Source: Cyanobacteriota bacterium (GTDB taxonomy: Bacteria > Acidobacteriota > Vicinamibacteria > Vicinamibacterales > UBA2999). Taken from it: a stretch of 64,000 bases of DNA. The stretch is from NCBI GenBank assembly GCA_019752015.1, contig JAIEMQ010000044.1:186001-250000 (forward strand), read 5' to 3'. Both the position numbers and the translations under genes were made by a program. Position 1 is the first letter of the stretch, and the number at the start of each line of letters is the position of its first letter. Of this stretch, positions 1 to 64,000 are shown piece by piece. Below the pieces are notes generated by a model, which saw only the letters and a program-made list of their open reading frames with translations, was not told the DNA's origin and ran no database searches.

Positions 1-322
1 CGACGGCCCGAAAACGACCGCGCAGTGGTTCAACACGTCCTGCTTCACGCCGCTCACCCTCGCGCAGACCGGTGAACGACCCGGCAATGCCGGACGCAAC
101 ACGATTCGCGGCCCCGGATTCCAGCGCACCGATCTGTCGATCTTCAAGAACTTCGATTTCGCCACGCGTCATCGCGTCCAGCTGCGCATCGAAGGATTCA
201 ACATCTGGAACCAGGCGCGCTTTGGACAGCCCAATGGCACGTTCGGCGGTGCGACGTTTGGACAGATCACCACGGCGGAGGACGGCCGCGTGATTCAACT
301 TGGCCTCAAGTACATCTTCTAG
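1..322 (+). CDS. TonB-dependent receptor, C-terminal end (partial)
   Basis: Only the last 106 codons are in the window, read in the frame that starts at base 2. The end has the usual barrel signature of Oar-like TonB receptors: a GDxxRN-like turn (GNAGRNTIRGPGFQRTDLS), then LSIFKNF, a strand with LRIEGFNIWNQARFGQP, and a terminal aromatic residue (LKYIF). The terminal phenylalanine fits recognition by the Bam machinery. This would be an outer-membrane importer or adhesin-like receptor; the ligand cannot be told. The downstream phosphatase gene begins inside the last 23 bases, which suggests translational coupling. Confidence 0.85.
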   Translation, partial: DGPKTTAQWFNTSCFTPLTLAQTGERPGNAGRNTIRGPGFQRTDLSIFKNFDFATRHRVQLRIEGFNIWNQARFGQPNGTFGGATFGQITTAEDGRVIQLGLKYIF

Positions 323-1838
323 ACGCACGTTCTTGCAGCAGCTCGGTGGCCTGGCGGCAATCGCCCAGGCCCCGGGCCTCGTCACTGCCGATCGCACCCG
401 CCCGGTGATCGATGCCGGCGTCGCCGCCGGTCCAACCGGCCGCGACGGCGCGATCATCTGGGCGCACGCCGATCGACCGTCACGCATGACGGTCGAATAC
501 ACCACTGCGTCGTCGTTCGCGAACCTGAAACGTGTGCGCGGATCAATCGCGACAGCCGCAACGGGATTGACGGCACGCGCGCGCATCGGCGATCTCCGCG
601 CCGGCCAGGACATCTTCTATCGCGTGATCCTCGAGGACGTTTCCGGCGGGCGCACGATGAGCGCACCAGTCGAAGGCCACTTCCGCAGCGGGCCCGTCAG
701 CGGCAAGGCAGTTCGCATCGTGTGGACCGCCGATGTCTGCGGACAGGGCTGGGGCATCGATCCGGCGCGCGGCGGCATGCAGCTGTTCAAGACGATGGCT
801 GATGCGAACCCGGATTTGTTCGTCCACGTCGGCGACACGATCTATGCGGACGGTCCGCTTCGCCCGGAAGTCACGCTTGACGACGGCACGGTGTGGAAGA
901 ACATCGTCACGCCGGCGAAATCGAAAGTCGCAGAGACGCTCGACGAATACCGAGGCTGTCATCTGTACAACCGCCTCGACGAGCACTACCGGAGATTTCA
1001 GTCCAGCGTCGCGCAAGTCGTGATGTGGGACGATCACGAGGTCCGCGACAACTGGTTTCCCTCGCAGGTGCTGCCGGACAACCTGCCCTATACCGAGAAG
1101 CGCGTGTCGGTCCTCGCTGCAAGGGCGCGGCAGGCGTTCCTCGAGCAGTATCCGGTGACGATGGCGCGCGCGGCAGGCGCGCGCATCTATCAGTCGGTGC
1201 CTGTCGGTCCGCTCGTCGAAGTCTTCGCGCTCGACATGCGCAGCTATCGCGGCGCGAACGACGAGAACATGCAGGCCACTGCCAGCGCCATTCTCGGCGC
1301 GGAACAAGTGCGTTGGCTCGCCGGCGCGCTCACGCGATCGACGGCGACGTGGAAGATTATCGCCGCCGATCTGCCGCTTGGCATCGTCATTGCGCATCAA
1401 CCGGGGCGGCATGAAGCGGTCGCCAACGGCGATGACGGCCGGGCGCGCGGCCGTGAGATCGAGATCGCGGGCTTACTGCGAACGCTGAAGCAATGCCGCG
1501 TTCGCAATGTCGTGTGGGTCACTGCGGACGTCCACTACTGCGCGGCGCACTATTTCAATCCTGAGCGCGCGGCAACGAAGGAGTTCGATCCGTTCTGGGA
1601 ATTCGTCGCCGGGCCCGCGCACGCGGGCACCTTCGCGCCCGGTGTGATCGACAAGACCTTCGGGCCCGAGGTGAAGTTCAATGGCACACCCCCCGACCTG
1701 AAGCCGAATCGTCCGCCCGGCCCCGGCACGCAGTTCTTCGGCATGCTCGAGGCGGAGCCCGCGTCGCGGGCGCTGACCGCATCCCTCATCAACACTGCCG
1801 GAACACGAGTGTTCACGCGCCGGCTCGATGCACAATAA
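300..1838 (+). CDS. PhoD-like alkaline phosphatase/phosphodiesterase, Tat-exported
   Basis: Predicted metallophosphoesterase of the PhoD family, acting on phosphate esters outside the cytoplasm. The N-terminus has a twin-arginine motif (SRRTFLQQ, residues 7-14) followed by a hydrophobic stretch. After a fibronectin-like N-domain (residues 35-130) come the metal-site motifs TADVCGQGW, HVGDTIYADG, MWDDHEVRDNW and VTADVHY, in the order expected for PhoD. Length (512 aa) is normal. I place the start at a TTG because the only upstream room for the Tat signal lies there; it overlaps the receptor stop region by 23 bases. PhoD proteins in acidobacteria often sit alone, so the link with the receptor may be real coupling. 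Exact substrate unknown. Confidence 0.88.
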   Translation: MASSTSSRRTFLQQLGGLAAIAQAPGLVTADRTRPVIDAGVAAGPTGRDGAIIWAHADRPSRMTVEYTTASSFANLKRVRGSIATAATGLTARARIGDLRAGQDIFYRVILEDVSGGRTMSAPVEGHFRSGPVSGKAVRIVWTADVCGQGWGIDPARGGMQLFKTMADANPDLFVHVGDTIYADGPLRPEVTLDDGTVWKNIVTPAKSKVAETLDEYRGCHLYNRLDEHYRRFQSSVAQVVMWDDHEVRDNWFPSQVLPDNLPYTEKRVSVLAARARQAFLEQYPVTMARAAGARIYQSVPVGPLVEVFALDMRSYRGANDENMQATASAILGAEQVRWLAGALTRSTATWKIIAADLPLGIVIAHQPGRHEAVANGDDGRARGREIEIAGLLRTLKQCRVRNVVWVTADVHYCAAHYFNPERAATKEFDPFWEFVAGPAHAGTFAPGVIDKTFGPEVKFNGTPPDLKPNRPPGPGTQFFGMLEAEPASRALTASLINTAGTRVFTRRLDAQ

Positions 1839-1843
1839 CAAGC

Positions 1844-2650
1844 ATGGTCGATCGCGCCGCGCTGCCGCAACTGATCGGCGTGCCCTACGACGCGAGCTCA
1901 TCGTTCCTGCGCGGGGCGGCCGCAGCGCCGCCGCTGATCAGGGCCGCACTGCGCTCGCCTGCCGGCAACAATTTCACCGAGAACGGCGCGGATCTGACAC
2001 GGCTGTCCGATGCCGGCGATTTGACGCTCACCGATGATGCGGCCAATGCCCGCGCACGGATCCAGACGGGCATCGAGCTGTCCCTGCAAAACGGTTTCGC
2101 GCCGATTGCACTCGGCGGCGATCATTCGATCACGTATCCGATCATGCGGGCGGTCGCGAGGACACATACGATGGCGACCATCCTTCACATCGACGCTCAC
2201 GGCGACCTCTACGACTGTTTCGAGGACGATCGCTACTCGCACGCCTGCCCGTTCGCGCGGATCATGGAAGAAGGGCTGGCGGGCCGACTGGTCCAGGTCG
2301 GCATCCGCACGCTGACGCCGCACCAGCGCGACCAGATCAAGCGCTTCAACGTCGACACGATCGAAATGCAGGCCTTTGCCGGCGGCGCCCGGCCGAAGAT
2401 CAACGGCCCTGTCTACGTGTCGGTGGATCTCGACGGCCTCGATCCCGCATTCGCGCCGGGCGTGTCACACCGGGAACCCGGCGGCCTGTCAGTGCGCGAT
2501 GTCCTCAGCCTGATTCAGAATCTCGGCGGCCCGATCGTCGGCGCCGACGTCGTCGAGTTCAATCCGGCTCAGGATCCCGGCGGCGTCACCGCCAGCGTCG
2601 CCGCCAAGATCACGCGCGAGCTCGCGGGCGCAATCTTGTTGGGTGCCTGA
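1844..2650 (+). CDS. Ureohydrolase (agmatinase/arginase/formiminoglutamase family)
   Basis: Manganese hydrolase that releases urea or formamide from a guanidino/formimino substrate. Metal ligands are all present: GGDHS (His94), HIDAHGD (Asp117, His119, Asp121) and SVDLDGLDP (Asp195, Asp197), followed by SHREPGG with the conserved Glu. Length of 268 aa is slightly short for the family (about 290-310) because the N-terminus is compact. It starts 5 bases after the phosphatase stop, so the two are probably cotranscribed. The family covers agmatinase (SpeB), arginase and HutG-like enzymes; the sequence alone does not decide the substrate. The stop codon falls in the first unit of the GTGCCT repeat that follows. 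Confidence 0.85.
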   Translation: MVDRAALPQLIGVPYDASSSFLRGAAAAPPLIRAALRSPAGNNFTENGADLTRLSDAGDLTLTDDAANARARIQTGIELSLQNGFAPIALGGDHSITYPIMRAVARTHTMATILHIDAHGDLYDCFEDDRYSHACPFARIMEEGLAGRLVQVGIRTLTPHQRDQIKRFNVDTIEMQAFAGGARPKINGPVYVSVDLDGLDPAFAPGVSHREPGGLSVRDVLSLIQNLGGPIVGADVVEFNPAQDPGGVTASVAAKITRELAGAILLGA

Positions 2651-2706
2651 AGTGCCTGGGTGCCTTCGTGCCTGAGTGCACACAGGCACCGAGGCACTTA
2701 GGCACC
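2642..2706. repeat. GTGCCTNN octamer tandem repeat with inverted copy (terminator-like)
   Basis: Four to five head-to-tail units of GTGCCTNN are followed, after a short GTGCACAC centre, by inverted AGGCAC units. The left arm TGCCTTCGTGCCTG can pair with the right arm CAGGCACCGAGGCA with two mismatches. It fills the gap between the convergent ureohydrolase and M20 peptidase genes, so it could end transcripts from both sides, though there is no U-run. Confidence 0.6.
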
Positions 2707-2711
2707 TAGAG

Positions 2712-4208
2712 TTAGCGATACCGCATCAGCGCCGCGAGCGCGTCAATGCCCTTCCACAAATGACCGAGCCGCAGGTTCTCATTGTCGGTGTGCTGGTTGT
2801 CGTCATAGTTCGCCAGCGAGATGCCGACCACGGGCACCTGGAACGCGTTGATGAACGGTCCCGCGGGGATACCTCCGCCGAGCGTACGTATCCGCACGAA
2901 GTTGCCGCGGCCGTATTTCGCCCGGAACGCATCGGCAATGAAGGTGACCGCAGGCAGATCGGGATCGGTGCGCCACGCGCCACTGACCGCACCCGCTCTC
3001 GTCGTCACCTTCGCAATGCGCGGGTGCGCCGCCAGGGTCGCGGTGTCGGGGTCTTTATCGACGATGAAATAGCCCTGTTTGCGGATGTGCGCGATGATGC
3101 GATCGACCATGACGCGGGGCGAGTTTTCCTTCACCAGCCGCAACGCAATCTCCGCGGTCGAGCTCGCGGCAATGACGCCGCCGACTTCTCCGCCCTTCAT
3201 CATGTGGACGCTGAACGCGGGAAGATTCAGTCCTTCCTGAAGCGACGAGGCGGCGCCGTCGATGGAGCCGACCCCATACAGCTTCTGCATCGCGTCGTTG
3301 ACGTCCGGCACTTCTTTGAACATCTGAAGCGCCGCGGTGGGCAGCGGCAGCACATCGTCATAGAAGCCGTCGATCGCGACCGTGCCGGTTGGCGTGAACA
3401 TCGACGAGATGAGCTGCGAGAGACGGACGTTGGCGTCCGGCAGCCAATTGCCGTAGTTGCCGCTGTGCATGCCGGTCTTCGCGGTATACACCGTCACTTC
3501 GAGCCCGGCTCCGCCTCGCGCGCCGTAGTAGATCGTCGGCTTGTCGCTCGGATGTTGCGGTCCGTCGAGGATGATCAGGACATCGGAGCGAAGCTTGTCG
3601 GCGTGGTTCTTGATGACGTGATCGAGCGACGGACCGCCGCCTTCCTCCTCGCCATGGAGAATCACCTTGATGTTCTGCGCCGGCTTGCCGCCGATCGCAT
3701 CCATCGCCGAGACGAATGCCTGGATCGGCCCTTTGTCATCGCCGGCCGATCGCGCGTAGACGCGGAAGTGATCTGGAAACGACTCTCGCGTCGCGACGTC
3801 GGTCACGATCGGCGCGCCCTCTTCGAGTGAACCGGCGCGCACGACAGGCTTGAACGGATCGTCCTGCTTCCAATTCGCCTTGTCGACCGGTTGTCCGTCG
3901 AAATGAATGTAGAAGAGAATCGTTCGCGTCGCGCCGGGCACAAGACGCTCGCCGTAAACGAGCGGCGCCGTTGGCGTCTCCCACACTTCCGGCTTCATCC
4001 CACGCCGCTCGAGCATCTGCCGCAGCAGCTCCGCGTTGCGTTTGATGCTGGGAAGATCCGCACGGTGATTCGGAATCGCGACAAGCTCGAGGAATTCACG
4101 GACGATCTCGCCCTGGTGGCGGCGAACGAAATCGCCGACGTCAGCCGGCTGCGCAGAGGCTGGTGATGCGGCGAGAGAAAAGACGACGGCGCACAGGATC
4201 CGCTTCAT
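2712..4208 (-). CDS. Exported M20 family metallopeptidase
   Basis: Zinc-dependent dipeptidase/aminoacylase-like hydrolase. The first 19 residues (MKRILCAVVFSLAASPASA) form a clear signal peptide, so the enzyme should be periplasmic. Family motifs follow: YIHFDGQP (first metal His/Asp), AGDDKGP (bridging Asp) and LHGEEEGG (catalytic Glu pair), then a dimerisation insert around residues 215-370 and the last metal-site region GGGIPAGPF. Length (498 aa) is typical of M20 dipeptidases. It converges with the ureohydrolase. Substrate is likely a peptide or acylated amino acid, but that is an inference from family. Confidence 0.88.
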   Translation of the reverse strand: MKRILCAVVFSLAASPASAQPADVGDFVRRHQGEIVREFLELVAIPNHRADLPSIKRNAELLRQMLERRGMKPEVWETPTAPLVYGERLVPGATRTILFYIHFDGQPVDKANWKQDDPFKPVVRAGSLEEGAPIVTDVATRESFPDHFRVYARSAGDDKGPIQAFVSAMDAIGGKPAQNIKVILHGEEEGGGPSLDHVIKNHADKLRSDVLIILDGPQHPSDKPTIYYGARGGAGLEVTVYTAKTGMHSGNYGNWLPDANVRLSQLISSMFTPTGTVAIDGFYDDVLPLPTAALQMFKEVPDVNDAMQKLYGVGSIDGAASSLQEGLNLPAFSVHMMKGGEVGGVIAASSTAEIALRLVKENSPRVMVDRIIAHIRKQGYFIVDKDPDTATLAAHPRIAKVTTRAGAVSGAWRTDPDLPAVTFIADAFRAKYGRGNFVRIRTLGGGIPAGPFINAFQVPVVGISLANYDDNQHTDNENLRLGHLWKGIDALAALMRYR

Positions 4209-4229
4209 GCGGCGGATTATGGCGGCGTG

Positions 4230-4811
4230 CTAGAGATATGACAACCACCAACTCTTATTGCCTTCCTTCACGCCCGCAAACCAGCGGCAGATCGGATATA
4301 ACCCCACCACGATCGCGATCCAGACGACGTAGGCCACCCATAGGTCGTATCCGAAGCCTGGCGGAAACGCTGCCGCTGGTCCGCCCATCGACGGCACCGG
4401 CTGGAACATGAATCCCAGCGCCGCCGTGCCGTATTTCGCGACCGACATCAGCACGATCGCCGCGTGCGCGGCGACGAAGTGCAGGACGAAATAAAACAGC
4501 GGCACGCGCCCGAACACGATCAGCGGGTTCGATCGCGACAGCCGGCGATCGTCCGCCCACCACAGGAAGATCAGCGCCGGGCCAAGGGTCATCAACAGGA
4601 ACAGCAATGACGGCGGGTACTTCGTGGTGTTGAGGAACGACAGCACGGTGAACGCCGCCGTCGGCTGCCACGCCCATCGCGACGGATCGCCGTAGCCGTT
4701 GATGACGCGGAGCACGACAAACGCGATCGTCGCCGCGAGGCCGGCGCGCAGCAGGAACCGGCGCCGCCTGACGGGCTCCCACGAGAAGACGGCCGCGGTG
4801 CAATACCCCAA
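4230..4811 (-). pseudogene. N-terminally truncated HGSNAT/DUF1624-like membrane acetyltransferase
   Basis: The readable frame holds about 190 residues with several hydrophobic helices and the C-terminal half of a heparan-alpha-glucosaminide N-acetyltransferase-like (DUF1624/DUF5009) protein: VLRVINGYGDPSRW, LNTTKYPPSLLFLLMTLGPA and FGRVPLFYFVLHFVAAH. Full-length members are near 370-400 aa with the active-site histidine and first helices in the missing half. Family resemblance starts at about base 4811, four bases before the divergent aminotransferase start, so the 5' part was probably removed by a deletion at that junction. A TTG at 4809-4811 could still start a residual membrane protein, but catalytic activity is unlikely. 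Confidence 0.7.
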
Positions 4812-4814
4812 CGA

Positions 4815-6023
4815 ATGACCGTCGTGAACCTGCGAGACGAAATCCTGGCCGTGGCCGAGTCCCCGATGGTGCAGATCGCCACCATCGCCGAGAGCATGCC
4901 GGGATCGCTCAAACTCTGTTACGGCGAGTCCGACATGCCGACGCCGGCGTTCATTTGTGACGCCGCCACCGCCGCGATGCACGCCGGCCACACCTTCTAC
5001 ACCCACACCGCCGGCTGCGGCGAGCTGCGCCAGGCGATCGCGCGGAAGATCTTCGAGCTGCACCAGGTTCGATACGACGTTCCCGAAATCATGGCGACCA
5101 CCGGCGGCACCATGGCGATCTATGCGGCGATCCGGGCGCTCGTTGGCCGCGGCGACAACGCGGTGATCGTCTCCCCCGCTTACGCGATCTTCTCCAACGC
5201 GGTGATCATGTCCGGCGGCCAGCCGCGAGCGGCGTCGCTGGCGCGAAGCGGCGGTCGCTTCGTCCTCGATCTCGATCGCGTCCGCTCGGCAATCGACGCC
5301 AATACGCGGCTCATCATCGTCAACAGCCCGTCGAACCCGACCGGATGGGTGGTCAGCGAAGACGAGCAACGCGCCCTCGCGGAAATGGCTGACCGCCACA
5401 ACCTCGTGATCCTGGCTGACGAAGTCTATGAACGCCTCGTCTATGACTTGTCCCCCGTAGCCTTGGCGAAGGGGGATGGCCGCTCGATCGCGCCGTCCTT
5501 TGCGCGCGTGATGCATGATCGCGAGCGCCTGATCGTCATCAACAGCTTCTCGAAGACGTACAACATGACCGGTTGGCGCCTCGGTTGGGCGCAGACCAGC
5601 GAACGCACCATCAAGGCGATCTACAAGGCGGTCGAGTTCATGACGTCGAATCCCGCCGCCATGGTTCAACAAGCCGGCATCACGGCCCTGCGCGACGGCG
5701 AGCCCTACATCGCCGAGCTGAGAGATCACTATCGTCGGCGGCGCGATCAGGTGACGGCGGCGCTCGCGGAGTTGCCGGGTGTGTCGTTGCCCGAACCGCA
5801 AGGCGCGTTTTACGCGTTTCCACAGTTCCGCAACATCAGCGATAGCACCGCATTTACGGCCGCGCTGGTGCGCGACACCGGCGTCGCGCTCGCGCCGGGC
5901 GTTGGTTTTGGACGTGATGGCGAAGGCTACATCCGCGTATGCTTCGCATCCACCGAAGCAACGATCGCCGAAGCGATGACGCGCCTTCGCAACTTTGTGA
6001 TGACGAATCGCGGCCTGGTTTGA
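4815..6023 (+). CDS. Class I/II pyridoxal-phosphate aminotransferase
   Basis: Fold-type I aminotransferase of the aspartate aminotransferase superfamily. The PLP lysine is in SFSKTYNMTGWRLGW; NSPSNPTGWV binds the cofactor ring region and ADEVYERLVYD holds the Asp/Tyr pair. C-terminal PQGAFYAFP and RVCFAS (substrate carboxylate arginine) are intact, and 402 aa is normal. The loop right after ERLVYD carries about eight residues (LSPVALAKG) encoded by a palindromic repeat at 5451-5476, an in-frame insertion. Start ATG lies directly at the breakpoint of the truncated membrane gene on the other strand, so its promoter may be new. Substrate not predictable. Confidence 0.9.
   Translation: MTVVNLRDEILAVAESPMVQIATIAESMPGSLKLCYGESDMPTPAFICDAATAAMHAGHTFYTHTAGCGELRQAIARKIFELHQVRYDVPEIMATTGGTMAIYAAIRALVGRGDNAVIVSPAYAIFSNAVIMSGGQPRAASLARSGGRFVLDLDRVRSAIDANTRLIIVNSPSNPTGWVVSEDEQRALAEMADRHNLVILADEVYERLVYDLSPVALAKGDGRSIAPSFARVMHDRERLIVINSFSKTYNMTGWRLGWAQTSERTIKAIYKAVEFMTSNPAAMVQQAGITALRDGEPYIAELRDHYRRRRDQVTAALAELPGVSLPEPQGAFYAFPQFRNISDSTAFTAALVRDTGVALAPGVGFGRDGEGYIRVCFASTEATIAEAMTRLRNFVMTNRGLV
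5451..5476. repeat. Palindromic GTAGCCTNGGCGAA element inserted in coding sequence
   Basis: TCCCCC, then GTAGCCTTGGCGAA, then GGGGGA: a 6-bp perfect stem around a 14-base core. The same core, with one change, recurs at 31465-31490 inside a different but again complementary stem (CCCGCC/GGCGGG). Here it is read in frame within the aminotransferase. Confidence 0.7.
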
Positions 6024-6060
6024 ACCAAGCTGTGCGAGAATCCGTCCCACTGGGCAGGCT

Positions 6061-6087
6061 TCCGCCTTTGCGCTTCGCGCTACGGCG
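6061..6087. repeat. Variant of the GCCGTAGC...GCRAAGGC palindromic element
   Basis: TCCGCCTTTGC, GCTTC, then GCGCTACGGCG reads on the minus strand as CGCCGTAGCGC...GCAAAGGCGG, a relative of the elements at 5451 and 31465. It fills most of the gap between the aminotransferase and the small ORF at 6121. Confidence 0.5.
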
Positions 6088-6120
6088 CGACAGGCCGCCC
6101 GGTAACAAGGACAACTTCAT

Positions 6121-6327
6121 ATGAAGTGGTTGATCTTCGCGATCTTCGCCGAGGTCAGTGTGCTCTTGTGCCTGATCTACACGTTTGACGGCGCGCTGCA
6201 CTCCTGGTCGAGTGCGCGGCTGACGTGGGACCACGCCGCCGTGTCGCTGATCTACGCGTACGTCCGCGTCGAATTTTCCAGGAAAAGAATGGGCAAGCCC
6301 ACCTTGGCGCGCCTCCCCATTTTCTGA
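6121..6327 (+). CDS. Small hypothetical membrane protein
   Basis: A 68-codon frame starting with ATG. Residues 2-23 (KWLIFAIFAEVSVLLCLIYTF) form one strong hydrophobic segment and a weaker one may follow around 41-50. The upstream sequence ACAAGGACAAC is a poor but possible ribosome site. The last 12 codons overlap a palindromic stretch (GAATGGG...CCCATTTTC), so the C-terminus looks repeat-derived. I do not recognise a family; it may be a decayed or chance frame. Confidence 0.35.
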   Translation: MKWLIFAIFAEVSVLLCLIYTFDGALHSWSSARLTWDHAAVSLIYAYVRVEFSRKRMGKPTLARLPIF

Positions 6328-6335
6328 CACCAGAA

Positions 6336-6358
6336 GGGCGGCACTTCAAGTGCCGCCC
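6336..6358. terminator. Bidirectional hairpin between convergent genes
   Basis: GGGCGGCACTT, one base, then AAGTGCCGCCC: an 11-bp perfect inverted repeat placed between the plus-strand small gene and the minus-strand TPR gene. No U-run on either strand, so termination is inferred from placement and stem strength. Confidence 0.6.
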
Positions 6359-6370
6359 TCCCGGCATTTC

Positions 6371-7981
6371 CTAGTTCGCCATCTTCCTGGCGTACTGCAA
6401 CTCGGGCCGCTCCGCGCCCGCGTCCTTGCACATCTCGACGAGCGTCTTGTAGTAGCCCTTCGCCTTTGACGCCTGCTTGGCGCCTTCCGCGGCCTTGCCG
6501 GCGCCGTAGATGGCGAGGAAGCGATTCGGTTCCTTCTTCATCACCGCTTCGAACTCGACCAGCGCTTCCTTCGGCTGGTTGTTCTCGAGCAGCATGAATC
6601 CGAGCAGCTCGCGCGCCGGTGCGATCGGGCCCGGGGTGACGGCGGACTTATCCGTCAGGTCTTCCATGTCCGCGGTCTCGCGCATCTGTTTGAGCGCGGC
6701 ATCCTTCATGCCCTTCGCGAACATCACCCACGCATCGGCGCCGAGCCGCTGGATGTTGACCTGGCTCGCCCAGTACTCGTCCTTCATTTCGATCTCGCGA
6801 TCGCGAAGGGCGGCGAGCTTCTCGACGTCGGCGGCCGCGTCGGCCGGCCGGCCGGCGCGAGCCGCGCCGATGGCGCGAACGAAGTGCGTGATCGCCTCGG
6901 TGTACGGCGTGTTCGGCGCCGATCGCGGCTGCAGCATCGCCGCCTCGGTCCACTGCTGGCGCTCCATCGCGTAGCGCGCGGGAATCGCGGCCAGCGCAAA
7001 CGTGTTCGGGCCGGTGCCGGCGGCGCCCTGCGTGCCGCCGCCCATCGACGCGAGCCGGGTCGCGTGGCCGACGTTTTCCTTGGCCTGCGTGTCCATGCCC
7101 ATCTGCAGGAACGCGTAGGTCATGTAGTCGCGCGCGTGCATCGCTTCGCCGATGCCGTTGGTCTTCTCGGCGATCTCAGCCGACCTGGTGTTGCTGTCGA
7201 CGGATTCCTTCCAGTAGCCGACGCGCGTAAAGGTGTGCGACGGCATGTGGAGCGCGTGCGGCACGACCGGCGCAATGCCGGCGTAGCTGCGGGCCGCGGG
7301 CAGCGCCCTCGGCGCGAGCAGCGGCACGTCGTAGGCGTGAATGATGTAGTGCGCAATGCCGGGGTGCTTCGGCATCTGCTTGGCGAGCGGCTCGAGCATT
7401 TCGGCGGCCTGCAGGTTGCGCGCGTAGGTCTTGTCGGTCGGCGACGCGGCCTGCGCGACCGAGAGCGCCCAGAAAATCCGCGCTTCGACGTCGCCCTTGT
7501 TGGCAACGGAGACACGGCCCATCGCCTTCTCGTAGTCGAGCACGCGCTGGCGCTGGTTGGTGACGTCGTTGCTGGAGAAGAGAATCGCGACGGCGTCGAT
7601 GTATCCCTTCTCACGCGCCGTGGGCGATCCGGTCGCGAGCGCCTTGTCGATGGCGGCCTTGCCGTTGGCGATGGTCTGCGGCGAGCGCTGCCCCGCGAAC
7701 GGATTGCCCCAGTGCGTCAGCGCGACGCCCCACTGCGACATGGCGCAATTCGGATCGTCCTTCAGGACGTCTTCGAAAATCGCGCGCGACTCCGCGAACC
7801 AGAAGGAGTGCAGCAGCGCGACGGCTTCGTTGAACTTGGTCTTGACGGAGGGACTGCAGGAGGTTTCGAAATTGACCGTGCCGATGTCTTTCGGCGCCAT
7901 TCCACCATGCTCGTGCTGCCGCGCAATCGCTTGCGGCACGAGCCCGAGACACATACAACACACCATCGCGAGTTTCTTCAT
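6371..7981 (-). CDS. Exported tetratricopeptide-repeat protein
   Basis: A 536-aa protein with a signal peptide (MKKLAMVCCMCLGLVPQAIA, residues 1-20) followed by a His-rich start (RQHEHGG). TPR helices begin with FNEAVALLHSFWFAESRAIFEDVLKDDPNCAMSQWGVA; a conserved block KHPGIAHYIIHAYDVPLLAPRAL and HALHMPSHTFTRVG marks a widespread but uncharacterised bacterial TPR family. C-terminal repeats (KEALVEFEAVMKKEPNRF) close it. A strong Shine-Dalgarno site (GGAGGAG) precedes the ATG. Expected in the periplasm or on the outer membrane as a scaffold; no enzymatic residues are recognised. Confidence 0.85.
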   Translation of the reverse strand: MKKLAMVCCMCLGLVPQAIARQHEHGGMAPKDIGTVNFETSCSPSVKTKFNEAVALLHSFWFAESRAIFEDVLKDDPNCAMSQWGVALTHWGNPFAGQRSPQTIANGKAAIDKALATGSPTAREKGYIDAVAILFSSNDVTNQRQRVLDYEKAMGRVSVANKGDVEARIFWALSVAQAASPTDKTYARNLQAAEMLEPLAKQMPKHPGIAHYIIHAYDVPLLAPRALPAARSYAGIAPVVPHALHMPSHTFTRVGYWKESVDSNTRSAEIAEKTNGIGEAMHARDYMTYAFLQMGMDTQAKENVGHATRLASMGGGTQGAAGTGPNTFALAAIPARYAMERQQWTEAAMLQPRSAPNTPYTEAITHFVRAIGAARAGRPADAAADVEKLAALRDREIEMKDEYWASQVNIQRLGADAWVMFAKGMKDAALKQMRETADMEDLTDKSAVTPGPIAPARELLGFMLLENNQPKEALVEFEAVMKKEPNRFLAIYGAGKAAEGAKQASKAKGYYKTLVEMCKDAGAERPELQYARKMAN

Positions 7982-8030
7982 ATCTCCTCCAGTGACCCTT
8001 CAGATTCTGCGGCGGACCCGAGGATACCAT

Positions 8031-8067
8031 CCGCCTTCGCGGCGGTAACCCCCGCCGCTACGGCGAG
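8031..8067. repeat. Long-loop variant of the GCCGTAGC/GCGAAGGC element
   Basis: CCGCCTTCGC and GCTACGGCGAG flank GGCGGTAACCCCCGCC, itself a smaller hairpin. On the minus strand it reads CGCCGTAGC...GCGAAGGCGG. It lies in the 249-bp divergent region between the TPR gene and the radical SAM gene, where nothing else but a probable promoter and GAGGAGAG ribosome site (8219-8226) is seen. Confidence 0.5.
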
Positions 8068-8230
8068 ACAGGTTCGGATACCGGACTGTTTTTGTCGGTT
8101 ATTGACCGTTCGTCGCCCTGACCTGCCCATTCGACCGACCGCACGGCCCGCTCCCTGTTAACCGTGCAAGCCCGCGCAGGAAGTCCGTAAAATACAGAGC
8201 ATTCAAGCACTTAGACCGAGGAGAGCGTAC

Positions 8231-10324
<2,094 letters not shown>

Positions 10325-10340
10325 TCCGCCTGAAGGCGGA
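10325..10340. terminator. Short hairpin between convergent genes
   Basis: TCCGCC, TGAA, GGCGGA: a 6-bp stem with a four-base loop immediately after the radical SAM stop and just before the ABC permease stop on the other strand. No U-run. Confidence 0.45.
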
Positions 10341-10345
10341 CACGA

Positions 10346-12097
10346 CTAGTTGTGAAGGCCTAACTGGCTGAACGTCTCGGGGCCTTCCTCGAAGTCGACC
10401 AGCGGATCGCGTCGCATCATCGACGCGATCCGCAATCCCCCTAACATCACCAGCAGAAACACCACGTTGCGAACGACGCTCACGCCGTTCACCGTGGACA
10501 GCTCGAGCCGCGCGAACACGTTCGCGCCGATGAAGAACGCCATCCCCAGCACCGGCACGAGTGCCTTCGCTCCACCCGGCACGTAGTTGCAGGTAAACGG
10601 CGCCTTGTCGTAGCCGAGCATCAACACTTCCATCACGATCGCGGCGCCAAGAACTCCGAGCGCCGCATGCGCAAGCGCGGTCTGGATTCCGGCGACCCAC
10701 GACACCAGCGGCACGGCGATGGCAATCGCCGGCAACGCCAGCGCGATCAGCCCGGCACGGCACACGCCGTCTCGAAAGGCCCGCGGATTGTCGCGCCACG
10801 CCAGCCGCACTCCCCAGTTGGCGCGCAGCTCCGCCGGCACGCGGATCAAATGCCGGAAGCCCACCAGCAGGCACCCATACAGCAACGGTTGCACGAGCAG
10901 CACGCCTGGCACGAGTTGACCCGGCTCGAGCTCGATGCGCGACAGCACGAACAGGATCAATGCCAGTGCGATCGCCACCGCGCCGGCCAGCGTCAGGCGA
11001 TGCGTCTTGCTGCGAAACAGTGTCGCGATCGCGAAATGGAATCCCGCCCGCGCCGCCGGATGCCGCACGATCAGCGCGTTCACCAGCCGCTCGCTGATCC
11101 GCGAGCGGCGGCGGCCACTCGCCGTCAATAGTACGCCACCGACCGGCGCGCGATAGCCGCTGACGATGTTTGCGAGGATCAGGACGGCCAGCGTTCCACC
11201 GAGCAGCACTTGCACGCGCAGCGCCATCGGCAGGAACAGCGGCCGCAGCAGCTCGTAGGCCTCGCTGTTCGCTCGATCACGGCGCTCCATTCGCGGCGTC
11301 ACGCGCCGCCGCGGCAGATCATTGAGGAAGCTGCGTGACGCAACTTCGTAGGCGGCGACGAACGACATCGGCGGCAGCTGTGCCCACGTGCCGCTGAAAC
11401 CGCGCGAGGCAACGCGCGTCGACGCCGGCGGCAGCAGCAGGATCAGGCTGCCCAGCAGGACGATGGTCGCGGACTGGAAGCCGGCCGACCATCGTGCGAA
11501 CAGCTTGGGACCGAGCACCGCGCACAGCGATTCGCGGACCGCCATCACCGCCAGGTAGCCGAACACCGCCGCCATCACGGTGATCATCGCGTGGATGGCC
11601 ATCAGCCAGAACACGTCGCGTGCCGCCATCTGCCGCACGCTGAACGACAGCATCCACGGAAACACCCAGGCCGGGAACACGTTGACGGCAATCGCCACCG
11701 CGGCGCCGAGCATTGCCACCGCCGTCAGCTTGGACCACCGCACGATCGACGGCGGCACCGGCAGCGGATCCAGGATCGCCGCATCGCGCTGATCGAGCGA
11801 CAGCGCATCCCACTGCGTCGCCGCCACCAGCGCGGTGATCAGCATCGCCAGCGACACGTAGAAGAACTTGTCGTTCAAGGTCCGAATCGCCGCTTCGCCG
11901 GGCGTCAGCACCGACATCGCGTAGGTCGCCGACAGGAACATGCTGATGAACAGCGTCAGCGAGACGATCAGCGAGCCGACGATGGCCAGCAGTTGCGCGC
12001 GATCCGAGTCCGGCGACACCAGGTCGTTCTCGAGAAACTGGCGCAGGAACAGTTTCGTCAGGTGCAGCCACGCGCCGATCTTGCTCGAGGTGCTCAT
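10346..12097 (-). CDS. ABC transporter permease, multi-spanning
   Basis: A 583-aa membrane protein with about twelve hydrophobic helices, e.g. LLAIVGSLIVSLTLFISMFLSATYAM (37-62), and long loops rich in Arg around residues 265-285 and 325-345. It begins directly after the stop codon of the ATPase gene, so it is the membrane partner of that ATP-binding protein. It resembles the ABC-2-like exporters found beside PadR regulators in acidobacteria; there is no periplasmic MacB-type domain. The cargo is unknown. No close named family could be recognised from sequence alone. Confidence 0.8.
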   Translation of the reverse strand: MSTSSKIGAWLHLTKLFLRQFLENDLVSPDSDRAQLLAIVGSLIVSLTLFISMFLSATYAMSVLTPGEAAIRTLNDKFFYVSLAMLITALVAATQWDALSLDQRDAAILDPLPVPPSIVRWSKLTAVAMLGAAVAIAVNVFPAWVFPWMLSFSVRQMAARDVFWLMAIHAMITVMAAVFGYLAVMAVRESLCAVLGPKLFARWSAGFQSATIVLLGSLILLLPPASTRVASRGFSGTWAQLPPMSFVAAYEVASRSFLNDLPRRRVTPRMERRDRANSEAYELLRPLFLPMALRVQVLLGGTLAVLILANIVSGYRAPVGGVLLTASGRRRSRISERLVNALIVRHPAARAGFHFAIATLFRSKTHRLTLAGAVAIALALILFVLSRIELEPGQLVPGVLLVQPLLYGCLLVGFRHLIRVPAELRANWGVRLAWRDNPRAFRDGVCRAGLIALALPAIAIAVPLVSWVAGIQTALAHAALGVLGAAIVMEVLMLGYDKAPFTCNYVPGGAKALVPVLGMAFFIGANVFARLELSTVNGVSVVRNVVFLLVMLGGLRIASMMRRDPLVDFEEGPETFSQLGLHN

Positions 12098-12898
12098 CTA
12101 GCTTGCCCTGAGCGAAGTCGAAGGGGCGCTCATCGCCGACAGGTCCGCAAGATTGCGAGCCAGCTGTTCGGGGTCGTCGCGAATCACCAGCTGCGCGAAC
12201 ACGCCTTCGAGCGAGCTGCTCGCCAGCATGGTGCGGAGCCGCTCGATGGAGTCGTCGGCCACGACGTTGCCCTTGTGGAGGACAAGAATGCGATCGCAGA
12301 CCTTCTCGACGACTTCGAGAATGTGCGAGCTGTAGAGAATCGCCTTGCCGCGGCCGGCCAGGGTCCGCACGAGATGCCGCAGCATCATCGTGGTCGTGAC
12401 GTCGAGACCGGTTTCGGGCTCGTCGAAAATCACCACCGCGGGATCGTGCATCAGCGCCGCGGAGATGACGATCTTCTGCCGCATGCCTTTCGAATACGAG
12501 GCAATGCTCTGATCGGCCGCGGTGCTCAGGTTGAAGAGCTGCAGGAAGCCGTCGATCTTGCTCTCGAGCACGCGCTCCGGCATTTCACGCAGCCGTCCGA
12601 CGAGCTGCAAGTACTCGCGGCCCGACAGAAACGGATACAGGTAGGGCTCTTCAGGGATGTAGCCGAGGCGCGTGCGGAACGACAGCAGATCGCTGCGGAT
12701 GTCCTTGCCGTCGTATTCGACGACGCCGTTCGATGGTTCGAGCAGTCCCGACAACATCCGCGCCGTCGTGGTCTTGCCCGATCCGTTCGGCCCGAGGTAG
12801 CCGACGACTTCGCCCGGCCGCACGGTCAGGTTCACTCCGTGGACCACGTGAAGCCCCGAATAACGCTTCGAGAGTCCTCGTGCGCAGAGGTCCGGCAT
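12098..12898 (-). CDS. ABC transporter ATP-binding protein
   Basis: A 266-aa ATPase with Walker A GPNGSGKTTT (residues 36-45), a Q-loop region, signature YSKGMRQK, Walker B VVIFDEPETGLD and switch His in YSSHILEV, all in order. It should energise the neighbouring permease (10346-12097). The C-terminal residues APSTSLRAS are encoded by a palindromic repeat (12105-12127) instead of by native gene sequence, so the original stop has been replaced. It lies in a four-gene operon behind a PadR regulator, with 3-bp spacing from the small membrane gene. Confidence 0.93.
   Translation of the reverse strand: MPDLCARGLSKRYSGLHVVHGVNLTVRPGEVVGYLGPNGSGKTTTARMLSGLLEPSNGVVEYDGKDIRSDLLSFRTRLGYIPEEPYLYPFLSGREYLQLVGRLREMPERVLESKIDGFLQLFNLSTAADQSIASYSKGMRQKIVISAALMHDPAVVIFDEPETGLDVTTTMMLRHLVRTLAGRGKAILYSSHILEVVEKVCDRILVLHKGNVVADDSIERLRTMLASSSLEGVFAQLVIRDDPEQLARNLADLSAMSAPSTSLRAS
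12105..12127. repeat. CCTGAGCGAAGTCGAAGG-type palindromic repeat at gene end
   Basis: GCCCTGAGCGAAG followed by TCGAAGGGGC, with complementary ends (GCCC/GGGC). This motif is known to me as a scattered repeat in many bacterial genomes. It supplies the last residues of the ATPase on the minus strand. Confidence 0.6.
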
Positions 12899-12901
12899 GG
12901 C

Positions 12902-13276
12902 TCAATCGCGGACGGTGCGGCGCTCGGGCCAGAAGCAGATGATCACCGGCGCGAGCGACATCACCAGCACCGCGGCGGCGGCTATGAAGAAATCGGTCCA
13001 CGTCTTGAAGATGCTGCCGGACACGGCCACCGGAAACATGAAGTACGAGACCGACAACAAGGTCAGCTTGAAGAAGTCCGCCGACCCTCGCTCGATCTCG
13101 AGACGCAGGCCGCCCAAGACCGCGCGCAGCACGGCGGCGCGGCCGGCGAGATGGCTGCAGCGGGCGCGGGCATCCTCGAATTCCAGGTCCGCCAGCGCCG
13201 GCGCCACGACCAGCTCAAATGTCCGCTGCGACAGATGGCGATCGCAGAAGGCCGCGATGCACGATTCGAAGCTCAT
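12902..13276 (-). CDS. Small membrane protein of the PadR-ABC operon
   Basis: A 124-aa protein whose N-terminal 70 residues look soluble and helical (SFESCIAAFCDRHLSQRTFELVVAPALADLEFEDA) and whose C-terminal part holds two membrane helices (residues 72-90 and 95-114). It overlaps the PadR stop by 4 bases (ATGA type) and lies 3 bases before the ATPase gene, so it is part of the same transcript. I do not recognise a named family. Similar three-layer arrangements suggest an anti-sigma-like or accessory subunit of the exporter, which is only an inference. Confidence 0.7.
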   Translation of the reverse strand: MSFESCIAAFCDRHLSQRTFELVVAPALADLEFEDARARCSHLAGRAAVLRAVLGGLRLEIERGSADFFKLTLLSVSYFMFPVAVSGSIFKTWTDFFIAAAAVLVMSLAPVIICFWPERRTVRD

Positions 13277-13581
13277 TCGGCCTCCGCGGGTCTGAGCGCG
13301 ATCGCTTCACGAAGCTGCGAGAACGCGCCATGCACTTTGCGGCCATACGGCGTCGCGCGGTAGAGGCGGCGCGGCGTCCCGCCGGCCGCGTCGCGCTCCT
13401 CCTGGCGGGAATCGACGAAGCCTTTTTCTTCCATCCGCGCCAGGATCACGTAGACGGATCCGCGCTTGAGGCTGCCGCCTGACGCGTCGACCAGCTCGAG
13501 CCCGTAGCGCTCGCGCCCCCGCAGCAGCTCCATGACCACAGACTCGGTTTTTGACATCGACGGCAGTCGCATCTCGCTCAT
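13273..13581 (-). CDS. PadR-family transcriptional regulator of the ABC exporter operon
   Basis: Winged-helix regulator (102 aa). The recognition region is YGLELVDASGGSLKRGSVYVILARMEEKGFVDSR, followed by the wing TPRRLYRATPYGRKV, as in PadR proteins. First gene of the minus operon PadR-membrane protein-ATPase-permease, so it probably controls the exporter. The first ATG gives MSEMRLPSMSKTES; the ATG at 13555-13557 (MSKTES) is an equally good start and would leave a normal leader after the predicted promoter. A second PadR gene is divergent, separated by 82 bases. Confidence 0.88.
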   Translation of the reverse strand: MSEMRLPSMSKTESVVMELLRGRERYGLELVDASGGSLKRGSVYVILARMEEKGFVDSRQEERDAAGGTPRRLYRATPYGRKVHGAFSQLREAIALRPAEAE

Positions 13582-13590
13582 CGGCGCGAA

Positions 13591-13618
13591 CTCTTACATT
13601 TTGTCAGACTGATGTCAA
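13591..13618 (-). promoter_or_regulatory. Possible sigma-70 promoter of the PadR-ABC operon
   Basis: Minus strand TTGACA at 13618-13613, 16-base spacer, then TAAGAG at 13596-13591. The -35 is perfect and the -10 weak (three of six). It reads toward the PadR gene that starts at 13581 or, more comfortably, 13557. Confidence 0.35.
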
Positions 13619-13643
13619 GCATGTAGACGGCCTACCCCCTTCG

Positions 13644-13662
13644 GATGTAGTCTGTCTACATC
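13644..13662. promoter_or_regulatory. Palindromic PadR operator
   Basis: GATGTAG, five bases (TCTGT), CTACATC: a perfect 7-bp inverted repeat that ends one base before the ATG of the PadR gene at 13664. It contains the ATGT...ACAT half sites typical of PadR boxes. An extra half site ATGTAGAC stands at 13621-13628. Binding here would block translation start and transcription, implying autoregulation. Confidence 0.7.
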
Positions 13663-13663
13663 C

Positions 13664-14020
13664 ATGGAACAGAAACGCTACCGCCCTCGTCTGGAGATTC
13701 TGCAGGGCACGCTCGACATGCTCATCCTTCAAACGCTGCAATGGGGGCCGCAGCACGGCTACGCGATCAGCCAGACCATCCGTACCGAGTCGGCCGAGTC
13801 GCTCAGGATCGAGACCGGCTCGCTCTACCCCGCGCTGCATCGTCTCGAGAAGCAGGGCTGGGTCAAGAGCGACTGGCGGCTCACCGAGGCGAACCAGCGC
13901 GCGAAGTTCTATCGCCTGACGCCGAAGGGCAAGAAGCAGCTCCTGCAGGAACGCGACCGCTGGTCGCAGCTCGTCAGCGCAATCGGCACCATCCTCAATC
14001 CGCGCCGCACCAAAGGCTGA
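13664..14020 (+). CDS. PadR-family transcriptional regulator (ADOP-associated)
   Basis: A 118-aa winged-helix protein with the hallmark start of the acidobacterial ADOP-linked PadR group: LEILQGTLDMLILQTLQWGPQHGYAISQTI, then LRIETGSLYPALHRLEKQGWVKSDW and FYRLTPKGKKQL. The partner permease starts one base after its stop but is broken (see 14022-15360), so this regulator has probably lost its target or acts only on itself and the divergent operon. Palindromic operator lies right before the start; no Shine-Dalgarno site is visible. Confidence 0.92.
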   Translation: MEQKRYRPRLEILQGTLDMLILQTLQWGPQHGYAISQTIRTESAESLRIETGSLYPALHRLEKQGWVKSDWRLTEANQRAKFYRLTPKGKKQLLQERDRWSQLVSAIGTILNPRRTKG

Positions 14021-14021
14021 A

Positions 14022-15360
14022 ATGACCCTGTTGAACTGGCTGCTCCGCCGCAAGGCGATCGATCCCGATCTCGACGCCGAGATCCGCAATCACTTCGAGA
14101 CGGCGATCGCCGAGCGCATTGCCGCCGGCGAGGATCCCGAGTCGGCGCGGCTGGCGGCAGTTGCGCTCGCTGCTGGTCGTGTCGCAGGTCGCGGTGTCGC
14201 TGGTGTTGCTCGTCGGTGCAGGCCTGGTGCTGCGAAGCTACGCCGCGGCAGTGCACGCGACTGGCGGCTTTGAATCCGCCAACGTCACATCTGTCTCGAT
14301 CGATTTGCAGACGGCCGGCTACGACGCGGAGCGAGGCGCAGTCGCGATTACCCGGTTACTCGACACAATGGCGACGGAACCGGCGTTCGAGAGCAGCAGC
14401 CTCGCGCTGAACGTGCCGTTGAGTCTCGTCGACAATGCGTCCCGATCGACGAACATCGAAGGTTACTCGCCGCGATCGGACGAGGACATGATGTTCCTCT
14501 ACAACGTCATTGCGCCGGATTATTTCCGCACGCTCCGCATTCCCCTCCTCGCTGGACGCGACTTCACGCGCACCGACGATGCGAATGCCGCGCCGGCGGT
14601 GATCATCAACGAAACGATGGCGCGCCGGTTCTGGCAGACACCGGAGAACGCCATCGGCAAACGCCTGAGAAGCGGCATCGCCGACTGGCGCAGCGTGATT
14701 GGCGTCGTGCACGATCTCAAGTACTCGCGGCTGTCGGAAGGGCCGAGGCCGTTCGTGTACTACCCGCTGCTCCAGTCCTACGCGCCGGCCTTCACGATTC
14801 ACGCGCGCGCCGCCGGCGACCTCGCGCATACCATGCGGCGGGTCCGCGATCAGGTCCAGGCCGTCGACCCGACGATTCCGATCGTGCGATCGATCACGTT
14901 GCCGGAGCAGACGCGCGTCGCTTTGTCCGTCTACCAGCTCGCCGCCGGCGCCCTGACGATGTTCGGCTTGATGACGATTGTGCTCGCGGCGATCGGCATC
15001 TACGGACTCGTGGCCTATACCGTGCAGCAGAGCAAGCAGGAGATCGGCATTCGCATGGCGATTGGCGCGCGCCGCATCGACGTGGTGTGGAACTTCCTCA
15101 AGCGCGGCGCCACGCCGGCCGGCGTCGGATCGATTGTTGGATTGATCCTCGACATCTCGGTCAGCGGCGTGATCGGCTCGCTGCTTTACGGAGTCGGCGC
15201 TCGTGATCTCGTCTCGTTCGGCGGCGGCACCCTCGTCGTCATGTCGATTGCCTTGGCGGCATCGATGATTCCCGCCTGGCGGGCGTCCCGAATCGATCCC
15301 TCAAAGCCCTCCGCCATCAATAACCTCGTCATCCGTCATTGGGTGCCTGGCACCCGGTAA
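14022..15360 (+). pseudogene. ADOP-type MacB/FtsX permease with internal deletion and frameshift
   Basis: Intact ADOP permeases are about 800 aa with an N-terminal cytoplasmic piece, two MacB periplasmic domains and eight helices. Here the first 46 codons (DLDAEIRNHFETAIAERIAAGEDPESARLAA) are joined near base 14160 straight to the second-half segment LRSLLVVSQVAVSLVLLVGAG in another frame, so roughly half the protein is missing. The remaining 400 residues keep the second MacB domain, FtsX motif (YTVQQSKQEIGIRMAIGARR) and last helices. The stop codon is inside a tandem repeat that supplies the tail RHWVPGTR. If a start near 14119 were used, a half-permease might be made. Confidence 0.8.
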
Positions 15361-15493
15361 CGGTCCGTCATTGGGTGCCTGGCACCCGGTAACGGTCCGT
15401 CATCGGGTGCTAACGGTCCGTCATTGGGTGCTAACGGTCCGTCATTGGGTGCCTGGCACCCGGTAACGTTCCGTCATCGGGTGCCAGGCACCG
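15333..15493. repeat. Tandem array of palindromic GGGTGCCTGGCACCC units
   Basis: Six head-to-tail units: 15333-15364, 15365-15396 and 15439-15470 are 32 bp, 15397-15417 and 15418-15438 are 21 bp lacking CTGGCACCCGG, and 15471-15493 is partial with the centre inverted. Each unit begins CCGTCATTGGGTGCC and full units contain the palindrome GGGTGCC-T-GGCACCC, then GGTAACGGT. It starts within the end of the broken permease and fills most of the gap to the TetR promoter. Confidence 0.9.
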
Positions 15494-15546
15494 ATTCGGA
15501 TCGCGGGCTAGCAGAATGCTTCAATTTAGGCCTGTTTTCGGCTGAC

Positions 15547-15585
15547 TTGACAGTAGAGCCTTAGTGAGTTAACGTTTACTCACTA
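15547..15585 (+). promoter_or_regulatory. Promoter and TetR operator, probably giving a leaderless mRNA
   Basis: TTGACA (15547-15552), 17 bases, TAACGT (15570-15575) would start RNA within a few bases of the ATG at 15585. Lying over the -10 is a 24-bp palindrome (15562-15585) with arms TAGTGAGT and ACTCACTA around TAACGTTT; only one base pair breaks symmetry. It ends on the A of the start codon. No Shine-Dalgarno site exists. Confidence 0.7.
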
Positions 15586-16166
15586 TGCCACGTCATCGTT
15601 TCACGGATACGCGTCAGCGCATCGAGGAAGCGGCCACCAAGCTGTTCGTGGCGAGGGGAATTACCGAAACCTCGGTGCGGGACATCACGCGCGAAGTCGG
15701 TATTTCCGAGGGCGCGCTCTATCGCCACTTCGAGAGCAAGGACGACCTCGTGTGGCAGACGTTCGAGCAGGGCTACACGTCGTTCGCGCGCGAGCTCGAG
15801 TCGCTTGCGGCGCGCGAGCAGGGAGCGAGGCAGAAAGTCGGCGCGATGATCCGCGGCTTCTGCCGCGCCCACGACGACAACCCGACGCTCTTCAACTTCC
15901 TGGTGTTCGTGCAGCACGGCCAGCTCTCGAAGCTCGCCGAGGATGCGCCGACGCCGGTCACGGTGATGCGAGCGGTGCTGGTGCGCGCGATTCAGCAGGG
16001 AGAAATTCCCGCGCAGGATCCCGATCTGGCGACCGCGCTGGTGCTTGGCGCGGTGCTGCAACCCGCAACGTTCGCGGCCTATGGCCGCCTGGCTTTGAAG
16101 CTTGAACCTGTCAGCGATCGCCTGGTTGCGGCCGCGTGGGCCGCCGTTAACGCTGTCAACAACTGA
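15585..16166 (+). CDS. TetR-family repressor of the phospholipid acylation operon
   Basis: A 193-aa TetR protein. The helix-turn-helix lies in residues 9-55 (RQRIEEAATKLFVARGITETSVRDITREVGISEGALYRHF), and the ligand domain is helical (FLVFVQHGQLSKLAED). It is 11 bases upstream of the acyltransferase-synthetase fusion gene, so it likely senses an acyl-CoA, acyl-ACP or fatty acid and controls both genes. The palindrome overlapping its own promoter argues for autorepression. The ligand is not known from the sequence. Confidence 0.92.
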   Translation: MPRHRFTDTRQRIEEAATKLFVARGITETSVRDITREVGISEGALYRHFESKDDLVWQTFEQGYTSFARELESLAAREQGARQKVGAMIRGFCRAHDDNPTLFNFLVFVQHGQLSKLAEDAPTPVTVMRAVLVRAIQQGEIPAQDPDLATALVLGAVLQPATFAAYGRLALKLEPVSDRLVAAAWAAVNAVNN

Positions 16167-16177
16167 AAGGTCAGGTC

Positions 16178-19100
16178 ATGAGTGCGGCTGTGATTCCCTT
16201 GCTGAAGACGCGCCGTTTTCTGCCGCTGTTCGTCACGCAGTTTCTCGGCGCCTTCAACGACAACCTGTTGAAGAGCGGGCTGGCGATCTTCGTCACCTAT
16301 CGCCTCGCCGCCCAGGGCGGCGCCGACGCCGCCATGCTGGTGATGCTGGCCGGCGGCATCTTCATCGCGCCGTTCTTTCTGTTCTCGGGCGCGTCAGGCA
16401 CGCTGGCCGATCGCGTCGACAAGGCGCGGATCGCGCGCTGGGTGAAGATCGCCGAGATCTTCATCATGGCCATCGGCGCGGCCGGCTTCGCGATGTCGAG
16501 CGTGCCGCTGCTGCTGGTGTCGCTGTTCGGCCTGGGCACCCACTCGACGGTCTTCGGGCCGATCAAATACGCGCTGCTGCCCGAGCATCTCGTCGAGCAC
16601 GAGCTCGTCGCGGGCAACGCCTTGATCGAAGCGGGGACCTTTCTCGCGATCCTGCTCGGCACCATCCTCGGCGGCTCGCTGATGCAGGTCGACAACGGCG
16701 CGCTCGTCGTCGGTCTGCTCGGCGTGGCGGTGGCCATTGCCGGATGGATCAGCGCGCGCCGGATCCCGCCGGCTCCACCGCGATCTGCCGGCGTGGCGAA
16801 GCCGCGCCTGTTCCACGACTCGATCGATGTCGTGAAACATATTGGCGCTCGCGACGACTTGTTCCTGCCGGTGCTCGCGCTGTCGTGGTTCTGGGCGATC
16901 GGCGGCACGCTGGTCTCCGGACTGCCGGTCTTCGCCAAGGACGTTCTGTTCGCCGACGAGCAGGTCGTGACGTTGATGCTCGCGCTCTTCGCAATCGGCA
17001 TCGCGATCGGATCGTTCCTCGCCGAGCGCCTGCTGCACGGTGACGTCAGCGCGCGCTTCGTGCCGGCGTCGGGCCTGTTGATGGCGCTGTTCGCCTTCGA
17101 TCTGTTCCTCTCGAGCGCCGGCCGCGAGCCTTCGGCCACGCCGAGCACGCTCGCGCTGTTCATCGGCGATCGCGGTAACTGGCGCGTCCTCGCGGATCTC
17201 GTCCTGCTCGCGATCGCCGGCGGCGTGTTCACCGTTCCGCTGTATGCGCTGCTGCAGCATGCGAGCGAGCCGGAGCATCGCGCCCGCGTGATCGCCGCCA
17301 ACAACATCGTCAACGCGCTGTTCATGACGGGGTCGGCGGTGTTCGCGGCGTGGGTCCTCGCGCGCGGGCTGACCATGGGTGAGCTGTTCGGATTGTGCGG
17401 CATCCTCACCATCCCGGTGGTGATCGTCGCGGCGGCGATCCTCCGCAAGACGATGTTGAAGATGGCGATTCGGTTTGTGCTGCGCGTCCTGTATCGCGTC
17501 GAAGTGCACGGCATCGAGCACGCGCGCGCTGCACAGTCGCACGCCGTGATCGCCGCCAATCACGCATCGTTCCTGGACGGCCTGCTGCTGGGCGCGTTCC
17601 TGCCGGGCACGCCGGTCTTCGCGATCGACACGTTCGTCGCGCAGAAATGGTGGATCAAGCCGTTCCTGTCGCTCGTCGACGCGATGCCGATCGATCCGAC
17701 CAATCCGCTGTCGCTGCGCGGCATGATCCGCGCCGTCGAGGGCGGCGCGACCTGCATCATCTTTCCCGAAGGCCGGATCACGACGACCGGCAGCCTGATG
17801 AAAGTGTACGAAGGCCCGGCGGTGATCACCGAGCGCGCCAGGGCGGTGCTGGTGCCGGTGCGCATCGAAGGCGTTGAACGGACGCCGTTCTCGCGCTTTG
17901 CGGCGGTCCGGAAGCGCTGGTTCCCGAAGATCCGCGTCACGGTGATGCCGCCGCGGAAGCTCTCGGTGCCGGAAGGCGTCACGGGCCGCGCCCGGCGCGC
18001 CGCGCTGCGGCGCTCGCTCAACGACGTGATGATCGAGCTGGTCTTCAACACCGCTCAGCTCGACAGGACGATGTTCGATGCGCTGCTCGAGGCGCGGGCG
18101 ATGCACGGCTCCTCGCATATCGTGCTCGACGATCTCGATCAGCAGCCGATGACCTACGGCAAGCTCGTGACCGCGAGCTTCGCCCTGGGCGGCGCGTTGA
18201 AGAAGCGCACCAGGCCGGGCGAACGTGTCGGCGTGTTGTTGCCGACGTCGCGCGGCGCGGTGGTGACGTTCTTCGCGCTGCAGGCGGAGTCACGCGTGCC
18301 GGCCATGCTGAATTTCTCCACCGGTCCCGCGCCGGCGAAGGCCGCGTGCGTCGCGGCCGAGATCCGCCTGATCGTCACGGCGCGCCGGTTCGTCGAGAAG
18401 GCGAAGCTGGAGGCGCTCGTGGCGGCGCTGGCGGAGTCGGCGACGATTGTGTATCTCGAAGATGTCCGCGGCGAGATCGGCATCGTGTCGAAACTGTCGG
18501 CGCTCGTTCGCGGCTGGAACGCGCGTCCGCGACACAGCGAGCTGCAATCGAACCAGCCGGCGGTGGTGCTGTTCACCTCGGGTTCCGAAGGCACGCCAAA
18601 GGGCGTGGTGTTGAGCCATCGCAACCTGCTGGCCAATCGCCATCAGCTCGCGACCGTGATCGACGTCAACCCGAAGGACATCGTCCTCAACGCGCTGCCG
18701 GTGTTTCACAGCTTCGGGCTGACCGGCGGTTTGCTGCTGCCGCTCTTCGCGGGCGTGCGCACGTTCCTCTATCCGTCGCCGCTGCATTACCGGACCGTGC
18801 CCGAACTTGCGTACGGCATCAACGCGACGATCCTGTTCGGAACGGACACCTTCCTCGCGGGCTACGCGCGTGTGGCCGACAACTACGATTTCTACTCCGT
18901 CCGCTACGTGTTTGCCGGCGCGGAACGCGTGAAGCCGGAGACGCGTCGTGTGTGGTTCGAGAAGTTCGGCATTCGTATTCTCGAAGGCTATGGCGCCACC
19001 GAAACCGCGCCGGGCATTGCCGTCAACACGCCGATGCATTTCAAGGCGGGAACCGTCGGCCGTTTCCTGCCCGGCATCCAGCATCGTTTCGACAAGGTGC

Positions 19101-19612
19101 CTGGCGTCGAGGCAAGCGGCCGCCTGTCGGTGCACGGTCCGAACGTGATGCTCGGCTATTTGCGCGCCGAGAATCCCGGCGTCCTGCAACCGCCGCCCGA
19201 TGGCTGGTACGACACCGGCGACATTGTCGACATCGACGGCGAGGGCTTCATCACGATCAAGGGCCGTGTGAAGCGATTCGCGAAGATCGCGGGCGAGATG
19301 GTGCCGCTCGGCGGCGTCGAGGAGTTGGCGAACCAGGCGTATCCGAAGACCGCTCACGCGGTCGTCGCTCTTCCCGATCCGAAGAAAGGCGAGCGGCTCG
19401 TGTTGCTGACCGAACATGCCGACGTGCAGCGCGCGCACCTCACGGCAACCGCGCGCGAGATGGGCTTGCCGGAGATCTTCGTGCCGCGCGTCATCGTCAA
19501 CCTGAAGTCGATTCCGTTGCTCGGCACCGGCAAGATCGATTACGTCGAAGCGGCGCGGGTCGCGAAGCAGTCCTCAGCCCAACCGAGTGACGAGATTCAG
19601 GGCATCGCATGA
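16178..19612 (+). CDS. aas: LplT-type transporter / PlsC acyltransferase / acyl-ACP synthetase fusion (Aas-like)
   Basis: One 1144-aa polypeptide joins three steps of lysophospholipid recycling. Residues 1-425 are an MFS-type flippase resembling LplT (FLPLFVTQFLGAFNDNLLKSGLAIF; about 12 helices). Residues 440-630 are a PlsC acyltransferase with NHASFLDG (HX4D, near 460) and FPEGRITTTG. Residues 640-1144 are an AMP-forming acyl-ACP/CoA synthetase with FTSGSEGTPKGVVLSHRN (near 799), GYGATETAP and YDTGDIVDID. It would move 2-lyso-phospholipid inward and reacylate it. In enterobacteria lplT and aas are separate genes; fused forms occur in other phyla. Ribosome site AAAGGTCAGG. Regulated by the upstream TetR. 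Confidence 0.93.
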   Translation: MSAAVIPLLKTRRFLPLFVTQFLGAFNDNLLKSGLAIFVTYRLAAQGGADAAMLVMLAGGIFIAPFFLFSGASGTLADRVDKARIARWVKIAEIFIMAIGAAGFAMSSVPLLLVSLFGLGTHSTVFGPIKYALLPEHLVEHELVAGNALIEAGTFLAILLGTILGGSLMQVDNGALVVGLLGVAVAIAGWISARRIPPAPPRSAGVAKPRLFHDSIDVVKHIGARDDLFLPVLALSWFWAIGGTLVSGLPVFAKDVLFADEQVVTLMLALFAIGIAIGSFLAERLLHGDVSARFVPASGLLMALFAFDLFLSSAGREPSATPSTLALFIGDRGNWRVLADLVLLAIAGGVFTVPLYALLQHASEPEHRARVIAANNIVNALFMTGSAVFAAWVLARGLTMGELFGLCGILTIPVVIVAAAILRKTMLKMAIRFVLRVLYRVEVHGIEHARAAQSHAVIAANHASFLDGLLLGAFLPGTPVFAIDTFVAQKWWIKPFLSLVDAMPIDPTNPLSLRGMIRAVEGGATCIIFPEGRITTTGSLMKVYEGPAVITERARAVLVPVRIEGVERTPFSRFAAVRKRWFPKIRVTVMPPRKLSVPEGVTGRARRAALRRSLNDVMIELVFNTAQLDRTMFDALLEARAMHGSSHIVLDDLDQQPMTYGKLVTASFALGGALKKRTRPGERVGVLLPTSRGAVVTFFALQAESRVPAMLNFSTGPAPAKAACVAAEIRLIVTARRFVEKAKLEALVAALAESATIVYLEDVRGEIGIVSKLSALVRGWNARPRHSELQSNQPAVVLFTSGSEGTPKGVVLSHRNLLANRHQLATVIDVNPKDIVLNALPVFHSFGLTGGLLLPLFAGVRTFLYPSPLHYRTVPELAYGINATILFGTDTFLAGYARVADNYDFYSVRYVFAGAERVKPETRRVWFEKFGIRILEGYGATETAPGIAVNTPMHFKAGTVGRFLPGIQHRFDKVPGVEASGRLSVHGPNVMLGYLRAENPGVLQPPPDGWYDTGDIVDIDGEGFITIKGRVKRFAKIAGEMVPLGGVEELANQAYPKTAHAVVALPDPKKGERLVLLTEHADVQRAHLTATAREMGLPEIFVPRVIVNLKSIPLLGTGKIDYVEAARVAKQSSAQPSDEIQGIA

Positions 19613-19769
19613 GAAAACGAGCGCACGTCGATCAGCGAGCACTTTTTAATAGTGCGCGACACGTCCTAATCAACGGCCCTTCGGCCACACCGCGCCGTGC
19701 TCGGCCTTCGTGATGGACCGGAGTCCCTTATAGAGAAACCCCGGCCAACGCGCGACAGAACGCACGTGT

Positions 19770-20504
19770 TTACGGCGACTTGACTGCATCGTAGACGCGC
19801 GTGATCGGCACCTTTGCCCTCTGGCTGCCTCGATCGCCGCGCCCCTCGGGCATGCCATCGATTTGCAGCGTCACCTGAAGCCGGCCCGCTTCATCGCTGG
19901 CGAGGCGCTCATAGGTGGTCGTGACCTTGGGGCCGCCAAAGTCCTCCTCGACGACTAACCGTCCACCGGCAAACGTTGCGATCGACTTGAATTCGCCGTC
20001 GCCGGTGACGCGGTCTTGTTTCTTTCCGTCAGCCACCAGGTTGGTGGAACGACCAAGCTCGTCGACAAGTTGCACATGTACGCCGTCGATCGAGATCACC
20101 AGCCGTAGCGGCACTTCCTCGATTCGCCTTCGCACGACGGCGAACTTGCGCATCTCCTTCTCGCTCGGTCCACCACGGCCTCCACCCGGACCTGCTCTAA
20201 ATCCGCCCCCGGCGCCACCGCGTCCACCGGGAAAGCCTCCACGCCCGCCAGGCGGGCGTCGGCCTTCCGGCCGCCGCTGCTCGCCGCCGCTTGTCGGCGC
20301 AGCCGGCGTCAGCTCGCGGTTGAGCGACCAGTAGCCTTGAACGACGGCTCGCTCCTGGGCAGCGCGGAGCGAGGAGGACGTGATTGCGGCGAGAACGATA
20401 GGGATCTCGTATTCGACCGTCGTCAACGGCAAGGCTCTGCCGTCGATCGAAATCCGCCTCGCGGCCGGTTCGAGGACTATGCGCGCAATCGGCCTCACGA
20501 ACAT
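19770..20504 (-). CDS. Gly/Arg-rich secreted protein of unknown function
   Basis: The confident part is residues 60-244: an acidobacterial type of protein with YWSLNRELTPAAP, a Gly/Arg/Pro-rich low-complexity run (GGRGGFPGGRGGAGGGF, residues 88-104) and a C-terminal beta-rich domain (LRLVISIDGVHVQLVDELGRSTNLVADGKKQ). The true start is unclear. VEYEIPIVLAAITSSSLRAAQ looks like a signal peptide, so a TTG just before it (LTTVEYE) may be used instead of the ATG at 20504, which would add 26 arginine-rich residues. Similar proteins report lipocalin-like DUF folds, but no named family is certain. Between it and the fusion gene (157 bp) nothing is seen beyond a weak hairpin. Confidence 0.6.
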   Translation of the reverse strand: MFVRPIARIVLEPAARRISIDGRALPLTTVEYEIPIVLAAITSSSLRAAQERAVVQGYWSLNRELTPAAPTSGGEQRRPEGRRPPGGRGGFPGGRGGAGGGFRAGPGGGRGGPSEKEMRKFAVVRRRIEEVPLRLVISIDGVHVQLVDELGRSTNLVADGKKQDRVTGDGEFKSIATFAGGRLVVEEDFGGPKVTTTYERLASDEAGRLQVTLQIDGMPEGRGDRGSQRAKVPITRVYDAVKSP

Positions 20505-20743
20505 TCCCTTTCACGGCCGCCGGGCAGGCGCGGCGGGCCGTGTTCTTTATTCAGGCAGGCTTGGCGGATGCATCATCGCAAAACTGCTTTCCGCACGTTG
20601 TTAACTTTTGGTTAAAACGAAATTGACGATTGCCATCGGAAAATCACAACTGCCTCAGAGTACGTCGTTGGTTGTGCCGAGACGGCCCGCCTTAACAATT
20701 CTTAACGTTTCTTTACGGCCTGAATCCTGATGATCCTCCTAAA

Positions 20744-21199
20744 GTGAGTTGCTTGGTGATTCACCGTCGCTTCTCTTTCGGCGCGGTTCTTCTCGCGCTC
20801 GCGACCGGAGTCGGCTGCAACGGCGACACGCCGACATCCCCCACGGCCACCGCGACTACGGCGACCGCGGCCGCGCCGGCGTATACCGAAGAATGGATCG
20901 ACACGTTATCGGTTGGGGGTACGCGGTTCTATTCGTTTACGGTCACACAGTACGGAACCGTAAACGTAGCCCTGACGAGCGTGTCCGGGCAGTTCGTCCC
21001 TGGCACGGTGACTGTCGGACTGGGGATCGGCACGCCGGCGGCTGAAACATGCTCCCCCACCTCCAGCATTTCCACGCAATCCGGAACAGGTCCGCAATTG
21101 ACCGGCGCCTATAACCCTGGCGTGTATTGCGTGATTATCCGCGATGTCGGGAATCTCTTCGCGGCCGCGCGATTTTCCATCACCGTCGCCTATCCATGA
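20744..21199 (+). CDS. Small exported lipoprotein-like protein, paralogue A
   Basis: A 151-aa protein starting with GTG (an in-frame GTG at 20756 is another candidate). Hydrophobic residues 11-25 end in ATGVGC, a marginal lipobox, so it is probably a lipoprotein. After a low-complexity PTSPTATATTATA linker comes a beta-sandwich-like domain: GTRFYSFTVTQYGTVNVALTSV, VGLGIGTP, and GVYCVIIRDVGNL...FSITVAYP. The pattern resembles the PPC (pre-peptidase C-terminal) fold. The next two genes encode clear paralogues and overlap it by 4 bases. The 239-bp upstream region is AT-rich and shared with the divergent Gly-rich gene. Confidence 0.75.
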   Translation: MSCLVIHRRFSFGAVLLALATGVGCNGDTPTSPTATATTATAAAPAYTEEWIDTLSVGGTRFYSFTVTQYGTVNVALTSVSGQFVPGTVTVGLGIGTPAAETCSPTSSISTQSGTGPQLTGAYNPGVYCVIIRDVGNLFAAARFSITVAYP

Positions 21200-21612
21200 C
21201 CGTCGGAGCCTTCGTCATCGTGGCCCTGACGCTCGTATGCAATGCCTGTTCGGACAAAATCGAGACGCCGACTTCCGCAACCACGACCGCTACGACGGCC
21301 ATTTTGTTTTCCGGCACGTTGCAACCGCGGGGAGTGCGGTTCTACTCGTACACGCTGACCACCAGCGGCGCAGTGTCCGCACTGCTGGCCAGCGTCGAGC
21401 GAAACGGCGTCCCGGCGGGAAACGCACTCGAGATTGGCATTGGTGCGCCGGCGGGGACCGATTGCGCCGTGACTATGTCGGCCAACGGGCCGGCGTCGTT
21501 GATTCCGCAACTGCGTCACGATGCCGCGGCGGGAACCTACTGTGTCAGGGTCGCGGATATTGAGGGGCTTGCGGCGCCGATGACGTTCACGATCCGCTTG
21601 ATACACCCATGA
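21196..21612 (+). CDS. Small exported lipoprotein-like protein, paralogue B
   Basis: Starts at the ATG of an ATGA overlap with paralogue A (MTVGAFVIVALTLVCNAC), giving 138 aa. A hydrophobic signal ends at a cysteine. The domain repeats the same pattern as paralogue A: PTSATTTATTA linker, RGVRFYSYTLTTSGAVSALLASVE, LEIGIGAP, a central CAVTMS, and AGTYCVRVADIEGL...FTIRLIHP. A further-upstream start would only extend into the previous gene. Role unknown; probably displayed at the outer membrane. Confidence 0.75.
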   Translation: MTVGAFVIVALTLVCNACSDKIETPTSATTTATTAILFSGTLQPRGVRFYSYTLTTSGAVSALLASVERNGVPAGNALEIGIGAPAGTDCAVTMSANGPASLIPQLRHDAAAGTYCVRVADIEGLAAPMTFTIRLIHP

Positions 21613-22010
21613 GAGCCGGGCTCGCCGCCATCTGTTTCGTCGGAGCGCTGACCACGGCTTGCGAGGATGCGGTCATTACGTCGCCGACGGCGACACCTGT
21701 TGACGTCAATTCATTCTCGAGCATCATCAATCCCGGTAGCGCCGCCAGTCGAGACTTCATCCTGACCTCGAGCGGCACCGTGTCCGTGACGTTGACGACA
21801 ACCACACCCGCTGGCGTGTCACTTGGCCTGGGCATTGGAATTCCGCGATCAAACGGCTCGTGCGCGTTGAGCGCCGGAGTGCAAACCGTCGCCGGGGGCT
21901 CGGCGCAAATCGCATTGAGCGCTGAAGCCGCTACGTATTGCGCTAAAGTTTACGATCCGGGGACAGTAACTGGACCAACCACCTTTACCATCCTCATTTC
22001 GCGACCGTGA
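21609..22010 (+). CDS. Small exported lipoprotein-like protein, paralogue C
   Basis: A 133-aa protein with a signal ending GALTTAC (near-perfect lipobox), linker SPTATPVDVN, then SRDFILTSSGTVSVTLTTT, SLGLGIGIP, C in SCALSAG, and ATYCAKVYDPGTV...FTILISRP. It shares the overall pattern of paralogues A and B and again starts by ATGA overlap. The 196 bases after it hold no gene; only a weak CTCCGTG-like repeat near 22175 before the TonB receptor stop. Confidence 0.75.
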   Translation: MRAGLAAICFVGALTTACEDAVITSPTATPVDVNSFSSIINPGSAASRDFILTSSGTVSVTLTTTTPAGVSLGLGIGIPRSNGSCALSAGVQTVAGGSAQIALSAEAATYCAKVYDPGTVTGPTTFTILISRP

Positions 22011-22206
22011 ACGCAGCACGACGTTGCTGCGGAACGAGAGCGTGTTGAAGTCCTCACGCGCTGGAGGCCCGGCTGCAGACGCGCACGGCCGCGGCGCGGT
22101 CGTCGTGGGTCTGCGCAGTGTGCCGGGTATCGGCCTGATTGTGGCGACGACGTATCACGAAGAGCACGGCGATTCTCCGTGCCCTCCGTACTCTTCCGTG
22201 TCCTCG

Positions 22207-25173
22207 TCAGAAGCTGACCTTAAACGCGAGCTGCATGACGCGCGGCTGGTACGCGTTCAGCAGGTTCTGGCGCGGCTGGCCGAACGTCGTCGAATTGATC
22301 TGGCCGTTATACGCGCCGAAGTTGCGGTGGTTGGTGAGGTTGAAGACCTCCGCGATGCCGGTCAGCCGGATGCCCCTCGACAGGCTGAAGTCCTTCGACA
22401 CGCGGAAGTCGGCGCGATGCAGCGGCAGGCCCTTGAGCGCGTTGCGCGGCGCGACCTCCCCCGCGGCGATGCTCGCCGGGCCGTCGAAACGATCCCGCAC
22501 ATTCACAATATCGGTATTGGCCGTCGAGATCGCGATCGATTCGGGGATTGTCAATGTCGGCGACGCCGCGCAATTTGCGGCGTTGGAGCAGTTGAGGCGC
22601 GTCGTGCCGGTGTGGCCAAACGGATTCAAGGCGATGGTCGTGGCGTAGTAGTTGCCCGACCCGAACAGATACGCGCCCGACACCGAGATGTTGTACGGCA
22701 GGCGCCAGATGCCGTTGAAGCGCAGCGTGTGGCGCTGGAAATCGGTTGAACGCGCCCACTCCGCTTCCGGATCGAACGGGTTGTTGCCCTGCGACTGGAA
22801 GCCGTTGGTGTTGTCGCGCATGAACAACATGTAGGTGTAGTTCGCCGTGGCCTGCCAGTTGTTCGCGTAGCGGCGATTCAAGCCGGTTGAGATCGCGGCG
22901 TAATCGGCACGGCCGTTCGACTCGAGCCACTGGATCTGTCCGTACTTCGGATCCGGCCGGCCCTGCGCCGGGTTGCGGTTATAGCCGGTCGCCGGATTGA
23001 AGAACAGGTTCGGATCGCGCTGCCGCGCGAAGTTGTACCCCTTCCAATGCGTGAGGTCGGCTTCGAATCCGAGCTGCGTGCCGATCGACTTCTGCATGCC
23101 GAGGATGCTCTGCCACGTTGACGGCATCTGGTAGTCGTGGGCGATCACGCGCGGGCCCTGCGGCGGCACCGGGAAGCGGCCCGACAGGTAATCCTGCGGC
23201 GTGCGGCCGCGTGTCGGATCCTGGATGAAGCCCGGCTGGCCGTCGTTCGGGAACGAGTTGACGAGGATGCGCTCGCCGTTGAACGACTGCGCGCTGAACG
23301 TGGTGTTCGAATCGGGGATGCTGTAATACAGCCCGCTGCCGCCGCGAATCACCAGGTCGCCCCTGCCGCCGACATTCCAGGTGAAGCCGCCTCGCGGTGC
23401 CACGCTGCCGAGATCCCGCAGGTTGTTGGGATAGAGCTTGTCGCCTGGACCGAGCTCGATATCCGGATAGGGTGCCCCGCCGGCCGGATCGAAGGTCGCC
23501 TGAGTGGTGATCAGTGGCGGATCCAGCGCGCCCCAATCGGCATCCCAGCGAATGCCGTAGTTCATCGTGAACTGCTCGCCGACGCGCCACGTGTCGCCGA
23601 GCCACACCGCCCACGTCGGCCGCGGGATGTCGATGGTCCAGTCGCCGAAGTTCTGATCGAAGCGCTGCACGATCGAATCGAGGCCGCTGACGTCCCACCG
23701 GGACGGATCGTTCCACGCGTCGACGGGGAAGCGCCGCGCCAGATCCGCCGGCGTCGAGGTGAAGATGAACTCACCCCGCGACAACAATTGCCACTGGCCC
23801 GTGTCGCGCCAGCGCAGGTACTCCGCGCCGAATTTCAGGTCGTGGCGGCCGGCCGCCATCGTCAGGTCGTAACGGGCGCTGATCGTGTTCTGGAAAAATT
23901 CCTGTGGATAGTTCCGGCGCTGCCCGAAGACGATGCCTCCAGGGAACACATAGTTCGGCGTGTTGGCGAGCGCCGGCACGGCCAGCAGGTTCTGCCAGTT
24001 GAAGTGCGTGTAGCCGATCTTCAGCTCCTGCAGCTTGGTCGGGCTCAGCACCTTGGCCCACGTGCCGACCATGTTGATCGCCTTGCGGGAGCGGGCCGCG
24101 GCCTGCGACGGGTGCTCGGTGCCGGCCACTTGCGTAAAGTCGTTCCCCCAGTCCCAATACGAGGCACGGAAGGTGATGTGATCGTTCTGCGTCCACTGCC
24201 AGTCGCCGCGGCCGAGGAAGCTGTTCTGGATCAGCTTCGTATCGAACGACCACGATGAACCCGGCAGCGCCGCGACGGACGTGATGATCGTATTCGGCTC
24301 GTTCTCGCGCTCGAGTGACAGGAAGAAGTGCGCCTTGTCCTTGATCAGCGGGCCGCCGATGGCGCCGCCAATCTGCTGATTCGCATACGGCAGCACGCGG
24401 TTGGCGATGAAGTCCTTGGCATTCCATTTGTCGTCGCGGAAGTAGCCGTAGACGCTGCCGTCGTAATTGTTGGTGCCCGAGCGCGAGATCGCCTGGACCT
24501 GGATGCCGAGCGAGCGGCCCTGCGTGATGTCGAACAGGTTGGTGACGACCTGGAACTCGGCGATCGCTTCGCGGCTGAACTTCGGCTGCCCGAAGCCCGA
24601 GCCCGCGACCTGCTGCGTAATCTCCTGGCCGTCGAGATTCAGCTGGAAGGCGCGATCGCGAACGCCCGGCGTGGTATCAACCGCATTCGCGGTGATGCCC
24701 TTCACCTGCATGGCCAGCTCCATCCAGTTGCGGCCCTGCAGCGGCAGCTCTTCCATCTGCCGCCGGTCGACGTTGCCGGCGACCTGGGTCGAGCTGATGT
24801 CGACGAGCGGCGATTCGGCGGTGACGGTCAGCGTTTCCGACAACGACGCGACCTGCATCTGGAACGGCACCGATCGGTTCTGGCCGACCAGCAGTTCGAT
24901 GTCCGGAATGATCACCGTCGAGAATCCCGACAGCTCGGCCTGCACTTTGTAGCGGCCGGCGGAAAGACCGCGCAGCCGGTACTCGCCGCGCTCATCCGAC
25001 ACGGTGGATGCCGCGCGGCCGGTATCGATCATCGTCGCCGTGATCGTCGCACCCGGCAGCGCGGCTTTGGTGCCGTCAACGACGGTGCCGAGCAGACTGC
25101 CTTCCTGCGCGAACGCAGGAGCGGCAAAACTGAAGCTGGTCAGGAAAAGCAACGAGGCAAGACGCACGCGCAT
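22207..25173 (-). CDS. Oar-like TonB-dependent receptor with carboxypeptidase-regulatory domain
   Basis: A 988-aa outer-membrane receptor. Signal peptide: residues 1-22 (LASLLFLTSFSFAAPAFA). Residues 25-110 are a carboxypeptidase-regulatory-like fold (GSLLGTVVDGTKAALPGATITATMIDTG...GEYRLRGLSAGRYKVQAELSGF). The plug follows (LPLQGRNWMELAMQVKGI) and then a 22-strand barrel ending in a terminal phenylalanine (LAFKVSF). Acidobacteria use many such receptors for polymer uptake or adhesion; ligand unknown. It stands alone, transcribed away from the DUF485 gene; a possible extended -10 box is at 25252-25260. Confidence 0.92.
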   Translation of the reverse strand: MRVRLASLLFLTSFSFAAPAFAQEGSLLGTVVDGTKAALPGATITATMIDTGRAASTVSDERGEYRLRGLSAGRYKVQAELSGFSTVIIPDIELLVGQNRSVPFQMQVASLSETLTVTAESPLVDISSTQVAGNVDRRQMEELPLQGRNWMELAMQVKGITANAVDTTPGVRDRAFQLNLDGQEITQQVAGSGFGQPKFSREAIAEFQVVTNLFDITQGRSLGIQVQAISRSGTNNYDGSVYGYFRDDKWNAKDFIANRVLPYANQQIGGAIGGPLIKDKAHFFLSLERENEPNTIITSVAALPGSSWSFDTKLIQNSFLGRGDWQWTQNDHITFRASYWDWGNDFTQVAGTEHPSQAAARSRKAINMVGTWAKVLSPTKLQELKIGYTHFNWQNLLAVPALANTPNYVFPGGIVFGQRRNYPQEFFQNTISARYDLTMAAGRHDLKFGAEYLRWRDTGQWQLLSRGEFIFTSTPADLARRFPVDAWNDPSRWDVSGLDSIVQRFDQNFGDWTIDIPRPTWAVWLGDTWRVGEQFTMNYGIRWDADWGALDPPLITTQATFDPAGGAPYPDIELGPGDKLYPNNLRDLGSVAPRGGFTWNVGGRGDLVIRGGSGLYYSIPDSNTTFSAQSFNGERILVNSFPNDGQPGFIQDPTRGRTPQDYLSGRFPVPPQGPRVIAHDYQMPSTWQSILGMQKSIGTQLGFEADLTHWKGYNFARQRDPNLFFNPATGYNRNPAQGRPDPKYGQIQWLESNGRADYAAISTGLNRRYANNWQATANYTYMLFMRDNTNGFQSQGNNPFDPEAEWARSTDFQRHTLRFNGIWRLPYNISVSGAYLFGSGNYYATTIALNPFGHTGTTRLNCSNAANCAASPTLTIPESIAISTANTDIVNVRDRFDGPASIAAGEVAPRNALKGLPLHRADFRVSKDFSLSRGIRLTGIAEVFNLTNHRNFGAYNGQINSTTFGQPRQNLLNAYQPRVMQLAFKVSF

Positions 25174-25251
25174 AGCTACTCCAGTTCTGCCGCCGGACTA
25201 CCGTGGGGAGGCAGATTGTGAGGGCCAGGACAAGCGAACTGAATTGCGCGG

Positions 25252-25260
25252 ACTATAGCA
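25252..25260 (-). promoter_or_regulatory. Possible extended -10 promoter of the TonB receptor
   Basis: Minus strand TGCTATAGT: an extended -10 (TGnTATAGT) 79 bases upstream of the receptor ATG. No clear -35 box. The leader would be about 75 bases. Confidence 0.4.
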
Positions 25261-25285
25261 CAGGGGGCAGATATGATTGCCGCGC

Positions 25286-25576
25286 ATGAGTGACTCTCAT
25301 ATCCATCTGACGCGCGTCGCCGCCGCGCGCTGGCGGCTCGCGCTGCTGCTGACTGCCATCATGACGTTCGTCTATGTCGGTTTCATCCTGCTGATCGCCT
25401 TTGACAAGCCCCTGCTCGGGACCATCCTGGTGCCGGGACTCAGCCTCGGCATCCTGCTCGGCATGCTGATCATCGTCACGGCGTGGGTCCTGATCATGAT
25501 CTACGTGCGCTGGACCAACACCCACTACGATCACCGCGTGGCCGATGAGCGCCGCGCCAGACGGGAAGGCCGCTGA
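25286..25576 (+). CDS. DUF485 (YjcH-like) small membrane protein
   Basis: A 96-aa protein with two membrane helices (residues 19-39 and 46-70, ending [18 protein letters not shown]), typical of the YjcH subunit that lies next to acetate permease ActP. The ATG at 25286 is preferred over an in-frame TTG three codons earlier. Its TGA stop overlaps the next ATG (TGATG), so the two are tightly coupled. Probable role: accessory subunit for the symporter. Confidence 0.88.
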
Positions 25577-27108
25577 TGCAATCCGGCCAGACCAACTTCG
25601 TCGCCATGGCGGGCTTTGCCATCTTCATCGGCCTGTCGCTCGTCATCACCTGGTTCGCGGCGCGGCGCACGCGCAGCACCGAGAGTTTCTACGCCGCCGG
25701 CCGATCGATCACGGCCTTCCAGAACGGCCTCGCGCTGGCCGGCGATTACATGAGCGCCGCCAGCTTTCTCGGCATCGCCGGTCTCGTCGCCTTGTCGGGA
25801 TTCGATGGATTGATTTATTCCATCGGCTTTCTCGTCGGCTGGCCGGTCGTCGTCTGTTTGATCGCCGAGCCGATCCGCAATCTTGGCAGATACACCTTCA
25901 GCGATGTCGTCGCCTTTCGACTGCGGCAGACGCCGGTGCGCGTGGCCGCCGCGGCAGGCAGCCTCGCGGTGGTGGCGTTCTACCTGATCGCGCAAATGGT
26001 CGGCGCCGGCAACTTGATCCGGCTGCTGTTCGGACTGAATTACGAAACGGCCGTCGTGATCGTCGGGCTGGTGATGCTGGCCTATGTGTTGTTCGGCGGC
26101 ATGATCGCAACGACCTGGGTGCAGATCGTAAAAGCGGTCTTGCTGCTGTCGGGCGCCTTCATGCTGGCGATGATGGTGTTGATGAAGTTCTCGTTCAACC
26201 CGCTCGCATTATTCCAGGCCGCGGCGGCGCAATACGGCAACGGCGTGCTGGCGCCCGGTGGATTCGTGGCCGGCCAGGTTGAAGGCGTGTCGCTCGGTCT
26301 CGCGTTGATGTTCGGCACGGCGGGTTTACCTCACATCCTGATGCGCTTCTACACGGTCCCCGATGCGCGCACCGCGCGTGTGTCGGTTGCGTATGCGACC
26401 GCGGCCATCGGCACGTTCTACCTTCTCACCTTTATCCTCGGCTTCGGTGCGATGGTGCTGGTCGGCCAACCCGCGATCCGGGCGATCGATGCCGGCGGCA
26501 ACATGGCGGCGCCCCTGCTCGCCGAAGCGGTCGGAGGACAGGCGTTTCTCGGATTCATTTCGGCGGTGGCGTTCGCCACGATTCTCGCCGTCGTTGCCGG
26601 CCTGACGCTGGCCGGCGCGGCGGCGCTGTCGCACGACATCTACGTTCACGTGTTCCGTCGCGGCAAGGCGAGCGAGACAGAAGAGCTGAGGGTCGCGCGC
26701 GGCGCCACGATCGCGCTGGCACTCTTCGCGATCGTGCTCGGCATCGCCTTCAAGGGCCAGAACGTGGCCTACATGGTCGGCCTGGCGTTCGCGATTGCCG
26801 CCAGCGCCAACTTCCCCGCGCTGGTGATGTCGATGTTCTGGCGGGGGTTCACGACACGCGGCGCCCAGGCCTCGATCCTGTTCGGCACGATCTCGACGCT
26901 GCTCCTGATCTACCTGTCGCCGACGATTCAGATCGATTTGCTGAAACATTCGACGGCGTATTTTCCGTATAAGAACCCAGGGTTGTTCACCATTCCGTCT
27001 TCATTCCTGGTCGGCATCGTGATCTCGCTGCTGACCCCCGAACCGGCGGCGCAGCAAGGTTTCGCGAAGCTCGAGCACCAGATCCATCTCGGCGAGGAAG
27101 AGCCCTGA
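25576..27108 (+). CDS. actP: Sodium:solute symporter, ActP-like (acetate/monocarboxylate)
   Basis: A 510-aa SSS-family transporter with about 13 helices. Typical motifs are [61 protein letters not shown] and [11 protein letters not shown]. Paired with a DUF485 partner, it fits cation/acetate symport. Such permeases also accept glycolate, pyruvate or propionate, so acetate is the best guess only. The gene is followed by a membrane gene that overlaps its stop by four bases. Confidence 0.9.
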
Positions 27109-27665
27109 CGAAGCCCGTTCGTTACGCGTTCCTGGCGGCCTGGCTGAGCGTGGTCGCCGGAGCGCTCTACCTGTATTTTTTCGAGCGCGCGTTCATCGAG
27201 CGCGAGCTCGCGGACGCGATGTCGGTCGGCGGGTTGATCGCGGCCGGCATTTATCTCCTGCTTGGCGCCGTGCGCGCGTTCACGCTCGTGCCGGCCACGC
27301 TGATGATCGTCGCCGGCCTGCCGTTCTTCCGGCCGTGGCCGCTCTTCATCATGACCGTGATCGGCATCCTGATCACGTCGGCGCTGTTCTACTGGTTCTC
27401 GGAAATGCTGCAGTTCAACGAAGAGTTCGAGCGCAAGCATCCGGCGCAGATCGCGAACATGCGAGCGGCGTTGCAGCGCCACCAGCTGCCGATCATCATT
27501 TTCTGGAGTTTCTTTCCGCTGCTGCCGACCGACTTGATCTGCTACGTCTGCGGCGCGCTCAAGATCAATTTCACCAAGACCATGGTCGGCGTCGGGCTCG
27601 GCGAAGGGACGATCTGCGCGATCTACATCTTCTTCGGCGATTACGTGATCCGCGGCTGGCTGTAG
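27105..27665 (+). CDS. VTT/DedA-like membrane protein, apparent CTG start
   Basis: A polytopic protein with helices near residues 8-27, 44-65, 73-90, 124-150 and 160-180, ending [22 protein letters not shown]. It resembles VTT/TVP38-type membrane proteins, but similarity is not certain. Start: the frame can open at CTG (27105-27107) in a CTGA overlap with the ActP stop, preceded by a strong GAGGAAG ribosome site, giving (M)[18 protein letters not shown]. The next canonical starter is GTG at 27150, which would cut the first helix. I prefer the upstream CTG; see findings. Confidence 0.7.
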
Positions 27666-29192
27666 TCAGCGTCGAATGTTCTCGGTCGGATACGCCTCAC
27701 CTGCAAGATAGCGCGCGCGATCGGCTGGATCGTAGATCCGGATCTGGCGGCCGACATCGAAGCGCGGCGGCCAGTCGAGCGCGCCGGCGTCGGACTGTCC
27801 CCTGAATCGCGCGCGGAAGTCGTTTTCTTCGCGCCGCTCGAACAGCAAGTACGGCTGCTTGCCCTTCGAACGCAGCCACGTGATCGCGCGATCGAGCCAC
27901 GCCGGATCGAGCGATTCCCACAGCACGACTTCGCGGCCGGCATGAAACCGGATGCTGCCGCTCTCCCAGACCGTAATTACGACCGCGTTCGCCGGTAATC
28001 GATCGCGCACCAGCATGGCGGTGTCGCGATAACGGCCCTCCATTCGCTGCAGCTCGAACGCCTGGCGCTCACCGGCGGCGCGCGTACCGATCAGTCCCAG
28101 CACGACCGCAACGATCGGGATCAGCCCGCCCATGCCGGCCTTCGACAACAACTGCACGCCCGCCGCGCTGGCGAGACCGAGCAGCACCACGATCGCGGGA
28201 ATCAGGAACCGCAGGTACCACCACTCGGGAAACGGCGAGTACAACGCGTAGATCGCGAAGACGGCGGCAGCGAAACCAAGCAACAACAGCGAGCCCTTTC
28301 GCTTGATCCCGTCGAACACGAACGGCGCGAGCAACGCGAACAGCGGCACCACATGCTGCGTTTGGAAGATCGCGCGCGAGTAATTCGTGACGTTGGTATT
28401 GATGTGACTCGTTGAAAACAGGTTGGACGCGTCGCCATATCCGGAGCCGATGACGCTGCCGTATAACGCCTGGTTCAGCCACATCAACATGAGCACGCCA
28501 GGAAGTGCGCCAGCGATCATCGCGAGGACGCCGCGGATCTGCCGCTCGCGGGTGTGCTCCTGGATGAATGGAATCGCGGCGAGCACGAGCGCCAGCGGCG
28601 CGAGGTTTGGTCGGACGAGAATCGCCAGCCCGATCAGGACGCCGCAGACCAGATGGCTGCCGCCGACGGCGAGCGCCAGCATCCACAGCGCTGCGGTGAG
28701 GATGTCGTTCATCGGCTGCACCGCCTGGTAAAGGACGATGGGGCTGCTCGCGGTGAGAATTGCCGCCGTCGCTCCGGCCATGCCGCCGGCAAGCTGGCGC
28801 GCGATCGCGAAGGCGGCGATGACGAGCAGGAACGCCGCAATCGGCGTGAGCCAGAAAATCGCGTCGTGGCCGAACACGGCGGCGAGCGGCGCCATCAACA
28901 CCGCCATGCCGGGCGCGCAGATCGGCGCCGGCGCGCCGGCCCGAATCGGCGAAGGAATGAATCCGCCGGGCGCAAGCGTCAACGGCACATCCGGCCAGGG
29001 CGCATCGGCAAGATGGCTGTGCGGTTGCAGCTCGCCGCCCGCCATCGCCTTCGCCATCAGCCCGTAGCACGACGAGTCCGATCCGCCGACGGACCACGTG
29101 CCGCGGGTGATCCCGAACGTGGCGAGTCCGATCGCCGCGACGCACGCGACCAACGGCCCTGCCGCGCCATAGCCACGGCGAAGGCGGGTCAT
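27666..29192 (-). CDS. Multi-pass GT39-type (dolichyl-P-mannose-like) glycosyltransferase
   Basis: A 508-aa integral membrane enzyme with about 11 helices. A large first periplasmic loop holds GGSDSSCYGLMAKAMAGGELQPHSHLADAPWPD, the usual region of the catalytic Asp in GT-C enzymes; a soluble C-terminal domain follows (DRLPANAVVITVWESGSIRFHAGREVVLWESLDPAW). It starts at the ATG of an ATGA overlap with the GT2 gene, which is likely to make its lipid-linked sugar donor. It should modify an exported glycan or protein. Sugar and acceptor unknown. Confidence 0.8.
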   Translation of the reverse strand: MTRLRRGYGAAGPLVACVAAIGLATFGITRGTWSVGGSDSSCYGLMAKAMAGGELQPHSHLADAPWPDVPLTLAPGGFIPSPIRAGAPAPICAPGMAVLMAPLAAVFGHDAIFWLTPIAAFLLVIAAFAIARQLAGGMAGATAAILTASSPIVLYQAVQPMNDILTAALWMLALAVGGSHLVCGVLIGLAILVRPNLAPLALVLAAIPFIQEHTRERQIRGVLAMIAGALPGVLMLMWLNQALYGSVIGSGYGDASNLFSTSHINTNVTNYSRAIFQTQHVVPLFALLAPFVFDGIKRKGSLLLLGFAAAVFAIYALYSPFPEWWYLRFLIPAIVVLLGLASAAGVQLLSKAGMGGLIPIVAVVLGLIGTRAAGERQAFELQRMEGRYRDTAMLVRDRLPANAVVITVWESGSIRFHAGREVVLWESLDPAWLDRAITWLRSKGKQPYLLFERREENDFRARFRGQSDAGALDWPPRFDVGRQIRIYDPADRARYLAGEAYPTENIRR

Positions 29193-29881
29193 CTGGTAAA
29201 TCGGTATTTGACGAGGACCTGAATGGCGCGGAACCCGTCGCGCCAGCCGATCTTCTTGCCCTGCGCGCGGCTGCGCGGCTCGAAGCGGATCGGCAGCTCG
29301 AGAATCGAGTGGCCCGATCGCAGCAGCTTGGCGGTGATCTCCGGCTCGATGTCGAAACGGTTGGATTCCAGGTTCAGCGACTGCGCGATCTCGCGCGTCA
29401 TCACCTTGTAGCAGGTCTCCATGTCGGTGAGGCGGCCGCCGAACAGCAGGTTGGTCACACCGGTCAGCACCTGGTTGGCGAAGATCGACAGCCACGGCGC
29501 ATCAGGCCGGCCGGCGAGGAACCGCGATCCGTAGACGACGCGCGTGCGGCCGTCGAGAATCGGCTGCGTCAGCTCAGCCAGCTGCGCGGGATCGAGCTCG
29601 AGATCGGCATCCTGGATCGCGACGATCGTGCCGGTCGCCTGTGAGAAGCCGATCCGGATCGCGCTCCCCTTGCCGCCGTTCTTTTCGGCATGGATGATCC
29701 GCAGCTCGGGCCGCTGCGTCACCTGGTCGAGCACGTCGCGCGTGCCGTCGGTCGAGCCGTCGTTGACGACGAGAATCTCGCGCGGCGCCGGCAGATCGAT
29801 CGCGATCAGCCGCTGGATCACTTCCGCGACGGTCCGCGCCTCGTTGTACACGGGAACGACGATCGAAATCAGAGGGCTCAA
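29189..29881 (-). CDS. Polyprenyl-phosphate glycosyltransferase, GT2 (DPM1-like)
   Basis: GT2 enzyme that would transfer a sugar from a nucleotide donor to polyprenyl phosphate. Motifs: ISIVVPVYNEARTVAEVIQ, VVNDGSTDGTRDVL, HAEKNGGKGSAIRIGFSQATG, and the metal-binding IQDADLELDP; C-terminal GSRF and KIGWRDGF. No C-terminal membrane helices. I place the start at TTG (29879-29881, MSPLISIVV), since an ATG in frame is absent near and longer starts would overlap the previous gene by 77 bases. The surface-glycan operon is 30665 to 27666. Confidence 0.85.
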   Translation of the reverse strand: MSPLISIVVPVYNEARTVAEVIQRLIAIDLPAPREILVVNDGSTDGTRDVLDQVTQRPELRIIHAEKNGGKGSAIRIGFSQATGTIVAIQDADLELDPAQLAELTQPILDGRTRVVYGSRFLAGRPDAPWLSIFANQVLTGVTNLLFGGRLTDMETCYKVMTREIAQSLNLESNRFDIEPEITAKLLRSGHSILELPIRFEPRSRAQGKKIGWRDGFRAIQVLVKYRFTR

Positions 29882-29909
29882 AGGGTCCGCGGTGTCGTTG
29901 AAGAACGGT

Positions 29910-30665
29910 TCATGCGTCGAGGAGTGCGGTCTCCACGGTCTGCGCCGCCGGGCTGTTGCGCTCGACCTTCCGCACCGGCACGCCAACGTACACGGACTCG
30001 GCGTCGAGCCTGGTGCCCTTGAGCACCACGCTCATCGCGCCAATCTGGCACTTCTCACCCGCTTCGACGTTGATGCCCACCATGCTGCCAAGACCGACGG
30101 TGCAGAACCGTCCCAGCTTCACCGTGCCGGTCTTCACCATGCCGCCCTCCACAGTATGACCCGAGAGGTGGACGTTTTCGCCAAGAACCACGCCGTCGCC
30201 AAAGTCGAGCATGTTGTGATCGGAGATCGACAGGCTGTTGATATGGACGCCGCGTCCCATCCGCGCGCCGTTCCACCGCATGTAGAGCGACCACAGGAAT
30301 GAAGCGCGGAAGAACGTGCCCACCAGCACGCGGACGACGTGCGTGGAGATCATGTAGCGCGACCAGTCCAGCAGCGGCCACTCGAGATCGCGCAGCTTCC
30401 ATGCTCCATTCGGCGCCGTTCGCCAGCCGCAAATCCTGGTGGACAGCGCCGACAGCCCGATCAGCGCGAACGCGAACACCAGATACGCCGGCAGCAGCGA
30501 CATGGCGACCACGGCGGGCCGCAGAATCCACTGGTCGGGCACGAGCGCCACGCTCCACGTCCAGAAGGAAAACGCCGGCAACACCGAGAGCCCGAACACC
30601 ACCGTTTCCACGACGAAGATCGACACCACGAACCACGCGACGCGACCGGCCTGCGCTGGAGTCAC
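29910..30665 (-). CDS. Membrane-anchored hexapeptide-repeat acyltransferase
   Basis: A 251-aa protein. Two membrane helices lie in residues 8-35 and 50-72, then a left-handed beta-helix: RMGRGVHINSLSISDHNMLDFGDGVVLGENVHLSGH...GMVKTGTVKLGRFCTVGLGSMVGINVEAGEKCQIGAMSVVLKG. The His of the LSGHT run may be catalytic. It starts at GTG. It is probably an O-acetyl- or other acyltransferase acting on the glycan made by the two downstream enzymes. Acyl donor unknown. Confidence 0.75.
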   Translation of the reverse strand: MTPAQAGRVAWFVVSIFVVETVVFGLSVLPAFSFWTWSVALVPDQWILRPAVVAMSLLPAYLVFAFALIGLSALSTRICGWRTAPNGAWKLRDLEWPLLDWSRYMISTHVVRVLVGTFFRASFLWSLYMRWNGARMGRGVHINSLSISDHNMLDFGDGVVLGENVHLSGHTVEGGMVKTGTVKLGRFCTVGLGSMVGINVEAGEKCQIGAMSVVLKGTRLDAESVYVGVPVRKVERNSPAAQTVETALLDA

Positions 30666-30682
30666 GCGGCGCAGGGTACCAT

Positions 30683-30766
30683 AAGAGTTAAGAGTTAAAA
30701 GTTAAGAGTTAAAAGTTAAAAGTTAAAAGTTAAGAGTTAAGAGTTAGGAGTGGGGAGTGAGGAGTT
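30683..30766 (+). repeat. Heptanucleotide tandem repeat RRRAGTT, 12 units
   Basis: Twelve 7-bp units: AAGAGTT or AAAAGTT nine times, then AGGAGTG, GGGAGTG and AGGAGTT. The last three degenerate units carry the GTG start (30750) and first codons of the hydrolase, and the array provides its purine-rich ribosome-binding region. AAAAGTT is also the unit at 46952-46986. Confidence 0.9.
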
Positions 30767-31511
30767 GAGAGACCAGCTCGTTTTGATTCCCGGGATCGAC
30801 GGCACCGGCAAACTTTTCTACCGGCAGATTCCCGGCCTCGAAGAACATTTCTCGGTGACGACGACACGGCTCCGCGACGAGGCCCGGTCGATGGACGATC
30901 TGGTCGCCGATCTTCACGACGAGATCACGCGCGTCGCCGGCGATCGACGCGTCTCGCTGCTCGGCGAGTCGTTCGGCGGCGCCCTGACTCTCAGTTACGC
31001 GATCGCGCATCCCGAGCGCGTCGAGCGGCTCGTCGTCCTGAATTCGTTCGCGCACTTCGGATCGCAGGCGCGTCTGTGGCTCGGCTATCACCTGTTGCGC
31101 GCCGCGCCCTGGGGCATGATGCGCATTGTCCGGCAGTTGAACGCGCGGCGCATGCACTCGCCGCAAACCGGGCGCGACGAGATCCGGCGCTCTCACGAGC
31201 TGATGCGATCCGCGACCCGCGAAGGCTACCTGTCGCGGATGCGCATCCTGCGCGACTACGACATCCGCGATCGCCTGCCCTCGATCGCGGCGCCGGTGCT
31301 CTACCTCGCCGCCGATCGCGACACGCTGGTGCCGTCGGTCGAGCAGGCCCGATTGATGAGCGCGCTGACGCCCGGCGCAACGATGCGCGTGCTCGAGGGC
31401 CACGGTCATAGCTGCCTGATCGCGCCGGACATGGATCTGGCCGCCATCATCAACGAATGGCTTGCCCGCCGTAGCCTCGGCGAAGGCGGGATCACGCGTG
31501 CGCCTCGTTAG
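30750..31511 (+). CDS. Alpha/beta hydrolase
   Basis: A 253-aa alpha/beta-fold hydrolase. Nucleophile elbow GESFGG (Ser74), oxyanion region GIDGTGKLF near the N-terminus, acid in LAADRDTLVP and catalytic His in EGHGHSCL. The first nine residues are encoded by heptamer repeats. The C-terminal ARRSLGEGG is encoded by a palindromic element (31465-31490), so both ends are repeat-touched. The CoA-transferase gene overlaps its end by 14 bases. Substrate unknown (esterase, lactonase or thioesterase). Confidence 0.85.
   Translation: MGSEELRDQLVLIPGIDGTGKLFYRQIPGLEEHFSVTTTRLRDEARSMDDLVADLHDEITRVAGDRRVSLLGESFGGALTLSYAIAHPERVERLVVLNSFAHFGSQARLWLGYHLLRAAPWGMMRIVRQLNARRMHSPQTGRDEIRRSHELMRSATREGYLSRMRILRDYDIRDRLPSIAAPVLYLAADRDTLVPSVEQARLMSALTPGATMRVLEGHGHSCLIAPDMDLAAIINEWLARRSLGEGGITRAPR
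31465..31490. repeat. Palindromic GTAGCCTNGGCGAA element at gene end
   Basis: CCCGCC, GTAGCCTCGGCGAA, GGCGGG: the same 14-base core as at 5451 with one change, but a different complementary stem. It supplies the last codons of the hydrolase. Confidence 0.7.
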
Positions 31512-32280
31512 CATGGCGCAGAACGTGCCCGGACCGGTGGCGGTCTCGCGGCTCGTCACCGAGGGATGGCGTGCCGTCAAGATCGAGCCGCCGTGGGGCG
31601 ATCCGCTCGAGAGCCTCTGCAAGACGTGGTACGACGATCTGCATCGCGGCGTGACCATCGAGCGGATCGACCTGAAATCCAACGACGGCCGCGCGCGCGT
31701 TGCTGCACTGCTCGGCGAGACCGACGTCTTCTTCGCGAGCCACCGGCCGTCGGCGCTCGAGCGGCTCGGTCTCGATGCCGCCGCGCTCCGGCGAACGTTT
31801 CCATCGCTCCGTCACGTGAACATTGTCGGGGACACTGTCAATCCCGAGGAGCCAGGACACGATCTGACGTATCAGGCTCGCGCCGGACTGCTCGGCCCCG
31901 ATTTGCCGTTGACGCTGATCGGCGACATGGCCGGCGCGGAACGCGCGCATGCCGCGATCAAGGACGTGATGCACCGGCCCGGCGCCGGCATGGTCGTCGG
32001 GCTATGTGACGTGCTCCGTGATCTCGCGGCGCCGTTGTATCACGGGCTGACCGCGGCGGGCGGTCAGCTCGGCGGCGGCAATCCCGCCTACGCGATCTAT
32101 CCCGCGCGCGAAGGCGCAATTGCGGTGACGGCGCTCGAGGCGCACTTCCGCGCCAGGCTGTATGAAGGGCTGGGACTGGTGGACGGCGCGGATCCTGGTG
32201 CCATCTTTGCGACCCGAACTGCGGACGAGTGGGAGCAGTGGGCAATTGCGCGCGACATCCCGCTCGTGGCGCTGCGCTGA
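31498..32280 (+). CDS. Short family III CoA-transferase (CaiB/BaiF-like)
   Basis: Starts at GTG within the hydrolase end; 260 aa. Family signs: KIEPPWGDPLESL, DLKSNDGRARVAALLGETDVFFASHRPSALERLGLD, GHDLTYQARAGL and DMAGAERAHAAI, where the catalytic Asp sits. Normal family members have about 380-400 aa; this one lacks part of the C-terminal swapped domain and may form a different dimer or be losing function. Could be a racemase-like branch. Adjacent hydrolase suggests a shared acyl-CoA pathway. Confidence 0.75.
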   Translation: MRLVSMAQNVPGPVAVSRLVTEGWRAVKIEPPWGDPLESLCKTWYDDLHRGVTIERIDLKSNDGRARVAALLGETDVFFASHRPSALERLGLDAAALRRTFPSLRHVNIVGDTVNPEEPGHDLTYQARAGLLGPDLPLTLIGDMAGAERAHAAIKDVMHRPGAGMVVGLCDVLRDLAAPLYHGLTAAGGQLGGGNPAYAIYPAREGAIAVTALEAHFRARLYEGLGLVDGADPGAIFATRTADEWEQWAIARDIPLVALR

Positions 32281-32291
32281 ATACGGTGCCC

Positions 32292-32330
32292 GTCCCCCAT
32301 TTTCTCCCTGCCACAGGGATGATTGGGGAC
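32292..32330. repeat. Nested hairpin repeat with GTCCCC...GGGGAC ends
   Basis: GTCCCC (32292-32297) pairs with GGGGAC (32325-32330), and CCCTG-CCA-CAGGG forms an inner stem. It lies just after the CoA-transferase stop, so it may act as a terminator. A similar CCCCATTTTCT tail occurs near 6314. Confidence 0.5.
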
Positions 32331-32345
32331 GGAGCAAATCGCACA

Positions 32346-32757
32346 ATGCACAAACACGTTTTGGAAATTGCGTACGCCATCGCAGCGCGCTACTTCGATG
32401 AGGTTGCCTCACGACACGTTGGCGGCACGACCACGCGGAATTCGCTGAAGAGCGCGCTTGGCGGGCCGCCGCCTCACGGCGCTTCAATCCGATGGCGGTG
32501 TTGAAGTGCTGCGTCGCGCCGGCTGGAATGTCGAAACGCAGGGTCTGCAGCACGCGCCGCGTATCCGGGTGATCGCAGGCGCGGAAGTCCACATCTCGGT
32601 TAGCGCGCGGCGCTACCTCGGATTCGGCCAGGTGCTGGTCCAATTCAGGGATGCCAAGACGACCTTGCGCGTGATCGCCGCGGCGCAGGCTGACGGCACG
32701 TGCCGGGCCGGCGGTTCGTTGTGGCAGAACCGGCAGGCCGACGCGATCATCAGGTGT
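32346..32757 (+). pseudogene. Remnant of a PLP-dependent group II decarboxylase with two deletions
   Basis: Three frame-disrupted pieces line up with aromatic-amino-acid/glutamate-type decarboxylases. First about 40 residues (YAIAARYFDEVASRHVGG...LKSALGGPPPHGASI); then, in another frame, EVLRRAGWNVETQGLQHAPRIRVIAGAEVHISVSARRYLGFG; then directly the C-terminal piece VLVQFRDAK...IAAAQADGTCRAGGSLWQNRQADAI. The PLP lysine region and most of the large domain are absent. A family member has 450-500 aa; barely 130 codons remain. The 478-bp stretch 32281-32758 otherwise holds only the hairpin above. Confidence 0.65.
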
Positions 32758-32758
32758 T

Positions 32759-33457
32759 TCAGCGCTTCCTGGCCGGCGTCTTCTTCGGCGCCTTCTTCGG
32801 CGCCTTCGGCGGCAGACCCGGACGATACTCGAGCATCACGTTGCTGATCGTCGCGATCGGCCGGCCGGGACTCGAGAAGTTATCGACGCCGTCCGGCCGC
32901 ATCACCGACAGCTTCTCGCCGAGGATCGAGACCTGTTCGCCGACATCTTCCGGCAGCTCCATCTGGATGAATTCCGATCCGATCGGGGCGACGGCCTTGA
33001 CGCCGCCCGGCCCCGCGCCGCCGCCGATTCGATCGAATAAATCGTGCTCCGTCCGGAACTCGCTCTGGATCACGGCGCGATCGACCAGCGTGTTGTCCAT
33101 GGTCAGCACGCCCACCGTCGCCGTGTATTTGCGGTACGCCTGCTTCGATTTCACGAGCTCCGCGGAATAAGTGTGGCGGTTGTGCAGCTCGAAGCCGATC
33201 GTGACTGGGCCGCGATGCGGGGGAATCGTGATGACCACCCCCTCCCTGGGATTGTTGCCGGTCAGCACATCGCAAAACTGGCGGCCGGTCGCCACGCCGA
33301 CACCGAGCTCCGATGAACATTTCCACTCGGCCTGGATGCGTGAGATCGGAATGTCGGGCACCTTCTGGGCGGCCTTCCGGGAGGTCTTGCGTGCCTGCGC
33401 ATCGACGGCGGGAGTTGCGAACACGGTTGCACACAGAACTGCGATTGCCAGACGCAT
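32759..33457 (-). CDS. Exported protein of unknown function with Lys-rich tail
   Basis: A 232-aa protein with signal peptide MRLAIAVLCATVFATPAVDA (1-20). A beta-rich domain follows: GVVITIPPHRGPVTIGFELHNRHTYS..., then EVLTMDNTLVDRAVIQSEF and VGEQVSILGEKLSVMRPDGVDN. The tail PKAPKKAPKKTPARKR is encoded by short 12-bp direct repeats. No family recognised. It is transcribed away from the TonB receptor; their shared upstream region is 104 bp. Confidence 0.75.
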   Translation of the reverse strand: MRLAIAVLCATVFATPAVDAQARKTSRKAAQKVPDIPISRIQAEWKCSSELGVGVATGRQFCDVLTGNNPREGVVITIPPHRGPVTIGFELHNRHTYSAELVKSKQAYRKYTATVGVLTMDNTLVDRAVIQSEFRTEHDLFDRIGGGAGPGGVKAVAPIGSEFIQMELPEDVGEQVSILGEKLSVMRPDGVDNFSSPGRPIATISNVMLEYRPGLPPKAPKKAPKKTPARKR

Positions 33458-33561
33458 GATCTCAGTATATCGTTCGACTGCACGTGGATGGCTCGTCGCA
33501 TGCACCCAGCCTGTGCCGTCAGGTGTCTTGTCTGTCGTGTGTTGAACCCGGAGGAGAAGCA

Positions 33562-36408
33562 ATGAATCAAGTACGAGTATGGATAGCGGCCCTGGCTCTA
33601 CTGGCGATGGCAGTGTGCCCCGTCTCCGCGCAGGTGCAGACGGGATCGATCCTCGTCCGCGTCACCGATGCGCAGGGCGGCTCGGTGCCCGGCGTCTCCG
33701 TTACGCTGACGAGTCCGGTGCTCGTGTCCGGAACGATGACCGGCGTGACCGATAGCGGCGGTGTCAACCGGTTCCCGTCGCTGCAGCCGGGTGTCTACTC
33801 GGTGAAGCTCGAACTGCAGGGGTTCCGGACGGTCGTTCGCGAGAACGTTCAGGTCGTGGTCGGTGCCACGGTGCCGCTGGACATCCAGCTGAGCGTCGCG
33901 ACAGTCGCCGAAACCGTCACGGTGACCGGCACGTCGCCGGTCGTGGATACGACCACCGCGAACACCAGCGTCAACCTGAGCGAGCAGTTGCTCCAGGCGA
34001 CTCCGGGTGGGCGCGACATCTGGTCGCTCGTCGAATACAAGGTGCCGAGCTTGTTGATCACGCGGCCGGATGTCGGCGGCACGTCCGGTGGATTACAGGG
34101 TGTGTTCAACGCGCGCGGCACTCCGAGCTCGCAGAATTCCAGCTATCTGAACGGCATCAACGTCGGCGACCCGGCGGCGATTGGCGCGGCGGGCTTCTAT
34201 TACGATTTCGACGCCTTCGAAGACATTCAGGTCTCGACCGGCGCGCACGACATCAGCGTGCCCACCGGCGGCGTATTCCTGAATATGGTCACCAAAAGCG
34301 GCGGCGAGAACTGGCGCGGCCGCGCCACGTTTGCATGGCTGGGCGACGCCACGCAAACGCAGAACATTGACAACAATCTGTTGCGATACGGATTCCGCCC
34401 CGAAACCAACAGCGTCGACTATACGTCGGATGCCAACTTCAGCACCGGTGGTCCATTGATCGCGCGCAAGCTGCGCATCTTCACGTCGTTGCGGGACTGG
34501 CGGGTTCACGTCAACGTCCCCGCGGCCTTCTCGACGCTCGTGCTCGACAGGACCGACATCACCTCAGGCTTGATTAACGCGAACTATCAGATGAGCGAGA
34601 ACAGCCGGCTGACCGGCTTGTATTCGCGCCAGTACTACAAGAAACCGAACCGGTTCCTCGCCGGCTCGAACACGCTGGTCAAGGAATCGACCAGCAACGA
34701 GGACGATGTGTTCGACATCTACCAGGTGCTGCTCAACTCGGTCGTCACCCAGCGGTTCTTCATCGACGCCCGCGTCGGTCTGAACCGCATCTTCTTCCCC
34801 ACGTACCTGAACGGCAACGACCAAACGCTGCTCGATTCAGCCACCGGCATCCGCACGCGAAATTTCACGACCGGCACCGAGCGCTGGCGCGATCGCTACC
34901 AGTTGAACACCACCGGCCAGTACTACGTGGACGAAGCGCTTGGCGGCCGTCATGAACTCAAGTTCGGCGTCGACTATTCAAACATGCCGGTGGAAAACCG
35001 GGTCTCACGGTTCGACGACGTCGACCTGACCTACAACAGCGCGACCGGCCTGTCACAGAACGTCACGCTCTACGGCACGCCGTTCTTCTCGAAGACAGCG
35101 CTCAGCGTGCTGGCACTCTATGCGCAAGACGCGATGTCGTTGAAGCGATTGACGGTCACCGCCGGGCTGCGTTGGGAACAGCTGAATGGCTACCTTCCGG
35201 CGCAGAGCAGCCCGCCGAGCCGCTTCTTCCCGAACCTGCAGCGCGACTGGCCGAAGGTGCCGAATGTCGTCAACTGGAAAACCATCGGCCCGCGCATCAG
35301 TGCCGCCTACGACCTGATGGGTAACGGGCGGACGGCGCTGAAGGCCGCCGCCGGCCGCTACTACTACGTGATTGCTTCGGGCGGCGGCATTCTCGACGGC
35401 TTCAATCCGAACGGCAATTATCAGGAGACCTACGGCTGGAACGACGTCAACGGCGACCGTCGCTTCCAGCCCGGCGAACAGACTGGCACCGCCGTCATAT
35501 CGCGCGTCGATACCTCGACGGTGTCCGTCGATCCTGACTACCGGCGGCCGTTCACCGACGAACTGACCGGCGGGCTCGACCACGAATTGTTTCCACTCCT
35601 GCGCCTCAGCGCCATCGGCACCTATCGCGCTGAGAAAGACGTGCTCGCGACCTCGAACCCGGCCAATCCCTACGACACGTTCCTGACGACGCGGCCCGAT
35701 AACGGCCGCGACGGCGTCGCCGGCACGGCCGATGACGGCACGTTCCAGTTTTACAACCGCACGTCCACGGCGGTGAACCGCACGCTCTTCACCAATGATC
35801 CGACCTTCCGCCAGACCTACAAGGGCATCGAGATCACCGGGACCAAACGCATGGCGAACCGGTGGCAGATGGTGATGGGCTACACCTACAGCCAGACCCG
35901 TCAGCGCGGTCTCAGCGTCAGCACGAACCCCAATGCCCTGATCAATGCCGAGGGTCCGGTCACGGGACAAATTGGCGATCGGCCGCATCAATTCAAGCTG
36001 ACCGGCACCTACATCCTGCCGTGGTACGACATCGGCTTCGCCGCCAATCTGAACCGGCAAAGCGGCGCGGCGCTGACGCGGCAGGTGAACACCGCGCAGA
36101 CCGTGGGCGGCAATACGACAGTCAACGTCGAGCCGCTTGGGTCGTACCGCCTGCCGACGCGGACCGCCGCGGACCTGCGATTCTTCAAGACCGTGAACTT
36201 CAGCTCACGCAGCCTGGAGCTCTCTGTCGACGTGCACAACGTGACCAACACCAACACGGTGTGGGACGCGCGCACCCTTGGTGGGACGATCAACCTGCGC
36301 CAGAACGGCGACCCCAACGGCACGATCAACACCGTGCCGCAGTTCGGTTCACCGGCACAGGTCTACGGGCCCCGGAACGTCCGTTTCAACGCGGCGTTCC
36401 GGTTCTAG
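33562..36408 (+). CDS. Oar-like TonB-dependent receptor with carboxypeptidase-regulatory domain
   Basis: A 948-aa outer-membrane receptor. Signal peptide through AMAVCPVSA (about residue 23); carboxypeptidase-regulatory fold in residues 26-105 ([27 protein letters not shown]...[18 protein letters not shown]); plug with [20 protein letters not shown] and [21 protein letters not shown]; barrel ending in a terminal phenylalanine. The ATG follows a strong GGAGGAG site and earlier starts are less likely. Its stop codon overlaps the convergent folE stop by 4 bases. Ligand unknown. Confidence 0.92.
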
Positions 36409-37091
36409 TCGTCGCTGTGGTGTGATCCTTGTGGAAGCGGCAGTCCTGTGATCGACAGGCTGCCGCTTCGCAGTTTCAGCAGCTCGAGGAATTCCATCCG
36501 CGTCCGCGCCTGATCGCGGAACGCGCCGAGCATCGCGCTCGTGATGGTGTACGAATTCTGTTTTTCCACGCCGCGCATCGCCATGCAGAGATGCGTCCCT
36601 TCACACACGACCGCCACGCCCAGCGGCTGGATCTTGTCCAGGATCGTGTGCGCGATCTGGTTGGTCAGCCGCTCCTGCAGTTGCAGCCGCCGCGCGAAGA
36701 TGTCGACCAGCCGCGGAATCTTGCTGAGGCCGATGACCTTGCCGTTCGGAATGTAGGCAACGTGGCACTTGCCGAAGAACGGCAGCAGGTGGTGTTCACA
36801 CATGCTGTAGAAGTCGATGTCGCGGACGATGACCATCTCGCTATAATCGACGCTGAACAGCGCCCCATTGAGCATCGCATCGATGTCTGCTGAGTATCCG
36901 CTCGTCAGAAAGCGCAGCGCTTTGTCGACACGGCGTGGCGTCTTGACGAGTCCCTCGCGCGACGGGTCCTCGCCAAGCTCCACCAGCAGCCGCTGGATGA
37001 GATCCTGCATCCGGTCATTGTATGTCTCGGCCGCGTTGGGCGTCGCGACAGCCTCTGGTGCCATACCGACATTGGATGCGCGTATCGCCAT
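36405..37091 (-). CDS. folE: GTP cyclohydrolase I
   Basis: Opens the guanine ring of GTP to make dihydroneopterin triphosphate, first step of folate and pterin synthesis. Zinc ligands are in [19 protein letters not shown] and [30 protein letters not shown] is the N-terminal signature. At 228 aa it is long; internal ATGs at 37064 and 37010 (MQDLIQRLL, giving 201 aa, usual for FolE) are alternatives. The longer forms overlap the divergent TPR gene. Stop overlaps the TonB receptor stop. Confidence 0.95.
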
Positions 37092-37764
37092 CCAGGTTCC
37101 CGCCGGCGATCCGGACGCCCTCTACAAGGATCGCGAGAACCTGGTGAGCGCGAAAAAGGCAACGGACATCTGGGCGGGGCGTCTCGCCGCGAATCCACGC
37201 GACTTTGATTCCGCGTACAAGCTCGCACAGGCGCGTTACTGGCTCGGAACCAACGGCCTGCCCGAGCCGGAACGCAAGGCGGCGCTCGAGGCCGGCATTG
37301 CCGCCGCGCGATCCGCAATCGCGCTCGACCCGAAGCGGCCCGAAGGCCACTTCTGGCTCGCCGCGAACATGGGCGCGCTTGCCGAATCGTTCGGCCTGCG
37401 CCAGGGCATCAAGTACCGCGGGCAGATCAAGGACGCGCTGCTCGCCACGCTGAAACTCGATCCGGCATTCCTTGATGGCTCCGCCGATCGCGCGCTCGGA
37501 CGCTGGTACTACAAAGTGCCGGGCCTGTTCGGCGGCAGCAACAAGCAGTCGGAAGCGCACCTGCGTAAGTCGCTCACCTACAATCCGGACAGCATCATCT
37601 CGCACATCTTCCTCGCCGAGACCCTTGCCGACATGGGCCGCAAGGACGAAGCCCGCAAGGAATGCCAGGCGGCGATCGATGCGCCGTTCGATCCCGATTG
37701 GACGCCGGAGGACAAGCGGTTCAAGGAAACCGCCAAGCGACTACTCCGCGATCTGCAGCGCTGA
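37018..37764 (+). CDS. TPR protein, TatT-like, start unclear
   Basis: About 248 aa with TPR-like helices: [89 protein letters not shown] and [30 protein letters not shown]. Related acidobacterial proteins start with a signal peptide. Here a TTG at 37018 gives [15 protein letters not shown], a short hydrophobic start, but it overlaps the 5' end of folE; a TTG at 37072 avoids most of it. The native 5' end may have been lost. Followed after 6 bases by the histidine kinase. Confidence 0.75.
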
Positions 37765-37770
37765 GCGCTC

Positions 37771-39651
37771 ATGAGCCCGCCACCCGATTCCGGACCACTG
37801 CCGCAGGGTCAGCGCCCGGAAGAACGGCTGTTCTCGCTCGACCCGGAACAATCGCGGCGCGAGCAATACCGGCGCCGCTACACGCTCGACGTCATCCAGA
37901 TTCCGATCATGCGCGTGATCGGCTTCGCGGCGATGACGCTGGCGGCGCTGCTCTACGACCTCAACCTCGAGCCGTTCCCGCTGCCGGGATTTCTGAAGCT
38001 CGCTGCGATCAACTTCGGCTACGCGCTGACGGCAGTGGTCGTGGTACGCGCGCTTTACGATCGCGTCGGGCGCTTCGACCTGACACTGCTCTTCCTGCAC
38101 ATCGACGTCGTCGTCTGGCTGTTCACGATGCATCACGTCAGCGCCGCCGATCAGTTGTTCGCGTTCTTCCTGCTAGTGCGCGTCGGCGACCAGGTCGGCT
38201 TCGGCTTCCGCCGCGCGTTTTACTTCACTCACGTCGTCGTCGCGACCTATCTCGCTTACTTGTGGTGGTTGTCGACGGGCACGTCCGATTTCTCGTGGGC
38301 ACAATACCTTTACGTCGCGGCGACGATGTATGTGATTGGCACGTACATCGCGATTACCGGCATTGCGATCGAATCGCTGCGAAAACGATCGAGCGCGGTC
38401 GTCAGGCAGGCGCGCGATCTCCTGCGCCAGCTCGAGACGCGCACCGAGGAACTGCGCGCCCAGGCGGTGGAGCTCGAACACGCCAGGGTCCAGGCCGAGG
38501 GCGCGAGCCAGGCGAAGTCGGCCTTTCTCGCGACGATGAGCCACGAGATCCGCACGCCGATGAACGGGGTCATCGGCATGACCAGTCTCCTGCTCGACAC
38601 CCCGCTCGACGCGACGCAGCGCGAATACACCGAAACCATTCGCCAGAGCGGACAGAACCTGCTCGTGATCATCAACGACATCCTCGATTTTTCGAAGGTC
38701 GAGTCGGGCGCGGTGATGCTCGACCCGCGGCCGTTCGACTTGCGCGATGCGGTCACGCGCGGTCTCGACCTGCTCGCGCCACAGGCGCGCGCGAAAGGCC
38801 TGGACCTCGATTTCAGAATCGAAGCAGGTGTGCCCGCGCGCATCGTTGCGGATGCCGAGCGGCTACGGCAAGTGATCGTCAATCTCGTCGCCAACGGCGT
38901 CAAATTCACCGAGCATGGGTCGATCGACGTGTCGATCAAACTGGCCGATGCGTCGAACGCGTCGCGTGACAAACCGCTGACCCTCGAGTTCCACGTGGTC
39001 GACACCGGAATGGGAATTCCGCCGGCACAGCAGGAGCTGCTGTTCCGCCCGTTTTCACAAGTCGACAGCAGCATCGCGCGACGTCACGGCGGAACCGGAC
39101 TGGGACTGGCGATCAGCAAGGGGCTGGTCACCGCCATGGGCGGAACGATCTGGGTGCGCAGCGACGCCGGCCTGGGTTCCAGTTTTACGTTCACGCTGCC
39201 AACATCGGCGGCGCCTGACGTCGCCGAGCCCGCGGAGGACGCCACGCCATTTGATGACACGCTGGCCGGACGGACGCCGTTGCGCATCCTGGTGGCCGAA
39301 GACAATGGCGTCAACCGCAAGGTGGTGCTCGCCATGCTCCGCCGCTTCGGCTACGACGCGGACGTTGCGCTCAACGGCCGCGAAGCGGTCGATGCGGCGC
39401 GGCGGCAGCGCTACGACCTGGTCCTGATGGACATCCAGATGCCGGAAATGGACGGCCTCGATGCGACGCGCGCGATCCTCGCGCTCGACTCGGCGCCGCC
39501 ACGCATCATCGGCCTCAGCGCCAACGCGATGACCGAGGATGTGGACGCCGCCAAGCAGGCCGGCATGAACGGCTACCTGGCCAAGCCGCTCGAGCCGGGC
39601 GAACTGCGACGCGTGCTCGACGGATCGGATTACGCCAGAAACATCTCGTAG
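37771..39651 (+). CDS. Membrane hybrid sensor histidine kinase with response-regulator domain
   Basis: A 626-aa protein. Six to seven helices in residues 45-195 form an integral membrane sensor ([21 protein letters not shown]...). A coiled linker (residues 210-250), then HisKA with the phosphoacceptor in [14 protein letters not shown], HATPase motifs [16 protein letters not shown] and [13 protein letters not shown], and a receiver domain (residues 508-620) with [13 protein letters not shown] (acceptor Asp) and [10 protein letters not shown]. No DNA-binding output, so it signals to another protein or a separate phosphotransfer protein. Its C-terminus overlaps ilvA (convergent) by 22 bases. Confidence 0.93.
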
Positions 39652-41147
39652 GCGGAATTCCGTTCCTCGAACTCGTAATCGTAGCCAAGCGTCTCGAGAA
39701 ATTCGCCGAATCGATCCGTGTCACCCTCGGGCACTTCGAATCCCGCCAGCACGCGGCCGAAATCCGATCCGTGATTGCGGTAATGAAACAGGCTGATGTT
39801 CCAGCGGCCGCCCAGACGATCGAGAAATTCCATCAGCGCGCCGGGCCGTTCGGGAAATTCAAAACGATAGAGACGCTCGTTGGCCAGCGCCGGCGCCCTG
39901 CCGCCGACCATGTGCCGGATGTGCAGCTTCGCCACTTCATCGTCGGTGAGATCGATCGCCGGATAGCCGGCGGCGTGCAAGAGGCCGAGCAGATCGATCG
40001 CCTGTTGTCGCGACGTGGTGGCGATGCCGACGAAGATGTGCGCGCGATCGCGCCCGCTCAGGCGATAGTTGAATTCCGTCACGACCCGCCGGCCGATCGT
40101 CGCGCAGAATTCGCGAAACGCGCCGGGCCGCTCCGGAATCGTCACGCCGACCAGCGCTTCGCGTGCTTCGCCGACTTCGGCCCGCTCCGCGACGAAGCGC
40201 AGCCGATCGAAATTCATGTTGGCGCCGGTCAGCACCGCAGCCAGCGTGTCGCCTGAGTGTCCGGATGCCGCGGCCCACGAGCGGAGACCGGCCACCGCCA
40301 GCGCGCCGGCCGGCTCCATCAACGATCGCGTGTCGTCGAACACATCCTTGATCGCCGCGCAGATCTCGTCGTTCGACACTCGAATCACGTCGTCAACCCC
40401 GGTTTGCGCGATCGCAAACGTCAGCGCGCCGACCTCTCGCACCGCCACGCCGTCCGCGAAGATGCCGACGCGATCGAGCGTGACGCGGCGTCCCGCGGCC
40501 AGCGACTGATACATCGCGTCGGCGTCAAACGGCTCGACACCGATGACGCGCACCTCGGGCCTGACCGCCTTGATGTAGCTGACGATGCCGGCGATCAACC
40601 CGCCGCCGCCGACGGGCACGAACACGGCGCTCAAATCACGCGGCGCTTGCGCCAGGATCTCGACCGCCACGGTGCCCTGCCCGGCGATCACCAGCGGATC
40701 GTCGAAGGGATGAATCAGGATCCGTCCGCTCGCACCGGCGCGCTGCTGACAGCGCTCGGCCGCATCCGCAAAAGTATCGCCGGCCAGCTCCACTGCCGCG
40801 CCGAGATCGCGGACCGCATCGACCTTGATCTCCGGAGTGGTCTGCGGCATGACGATCAGCGCGCTGATCTGCAGGTGGCGCGCCGCATAGGCCACGCCCT
40901 GGGCATGGTTGCCGGCGCTCGCGGTGATCACGCCGCGCTCGCGCTCCTCCGCCGACAGGTGCGCCATCCGGTTGTAGGCGCCGCGTAATTTGTAGGTGAA
41001 GATCGGCTGCAGATCCTCGCGCTTCAGGAACACCTGGTGGCCGGTCCTCCGCGACAACCGCCGCGCCAAATCGAGCGGAGTGGCAGCGACCACGTCGTAG
41101 ACGCGACTGTTCAGAATCAGCCGGAGCATCTGGTGTGGAGCGCTCAT
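39630..41147 (-). CDS. ilvA: Threonine ammonia-lyase (biosynthetic), two ACT-like domains
   Basis: Converts threonine to 2-oxobutanoate, the first step to isoleucine. PLP lysine in [10 protein letters not shown] (Lys53), phosphate-binding GGGGLIAG region, and two C-terminal regulatory modules (residues 330-505, [19 protein letters not shown]... and [21 protein letters not shown]) that bind isoleucine/valine. The ATG at 41147 overlaps the thrA stop (ATGA), so ilvA is translated with thrA and shares its attenuator. Length 505 aa is standard. Confidence 0.95.
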
Positions 41148-43603
41148 ACGCGCCCCAGCGAACAAATATCGTTCAGGATTCCGGCCGCGGTGACCTGCGC
41201 GCCGGCGCCAGGTCCACTGATCACCAGCGGCTCGCTGTGATAGCGGCGCGAATGAAACGTGACGATGTTCTGCGTGCCGCGGGCCGCGCCGATCGGGCTG
41301 GACGCCGGAACGGGACGTAATCCAGCGGTCACCTTCCTGCTGGTCGCCGACACGACATATCGCAATGGCCGCTGGCTTTCTGCCGCGCGCGCAACGCGGT
41401 CACGCCACATCGCATCGAGCTCCGGCAAACGATCGAGGAATTCCTCGAGCGGAAGATGCCGATACGCGGCAGGGACGAGATCGTCAGCGGCCGGCGCGGC
41501 GCCGCGATAGCCCATCATGCGCGCGAGAATCAGACCTTTGCGCGCGGCATCGCGGCCTGACAGATCGTCGCGCGGATCGGGCTCCGCATAGCCGCGTGCC
41601 ATCGCCTCTTTCACCGCCGACGAGAACGCGCGGCCGGCTGAGACTTCCGACATCACGAACGTCAGCGTGCCGCTGACGCAACCGTGGATCCGCAGCACGC
41701 GATCGCCGCTCTCGGCGAGCTTGCGATAGGTGTCGATGATTGGCAGTCCGGCGCCGACCGTGGCTTCATAACGCATTTGGCGCCCGACGGCGTCGCACGC
41801 CTGCAGCAGTTGCTCGTAACCGTCGCGCGTGTCGGCGAGTGGGCGCTTGTTCGCAAGCACGATGTCGAAGCCCTGGCCGATCGCCGCTTTCAACATGCTG
41901 GCCGTGTCGTCGCTCGTGACATCAACCACTACCGGTCTCGAGACGGCGTGATCCGACATGAACGCCAGCGCCTCATCGGCGTTGGCGGCGCGGCCGCCGA
42001 GCGACGACAACAACGCACCGTTTTCTTTGGCGCGTGCCAGCTTCAGGAGCTTCGCGCGGGACAGACCCCGGTTATCGAACACGTACCCCGATCGATCGAG
42101 CAGGCCGACGATGCGCGCACGCGGCTCGATCTTCGACGCCGCGATCTGATCCGCCAGCGCGCGGCCGACGCGGCCGAAGCCGAGCAGCACGATGTCCTTG
42201 TGCGTCGCCGCCACCGGCCGGCCGCCGCCGATCTTCGACAGCTGAAACGCGGCGTGCACCCGGCGGGTGGCTTCAGCGGCCTGTTCCGCCGCGACGACGA
42301 ACGAGATGTTGCGCTCCGACGATCCCTGCGCGATCGCCACGACGTTGATGCCGCCCGCCTCGAGCGCGCTGAAGACGCGCGCGCTGATGCCCGGCGTGCC
42401 GACCATGCCGTCTCCGACGACGGCAATGACGGCGGTCTTCGTCCGCGCGCTGACGCCGTCCACCCAGCCGTGCGCCATCTCCTCGCGCAAGCCGTGGCGC
42501 AGGCATGCCACCGCGCGATCGGCCTGTTCCTCCGGAACGGTGAACCCGATCGAGCTCTCGGAAGATGCCTGGAAGATTGTCGAGACCGACAAGCCTTCGG
42601 CCGACACCGAGGTGAACGTGCGCGCCGCGATGCCGTGCACGCCGGCCATGCCGCGCCCGGCCACCGTGATCACGGCTTGCGCCGGCAACACCGCGAGCGA
42701 TTTCACCGGAAACGATTTCGACGACTGCCGTGCGGAGACTTCCGTGCCCGGCAACGAGGGATCGATGAACGATCGCACGCGTAACGTGATGCGCGTGCCG
42801 GCGATCGGAATCAACGCGCGCGGGTGCAGGACCTTCGCGCCGTAGTGCGCGGCTTCCGCCGCTTCACGATGGTGCAGCTGCGGAATGACGCGCGCATCCG
42901 CGACCATGCGCGGATCGGCGGTCATGATGCCGGGGACATCCTTCCACAACATCACCTGCCGCGCGCCGAGCGATCGTGCCAGCGTGGTGGCGGTGAGATC
43001 GGTGCCGCCGCGGCCAAGCGTCGTGACGCTGCCGTCCGGCGCGCGGCCGATGAAGCCGGGCACGACCGCGATGGCGCCGCTGTCGATCAGCGGCTGCAGG
43101 ACTTTCCGCGCGCGGCGGCCGGTGTCGTCGAACAGCGGCGTCGCACCGGCATGGACATCGTTGGTGCGAATGATGTCCAGCGCATCAACGAATTGCGCGC
43201 GCTCGCGGCAGGCCGCCAGCGCCGCCGCCAGTAACCTCGCCGACAGTTGTTCGCCTCGTGCCGCCAGCGTATCGAGCGCGCGCGGTGATCGATCGCCCAG
43301 CACACGCATCGCTGAAGCGAGATGGCGAAACTCCTCCACCGCTGCTTCGATGGTCGCGATCAGCGTGTCGCGCGTGGCGCCCGCCGGCGCGATCGCCCGC
43401 GCCGCCTGCACATGCTTGTGGCGCAGCGTCTCCGCGGCATCAGGATCCGCGGACAGCAGCAGGTCGGTGACGCCGGCCAGCGCCGAGGCGACGACCACGA
43501 GCGGGCCGTCGTGCCCGGCAATCCGCTCCACTGCTTTCTGTATCGCGCGCGCATCCGCCAGCGCCGCGCCGCCGAACTTCCACACTTGAACCGTTGAACC
43601 CAT
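41144..43603 (-). CDS. thrA: Bifunctional aspartate kinase / homoserine dehydrogenase
   Basis: An 819-aa enzyme that starts and continues the threonine branch. Kinase domain: VWKFGGAALAD (1-12), GRGGTDLTATTLA; two ACT domains in residues 310-470 (VITVAGRGMAGVHGIAARTFTSVS, VIAVVGDGMVGTPGISARVFSALEAGGINVVAIAQGSSERNISF). Dehydrogenase domain: DIVLLGFGRVGRALADQI, VLANKRPLA, GAGLPIIDTYRKL, EPDPRDDLSGRDAARKG. ATG follows a short CAGAAAG repeat. Regulated by a leader attenuator at 43647-43783. ilvA follows by overlap. Confidence 0.96.
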   Translation of the reverse strand: MGSTVQVWKFGGAALADARAIQKAVERIAGHDGPLVVVASALAGVTDLLLSADPDAAETLRHKHVQAARAIAPAGATRDTLIATIEAAVEEFRHLASAMRVLGDRSPRALDTLAARGEQLSARLLAAALAACRERAQFVDALDIIRTNDVHAGATPLFDDTGRRARKVLQPLIDSGAIAVVPGFIGRAPDGSVTTLGRGGTDLTATTLARSLGARQVMLWKDVPGIMTADPRMVADARVIPQLHHREAAEAAHYGAKVLHPRALIPIAGTRITLRVRSFIDPSLPGTEVSARQSSKSFPVKSLAVLPAQAVITVAGRGMAGVHGIAARTFTSVSAEGLSVSTIFQASSESSIGFTVPEEQADRAVACLRHGLREEMAHGWVDGVSARTKTAVIAVVGDGMVGTPGISARVFSALEAGGINVVAIAQGSSERNISFVVAAEQAAEATRRVHAAFQLSKIGGGRPVAATHKDIVLLGFGRVGRALADQIAASKIEPRARIVGLLDRSGYVFDNRGLSRAKLLKLARAKENGALLSSLGGRAANADEALAFMSDHAVSRPVVVDVTSDDTASMLKAAIGQGFDIVLANKRPLADTRDGYEQLLQACDAVGRQMRYEATVGAGLPIIDTYRKLAESGDRVLRIHGCVSGTLTFVMSEVSAGRAFSSAVKEAMARGYAEPDPRDDLSGRDAARKGLILARMMGYRGAAPAADDLVPAAYRHLPLEEFLDRLPELDAMWRDRVARAAESQRPLRYVVSATSRKVTAGLRPVPASSPIGAARGTQNIVTFHSRRYHSEPLVISGPGAGAQVTAAGILNDICSLGRV

Positions 43604-43646
43604 ATGTCTGAGCTTTCTGCGCTTTCTGTGGCCCTGGTGAACAAGC

Positions 43647-43679
43647 AAAAGGCCATCACCCCTTTGCGGATGATGGCCT
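43647..43679 (-). terminator. Rho-independent attenuator terminator of thrA
   Basis: Minus-strand AGGCCATCA (43679-43671), 12-base loop, TGATGGCCT (43658-43650), then a short T-run (TTTT to 43647). Nine perfect base pairs, 43 bases before the thrA ATG and after the leader peptide. The T-run is short, typical of attenuators that are meant to leak. Confidence 0.8.
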
Positions 43680-43734
43680 CGTCTTAAGCCCCGGTGTCTG
43701 TATAGATCACCTCATCCGCGTGGCACTCCACACG
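43666..43734 (-). promoter_or_regulatory. Pause and antiterminator pairing of the thr leader
   Basis: On the minus strand, CGTGTGG (43734-43728) can pair with CCACGCG (43723-43717), an early hairpin in the leader codons. The overlapping GCGGATGA (43719-43712) is complementary over eight bases to TCATCCGC (43673-43666), part of the terminator 5' arm and loop. These pairings exclude one another in the classic 1:2, 2:3, 3:4 order. Confidence 0.7.
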
Positions 43735-43783
43735 TAGTCGTCGTAATGACGATAGTGGTCGCCGCGGACGGGTGCGTCTGCAT
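43712..43783 (-). CDS. thrL: Threonine/isoleucine-rich leader peptide of thrA
   Basis: A 23-codon frame between the dehydrogenase stop and thrA. The peptide reads MQTHPSAATT, then IVITTTTCGVPRG. It has seven threonines and two isoleucines, with the cluster ACC ACT ATC GTC ATT ACG ACG ACT ACG (43759-43733). A ribosome stalled on these codons would leave the downstream arm GCGGATGA (43719-43712) free to pair with the terminator arm. At the stop codon the ribosome would cover it and allow termination. Shine-Dalgarno is absent, so the leader may be translated as leaderless or by coupling to the gene 19 bases upstream. Called by analogy to enteric ThrL. Confidence 0.75.
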   Translation of the reverse strand: MQTHPSAATTIVITTTTCGVPRG

Positions 43784-43802
43784 GAGGTGGAGCGCTAGGC
43801 TA

Positions 43803-44663
43803 TCACGACTTCGGCGGGTACTCGTAAAAGCCCTTGCCGGACTTCTTGCCCAGATGCCCCGCCAGCACCATGCGTTTCAGTAATGGCGGCGGTGCAAAAC
43901 GCTGCTCCCTGAACTCGTCGAACATGATGTTCGCGATGTAATAAGTAGTGTCGAGGCCGACGAAATCGAGCAGCGTCAGCGGGCCCATCGGATGTCCGCA
44001 GCCGAGCTTCATGCCGGTGTCGATGTCCTGCGGCGTGCCCAGGCCCTCTTCGACGCAGCGAATCGCGTCGAGCAGGTACGGCACCAGCAGGCGGTTGACG
44101 ATGAAGCCGCCCTTGTCCGGCGCGGTAATCGGTTCCTTGCCGATCGCCCTGACGAACGCCATCAACGCATCGTGCGTTTCCTGCGTCGTCGCCAGCGCTC
44201 GAATCACCTCGACGAGCTTCATCAGCGGCACCGGATTGAAGAAGTGGAGACCCGCGACTTTGTCGGGACGCTTCGTGCCGGCGCCAAGCTCGGTGATGCA
44301 AAGAGACGATGTATTCGACGCGATGATGCAGTGCGGGCCGACCACCGCTTCCACCTGCGCGTAGGCCTGCTTCTTGATCTCGACGTTCTCGATGATCGCT
44401 TCGATCACGAGATCGCAATCCTTCAGGTCGGCGTACTTGGTTGTGCCTTTCAGGTTGCCGAGCGTCGTCTTCTTCGCGTCCTCGGTGACCTTGCCCTTCG
44501 CCACGCCGTCGGTCAGGAACTTCTCGATGCGGCCGAGCCCCTTGTTCAATACATCCTCGTTGACTTCGAGAACGATGGTCTTGAATCCCGCCGCCGCGGA
44601 CACCTGCGCAATGCCCGCGCCCATCAACCCGCAACCCAATACACCAACCGTTTTGATCGCCAT
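43803..44663 (-). CDS. hbd: 3-hydroxyacyl-CoA (3-hydroxybutyryl-CoA) dehydrogenase
   Basis: A 286-aa NAD-dependent dehydrogenase. Rossmann motif GVLGCGLMGAGIA (residues 6-18), catalytic SNTSS (Ser), HFFNPVPLMKLVEVI with the catalytic His and NRLL, plus GGFIVNRLLVPYLLDAIRC and GHPMGPLTLLDFVGLD. It oxidises 3-hydroxyacyl-CoA to 3-ketoacyl-CoA, the substrate of the thiolases upstream. No enoyl-CoA hydratase domain. Ribosome region is a heptamer repeat array. The thrA leader begins 19 bases after its stop. Confidence 0.93.
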   Translation of the reverse strand: MAIKTVGVLGCGLMGAGIAQVSAAAGFKTIVLEVNEDVLNKGLGRIEKFLTDGVAKGKVTEDAKKTTLGNLKGTTKYADLKDCDLVIEAIIENVEIKKQAYAQVEAVVGPHCIIASNTSSLCITELGAGTKRPDKVAGLHFFNPVPLMKLVEVIRALATTQETHDALMAFVRAIGKEPITAPDKGGFIVNRLLVPYLLDAIRCVEEGLGTPQDIDTGMKLGCGHPMGPLTLLDFVGLDTTYYIANIMFDEFREQRFAPPPLLKRMVLAGHLGKKSGKGFYEYPPKS

Positions 44664-44668
44664 GCGTT

Positions 44669-44696
44669 CTGCCTTCTGCCTTTTGCCTTCTGCCTT
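44669..44696 (-). repeat. Heptanucleotide tandem repeat AAGGCAR, four units
   Basis: Coding-strand units AAGGCAG, AAGGCAA, AAGGCAG, AAGGCAG end five bases before the dehydrogenase ATG and begin at the thiolase stop codon. AAGG offers multiple ribosome-binding positions. Confidence 0.85.
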
Positions 44697-45877
44697 TACA
44701 GGGCTTCGATAATCATTGCAATGCCTTGACCTCCGCCAATGCAGGCGGATGCCACACCGTATTTCTTGCCGCGACGCCGGAGTTCGAGCAGCAGCGTCAG
44801 CACGAGGCGCGCGCCGCTGGCGCCGAGGGGATGCCCGATCGCAATCGCGCCGCCGTTGACGTTGACCTTGTCGCGATTGAGACCGAGCTCCTTCTCGCAC
44901 GCGAGATACTGTGGCGCGAACGCTTCGTTGATCTCGATCAGATCGAGATCGTTCAGCGACAGCGTCGCGCGTTCGAGCGCCTTGCGGATGGCCGGGGCCG
45001 GCCCCATGCCCATCATCGTCGGCTCGACGCCGACGGTCGCCCACGACACGATTCTTCCAAGGGGCTTCGCGCCTCTTGCCTTCGCCGCATCCGCGCCGGC
45101 AATCACCAGGGCCGCCGCGCCGTCGACAATGCCGCTGGCGTTGCCGGCGGTGACGACGCCGTCCTTCTTGAAGACCGCCGGCAGCTTCGCCAGGATCTCC
45201 ATCGTCGTCTCCGGGCGCATGTGATCGTCCTGCTCGATCAGTGTGACGCCCTTCTTCGACTTGATCTCGACCGGCGTCACTTCTTCTTTCATCACGCCCG
45301 ACGACCATGCCTTGTGCGCCAGCTGCTGGCTGCGCAGCGCGTAGGCATCGGCGTCCTCGCGCGTGATGCCGTACTTCATCGCGCAGTTCTCGGCCGTGAT
45401 CGCCATCGAGCAGCCGGCGTACGGATCGTTCAGCCCTTCCCACAGCCAGTCTTCGAGCTTGCCCTGGCCAAGCTTGAAGCCGCTGCGCGCGCCGCGAATC
45501 ACGTGCGGCACCTGGCTCATGTTCTCCATGCCGCCGGCGAGCACGAATCCGGCTTCATCGAGCTGAATGTGCTGCGCGCCGCTGATCACCGCCTGAATGC
45601 CGGAGCCGCACAGGCGATTCACGGTGAGCGCCGGCACTTCGACCGGCAAACCGGCCTTCAGACCCACATGACGCGCGCCGTAATGCGCATCGACGCTGCT
45701 CTGCTGCACGTTGCCGAACACGACGTGGTCGACCCACTCGGGCTTCGCGCCGCTGCGCTCGAGCGCCGCCTTCGACGCGATCGCGCCGAGCTCGATCGCC
45801 GAGAAATCCTTGAGCGCGCCGACATGAGTCGTCATCGGTGTACGCGCCCCGCCAAGAATGAAAACGTCTTCCGCCAT
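44696..45877 (-). CDS. Acetyl-CoA acetyltransferase (thiolase)
   Basis: A 393-aa thiolase. Active-site Cys in VNRLCGSGIQAV (position near 90), NEAFA, GHPLGASGARL with catalytic His, and second Cys in ASACIGGGQG. It cleaves acetoacyl-CoA or condenses two acetyl-CoA. It lies between the hydroxyacyl-CoA dehydrogenase and a beta-decarboxylating dehydrogenase homologue in one minus-strand operon with a second thiolase. Starts with MAEDVFILGGART. Confidence 0.94.
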   Translation of the reverse strand: MAEDVFILGGARTPMTTHVGALKDFSAIELGAIASKAALERSGAKPEWVDHVVFGNVQQSSVDAHYGARHVGLKAGLPVEVPALTVNRLCGSGIQAVISGAQHIQLDEAGFVLAGGMENMSQVPHVIRGARSGFKLGQGKLEDWLWEGLNDPYAGCSMAITAENCAMKYGITREDADAYALRSQQLAHKAWSSGVMKEEVTPVEIKSKKGVTLIEQDDHMRPETTMEILAKLPAVFKKDGVVTAGNASGIVDGAAALVIAGADAAKARGAKPLGRIVSWATVGVEPTMMGMGPAPAIRKALERATLSLNDLDLIEINEAFAPQYLACEKELGLNRDKVNVNGGAIAIGHPLGASGARLVLTLLLELRRRGKKYGVASACIGGGQGIAMIIEAL

Positions 45878-45884
45878 CTGGATT

Positions 45885-45912
45885 TTGTTCTTCGTTATTT
45901 GTTCTTTGTTAT
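45885..45912 (-). repeat. Heptanucleotide tandem repeat AKAACRA, four units
   Basis: Coding-strand units ATAACAA, AGAACAA, ATAACGA, AGAACAA. The stop codon of the upstream dehydrogenase (45895-45897) lies in the array, which also encodes its last residues (QITKNK), and the array ends seven bases before the thiolase ATG. Confidence 0.85.
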
Positions 45913-46947
45913 TTGTCTGGCGACGAAGTCGCCGACCGCCGTCGTGCCGAGCGAGCCGCCGATGTCGGTGGTGGTCTGGTTGGCGGCAATCGCCGCTTCG
46001 ACGGCAGACTCGATCGCCCTGGCTTCGTCGCGCTTCCCCATCGTTTCCAGCATCAGCGCGGTGGAGAGAATCGCGCCGATCGGGTTGGCGACATTTTTCC
46101 CCGCCAGCGGCGGCGCCGATCCGTGCACCGGTTCGAAGAGCGACGTCTTTCCAGGATGGATATTTCCCGACGCCGCCATTCCAAGGCCACCCTGCAGTGC
46201 TCCGCCGATATCGGTGATGATGTCGCCGAACAGGTTGTTGGTGACGATGACCTGGTACTGACCCGGATCCTTGACGAGAAACATCGCCAGCGCGTCGATG
46301 TATTGGTGCGTCGCGGTGATCCCGGGATAGAGCGCCGCGACTGCCTTGAACACCCGCTGCCAGAGCGCGTGGCCCTGCTGCATGGCGTTGCTCTTGTCGG
46401 CCATGCACACCTTCGTGAGGCCGTGGTCCTGCGCGAATTCGAACGCGTGCCTGATGATTCGATGCACGCCCTTGTAGGTGTTGATCTCTTCCTGGAGCGC
46501 CACCTCGTCGTCTGTGCCGGCCTTGAAGCGTCCGCCGACGCTGACATAGACGCCTTCGGTGTTCTCGCGGAATACGACGAAGTTGATGTCCTTGCGGCCG
46601 CGATTCTTGAGCGGGCTGAGCCGATCGTCGAGCAGCTTGACCGGGCGATAGTTGACGTAGAGATCGAGCTCGAAGCGGGTGCCGAGCAGAATGTCGCGCG
46701 CGTGCCGGTTGTCGGCGACGCGCGGATCGCCGAGCGCGCCGACGAAGATCGCGTCGAACTCGCGCAGCATCTGGTAGCCGTTGGCCGGCAGCGTCTCGCC
46801 GGTCTTCAGAAAATGATCGGCGCTCCACGGCAGGTGCTCGAGAGCAAAGCGGCGGCCGAACGCGTCGCCGGCGGCCGTCAGGACTTTCACGGCTTCCGCC
46901 GTGACGTCCTTGCCGATGCCGTCTCCCGCTATGACCGCGATTTTCAT
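45895..46947 (-). CDS. Isocitrate/isopropylmalate-family dehydrogenase
   Basis: A 350-aa beta-decarboxylating dehydrogenase. N-terminal IAVIAGDGIGKDV, the substrate signature VVFRENTEGVYVSVGG, catalytic Tyr/Lys/Asp region MADKSNAMQ, TNNLFGDIITDIGGALQGGLGMA, and NAD/NADP region GSAPPLAGKNVANPIG. ENTEGVY suits isocitrate-, homoisocitrate- or tartrate-type enzymes more than LeuB. The exact 2-oxo acid is open. Placement inside a thiolase operon is unusual. C-terminal NK stop is heptamer encoded. Confidence 0.85.
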   Translation of the reverse strand: MKIAVIAGDGIGKDVTAEAVKVLTAAGDAFGRRFALEHLPWSADHFLKTGETLPANGYQMLREFDAIFVGALGDPRVADNRHARDILLGTRFELDLYVNYRPVKLLDDRLSPLKNRGRKDINFVVFRENTEGVYVSVGGRFKAGTDDEVALQEEINTYKGVHRIIRHAFEFAQDHGLTKVCMADKSNAMQQGHALWQRVFKAVAALYPGITATHQYIDALAMFLVKDPGQYQVIVTNNLFGDIITDIGGALQGGLGMAASGNIHPGKTSLFEPVHGSAPPLAGKNVANPIGAILSTALMLETMGKRDEARAIESAVEAAIAANQTTTDIGGSLGTTAVGDFVARQITKNK

Positions 46948-46951
46948 TTCT

Positions 46952-46986
46952 AACTTTTAACTTTTAACTTTTAACTTTTAACTTTG
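46952..46986 (-). repeat. Heptanucleotide tandem repeat AAAAGTT, five units
   Basis: Coding-strand units of AAAAGTT, the first with a C (CAAAGTT). The array contains the thiolase stop (46978-46980) and ends four bases before the dehydrogenase ATG. The same unit occurs at 30683-30766. Confidence 0.9.
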
Positions 46987-48183
46987 CACTTCTATGGCCA
47001 TCGCCATGCCCATACCGCCGCTGACGCAGAGTGTTGCCAAACCCCTAGTCTTGCCCTGCCGCTGCAGTTCGTGCAAGAGCGTAACGACGATACGCGCGCC
47101 GCTGCAGCCGATCGGGTGACCAAGGGCAATCGCGCCGCCGTTGACATTCAGCTTCTCAGCGGGAATCGGCACGTCCTTCAGCACCGCGAGCACCTGCGCG
47201 GCAAAGGCTTCGTTGATCTCGACGAGATCGAAATCGCCGATCGACAGGCCCGTGCGCTCCTTCAGCTTCGCAATCGCCGGCACCGGGCCGATCCCCATGA
47301 TCCGCGGGTCGACACCGGCACTCGACCAGCCCACGATTCTGGCGATCGGGGTGAGCCCGCGCGCCCTGACAAAATCCGCCGATGCGAGCACGAGCGCCGC
47401 GGCGCCGTCCGTGATCCCCGAGGCGGATCCCGCGGTGATGATGCCGTCATGCCCGTCGACTCTTGGAAACGTCAACGGGAGCTTTCCGAGCGCCTCGATC
47501 GTCGAGCCGTGCCGCGGATGTTCATCGACGCTCACCTCGATCGACCTGCCTTGTTCGGTGATCGCGACCGGCGCGATCTCGCGCGTGAAGTGCCCCGCCT
47601 TCTGCGCCGCTTCCGCCTTACGCTGGCTCTCGAGCGCAAACCGATCTGATTGCTCCCGCGTGATGCCGTATTGACGCGCGAGCACTTCCGCCGTCTCGCC
47701 CATGATCAAGCCCGACAGCGGATCGGCGAATCCGTCGCGATACATGGCGTCGACGAACTGGAAGTGGCCCATCTTGTGGCCCCAGCGCGCGTCGTTCGCG
47801 TCGACGAGATAGGGGACGCGGCTCATGTTCTCGATGCCGCCCGCCAGCACGACGTCCGATTCCCCGAGCATGATGCTTTGCGCGCCCGATGCAAGCGCCT
47901 GCATGCCGCCCGCGCACGCTTTGTTGATGGTGTATGCCGGCGACGTGTGTGGAACGCCCCCGCGATGCGCCACCTGACGGGCGGGATTGGGACCCACACC
48001 GGCCGGGCGGCCGTGACCCATCAGCACTTCCTGAACGTCAGAGGGCTGAATGCCGGCGCGGCTCATCGCCGCCTTCGCGGCCACCATCCCGAGTTCGGCG
48101 GCATGGACGTCCTTGAACGACCCGCCGAACCGGCCGATCGGCGTCCTGGCGGCGCCAAGAATCACCACGTCCCGCACTGTCAT
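46978..48183 (-). CDS. Acetyl-CoA acetyltransferase (thiolase), second copy
   Basis: A 401-aa thiolase, first gene of the operon. Active-site Cys in INKACAGGMQAL, EINEAFAAQ, GHPIGCSGARIV, and CVSGGMGMAM for the second Cys. It differs from the other thiolase at the substrate loop, so the two may handle different chain lengths. It begins 27 bases after a putative promoter. Together with the dehydrogenase it makes a short acyl-CoA or butanoate-type pathway. Confidence 0.93.
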   Translation of the reverse strand: MTVRDVVILGAARTPIGRFGGSFKDVHAAELGMVAAKAAMSRAGIQPSDVQEVLMGHGRPAGVGPNPARQVAHRGGVPHTSPAYTINKACAGGMQALASGAQSIMLGESDVVLAGGIENMSRVPYLVDANDARWGHKMGHFQFVDAMYRDGFADPLSGLIMGETAEVLARQYGITREQSDRFALESQRKAEAAQKAGHFTREIAPVAITEQGRSIEVSVDEHPRHGSTIEALGKLPLTFPRVDGHDGIITAGSASGITDGAAALVLASADFVRARGLTPIARIVGWSSAGVDPRIMGIGPVPAIAKLKERTGLSIGDFDLVEINEAFAAQVLAVLKDVPIPAEKLNVNGGAIALGHPIGCSGARIVVTLLHELQRQGKTRGLATLCVSGGMGMAMAIEVQS

Positions 48184-48210
48184 CGTGGCGATGATATCAA
48201 ACGAGTGTTC

Positions 48211-48239
48211 AAATCATTCTCCCTGGCCCTCCTCGTCAA
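48211..48239 (-). promoter_or_regulatory. Possible promoter of the thiolase-to-dehydrogenase operon
   Basis: Minus strand TTGACG (48239-48234), 17 bases, TGATTT (48216-48211). The -35 is strong, the -10 weak. The region between this operon and the sulfotransferase stop (101 bp) also holds a hairpin, GACCC-GTTAAT-GGGTC (48261-48276), placed to end the sulfotransferase RNA. Confidence 0.35.
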
Positions 48240-48284
48240 GCTCGTAGCAGAGGGTGACCCGTTAATGGGTCGCCTCGTTTTTGC

Positions 48285-48959
48285 CTACAGATTTTCGATG
48301 TCGATGGCGGCGCGATCAGGCGGACCGGTCGAACGCCGCGCTGCGTGACGGTTGCGATACAGGCTCACGTCGACCGCCGCCGCCATCCGTCCGAGGTCGA
48401 GCCGGCATCCCAGGAACTGCTCGATGCGCCGGGACATCTCCACCGGATCTTCGATCACAGCCTGATAGGCAACCTCGATGGCCAGGAATCGAGGATCGCG
48501 ATCGAGCAGCCGCTCGATGGTGCGCAAGTGCGCCTCGTAGGCGGCTTTCAACGCGACGGTGGAAGACGCAGCGCCCGGCTGGCCGCGTCCGGCCAGCATC
48601 TTGTCCTGGGACGCCAGCACCTCATCGAGATCGCGGCGCATGAAAATCACGTGATACGTGTTGTCGGCAGGCAAGTGTGCCAGCAACGGCGAGACGATCT
48701 TGACCGCCCGCCCGCGTCCCTCGCGGACCCACTCTTTGTCGAGCGGCTTGTCGAGATCCTTGATCCGTTCGAGCTCGTAGTAGCCGTGCGGATTCTGCTC
48801 GTCAGCGGCGCGCCGGCCGTCGGTCCAGACCCGAAGTCCTCCGGCGTCCAGCATCGCCATCATCATCGACGTGCCCGAACGCGGCAGTCCCGATACGACA
48901 ATCAATGGACGCCCGTACAACATCCGCCGCACCAAACCAGTCCATCGCCTCATATCCAC
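48285..48959 (-). CDS. Sulfotransferase-family protein
   Basis: A 224-aa P-loop protein. PAPS-binding 5' loop IVVSGLPRSGTSMMMAML (19-36) and a 3'-phosphate region VIFMRRDLDEVLASQDKML are present. A Tyr/Arg-rich mid section (NPHGYYELERIKDLDKPLDKEWV) suits the acceptor site. Small for the family. It could sulfate or otherwise modify a surface glycan or lipid. It is divergent from the phosphodiesterase-like gene, whose start lies 33 bases away, so both share a promoter region. Confidence 0.8.
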   Translation of the reverse strand: MDMRRWTGLVRRMLYGRPLIVVSGLPRSGTSMMMAMLDAGGLRVWTDGRRAADEQNPHGYYELERIKDLDKPLDKEWVREGRGRAVKIVSPLLAHLPADNTYHVIFMRRDLDEVLASQDKMLAGRGQPGAASSTVALKAAYEAHLRTIERLLDRDPRFLAIEVAYQAVIEDPVEMSRRIEQFLGCRLDLGRMAAAVDVSLYRNRHAARRSTGPPDRAAIDIENL

Positions 48960-48991
48960 GCCGCCGGCGGCTGATATACGATACGCGCAGT

Positions 48992-51097
48992 TTGGCTTCC
49001 TGTGTGTGGCGATCGCGAGCCCATCGCCGGCGCGTCGCTGTTGTGGCGCTGGGCTGCGTGCTCGCCGCCTCGCCGGTCGAGGCGTACATCGGTCCCGGCG
49101 CGGGCTTCGCCCTGATCTCGTCGGCGTTCGTGCTGCTGACGACGGTCGTCCTTGCGCTGGCGTCGCTGCTGGTATGGCCGTTCCGTGCCGCGATGCGATC
49201 GTTCCGCAGGCTGGCGGTCAAGCCGTTGATCAAGCGGCTCGTGATCGTCGGGTTCGACGGCCAGGATCCCACGCTGACCGACCGGTTCATGGCGGCAGGG
49301 AAACTGCCCAATTTCACCAGGCTCGCGCAGCGCGGCAGCTACCACCGGTTGCGCACCACCTTCCCGGCGGTGTCGCCGGTGGCGTGGTCGTCCTTCAGCA
49401 CGGGCGTCTCTCCGGCCAGGCACAACATTTTCGACTTCCTCGACCGCGATCTGCGCAGCTACCTGCCGGTGCTGTCGTCGACGTTCATCGGCCGGGCGAT
49501 GCGGACGGTGAAGATCGGACGGTTCCGCGTGCCGTTGTCGCGGCCGGACCTCCGGCTGCTCCGGCGGTCGAAGCCGTTCTGGAGCATTCTTGGCGAGCAC
49601 GACGTATGGAGCACCATTCTGCGCGTGCCGATCACGTTTCCACCCGATCGTTTTCACGGCGCCCAGCTGAGCGCCATGTGTGTGCCCGACCTGCTGGGTA
49701 CTCAGGGAACGTTCACCGTACTGACCACCCGTCCGCCGGGCAGCGGTCGTACGGAGGGCGGAGTCCGGGGGGCGCTGCAGCGGACGCCCGCCGGCTTCGA
49801 GGGCGCGGTCCACGGGCCGCCGAACACGTTCGTGGACGGCGAGCCGGCCATGGTGCTGCCGCTGTCCCTGCGTGCCGACGGCGATCGCGCGCGCCTCACC
49901 ATCAGCGGGCGCACCCACGTGCTCGAGCCAGGCCGTCTCAGCGAGTGGATTCCGCTGGCGTTTCCGGCGGTGCCGCTGGTGACCGTGCGCGGCATCTGTC
50001 GCATGCTCGTCACCGAGATCGGCGAGCATGCCACGCTCTACATCTCGCCGATCAACATCGACCCGGAAAAGCCGGCGATGCCGGTGTCGCATCCGCCGTA
50101 CTATGCGACGTATCTGGCGAAGAAGATCGGGCCGTACGCGACGCTCGGGCTTGCCGAAGACACCTGGGCGCTGAACGAACGGGTGATCGACGAGGCCACC
50201 TTCCTGAAACAGACCTGCGACATCGACGCCGAGCGGGAGCGCATGTTGTTCGCCGGCCTCGATCAGCTGCGCCGGGGCAGCCTGGTCTGCGTCTTCGATG
50301 CGACCGATCGCATTCAGCACATGTTCTGGCGCTATCTCGATCCGGCACATCCGGCCCATCCTTCGCGTCGCGGCGATGAGACGCCGGAACACCAGGACGC
50401 GATCGAAGCGCTGTATGTGCGCAACGACGCGCTCGTCGGCCGCATGATGGCGCGGCTTCAGGACGGCGACGTGCTGATGGTGCTCTCCGACCATGGCTTC
50501 ACCTCCTTCCGGCGAGGGGTGAACCTCAACCGCTGGCTGCTCGATCACGGCTATCTGACCCTGAAGCGCGGCGGCGATCCGGGCGCGGAATGGTTGCGTG
50601 ACGTCGACTGGTCGATGACCCGCGCTTACGCGATGGGGCTGACCGGGCTCTTTCTCAACCTCAAAGGCCGCGAACCGGCGGGCATTGTCGAACCGGCAGA
50701 CGCGGCGCGTCTCAGGCACGAGCTTGTTGCCAGCCTCTCGGGACTGCGGGACGAGCACGCGGGGACCGTTGGCATCACCGAGGTCTTCGACACGCGCGCG
50801 CTCTACAACGGTCCCTACGTGGAGAACGCTCCCGATCTGCTGATCGGGTACAACGCGGGGTATCGCACGTCGTGGGCCGGCGCCAAAGGCGTGGTGGCAG
50901 GGGACGTGTTCGAAGACAACACCAAAGCGTGGAGCGGCGATCACTGCATTGACCCGCGCCAGGTGCCGGGGATCCTGTTCTGCAGTCGCGCCGTGACCGC
51001 GGCGGACCCCGCACTCATCGACATTGCGCCCACCGCGCTTCACCTGTTCGGCATTCGCCCGCCCTCGTACATGGAAGGCAAGGTGCTGCTCGCATGA
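48992..51097 (+). CDS. Exported type I phosphodiesterase/alkaline phosphatase-superfamily protein A
   Basis: About 701 aa. A TTG at 48992 or GTG at 49004 would begin a signal (VAVVALGCVLAASPVEA) and a further helix follows (residues 32-65). Catalytic core: LVIVGFDGQDPTLTDRFM (metal Asp), SPVAWSSFSTGVSPARHNIFDFL with the nucleophile Ser/Thr region, VLSDHGFTSF (metal Asp/His) and WSGDHCIDP (metal His). A long insert (residues 215-390) carries the substrate lid. Its downstream neighbour is a paralogue, overlapping by four bases. Hydrolyses phosphodiesters or transfers phospho-headgroups; substrate unknown. Confidence 0.85.
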   Translation: MASCVWRSRAHRRRVAVVALGCVLAASPVEAYIGPGAGFALISSAFVLLTTVVLALASLLVWPFRAAMRSFRRLAVKPLIKRLVIVGFDGQDPTLTDRFMAAGKLPNFTRLAQRGSYHRLRTTFPAVSPVAWSSFSTGVSPARHNIFDFLDRDLRSYLPVLSSTFIGRAMRTVKIGRFRVPLSRPDLRLLRRSKPFWSILGEHDVWSTILRVPITFPPDRFHGAQLSAMCVPDLLGTQGTFTVLTTRPPGSGRTEGGVRGALQRTPAGFEGAVHGPPNTFVDGEPAMVLPLSLRADGDRARLTISGRTHVLEPGRLSEWIPLAFPAVPLVTVRGICRMLVTEIGEHATLYISPINIDPEKPAMPVSHPPYYATYLAKKIGPYATLGLAEDTWALNERVIDEATFLKQTCDIDAERERMLFAGLDQLRRGSLVCVFDATDRIQHMFWRYLDPAHPAHPSRRGDETPEHQDAIEALYVRNDALVGRMMARLQDGDVLMVLSDHGFTSFRRGVNLNRWLLDHGYLTLKRGGDPGAEWLRDVDWSMTRAYAMGLTGLFLNLKGREPAGIVEPADAARLRHELVASLSGLRDEHAGTVGITEVFDTRALYNGPYVENAPDLLIGYNAGYRTSWAGAKGVVAGDVFEDNTKAWSGDHCIDPRQVPGILFCSRAVTAADPALIDIAPTALHLFGIRPPSYMEGKVLLA

Positions 51098-53046
51098 CGC
51101 GGCGTGTCGTGCTGGCGTTGATCACGCTCGTGTTCGCGGCGGCCGCGGGGTGCCGGGGCGCAGTGCACCCCGGCAAACGCGTCATCGTGCTCGGTTTCGA
51201 CGGGCTCGATTACGAAATCACGCGAGCGCTCATCGAGCAGGGGCGGCTGCCGAACTTCAAGCGCCTGGCGTCGACCGGAGGATTCGCGCCGCTCGCGACG
51301 ACCATCCCGCCGCAAAGTCCGGTGGCGTGGTCGACGTTCATGACCGGCCTCGATCCGGGCAGGCACGGCATCTTTGATTTCATTCATCGCAATCCGCAGA
51401 CGATGGTGCCCTATCTGTCGACGACCAGCACGGCGCCCTCCCCGCGCACGATCACCGTGGGCGAATGGCAGTTTCCACTCACCAGCGGCAGCGTCGAATC
51501 GCTGCGGCATGGCCAGCCGTTCTGGGAAGTCCTCGAGGCGCGCGGGGTGGAGACGACCATCATCCGCATGCCGGCGAACTTTCCTCCCTCCGGCTCGGCG
51601 ACTCGCGAGCTGAGCGGCATGGGGACTCCCGATCTGCTCGGGACCTACGGAACGTTCTCCCTCTACACGTCGGATCCGTACGCGTTCGGCGGATTGCCCC
51701 TGTCCGGCGGCACGTGGTATCCGGTGGAGGTCCACGACAACGTCGTGCGCGCGCAACTGCACGGGCCACCGAATCCCTTCCGCACGACCGGCGAGGCAGT
51801 GACCGCCGACTTCACGTTGTACGTGGATACCGAGCGCCCGGTGGCCAAACTCGTCGTCGGCGGCGAAGAGCGGGTGCTGGCGGTGGGCGACTGGACCGGC
51901 TGGCTGCCGGTGGACTTCGACGTGCGCGTGCCGCTGCAGGGCCTTCGCGGGATGGCGCGCTTCTATTTGAAGAGCGTCACGCCCGATCTCCAGTTGTATG
52001 TGTCGCCGATCAACATCGATCCCGTCACACCGGCGTTGCCGGTGTCCTCGCCCGCGGCGTATGGCGCGGAGCTTGCGGCCGCGACCGGGCGGTTTTATAC
52101 GCAGGGCATGCCGGAAGATACGCAGGCGCTCAAGCAGGGCGTCCTGTCGCGCGCCGAATTTCTGGCGCAGGCGCGGCTCGCCGGAGACGAGGTGCGACGG
52201 CAATATCAACACGTGCTGGGCGGATTCAACGGCGGAATGCTGTTCTATTACTTCGGCAACGTCGATCAGGTGTCGCACATGCTGTTTCGCGCGCGCGATC
52301 CGCTCCACCCCGCCTACGATCCCGCCGTCGATCCGCAATACGCCGATGTGATCGACACGCTCTATGCCGGCCTCGATCGTATCGTCGGCGACACGCTGGC
52401 GGCGCTTGGCGGCGGTGATACGCTGATCGTGCTTTCGGATCACGGCTTCGCGCCGTGGCGCCGGAAATTTCATCTCAACACGTGGTTGAAGGAAGAAGGA
52501 TTTCTGACGCTGGCCAACCCCGCGCGCGAGGACGATCCGGGCTTCTTCGGCAATGTCGACTGGTCGCGCACGCGGGCCTATGGCGTGGGGTTGAACGGTC
52601 TTTATATCAACGTGCGCGGCCGCGAACGCACCGGCGTGGTCGCGCCGGAGGAGCGCGCGCGCGTGCGCGATCAGATCGCGGCCCGCTTGCTGGCGACGAT
52701 CGATCCGGCCACGCGCCAGCCCGCCGTCACCAAGGTCTACACGCGCGAAGATGTCTACACCGACGCCGGCTATTTCGACCGCGCGCCCGACCTCGTGATT
52801 GGCTATGCCCGCGGCACGCGCGCCTCGGATGAAAGCGCGCTGGGCGGCATTGCGAAAACAGTCTTCGCCGACAACATGGATCCCTGGAGCGGCGATCACT
52901 GCATGGATCATGAGACGGTGCCGGGGGTGCTGCTGTCGAGCCGCCGGTTACGCAGGCTCGCGCCGTCACTCGACAAGGTGGCGGCAGCCGTGCTCGCGGA
53001 GTTTGGCATCGAGGATTTTCCGGCGCGCGCCTCGGCGGCGCGCTGA
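51094..53046 (+). CDS. Phosphodiesterase-superfamily lipoprotein B
   Basis: A 650-aa paralogue with signal and lipobox: LVFAAAAGC (Cys20). Core motifs match protein A: VIVLGFDGLDYEITRALIEQGRLPNF, SPVAWSTFMTGLDPGRHGIFDFI, VLSDHGFAPW and WSGDHCMDH. The two likely form a pair or act on one substrate in turn: A is membrane-linked by helices, B by a lipid. Starts at the ATG of an ATGA overlap. Downstream are a small helix-helix protein and a membrane protein. Confidence 0.87.
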   Translation: MTRRVVLALITLVFAAAAGCRGAVHPGKRVIVLGFDGLDYEITRALIEQGRLPNFKRLASTGGFAPLATTIPPQSPVAWSTFMTGLDPGRHGIFDFIHRNPQTMVPYLSTTSTAPSPRTITVGEWQFPLTSGSVESLRHGQPFWEVLEARGVETTIIRMPANFPPSGSATRELSGMGTPDLLGTYGTFSLYTSDPYAFGGLPLSGGTWYPVEVHDNVVRAQLHGPPNPFRTTGEAVTADFTLYVDTERPVAKLVVGGEERVLAVGDWTGWLPVDFDVRVPLQGLRGMARFYLKSVTPDLQLYVSPINIDPVTPALPVSSPAAYGAELAAATGRFYTQGMPEDTQALKQGVLSRAEFLAQARLAGDEVRRQYQHVLGGFNGGMLFYYFGNVDQVSHMLFRARDPLHPAYDPAVDPQYADVIDTLYAGLDRIVGDTLAALGGGDTLIVLSDHGFAPWRRKFHLNTWLKEEGFLTLANPAREDDPGFFGNVDWSRTRAYGVGLNGLYINVRGRERTGVVAPEERARVRDQIAARLLATIDPATRQPAVTKVYTREDVYTDAGYFDRAPDLVIGYARGTRASDESALGGIAKTVFADNMDPWSGDHCMDHETVPGVLLSSRRLRRLAPSLDKVAAAVLAEFGIEDFPARASAAR

Positions 53047-53063
53047 ACCCGATCGGAGGCACG

Positions 53064-53258
53064 ATGTTCGGAACAGGCCGCATCAAACTGGACAAGGCGC
53101 TGATGGAGCGCGCGCGACGTTACGCCGGCCTCGCCGGGTACTCGTCGGTCGAGGAGTTCATCACCCACGTGCTGGAAAAGGAAATGAAGCATCTCGATGA
53201 TGCCGGATCCGAGGACGAGATCAAGAAAAGGCTGAAAGGCCTCGGCTACATTTCGTGA
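53064..53258 (+). CDS. Small ribbon-helix-helix-like protein
   Basis: A 64-aa basic-to-acidic protein: residues 5-45 (GRIKLDKALMERARRYAGLAGYSSVEEFITHVLEKEM) have the strand-helix-helix layout of RHH DNA-binding or antitoxin-like proteins; the end LGYIS is short. Good ribosome site (GGAGGCAC). It could regulate the operon, though in this conserved neighbourhood a protein-interaction role is equally possible. The next gene starts 4 bases after its stop. Confidence 0.75.
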   Translation: MFGTGRIKLDKALMERARRYAGLAGYSSVEEFITHVLEKEMKHLDDAGSEDEIKKRLKGLGYIS

Positions 53259-53262
53259 GTTG

Positions 53263-54093
53263 ATGGAGCCACTCAACCGGGTGCTCCGCGCCGCTGTCGA
53301 TGCCGCGCTGTCACCGCTTGCACCGCTGCCGCCGATTGCCGCCATCGCGGTGGTGTCGCTCGCCGTCGCCGTGGCCATGCTGCTGGTTGTTCGCCGGACC
53401 TCGAATCAGCCGGCGATTGCGCAGGTGAAGCGGCAGATTCAGGCATCCATCTTCGAGATTCGCCTCTTCAACGCCGACATCAGGGCGCTGCACAGCACGA
53501 TCGACGTGCTGCGCCATAACCTGACGTATCTGCGGCTGTCGCTGGCGCCGCTGCCCTGGGTGATCGTGCCGATGACGCTGCTGGTGGCGCATTTGCAGTT
53601 TTATTACGGCTACGAGGGCTTCGCCCCCGGGCAGGACGCGGTGTTCAAGGTTCGCATCGCCCGGAATAGTCTCCCTCCAGGGGGCGGCAGGCCTCGCGTC
53701 GGACTCGAGGCGCCACCCGGGGTGCAAGTGCAGACACCACAGGTGTGGATCGCCTCGGAACGGGAGGCGGCCTGGCGTATCGGCTTCAGCGCGCCTGGCG
53801 ACTACGAATTGAGGGTCACGGTAGACAGGCAAACGGTAACCAAGACGGTGCGAGTGTCCGGCGGAATCGGCCGGCGCTCCCCCGGCCGCTATCGGGCCGG
53901 GTTGCTGAGCCAGGTGCTGTATCCGGCAGAACCGCCCATGCCGCCACAAGGGGCCGTGGACGCGATCGAAGTGTCCTATCCCCATCGTGAACTGAAAGTG
54001 CTGGGCCGTCGCGTCAACTGGTCGACCACTTTTGTCGGAATGGCGCTGCTTTTTGCCTGGCTGCTCCGCTCCACCCTGGGCGTCGAGCTGTAG
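53263..54093 (+). CDS. Three-helix membrane protein, Oxa1/EMC3-like layout
   Basis: A 276-aa protein. First helix residues 25-43, a charged coiled-coil (KRQIQASIFEIRLFNADIRALHSTIDVLRHNLTYLRLSLAP, 55-96), helix two (WVIVPMTLLVAHLQFYYG), a beta-rich domain (residues 118-240) and a last helix (TFVGMALLFAWLLRSTLG). Helix-coiled-coil-helix with a third helix recalls the Oxa1/EMC3/TMCO1 superfamily, though with an added domain; this is a fold guess. It ends the phosphodiesterase operon and is absent from simple textbook operons. Possible role: insertase or partner for the phosphodiesterases. Confidence 0.65.
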   Translation: MEPLNRVLRAAVDAALSPLAPLPPIAAIAVVSLAVAVAMLLVVRRTSNQPAIAQVKRQIQASIFEIRLFNADIRALHSTIDVLRHNLTYLRLSLAPLPWVIVPMTLLVAHLQFYYGYEGFAPGQDAVFKVRIARNSLPPGGGRPRVGLEAPPGVQVQTPQVWIASEREAAWRIGFSAPGDYELRVTVDRQTVTKTVRVSGGIGRRSPGRYRAGLLSQVLYPAEPPMPPQGAVDAIEVSYPHRELKVLGRRVNWSTTFVGMALLFAWLLRSTLGVEL

Positions 54094-54113
54094 GTTCAGC
54101 CTGAGCGTAAACT

Positions 54114-54143
54114 TTGTCACGGGTTGCAATTTTGCGGTAAGCT
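54114..54143 (+). promoter_or_regulatory. Possible promoter for the TonB receptor
   Basis: TTGTCA (54114-54119), 18 bases, TAAGCT (54138-54143). Weak -10; about 125 bases before the receptor ATG, which has a GAGGAGAC ribosome site. Confidence 0.3.
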
Positions 54144-54268
54144 TCCGGAGTTGGGCGCTAAGTCGTTGAAAGTGGATTTGTTATGGCCGGGCTTCTGAAC
54201 TGGCGGTGGTTGGCCGCCACTTGTACGTGTTCATTGAGGATGACGTCCCTTTATCGAGGAGACTTGGG

Positions 54269-57154
54269 ATGAGACTGTTAATTGTTCGATCGATTGTGCT
54301 GGCCGCGCTGCTCTTCGGGATTGCGGGACCGTCTTCGGCTCAGGTCTATACCGGCCGCATCGACGTCACCGTGACTGATACGAGCGGCGCGATTCTGCCG
54401 GGGGCCACCGTGGAGTTGAGCGGCCCGCAGATGGCCACGGCTCAAGCCGACGCCCAGGGCGAAGCCCATTTTCTCAACCTGGCGCCAGGCACCTACACCG
54501 TGACCGCCACGCTGAGTGGTTTCAACGCGTATACGAACAGGAGAGTGCCCGTCGTCGCCGGCGGCGCCGTGCCGTTGACGGCCGCCCTGGCCGTTGGTGA
54601 CGTGACGACCAGCGTCGAAGTCACGGCGGAGTCGCCGGTGATCGATCGGCGCCGGACCGCCACGACGACCAACGTCACCAACGAGGAGCTCCAGCAGATT
54701 CCGTCGGCTCGCGACCCGTGGGTCGTCCTGCAGACCATCCCCGGCGTCATCGTCGATCGCGTCAACGTGGGCGGCGCCGAGTCTGGACAGCAGTCCAACT
54801 ACCAGGCGAAGGGAGCGGGCAGCGGCGAGAACACGTGGAACATCGACGGCATCGCCATCACGGACATGGCGGCGCTGGGGTCGTCGCCGACCTACTACGA
54901 CTTCGACATGTTCGAGGAAATGAACGTCACGACCGGCGGCGCCGCGTTGCAGAGCCCGACGCCGGGAGTCGCGCTCAACTTCGTGCTGAAATCCGGCACC
55001 AACAGCTACCGTGGGTCGTCCCGCATGTATTACGAGAATGAAAGCATGCAGGCCAACAACCTGCCCGCGGATTTGCGCGCCAGCCTCGGCGGCACCACCG
55101 GCAAAGGCAACCGTATCAAGAACTACAAGGATTACGGCTTCGAGCTGGGCGGTCCTCTGGTCAAGGATCGGCTCTGGGCCTGGGGCGCGTATGGCAAGAC
55201 CGACGTCACGCTGCTCACGCTCCAGAACACGCCGGACCAGACCATTCTGGACAACCGCTCGCTGAAGGTCACCGGCCAGGTCATGCCGGCGATCCGCGCC
55301 AACTTCACTTACTTCCGCGGAGACAAGTTGAAGTACGGCCGCGGCGCCGGTGCCACGCGGCCCCCCGAAACGACGTGGAACCAGAGCGGACCCACCGGTC
55401 TGTATAAAGGCGAAGGCAACATCGTTATCGGCAACAACGTGTTTGTGACCGGACGCGTCGCCTCGGTGGACGGCGGCTTCCAATTGACGCCGCAAGGCGG
55501 GCTCGACACGCCGTATTACATAGACGACGCCGGTTCCGTTCGCGGGTCGTACGTCAAATATCAGACCACGCGGCCGCAGAAGAACGCGTCGGCCGACGGC
55601 AACGTGTTTCTCGGACGAAACGAGCTCAAGTTCGGATTTGGATGGCGGAAAGCCGATGTGGATTCGACGTCGATTGTTCCCGGCCCGAACCGGATCGTCA
55701 CCGTTCACGACGGTTATCCGAACATGACCGCCGAGGTCGCGGTGTGGAACGACAATGCGTCCGCGAGCGCGAAGTACCTCAACGCCTACATCGGCGACAC
55801 CGTGACCTGGCAGCGGCTGACGCTGAACGCGGGCGTGCGGTGGGACAGCCAGCGCGCGTCAGTCAACGCGCTCTCGCAAACCGGAAATCCGTCGATCCCC
55901 GGCCTGCTGCCCGACCTGACGAGCACGGCAAGAAACAACGTGATTACGTGGAACAGCGTCACGCCACGAATCGGTGTGACCTATGCGGTCGACGAGCAAC
56001 GCAAGACACTCGCGCGCGCCAGTTACGGTTCGTTCGCCTCGCAGTTGAACTCGTCGGCCGGCAACTTCCTGTCGACGGTCGGCTACCGTGGCGTGTACTT
56101 TTACAACGTGACGGATCTCAACGGGAACCGCGTGGTCGATCCGGCGGAGCTTGCCGGCCGCACGTGTACCGACGCGCTGGCCAACGCCGGGCAGTGCAGC
56201 TACTACGGGTTCAATATTACCAATCCAGGCAATGTCGCCGCGCCGATCCACACGGTCGGGAACTACAAGACGCCCATCACGCATGAATTCCAGTTGGGCA
56301 TGGACCGCGAACTGCTGCCGAACTTCGGATTGAGCGGCACGTTCACCATGCGTCAATTCACCAATTTCACGTGGCGCAACAACGGCCTGCGCGGCTCGGA
56401 TTATCAGCAGATCGACACCCTCACCGGCAGCAGTCCGGCCATCGGCAGCTATAGCGTGCCAATCTACGGCGTGATCCCGGGCCGTATTCCGGCGAACCGC
56501 GCCGCGACCACCTATAGCAGCCGGGACGGGTACTCGCAGCGCTATGTGGGCTTCGAACTGGCGGCCACCAAGCGGCTGTCGAACAAGTGGATGACACGGC
56601 TCGCCTTTTCGAGCAATGTCCACCGCGAATATTTCGACGGGCCGCAGGCCATGACCGACCCGACGCCTTACGTGTCAACGGTCGGGGCGAGCACCAACCA
56701 GGACGGTGGCGTCGTAATTCGCACGAGCTCAGGCAGCGGCAAGAGCGCCATCTACCAGGTACTGCCGAAATACCAGATCAGCGCCAACGGTCTCTACCAG
56801 GCGCCATGGGGAATCAACCTCGCCGCCAACCTGAACATGCGCCAGGGCTTCGCGACGCCCTATTACCGCAGCCAGGTGCCCACCGCCGATCCGGTGGCGG
56901 CGCGAAAGTCGGTGCTGCTCCTGACCGATCTCGATAATTCGCGCCTGCCGTCCGTAACACTGCTGGATTTGCGCATTGGCAAGGAGGTCGTGTTCAACCG
57001 CGCGAGGTTCAACCTCGATCTGGACATCTTCAACGCGCTGAACCGGGCGACCATCCTCGGCCGTCAGTTCGATCTGCGCGTCACGACCGCGAACAACGTG
57101 CAGGAGATCATGAATCCGCGCGTGCTGCGTCTGGGCGTGCGATTCAATTTCTAG
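54269..57154 (+). CDS. Oar-like TonB-dependent receptor with carboxypeptidase-regulatory domain
   Basis: A 961-aa outer-membrane receptor. Signal peptide residues 1-24 (IVLAALLFGIAGPSSA); carboxypeptidase-regulatory fold 26-105 (YTGRIDVTVTDTSGAILPGATVELSGPQ...YTVTATLSGF); plug with VLQTIPGVIVDRVNVGGAESGQQSNYQAKGAG; barrel ending LRLGVRFNF. It precedes a TPR protein that also has a carboxypeptidase-regulatory domain, suggesting a receptor with a periplasmic partner. A strong terminator follows. Confidence 0.92.
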   Translation: MRLLIVRSIVLAALLFGIAGPSSAQVYTGRIDVTVTDTSGAILPGATVELSGPQMATAQADAQGEAHFLNLAPGTYTVTATLSGFNAYTNRRVPVVAGGAVPLTAALAVGDVTTSVEVTAESPVIDRRRTATTTNVTNEELQQIPSARDPWVVLQTIPGVIVDRVNVGGAESGQQSNYQAKGAGSGENTWNIDGIAITDMAALGSSPTYYDFDMFEEMNVTTGGAALQSPTPGVALNFVLKSGTNSYRGSSRMYYENESMQANNLPADLRASLGGTTGKGNRIKNYKDYGFELGGPLVKDRLWAWGAYGKTDVTLLTLQNTPDQTILDNRSLKVTGQVMPAIRANFTYFRGDKLKYGRGAGATRPPETTWNQSGPTGLYKGEGNIVIGNNVFVTGRVASVDGGFQLTPQGGLDTPYYIDDAGSVRGSYVKYQTTRPQKNASADGNVFLGRNELKFGFGWRKADVDSTSIVPGPNRIVTVHDGYPNMTAEVAVWNDNASASAKYLNAYIGDTVTWQRLTLNAGVRWDSQRASVNALSQTGNPSIPGLLPDLTSTARNNVITWNSVTPRIGVTYAVDEQRKTLARASYGSFASQLNSSAGNFLSTVGYRGVYFYNVTDLNGNRVVDPAELAGRTCTDALANAGQCSYYGFNITNPGNVAAPIHTVGNYKTPITHEFQLGMDRELLPNFGLSGTFTMRQFTNFTWRNNGLRGSDYQQIDTLTGSSPAIGSYSVPIYGVIPGRIPANRAATTYSSRDGYSQRYVGFELAATKRLSNKWMTRLAFSSNVHREYFDGPQAMTDPTPYVSTVGASTNQDGGVVIRTSSGSGKSAIYQVLPKYQISANGLYQAPWGINLAANLNMRQGFATPYYRSQVPTADPVAARKSVLLLTDLDNSRLPSVTLLDLRIGKEVVFNRARFNLDLDIFNALNRATILGRQFDLRVTTANNVQEIMNPRVLRLGVRFNF

Positions 57155-57184
57155 ACAGCCACAGATTTAGACACCGAATCGATC

Positions 57185-57225
57185 CCCCGGAGTCCGGCAC
57201 TGCCGGGCTCCGGGGTTTTTATTTT
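57185..57225 (+). terminator. Rho-independent terminator after the TonB receptor
   Basis: CCCCGGAGTCCGGC, loop ACT, GCCGGGCTCCGGGG (13 of 14 pairs, with one G-U), followed by TTTTTATTTT. Strong and in the plus direction. Confidence 0.9.
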
Positions 57226-57240
57226 GGAAGGGCAACGATC

Positions 57241-58170
57241 ATGAAGACGACAGCGGGCGTGATGGTCATGATGATGGCGCTGCTCGTCGCGCCAGGCGTG
57301 TCCGCGCAGGAATGGCGCGGGATGGGGCGGGCCGGCGGCCGGGTGATCGACCAGGACGGCAAGCCCGTAGCCGGCGTCGTGGTGAAGGCCACGCTGCCGC
57401 GGGCCGGTAATCGCGGACCCGAGAGCAAATCCAACGCGCGTGGCGAATGGGCCATCGGCGGCATCGCCGGCGGCGAATGGGCCCTGGATTTCATCAAGGA
57501 GGGATTCGAAACGCGCCGCATCACCGTCAACGTAATGGAAAGCTCGAGGCTGCCGCCGATGGAGATTCGGCTCGTCGCCAAGGCGGCGCCGGCGGTGGAT
57601 CCGAATGTTGAAATCCGCGACAAGCTCACCGAGGCGGCGGGCCTGATGAACAGCAAGCAGTTCGCCAGGGCACGAGTGATTTATGAGGACCTAGCCGCGC
57701 GCTATCCTGACGTCAAGCAATTCCGCCCGCTGATCGCGCGGAGCTATTACGGCGAGGGCAACAAGAAGGCGGCCATCGACCAGTTGCGGCACGCGCTGGC
57801 GCAGGATCCCGGCAATGTCGAACTGACGCTGCTGCTGGGCAATACCTTGATGGAGGAGGGACACGCCGAGGAGTCACGCAAGCTGCTCGCCTCGATCGAC
57901 GAATCGAAGATCACCGAGCCAACGGTGTTCCTGAACGCCGGCATCGCGCTGCTCAACGACAAGAAGACCGAAGAGGCGCTGCCGTGGTTCGAGAAGGCAG
58001 TCGCCCGTTTTCCGTCGCACGCCGACGGCTACTATTATCGCGGGATCTCGCAGCTCGCGCTCGGGAAGACGGCGGAGGCGAAGGCCGATCTCGAGAAGTA
58101 TGTGTCGATCGCGCCAGCCGACGCGCCCGAGTTGGTGACGGCGAAGAAGATTCTTGAATCGCTGAAGTGA
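57241..58170 (+). CDS. Exported TPR protein with carboxypeptidase-regulatory domain
   Basis: A 309-aa protein with signal MMALLVAPGVSA (residue 22), then a carboxypeptidase-regulatory-like domain (GGRVIDQDGKPVAGVVVKATLPRAG...GGEWALDFIKEGFETRRI) and about five TPR units from residue 125 (EIRDKLTEAAGLMNSKQFARARVIYEDLAARYPD, HALAQDPGNVELTLLLGNTLMEEGHAEES, FEKAVARFPSHADGYYYRG). It follows the receptor terminator, so it is either read through or has its own promoter. Probably a periplasmic partner of the receptor. Confidence 0.85.
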   Translation: MKTTAGVMVMMMALLVAPGVSAQEWRGMGRAGGRVIDQDGKPVAGVVVKATLPRAGNRGPESKSNARGEWAIGGIAGGEWALDFIKEGFETRRITVNVMESSRLPPMEIRLVAKAAPAVDPNVEIRDKLTEAAGLMNSKQFARARVIYEDLAARYPDVKQFRPLIARSYYGEGNKKAAIDQLRHALAQDPGNVELTLLLGNTLMEEGHAEESRKLLASIDESKITEPTVFLNAGIALLNDKKTEEALPWFEKAVARFPSHADGYYYRGISQLALGKTAEAKADLEKYVSIAPADAPELVTAKKILESLK

Positions 58171-58191
58171 ACGCCCGCTGCACGTCGCCGG

Positions 58192-59016
58192 CTATCGCTG
58201 CACGGCGTCGGGAACGAGGCCGAGAATGAACGACGACACGGCCGTGGTCCTGAGCGCCACGTAGAAGTTCGTGCCGGTGTTACAGACGTTCTCGGATGTC
58301 GCGGAGCTCACCCCGGCAATCGACCACACGCCGCCTTCCGAAAGCAGGATCGGTCCGCCGGAATCACCGCTGCAGATCGAAGCAACGTTGGGGCCGAACT
58401 GCGTCTCGAGCACCGTGCCGGTGGCGGTGATGATGGTCGAGCCGGCCCGGAACGTTGCCGGGATGTCCTGCTGGTTCCGGCCCCACCCGGCAATCACCGC
58501 GGTCTCGCCGGCACGCGCCTCGCGGCTCAGCAGCAGCGGCATCGGCCGCCGGCCGACCGGCTCGCTCATGATCACGATCGCCACATCGTTGATCGTGCCG
58601 CCGCGATAGCCGGGGTGCGCGGTGAACGACGCCGCCACGATTTCCGGACCGCTGCCGAGGAACACCCGCACCAACTGGACCTCGCTCTTGATGCAGTGCG
58701 CGGCGGTCAGGATGGCGCGATCGGCGATGAGTGTGCCGGAACACGCGCCCACGGCGAAGCCCGCGCGATCACGCATGTTGAGCAGGACGACGGCGGTGTT
58801 GCCGGTTGGACATTCAACGCCGTTGAGAATGTTGGCCGACGACGTCAGGCCGAGCGTGGCGCAGACGCTGGCCGTCGGCGTGTCGATGGTGGGCGTCGGA
58901 GCGGCCGGCGCCGGGGCCTGGCCGGCGCCGCCGCCACAGCCCGCAGCGAGCAGGATCGGCACCGCCATTCCAAGAAGCCGCGTGTGAATTGCGGCGTTCA
59001 ATCGTGTTGCGACCAT
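58192..59016 (-). CDS. Trypsin-like serine protease lipoprotein
   Basis: A 274-aa S1-family protease. Signal ends AVPILLAAGC, a lipobox, and a Pro-rich linker follows. Catalytic triad: His in LTAAHC, Asp in NDVAIVIM and Ser in CSGDSGGPIL; GWGRNQ precedes. Alternative start at the internal ATG 58968 (MAVPILLAAGC). It overlaps the VWFA gene end, so it is the last gene of the operon. Likely processes surface or periplasmic proteins. Target unknown. Confidence 0.9.
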   Translation of the reverse strand: MVATRLNAAIHTRLLGMAVPILLAAGCGGGAGQAPAPAAPTPTIDTPTASVCATLGLTSSANILNGVECPTGNTAVVLLNMRDRAGFAVGACSGTLIADRAILTAAHCIKSEVQLVRVFLGSGPEIVAASFTAHPGYRGGTINDVAIVIMSEPVGRRPMPLLLSREARAGETAVIAGWGRNQQDIPATFRAGSTIITATGTVLETQFGPNVASICSGDSGGPILLSEGGVWSIAGVSSATSENVCNTGTNFYVALRTTAVSSFILGLVPDAVQR

Positions 59017-61091
59017 TGCAGCAGCGTCAGCTCTTCTCGCGCCGTTGTCAGATACGCTCCGGCGAGCGTCACGCAGTGTTCGAGTGCCGCAATCGCTTTC
59101 CTGCGATCGTCTTCGGGCGCGATCCATCGCCGCTGGCTGGTGACATAGCGGCGGTTGCGCTGATAGCGCAAAGCGTAGGCGCGGCCGAGGTTCAGGAACG
59201 CGAGGTCGTCGCGCGGGTTGAGCTCCGTCGTCTTGATCAGCGCCGCGATACCGTCGTCGAGCGCTCCGCGGCGGACGAGGATCACGCCGATGGCGCTGTG
59301 CACCTCGGGGCTTGCCGGCCATCGTGATTCAGCCTGACGGACGACGGCAAGCGCCGAGGTCAGGTCCGACATCGCGGCATACGCGTCGGCTAAATCCATG
59401 TAGATCGGCTGGAAGTCCGGCGTTTCCTTGCGCACCCGTTCCCATGATGCGGCGGCAGCAGCGGTCTGGCCGAGCGCCGCCTGACACATGCCGAGCGCAT
59501 AGAGCACCCACGGCCGCACGCCCGGTTCGGCGGAGGCCCTCACGAACGCGGCGTGGGCCGATTCGACGTCGCCCCGTTGATACGCGGTCCACCCGCTCGC
59601 GGCCAGCGCACTCGTCGACTCGGAGTCGCGCATCGACAGCGATTCGACGCGGCCCTCGGCGTCTGGTCTCAAACGGACGCCGGCGTTCGGCACGGCTTCG
59701 GTTCGTTCCAACAAGGTCCCTGCGGTTGTTTCGGTGACGGTCGTCGCCGTTTCGGGTGACGCTTCGCGGGGCGGCACCGTCACGGAAGCCGGCTCCAACC
59801 GCGGAACAGCGGCAGTGCGATCGGTGGTTGCGACAACCGGCTCGGGCCGCAGCATGCGCGCGGGCTCGAGCGCGAGGTAGCCTCGCCGCGCCCGGACGCG
59901 GACGCCGCGTTGCTTGACCTTGACCTCAATCGGCCGGTAGCTGCCGTCGAGACTGGCGTTGGTTGGCTGATACGCGAGCACGTAATAGCGGCCCGCATCC
60001 TCCGCCACCCGCTCGAGCGCGCGGCCGATGTTGTTCTCGTTGCGGATCATCAGCCCGCCGGTGTCAACGGCCAGGCTGTTGATGCCGCCGGCAAATCCAT
60101 CGAACGTCAAGCCGGAGTCGAACACGTCGATGGCCTGGAATTGATCGATGATGCCGGCATTCGCGGTGCGATTGAGGCCACGGACGTCGATTGCATACAC
60201 GCGCGCGCCGGCGCGCGTGGTCTGGCCCACCGCCGTCCGCACCAACGACTCGAGATCCTGGCTGACGAAGCCGTCGCTCAGCAACACGACGGTCTTCGGG
60301 CCGGGCACTCGCGCCAGGCCTCCGGCCAGACCGTTGATCGCATCCAGGGTCTGCGTGGCCGCCTGGTGTACATCCTGCTGGATCCGCACCGCTTTGCCGC
60401 GAACCATCGCCTCCGGGTCGGACCGCTTGCAGGCATCCGGATCGTCGGCGCACGCGCGTCCGATGGCGCGCTCGAGGACGAGCGTTTCGTTGCGGGAGAT
60501 GCGGATCGCTTCTTCGAAATCGAGCAGCCGAGGCCACTCGCGCGTGAGTTCGAGCAGGCGGGTGCGGTTGCCGGCGCGTGGCTTGACTTGCCGTACGGCG
60601 TCGAGCAGTTCGCGCTTGACGCTGGTGAGCCGGTTATTGATCATCCGCTCGCCGGCCAGGATGCCGGCCATGTCGCCGTCGCTGAACCGATCGCGGATGA
60701 ATGTTTCGACCGCCTGTCGCGCGCGATCGAAGCCGCCGCCGGGGCTGAGGTGATTGAGATCGAAGAAAAAGATCCACGTGGCGGGTGCGACGGGTGCAAC
60801 GGGTGCAACGGGTGCGACCGGTGAGACGGGTGCAGCGCCAACAAGGTGCAGCGCGTCGATGTGTTGCGGCTGGCCACTCTCGAGGAGCTCGAAGTCAGCG
60901 GCCGTCAGGCCGCCGACGAAGCGGCCGTCGCGATCGAAGACACGGACGTCGACCTCGACGAGCTGGACATCCGACCGGAATGCCGGCGGGGCGGATTGCG
61001 GCGCCTGAGCCGCCAGATCGACCGCCGCGGTACCGGCCGCGATCAGTGCGATGAGAAAAGCGCGCGCGCCGCTGCTACGGCCTGGATACAC
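58998..61091 (-). CDS. Exported VWFA-related protein with TPR tail
   Basis: A 697-aa protein. A GTG at 61091 gives a signal (SSGARAFLIALIAAGTAAVDLA). The N-domain (LVEVDVRVFDRDGRFVGGLTAADFELLESGQPQHID) is the hallmark of acidobacterial VWFA-related proteins, then the VWFA fold (WIFFFDLNHLSPGGG...GPKTVVLLSDGF). TPRs begin about residue 500 (WTAYQRGDVESAHAAFVRASAEPG). Between them an alanine/proline minisatellite is encoded by 9-bp repeats. Overlaps the propeller gene by 17 bases. Binding partner unknown. Confidence 0.87.
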   Translation of the reverse strand: MYPGRSSGARAFLIALIAAGTAAVDLAAQAPQSAPPAFRSDVQLVEVDVRVFDRDGRFVGGLTAADFELLESGQPQHIDALHLVGAAPVSPVAPVAPVAPVAPATWIFFFDLNHLSPGGGFDRARQAVETFIRDRFSDGDMAGILAGERMINNRLTSVKRELLDAVRQVKPRAGNRTRLLELTREWPRLLDFEEAIRISRNETLVLERAIGRACADDPDACKRSDPEAMVRGKAVRIQQDVHQAATQTLDAINGLAGGLARVPGPKTVVLLSDGFVSQDLESLVRTAVGQTTRAGARVYAIDVRGLNRTANAGIIDQFQAIDVFDSGLTFDGFAGGINSLAVDTGGLMIRNENNIGRALERVAEDAGRYYVLAYQPTNASLDGSYRPIEVKVKQRGVRVRARRGYLALEPARMLRPEPVVATTDRTAAVPRLEPASVTVPPREASPETATTVTETTAGTLLERTEAVPNAGVRLRPDAEGRVESLSMRDSESTSALAASGWTAYQRGDVESAHAAFVRASAEPGVRPWVLYALGMCQAALGQTAAAAASWERVRKETPDFQPIYMDLADAYAAMSDLTSALAVVRQAESRWPASPEVHSAIGVILVRRGALDDGIAALIKTTELNPRDDLAFLNLGRAYALRYQRNRRYVTSQRRWIAPEDDRRKAIAALEHCVTLAGAYLTTAREELTLLQWSQHD
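60783..60836. repeat. In-frame 9-bp minisatellite, six units
   Basis: GGGTGCGAC, GGGTGCAAC twice, GGGTGCGAC, CGGTGAGAC and GGGTGCAGC. On the minus strand it encodes (Val-Ala-Pro) repeats in the linker before the VWFA fold. Repeat number could change without a frameshift. Confidence 0.85.
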
Positions 61092-61863
61092 GCGCCACCT
61101 GCAGCGTGAATTTCTTGCGGCCCTCGCGTTCCACCCAGGCCAGCCGTGTCGCATCGGGCGACCACGCGGGCAGCAGGCCGTTCCCGCTCGTCGACACTTC
61201 TTTCTTGATGCCCTGGTCGTCCATCACGATGATGCGGCCGTTCTTCACGGCGGCAAACGCAAGGACCCTGCTGCCGCGCGGCCCCCACCCGAACGTCAGG
61301 CCGGGCACGATCACCGAGTTGACGAACTCGCCGACCAGCTCGCCGTTGAGGAACATCGAGTGCACGAGCGAGGTCTGGCGGCTGTAAGCGGCCGAGACGC
61401 CGTCGCCCGCGCTGGCGCCGGTCGCCACGCCGACGCCGCCGCGCGCGAGATCACCGCCCATCGGGGCCGAAACGGTTTTTTCCGTGCGCGATTCTGATTT
61501 CAAATCAATCTTCATCGGCGGGCCGTCTGGGGAAATCTGGCCGCTCTTGCTGGTCCAGTATGCGGATGCCCACTCCGGTTCGGCCGGCACTTCCTGACGC
61601 CGTCCGGTGTCGGCGGCCAGCACGTAGTGCTTGAGTTTGCCGCCGCCCTGGCCGAAGTTGCCGTCGAGCATTTGCAGGTAAAACTGCGAGCCGTCCGGCG
61701 ACCAGGCCAGCCTCGCCGGCTGGCCCTTCATGCGATCGGTGTCAATCTCGCTGATCTGTACCGGCGCGGCAACCGTGATGGTGCCGACGTTGAGCGGCTG
61801 CTGCGCCGCGGCGGCGATCGAGATCCCGAAGCTTGCGATCGATGTCATCAAGCCGGTTCGCAT
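61075..61863 (-). CDS. Exported beta-propeller-like protein (PD40/TolB type)
   Basis: A 262-aa protein starting at ATG 61863 (MRTGLMTSIASFGISIAAAAQ), a signal. Two or more PD40-type blades: PARLAWSPDGSQFYLQ, LTFGWGPRGSRVLAFA and LLPAWSPDATRLAWVERE. Low-complexity Gly-rich middle (GGDLARGGVGVATGASAGDG). Short for a closed propeller, so it may form an open or partner-completed one. It lies between the two VWFA/TPR proteins in the operon. Confidence 0.75.
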   Translation of the reverse strand: MRTGLMTSIASFGISIAAAAQQPLNVGTITVAAPVQISEIDTDRMKGQPARLAWSPDGSQFYLQMLDGNFGQGGGKLKHYVLAADTGRRQEVPAEPEWASAYWTSKSGQISPDGPPMKIDLKSESRTEKTVSAPMGGDLARGGVGVATGASAGDGVSAAYSRQTSLVHSMFLNGELVGEFVNSVIVPGLTFGWGPRGSRVLAFAAVKNGRIIVMDDQGIKKEVSTSGNGLLPAWSPDATRLAWVEREGRKKFTLQVARVSRP

Positions 61864-61875
61864 CACGTGCCTCGT

Positions 61876-64000
61876 TTATTGGCGGCGCTCGATCTGTTCG
61901 AGGCGCGCGCGCAGTTCCGGACTTCCGGGCAGCGCGACCATGCCGGCGCGCAGTGCCTGCGTAGCGAGTGCCGGTTGTCCAATCCTGAGGTAGCCGTCGG
62001 CGAGGGCGAGGTGCGCCGACACCAGCGCCGGATCGAGATGCGCCGCGGTGCGCCACGCCGACAGGGCCGCGCGCGAATCGCCGGCGCCTTCAAGCGCCCA
62101 GCCGAGAAAGAACGCGGTGAGCGCATTGTCGGGAGCGGCACCGCTCGCCAGCCGCAGCGCCGCCGCCGCCGCGCCATACTCTTCGCGCGCAAACAGCGCG
62201 AGTCCTTTCAGTCCGTCCGGCGCCACACCGTTGGCTGGCTCACGCCGCAGTTGCAGTTCGAGCTGCTCCCAGCGGTTGGCGGCGGCAAGCGCCGCCGCGC
62301 CAGCGACGCTGGTGCCGCGGGCGCGGTCCGCCAGCCACGAGACGTAGCGCCGCGCGAGGTCGCCCTGCAGGATGTCGAGCGGCGTCCAGATGTTCGCGGA
62401 CGCGTGGGTCTCGGCCGGCGGCGCTTCGCCGGCAAGGACTTCAACTTGCCTGACCCGTTCGCCGATCACTTCACCTCGCGAGCGCACCACGGCGCGGGCG
62501 ACGTAGTCGCCGGGTGCCACGCCGGCGAGCGGCATCAACACCTGCACGCGGCGGCGCGCGCCGGTGTCATCGTGCTCCGAAGGCAGCATGTCGGCCTGCA
62601 CCGTTGCCACCGGCGTGCCGTCGGCTTCACGCCGGAGATCGACGCGCACGTCGAGTGAGTCGAGCTGGCCGAGCGTGCGCGCATAGACCTCGAGCAGCGC
62701 GCTGAGTCCGCTGGCCGCGTAGGCGCGCGGCCGCACCGGAAGGCCGCTGATGGCTGAAGTGACGATCACGTCGCTGACAGTCAGCTCCGGCGCATCGAGG
62801 GCGCGCACGTCGAGGCGCCGATCGGCGCTGCCGGCCAGCCCGCCCGGTTCGCGGACCACGGTGCGCATCAAGTAGGTCCCAGCCGGCACGCTGAACTGCA
62901 CGCGCCAACTGCCCGATCCGAGCGGACCGCCTGGACGCGCCGCGGCCGGCAACGGGATCAGGCCCGTGCCGGTTTCGATCACGCGGCCATCGCGGACGTC
63001 ACGCACCACGAACACCACGTCGGCGGCATCGTCGCGGCTGGATCGCACCGGCAGATCCGCCGTGAGACTCATCACCACGCGCTGGCGGCCGCGCTCGGCG
63101 GCTTTCAGGAGATACGTCGTGTAATCGACCTTCAGGCCCTGCTGCACGAACGGCGCGGCGATCACGCGATCGATGGCGCGCCGGCGATCGGCGGGGGCCG
63201 CCGCCGGCGCGGGCACCGCGTAGCCGGTTCGCGCGCTGACGCGCGCGCCGGGGCGCCGCACCGTGATGCTGACGCGGCGGTACTTGCCCGGTTCGGCGCG
63301 GACCGCCGCCGGCGGCGTGAAGCCGACCAGATAGTAATCCTGCGCCGCGTTGGCAATCTTGTCGAGCTCGCTGCCGCTGCGCGCCGCGGCGTCGATAATC
63401 ATGGCGCCGTCGGTTTCCACGGCGAGCGTCGCGAGCGGCGCGATGCGGGCCTGGATCTCGGTGCCGAGGGTTGTTTCGGGCGCGAGCGCCTGCGTCAGCG
63501 ACGGCGTGCGGGCATTCAGGTCCATGGTGTAGAACACGCAGTAGCTCTGCGCGGCCGCCGCCGCCACGGCTTCCAACTCGCGCGACAGGTTGTCCTGGAT
63601 GAACCCCTCGGAGAACAGGACGACGGTCTTACGGCCCTCGATGTCGCGGAGACCGGCAACGACGTCCGCCAACCGCTGCAGGAACTGGCGCGACTCGCCG
63701 TCACTCTGGTTGACCACCGCGCGCGCATTCTGCAGCATCACGTTGCGGGCCACCGCTTCGGACTCCGCGGCGCCCGCCGCGCCTCGTCCCACGAGCGAAT
63801 CGGAGGCGGTGACCACATCTCCCGCGTCGGCGCCCATGCGCGTGCTCAGACCGGTCATCACGGCGATGTCGCCCTGGACGATCCGGTGCGCCTCGTAGAC
63901 CGTCATCGATCCAATCGGGGTGTCCACGTTGAGGCTCCGCATGCCGCGAATCGTGGCCAGCGCCTCGATGGCGCGTGCCTTGTCGCTGGCGAAGCCGAGC
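61876..64000 (-). CDS. VWFA-related protein with TPR tail (partial)
   Basis: The first codons lie beyond base 64000; the readable frame continues above 63942 (LGFASDKARAIEALATIRGM). VWFA features: RKTVVLFSEGFIQDN, YYLVGFTPPAAVRAEPGKYRRVSITV and GARVSARTGYAVP. A domain with SVPAGTYLMRTVVREPGG and a C-terminal TPR (LGWALEGAGDSRAALSAWRTAAHLDPALVSAHLALADGYL). Similar to 58998 but not the same. First visible gene of the minus operon. Confidence 0.85.
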   Translation of the reverse strand, partial: LGFASDKARAIEALATIRGMRSLNVDTPIGSMTVYEAHRIVQGDIAVMTGLSTRMGADAGDVVTASDSLVGRGAAGAAESEAVARNVMLQNARAVVNQSDGESRQFLQRLADVVAGLRDIEGRKTVVLFSEGFIQDNLSRELEAVAAAAAQSYCVFYTMDLNARTPSLTQALAPETTLGTEIQARIAPLATLAVETDGAMIIDAAARSGSELDKIANAAQDYYLVGFTPPAAVRAEPGKYRRVSITVRRPGARVSARTGYAVPAPAAAPADRRRAIDRVIAAPFVQQGLKVDYTTYLLKAAERGRQRVVMSLTADLPVRSSRDDAADVVFVVRDVRDGRVIETGTGLIPLPAAARPGGPLGSGSWRVQFSVPAGTYLMRTVVREPGGLAGSADRRLDVRALDAPELTVSDVIVTSAISGLPVRPRAYAASGLSALLEVYARTLGQLDSLDVRVDLRREADGTPVATVQADMLPSEHDDTGARRRVQVLMPLAGVAPGDYVARAVVRSRGEVIGERVRQVEVLAGEAPPAETHASANIWTPLDILQGDLARRYVSWLADRARGTSVAGAAALAAANRWEQLELQLRREPANGVAPDGLKGLALFAREEYGAAAAALRLASGAAPDNALTAFFLGWALEGAGDSRAALSAWRTAAHLDPALVSAHLALADGYLRIGQPALATQALRAGMVALPGSPELRARLEQIERRQ

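Follow-up and report, generated by a model that had tools for sequence, protein, structure and literature searches.

The thrA-ilvA locus and its leader

The stretch of DNA analysed here (the window) comprises 64,000 nucleotides. On its minus strand lie thrA (41144..43603), which encodes a bifunctional aspartate kinase/homoserine dehydrogenase, and ilvA (39630..41147), which encodes a threonine ammonia-lyase and whose start overlaps the stop of thrA in the sequence ATGA. Both genes had been named in the initial annotation, and both are supported by NCBIfam models. The ilvA product exceeds the cut-off for threonine ammonia-lyase. The thrA product is matched over its full length by the model for bifunctional aspartate kinase/homoserine dehydrogenase I, at 660.6 bits and so below the cut-off of 726, and it scores above threshold with the more general aspartate kinase model. 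Upstream of the leader is a gene, by eye that of a hydroxyacyl-CoA dehydrogenase, that ends at 43803.

Between this gene and thrA, a short frame (43783-43712, minus strand) encodes the peptide MQTHPSAATTIVITTTTCGVPRG, followed by a stop. Its 23 codons include seven for Thr and two for Ile, as the sequence had first been read. The putative regulatory codons are codons 9-17 (43733..43759, minus strand; TTIVITTTT), cognate codons lying at a similar distance from the stop in leaders of the family described below. In the best nine-codon window of the leader, eight of the nine codons are for Thr or Ile. No other of the window's 760 short-frame ends has as many as seven such codons in nine, and 20 block-shuffled windows provided none among 26,121. 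Here, then, a short frame carries a run of codons for the product of the operon that follows it.

One reading of the element would be a 3' terminator of the upstream dehydrogenase gene, with the Thr-rich frame arising by chance. The element does lie directly behind that gene, where an intrinsic terminator is expected. A frame this rare in the window and its shuffles is, conversely, a poor candidate for coincidence, and two properties of the family, given below, weigh on the same side.

Competing hairpins

The leader stop codon, TGA, lies within GCGGATGA (43712..43719, minus strand), the antiterminator arm (region 2) recognised by its sequence, conservation and covariation. This placement of the stop inside the arm goes beyond what had been annotated. 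The partner of the arm (region 3), TCATCCGC (43666..43673, minus strand), is supported by the predicted fold and by covariation, and overlaps the 5' arm and the loop of the terminator. The two segments form eight perfect pairs (43719-43712 with 43673-43666), just as had been proposed, and the helix appears in the predicted fold once the 3' arm of the terminator is omitted (z -2.35; shuffles equally good, 7/200).

The intrinsic terminator (3:4; 43649..43680, minus strand) was found where the initial annotation had placed it, but with 13 pairs (43680-43668 with 43661-43649, enclosing a six-base loop) rather than nine. Folded alone, it has a predicted energy of -24.4 kcal/mol (z -5.1), which none of 200 shuffles equals. 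The sequence at its end is the T-run TTTT (43647..43650, minus strand). Ahead of the first gene there is thus an intrinsic terminator with a U-tract, the U-tract of the window being short, at four T.

Upstream of the arm the picture is less simple. A protector (1:2) hairpin, CGTGTGG-AGTG-CCACGCG (43717..43734, minus strand), is predicted to overlap the first three bases of the antiterminator arm. Its seven base pairs (43734-43728 with 43723-43717), earlier described as a pause hairpin, are present when 43735-43645 is folded. When the whole leader is folded (43790-43645), however, the hairpin gives way to a pairing of CGTCCGC (43770-43764) with GCGGATG (43719-43713). This alternative protector segment (43764..43770, minus strand) is predicted from one sequence only. 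Both predicted pairings engage the antiterminator arm, so an untranslated RNA would hide the arm either way.

thrA leaders in relatives

ThrA was found in 31 of 193 genomes of the class by protein search (E≤1e-150), three further genomes of the genus giving no match at that threshold. Thirty thrA loci were read; 28 had usable upstream sequence and two had none. A Thr-rich leader frame precedes thrA in seven of the 28. These are all six genomes of the window's genus in which thrA was matched, the genome of the window among them, and one genome (G137) of another genus of the same family. The conservation of the frame in relatives, suggested at the outset as a check, is therefore present and, wherever thrA was matched, complete within the genus. 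The peptides of the relatives are 26-56% identical to that of the window, and all are Thr-rich. Each frame stops at or just past the arm, whose core is CGGATGA in each, and the terminator follows.

No Thr-rich leader was found in the other 21 of the 28 readable upstream regions, the weak frames of four loci (L014, L015, L016 and L025; 4/9 Thr/Ile) not being scored as leaders. A motif scan placed ilvA beside thrA in three of the leader-bearing genomes (G000, G107 and G112); at the other four leader-bearing loci, it found no ilvA beside thrA in the stretch scanned. Among the 21 leaderless loci, four (L011, L016, L022 and L023) have an ilvA-like gene beside thrA. Because 21 of the 28 regions are leaderless, and because four of these have such a neighbour, the leader is restricted to a lineage and is not required by the thrA-ilvA gene order.

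A search of contigs with a single ThrA protein found no relative. With a ThrA alignment, 80 thrA loci were kept, one of which (L294, E 0.85) was rejected as a chance match. The element is present in only five of the 80 thrA loci from named genomes (L252-L255 and L263), and these are contigs of G112, G107, G111, G110 and G137, hence not independent cases. A search for Thr-rich frames in 72 of the 80 loci returned four of the five carriers and three other frames (L297, L326 and L328); it missed L253 because the leader there has only 5/9 Thr/Ile. One of the five, L255, lies on a contig titled Acidimicrobiia bacterium, yet carries thrA and a Thr leader as in a genome of the window's genus; the title is probably wrong.

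A family of elements in the Acidobacteriota

The part of the element from arm to terminator is not confined to thrA. A covariance model of this part only, built on six thrA leaders (R1), gave strong matches elsewhere in the class. A second model (R2) was built on 67 matches, again with the antiterminator arm and terminator only and with the leader excluded. At E≤1e-4, R2 matched 93 of 193 genomes of the class. In a sample of 396 genomes from the phylum it matched 55, of which 30 lie outside the class; the figure of 55 is an upper estimate, since several elements outside the class look like plain terminators. That some distant matches do so is a point for the simple terminator reading given above.

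Among the matches listed, 162 elements were tabulated, 131 from the class (89 genomes) and 31 from outside it (25 genomes), leaving out reverse-strand echoes of the palindromic stem and some of the weakest matches. All were gathered by a model that favours consensus arms. The arm anchor G[AG]TGA is absent from 17 of the 162, and some of the 162 are probably plain terminators. Of the 31 elements outside the class but inside the phylum, 22 have the anchor and 21 (in 16 genomes) have a recognised gene.

Downstream genes were grouped by BLAST clusters, sequence signatures and reading. A recognised amino-acid gene follows 126 of the 162 elements: hom (37), ilvD (34), pheA (20), ilvB (9), thrA (7), ilvN (7), cimA (4), ilvA (3), ileS (2), gltB (2) and a cysG-type gene (1). 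The remainder precede a LysR-type gene (5), a 73-amino-acid protein (5), no recognised gene (25) or a contig edge (1). One representative each of ilvD, pheA, hom, cysG, cimA, ilvN and ileS matched the expected NCBIfam family, some with scores under the whole-protein cut-offs because several of the proteins are incomplete.

The genome of the window has two clear R2 members. The next match (E 0.018) is a reverse-strand echo of one of these, and the next separate place has E 0.079. With two clear matches only, the notion that the element is a genome-wide repeat was rejected. The second member (L067/L125; C37:50125-50199, minus strand) has a Leu-rich leader, MKGVVILSLRGLLGVLSLIGIGLSNDAG, before a 73-amino-acid protein whose gene is convergent with ilvC. 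This protein has no NCBIfam match; by BLAST cluster, six loci of the genus have a related small protein downstream of the element.

As a negative control, R2 was run on 200 genomes of the phylum of Lysobacter. Five matched at E≤1e-4, the best at 2.8e-6; read by eye, these five and one weaker match showed no cognate leader before a recognised gene. One control match (L335) was considered and rejected: its arm is partly complementary, but its open frames resemble the end of a protein gene. One genome each of Gemmatimonadota and Myxococcota gave no match at E≤0.01.

The hairpin might conceivably act not as an intrinsic terminator but through its closeness to a start codon. In some family members it does lie near a mechanically called start codon, the median distance of called starts being 16. 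In the window, however, thrA starts 45 bases past the hairpin, and 157 of the 162 elements end in at least four T, as intrinsic terminators do. Action through the start codon is thus quite improbable.

Leader codons and the genes that follow

Because the model excludes the leader, the codons of the leader provide an independent test. Two stops lie near the arm, and codon statistics were taken from the highest-scoring window of nine codons upstream of either one, for the 145 of 162 elements that have the G[AG]TGA anchor. Thr and Met together make up 0.67 of this window before thrA (n=7; 0.24 when shuffled for composition) and 0.49 before hom (n=34; shuffled, 0.21). Before BCAA genes they make up 0.22 (n=58), and before pheA-type operons 0.19 (n=17). 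Val, Ile and Leu show the converse, at 0.63 before both BCAA genes and pheA-type operons (shuffled, 0.42 and 0.41), against 0.33-0.35 before thrA or hom. Over these 116 elements, none of 20,000 shuffles of the gene labels matched the observed difference for either codon set. When only mutually dissimilar leaders were kept (78, 63 or 45 of them), the matching shuffles for the two codon sets were 0 and 0, 0 and 0, and 0 and 14 of 20,000. A plain terminator gives no reason for leader codons to follow the downstream gene in this way.

The Val leaders of pheA-type operons fit this pattern, as an acetolactate synthase gene follows the pheA-type genes in all three loci that were read further. Examples of leaders elsewhere are LAIIIRLIILPASGSG before citramalate synthase, IITPIGIPIGIIGAGIRVGRGRVM before isoleucyl-tRNA synthetase, ICPICSCCCTTMMPGTSG before siroheme synthase and MSMPMSMRMRTVSAMSMRSRSSG before hom. 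In the two loci where the switch precedes gltB-like glutamate synthase genes (L164 and L248), no Glu/Gln run was found in the leader frames.

Several single observations stand beside these. Within one genus, three genomes (L053, L055 and L089) have Met-rich leaders before the homoserine dehydrogenase gene, and MSMPMSMRMRTVSAMSMRSRSSG is one of these. Leaders before hom in other genera have Thr or mixed Thr/Met codons, so that lineages appear to differ in the amino acid that is sensed. A Cys-rich leader, CPICSCCC, precedes a gene for a siroheme synthase N-terminal domain in a single case (L045). The switch also stands before LysR-type regulator genes in five loci (L047, L048, L083, L182 and L184), where four of the five leaders are clearly rich in Val, Leu and Ile; this suggests attenuation of a regulator.

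Not only the identity of the codons but also their position is regular. A spacing profile was drawn from leaders with a window of at least 4/9, namely 71 of 75 BCAA and pheA-type leaders and 33 of 41 Thr/Met leaders. Few of the last six codons are cognate, at 1-18% in the BCAA group (n=71) and 0-24% in the Thr/Met group (n=33), the constant terminal Met of some frames counting towards the latter. From position 7 the cognate share climbs, reaching 52-70% at codons 7-9 and again at 14-18 of the BCAA leaders and up to 70% at codon 11 of the Thr/Met leaders. Some frames are closed by the TGA within the arm, others by a stop that lies five bases downstream of it. A ribosome covers about 15 bases. 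By this codon profile, a ribosome at the regulatory codons would leave the arm free, and one at the stop would cover it.

These codons also bear on a different kind of sensor. In a riboswitch or a T-box, the RNA itself would sense a ligand or an uncharged tRNA, without a ribosome, and the control logic would be identical. No Rfam family (4227 searched at the gathering score) matched anywhere in the window, the Thr leader family included. A permissive search of 601 bases, up to E 10, returned three matches, all to other families and all far under their gathering scores; 20 loci of the family gave nothing at threshold. Further, it is mainly the two arms and the stop that are conserved, and what lies upstream of the arm tracks the downstream gene as codons. 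A sensor of this kind is therefore extremely unlikely here.

Covariation

The most informative pairs of the antiterminator are the two that fall in the loop of the terminator, since the terminator does not constrain its loop. In the 127 of 162 elements with the required anchors, these two positions form 1.33 Watson-Crick pairs per element, a value reached in none of 2000 shuffles, for which the figure is 0.90. With the elements reduced to 85 distinct arm combinations, the figures are 1.11 and 0.76, again with 0/2000. A third loop position is paired in only 0.24 of elements.

In an alignment of 67 rows, pairing of the antiterminator helix stands at 95.2%. Double changes occur in 12 of its cells, where shuffling gives 3.1 (0/500), but the count of pairs with such changes, three, is reached in 149 of 500 shuffles. 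For the terminator, pairing in the same alignment is 96.6%, and seven of its pairs are changed on both sides (0/500). Both percentages lean upwards, because the rows were gathered for their consensus and aligned by their fit to the terminator, and kinship of the sequences inflates the shuffle tests. Among the six thrA leaders alone, covariation of the terminator is weak (25/500 shuffles). Covariation of the stems, the other check first suggested, was thus found for both hairpins family-wide, and the two are mutually exclusive.

Pairs in the loop that covary with the arm are something that a plain terminator would not need. Together with the rarity of the frame and the match of leader codons to genes, they make it very unlikely that the hairpin merely ends the dehydrogenase gene.

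Folding ahead of the arm points to a protector (1:2) pairing in the family as well. The 36 bases before the arm core fold more stably than their shuffles by a mean z of -1.71 for thrA (n=7) and -1.32 for BCAA and pheA-type leaders (n=75), against 0.07 in the control (n=116). The signal is weaker for hom, at -0.54. Two pheA-type leaders show the textbook 1:2 hairpin, the arm being paired with the Val codons themselves.

Candidate promoters and the start of the leader transcript

A candidate extended -10 promoter, TGATAGCCT (43797..43805, minus strand), lies 13 bases before the leader ATG and overlaps the stop codon of the upstream gene. By eye, TGNTAGNCT stands 10-13 bases ahead of the ATG in five of the seven thrA leaders. 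A scan of the window with the sigma-70 consensus found no promoter ahead of the leader and did not pick up TGATAGCCT.

In the family, promoters were sought in 144 of the 162 elements. Strict promoters (TTGAC, spacer, -10 box) precede 26 of these leaders, where mononucleotide shuffles lead one to expect 0.5. Of the 26, 17 have a -10 box whose end lies 8-13 bases ahead of the first start codon in frame. With such a spacing, transcripts would begin at or just before the AUG. For 17 of the 144 leaders, therefore, the transcript probably has little or no sequence ahead of the start codon. In Streptomyces and Corynebacterium, transcription of leader peptides with no 5' leader is already on record, according to the available portions of PMC8079986 and PMC11857589, and with these cases published, near-leaderless leader transcripts in acidobacteria would not be new in kind.

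Proposed mechanism

Leader conservation, family covariation and the match of codons to genes all favour the attenuator reading of the initial annotation. Very probably, the element is a ribosome-mediated transcription attenuator of thrA-ilvA that senses the supply of threonyl-tRNA and, probably, of isoleucyl-tRNA. The stalling, termination and regulation that follow are what we infer from its sequence. When charged Thr-tRNA is scarce, a ribosome would stall on codons 9-17. There it would mask the upstream protector pairings and leave GCGGATGA free to pair with TCATCCGC. This, in turn, would prevent the terminator, and RNA polymerase would continue into thrA-ilvA. When Thr is plentiful, the ribosome would reach the TGA inside GCGGATGA and cover the arm, and the terminator would form.

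Comparison with known systems

In the thr operon attenuator of E. coli, a leader peptide rich in Thr and Ile (thrL) is coupled to a competition between terminator and antiterminator, and the first gene is that of aspartate kinase/homoserine dehydrogenase I. The element of the window resembles it in each respect, with its Thr/Ile-rich leader, its competing hairpins and an aspartate kinase/homoserine dehydrogenase as first gene. It differs in having ilvA directly after thrA and the stop codon inside the antiterminator arm; its arms, further, carry the sequence of the acidobacterial family and have no Rfam match.

In Actinobacteria, the available text on C. glutamicum ilvBNC (PMC11857589) and S. 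lividans (PMC8079986) and that of a comparative study (PMC1262725) describe cognate leader codons, as here, and several of these attenuators have, like the acidobacterial family, both an antiterminator and a terminator. Actinobacterial leader transcripts are reported to begin at the AUG or very close to it, as is suggested here too. As far as those texts go, however, actinobacterial attenuators are described operon by operon, whereas in the acidobacterial family one switch serves thr, hom, BCAA, ileS and cys-type leaders.

The uORFC motifs of an RNA search in 26 genomes (PMC8632094) likewise have a conserved short frame with cognate codons before a gene (cysS, for example), and the accessible part of that paper judges them to be ribosome-mediated attenuation. 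The cysS motif there concerns one gene and one order; the string 'acidobact' is absent from the main text in the form available. The acidobacterial attenuators of PMC2965389 stand without assignment in the portion available, while function and mechanism are proposed here for a large set.

The initial annotation knew of no such attenuator in acidobacteria, and novelty there fits the literature searched: no leader-peptide attenuation was found for Acidobacteriota in the portions available, though the review of Lopatovskaya et al. (2010) may hold cases. Papers with both 'Acidobacteriota' and 'leader peptide' use the terms, in the parts available, in other senses (export signal, peptide natural products, the title of a reference). 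PMC4833913, in its available part, tallies the short leader genes of Acidobacteria according to how far they lie from the gene. The mechanism is classical, of course. In the literature searched, neither its occurrence in this phylum nor a constant switch with exchangeable sensor codons seems to have been described.

Meaning of the family

In the acidobacterial family to which the element of the window belongs, the switch hardly varies and the leader codons change from operon to operon. The initial annotation had described a single attenuator; the phylum has a whole set of them, which between them serve several amino acids. How the set arose is a more speculative matter. A possible but doubtful view is that it represents one cassette of common origin, copied before many amino-acid operons and re-aimed each time through its leader codons only, with GCGGAUGAUG (stop inside) against CAUCAUCCGC nearly fixed. 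Base pairing alone needs no identical letters in unrelated operons. For this reason, the fixed sequence of the switch may have a second reader, for instance release at the stop context or a termination factor.

The family has consequences at several levels. With a plug-in leader and one constant switch, it is handy for the construction of reporters. With sensor codons that are interchangeable, the amino acid sensed by each operon becomes predictable from sequence. Finally, the family is a natural set in which to see how attenuators arise, spread and change their specificity.
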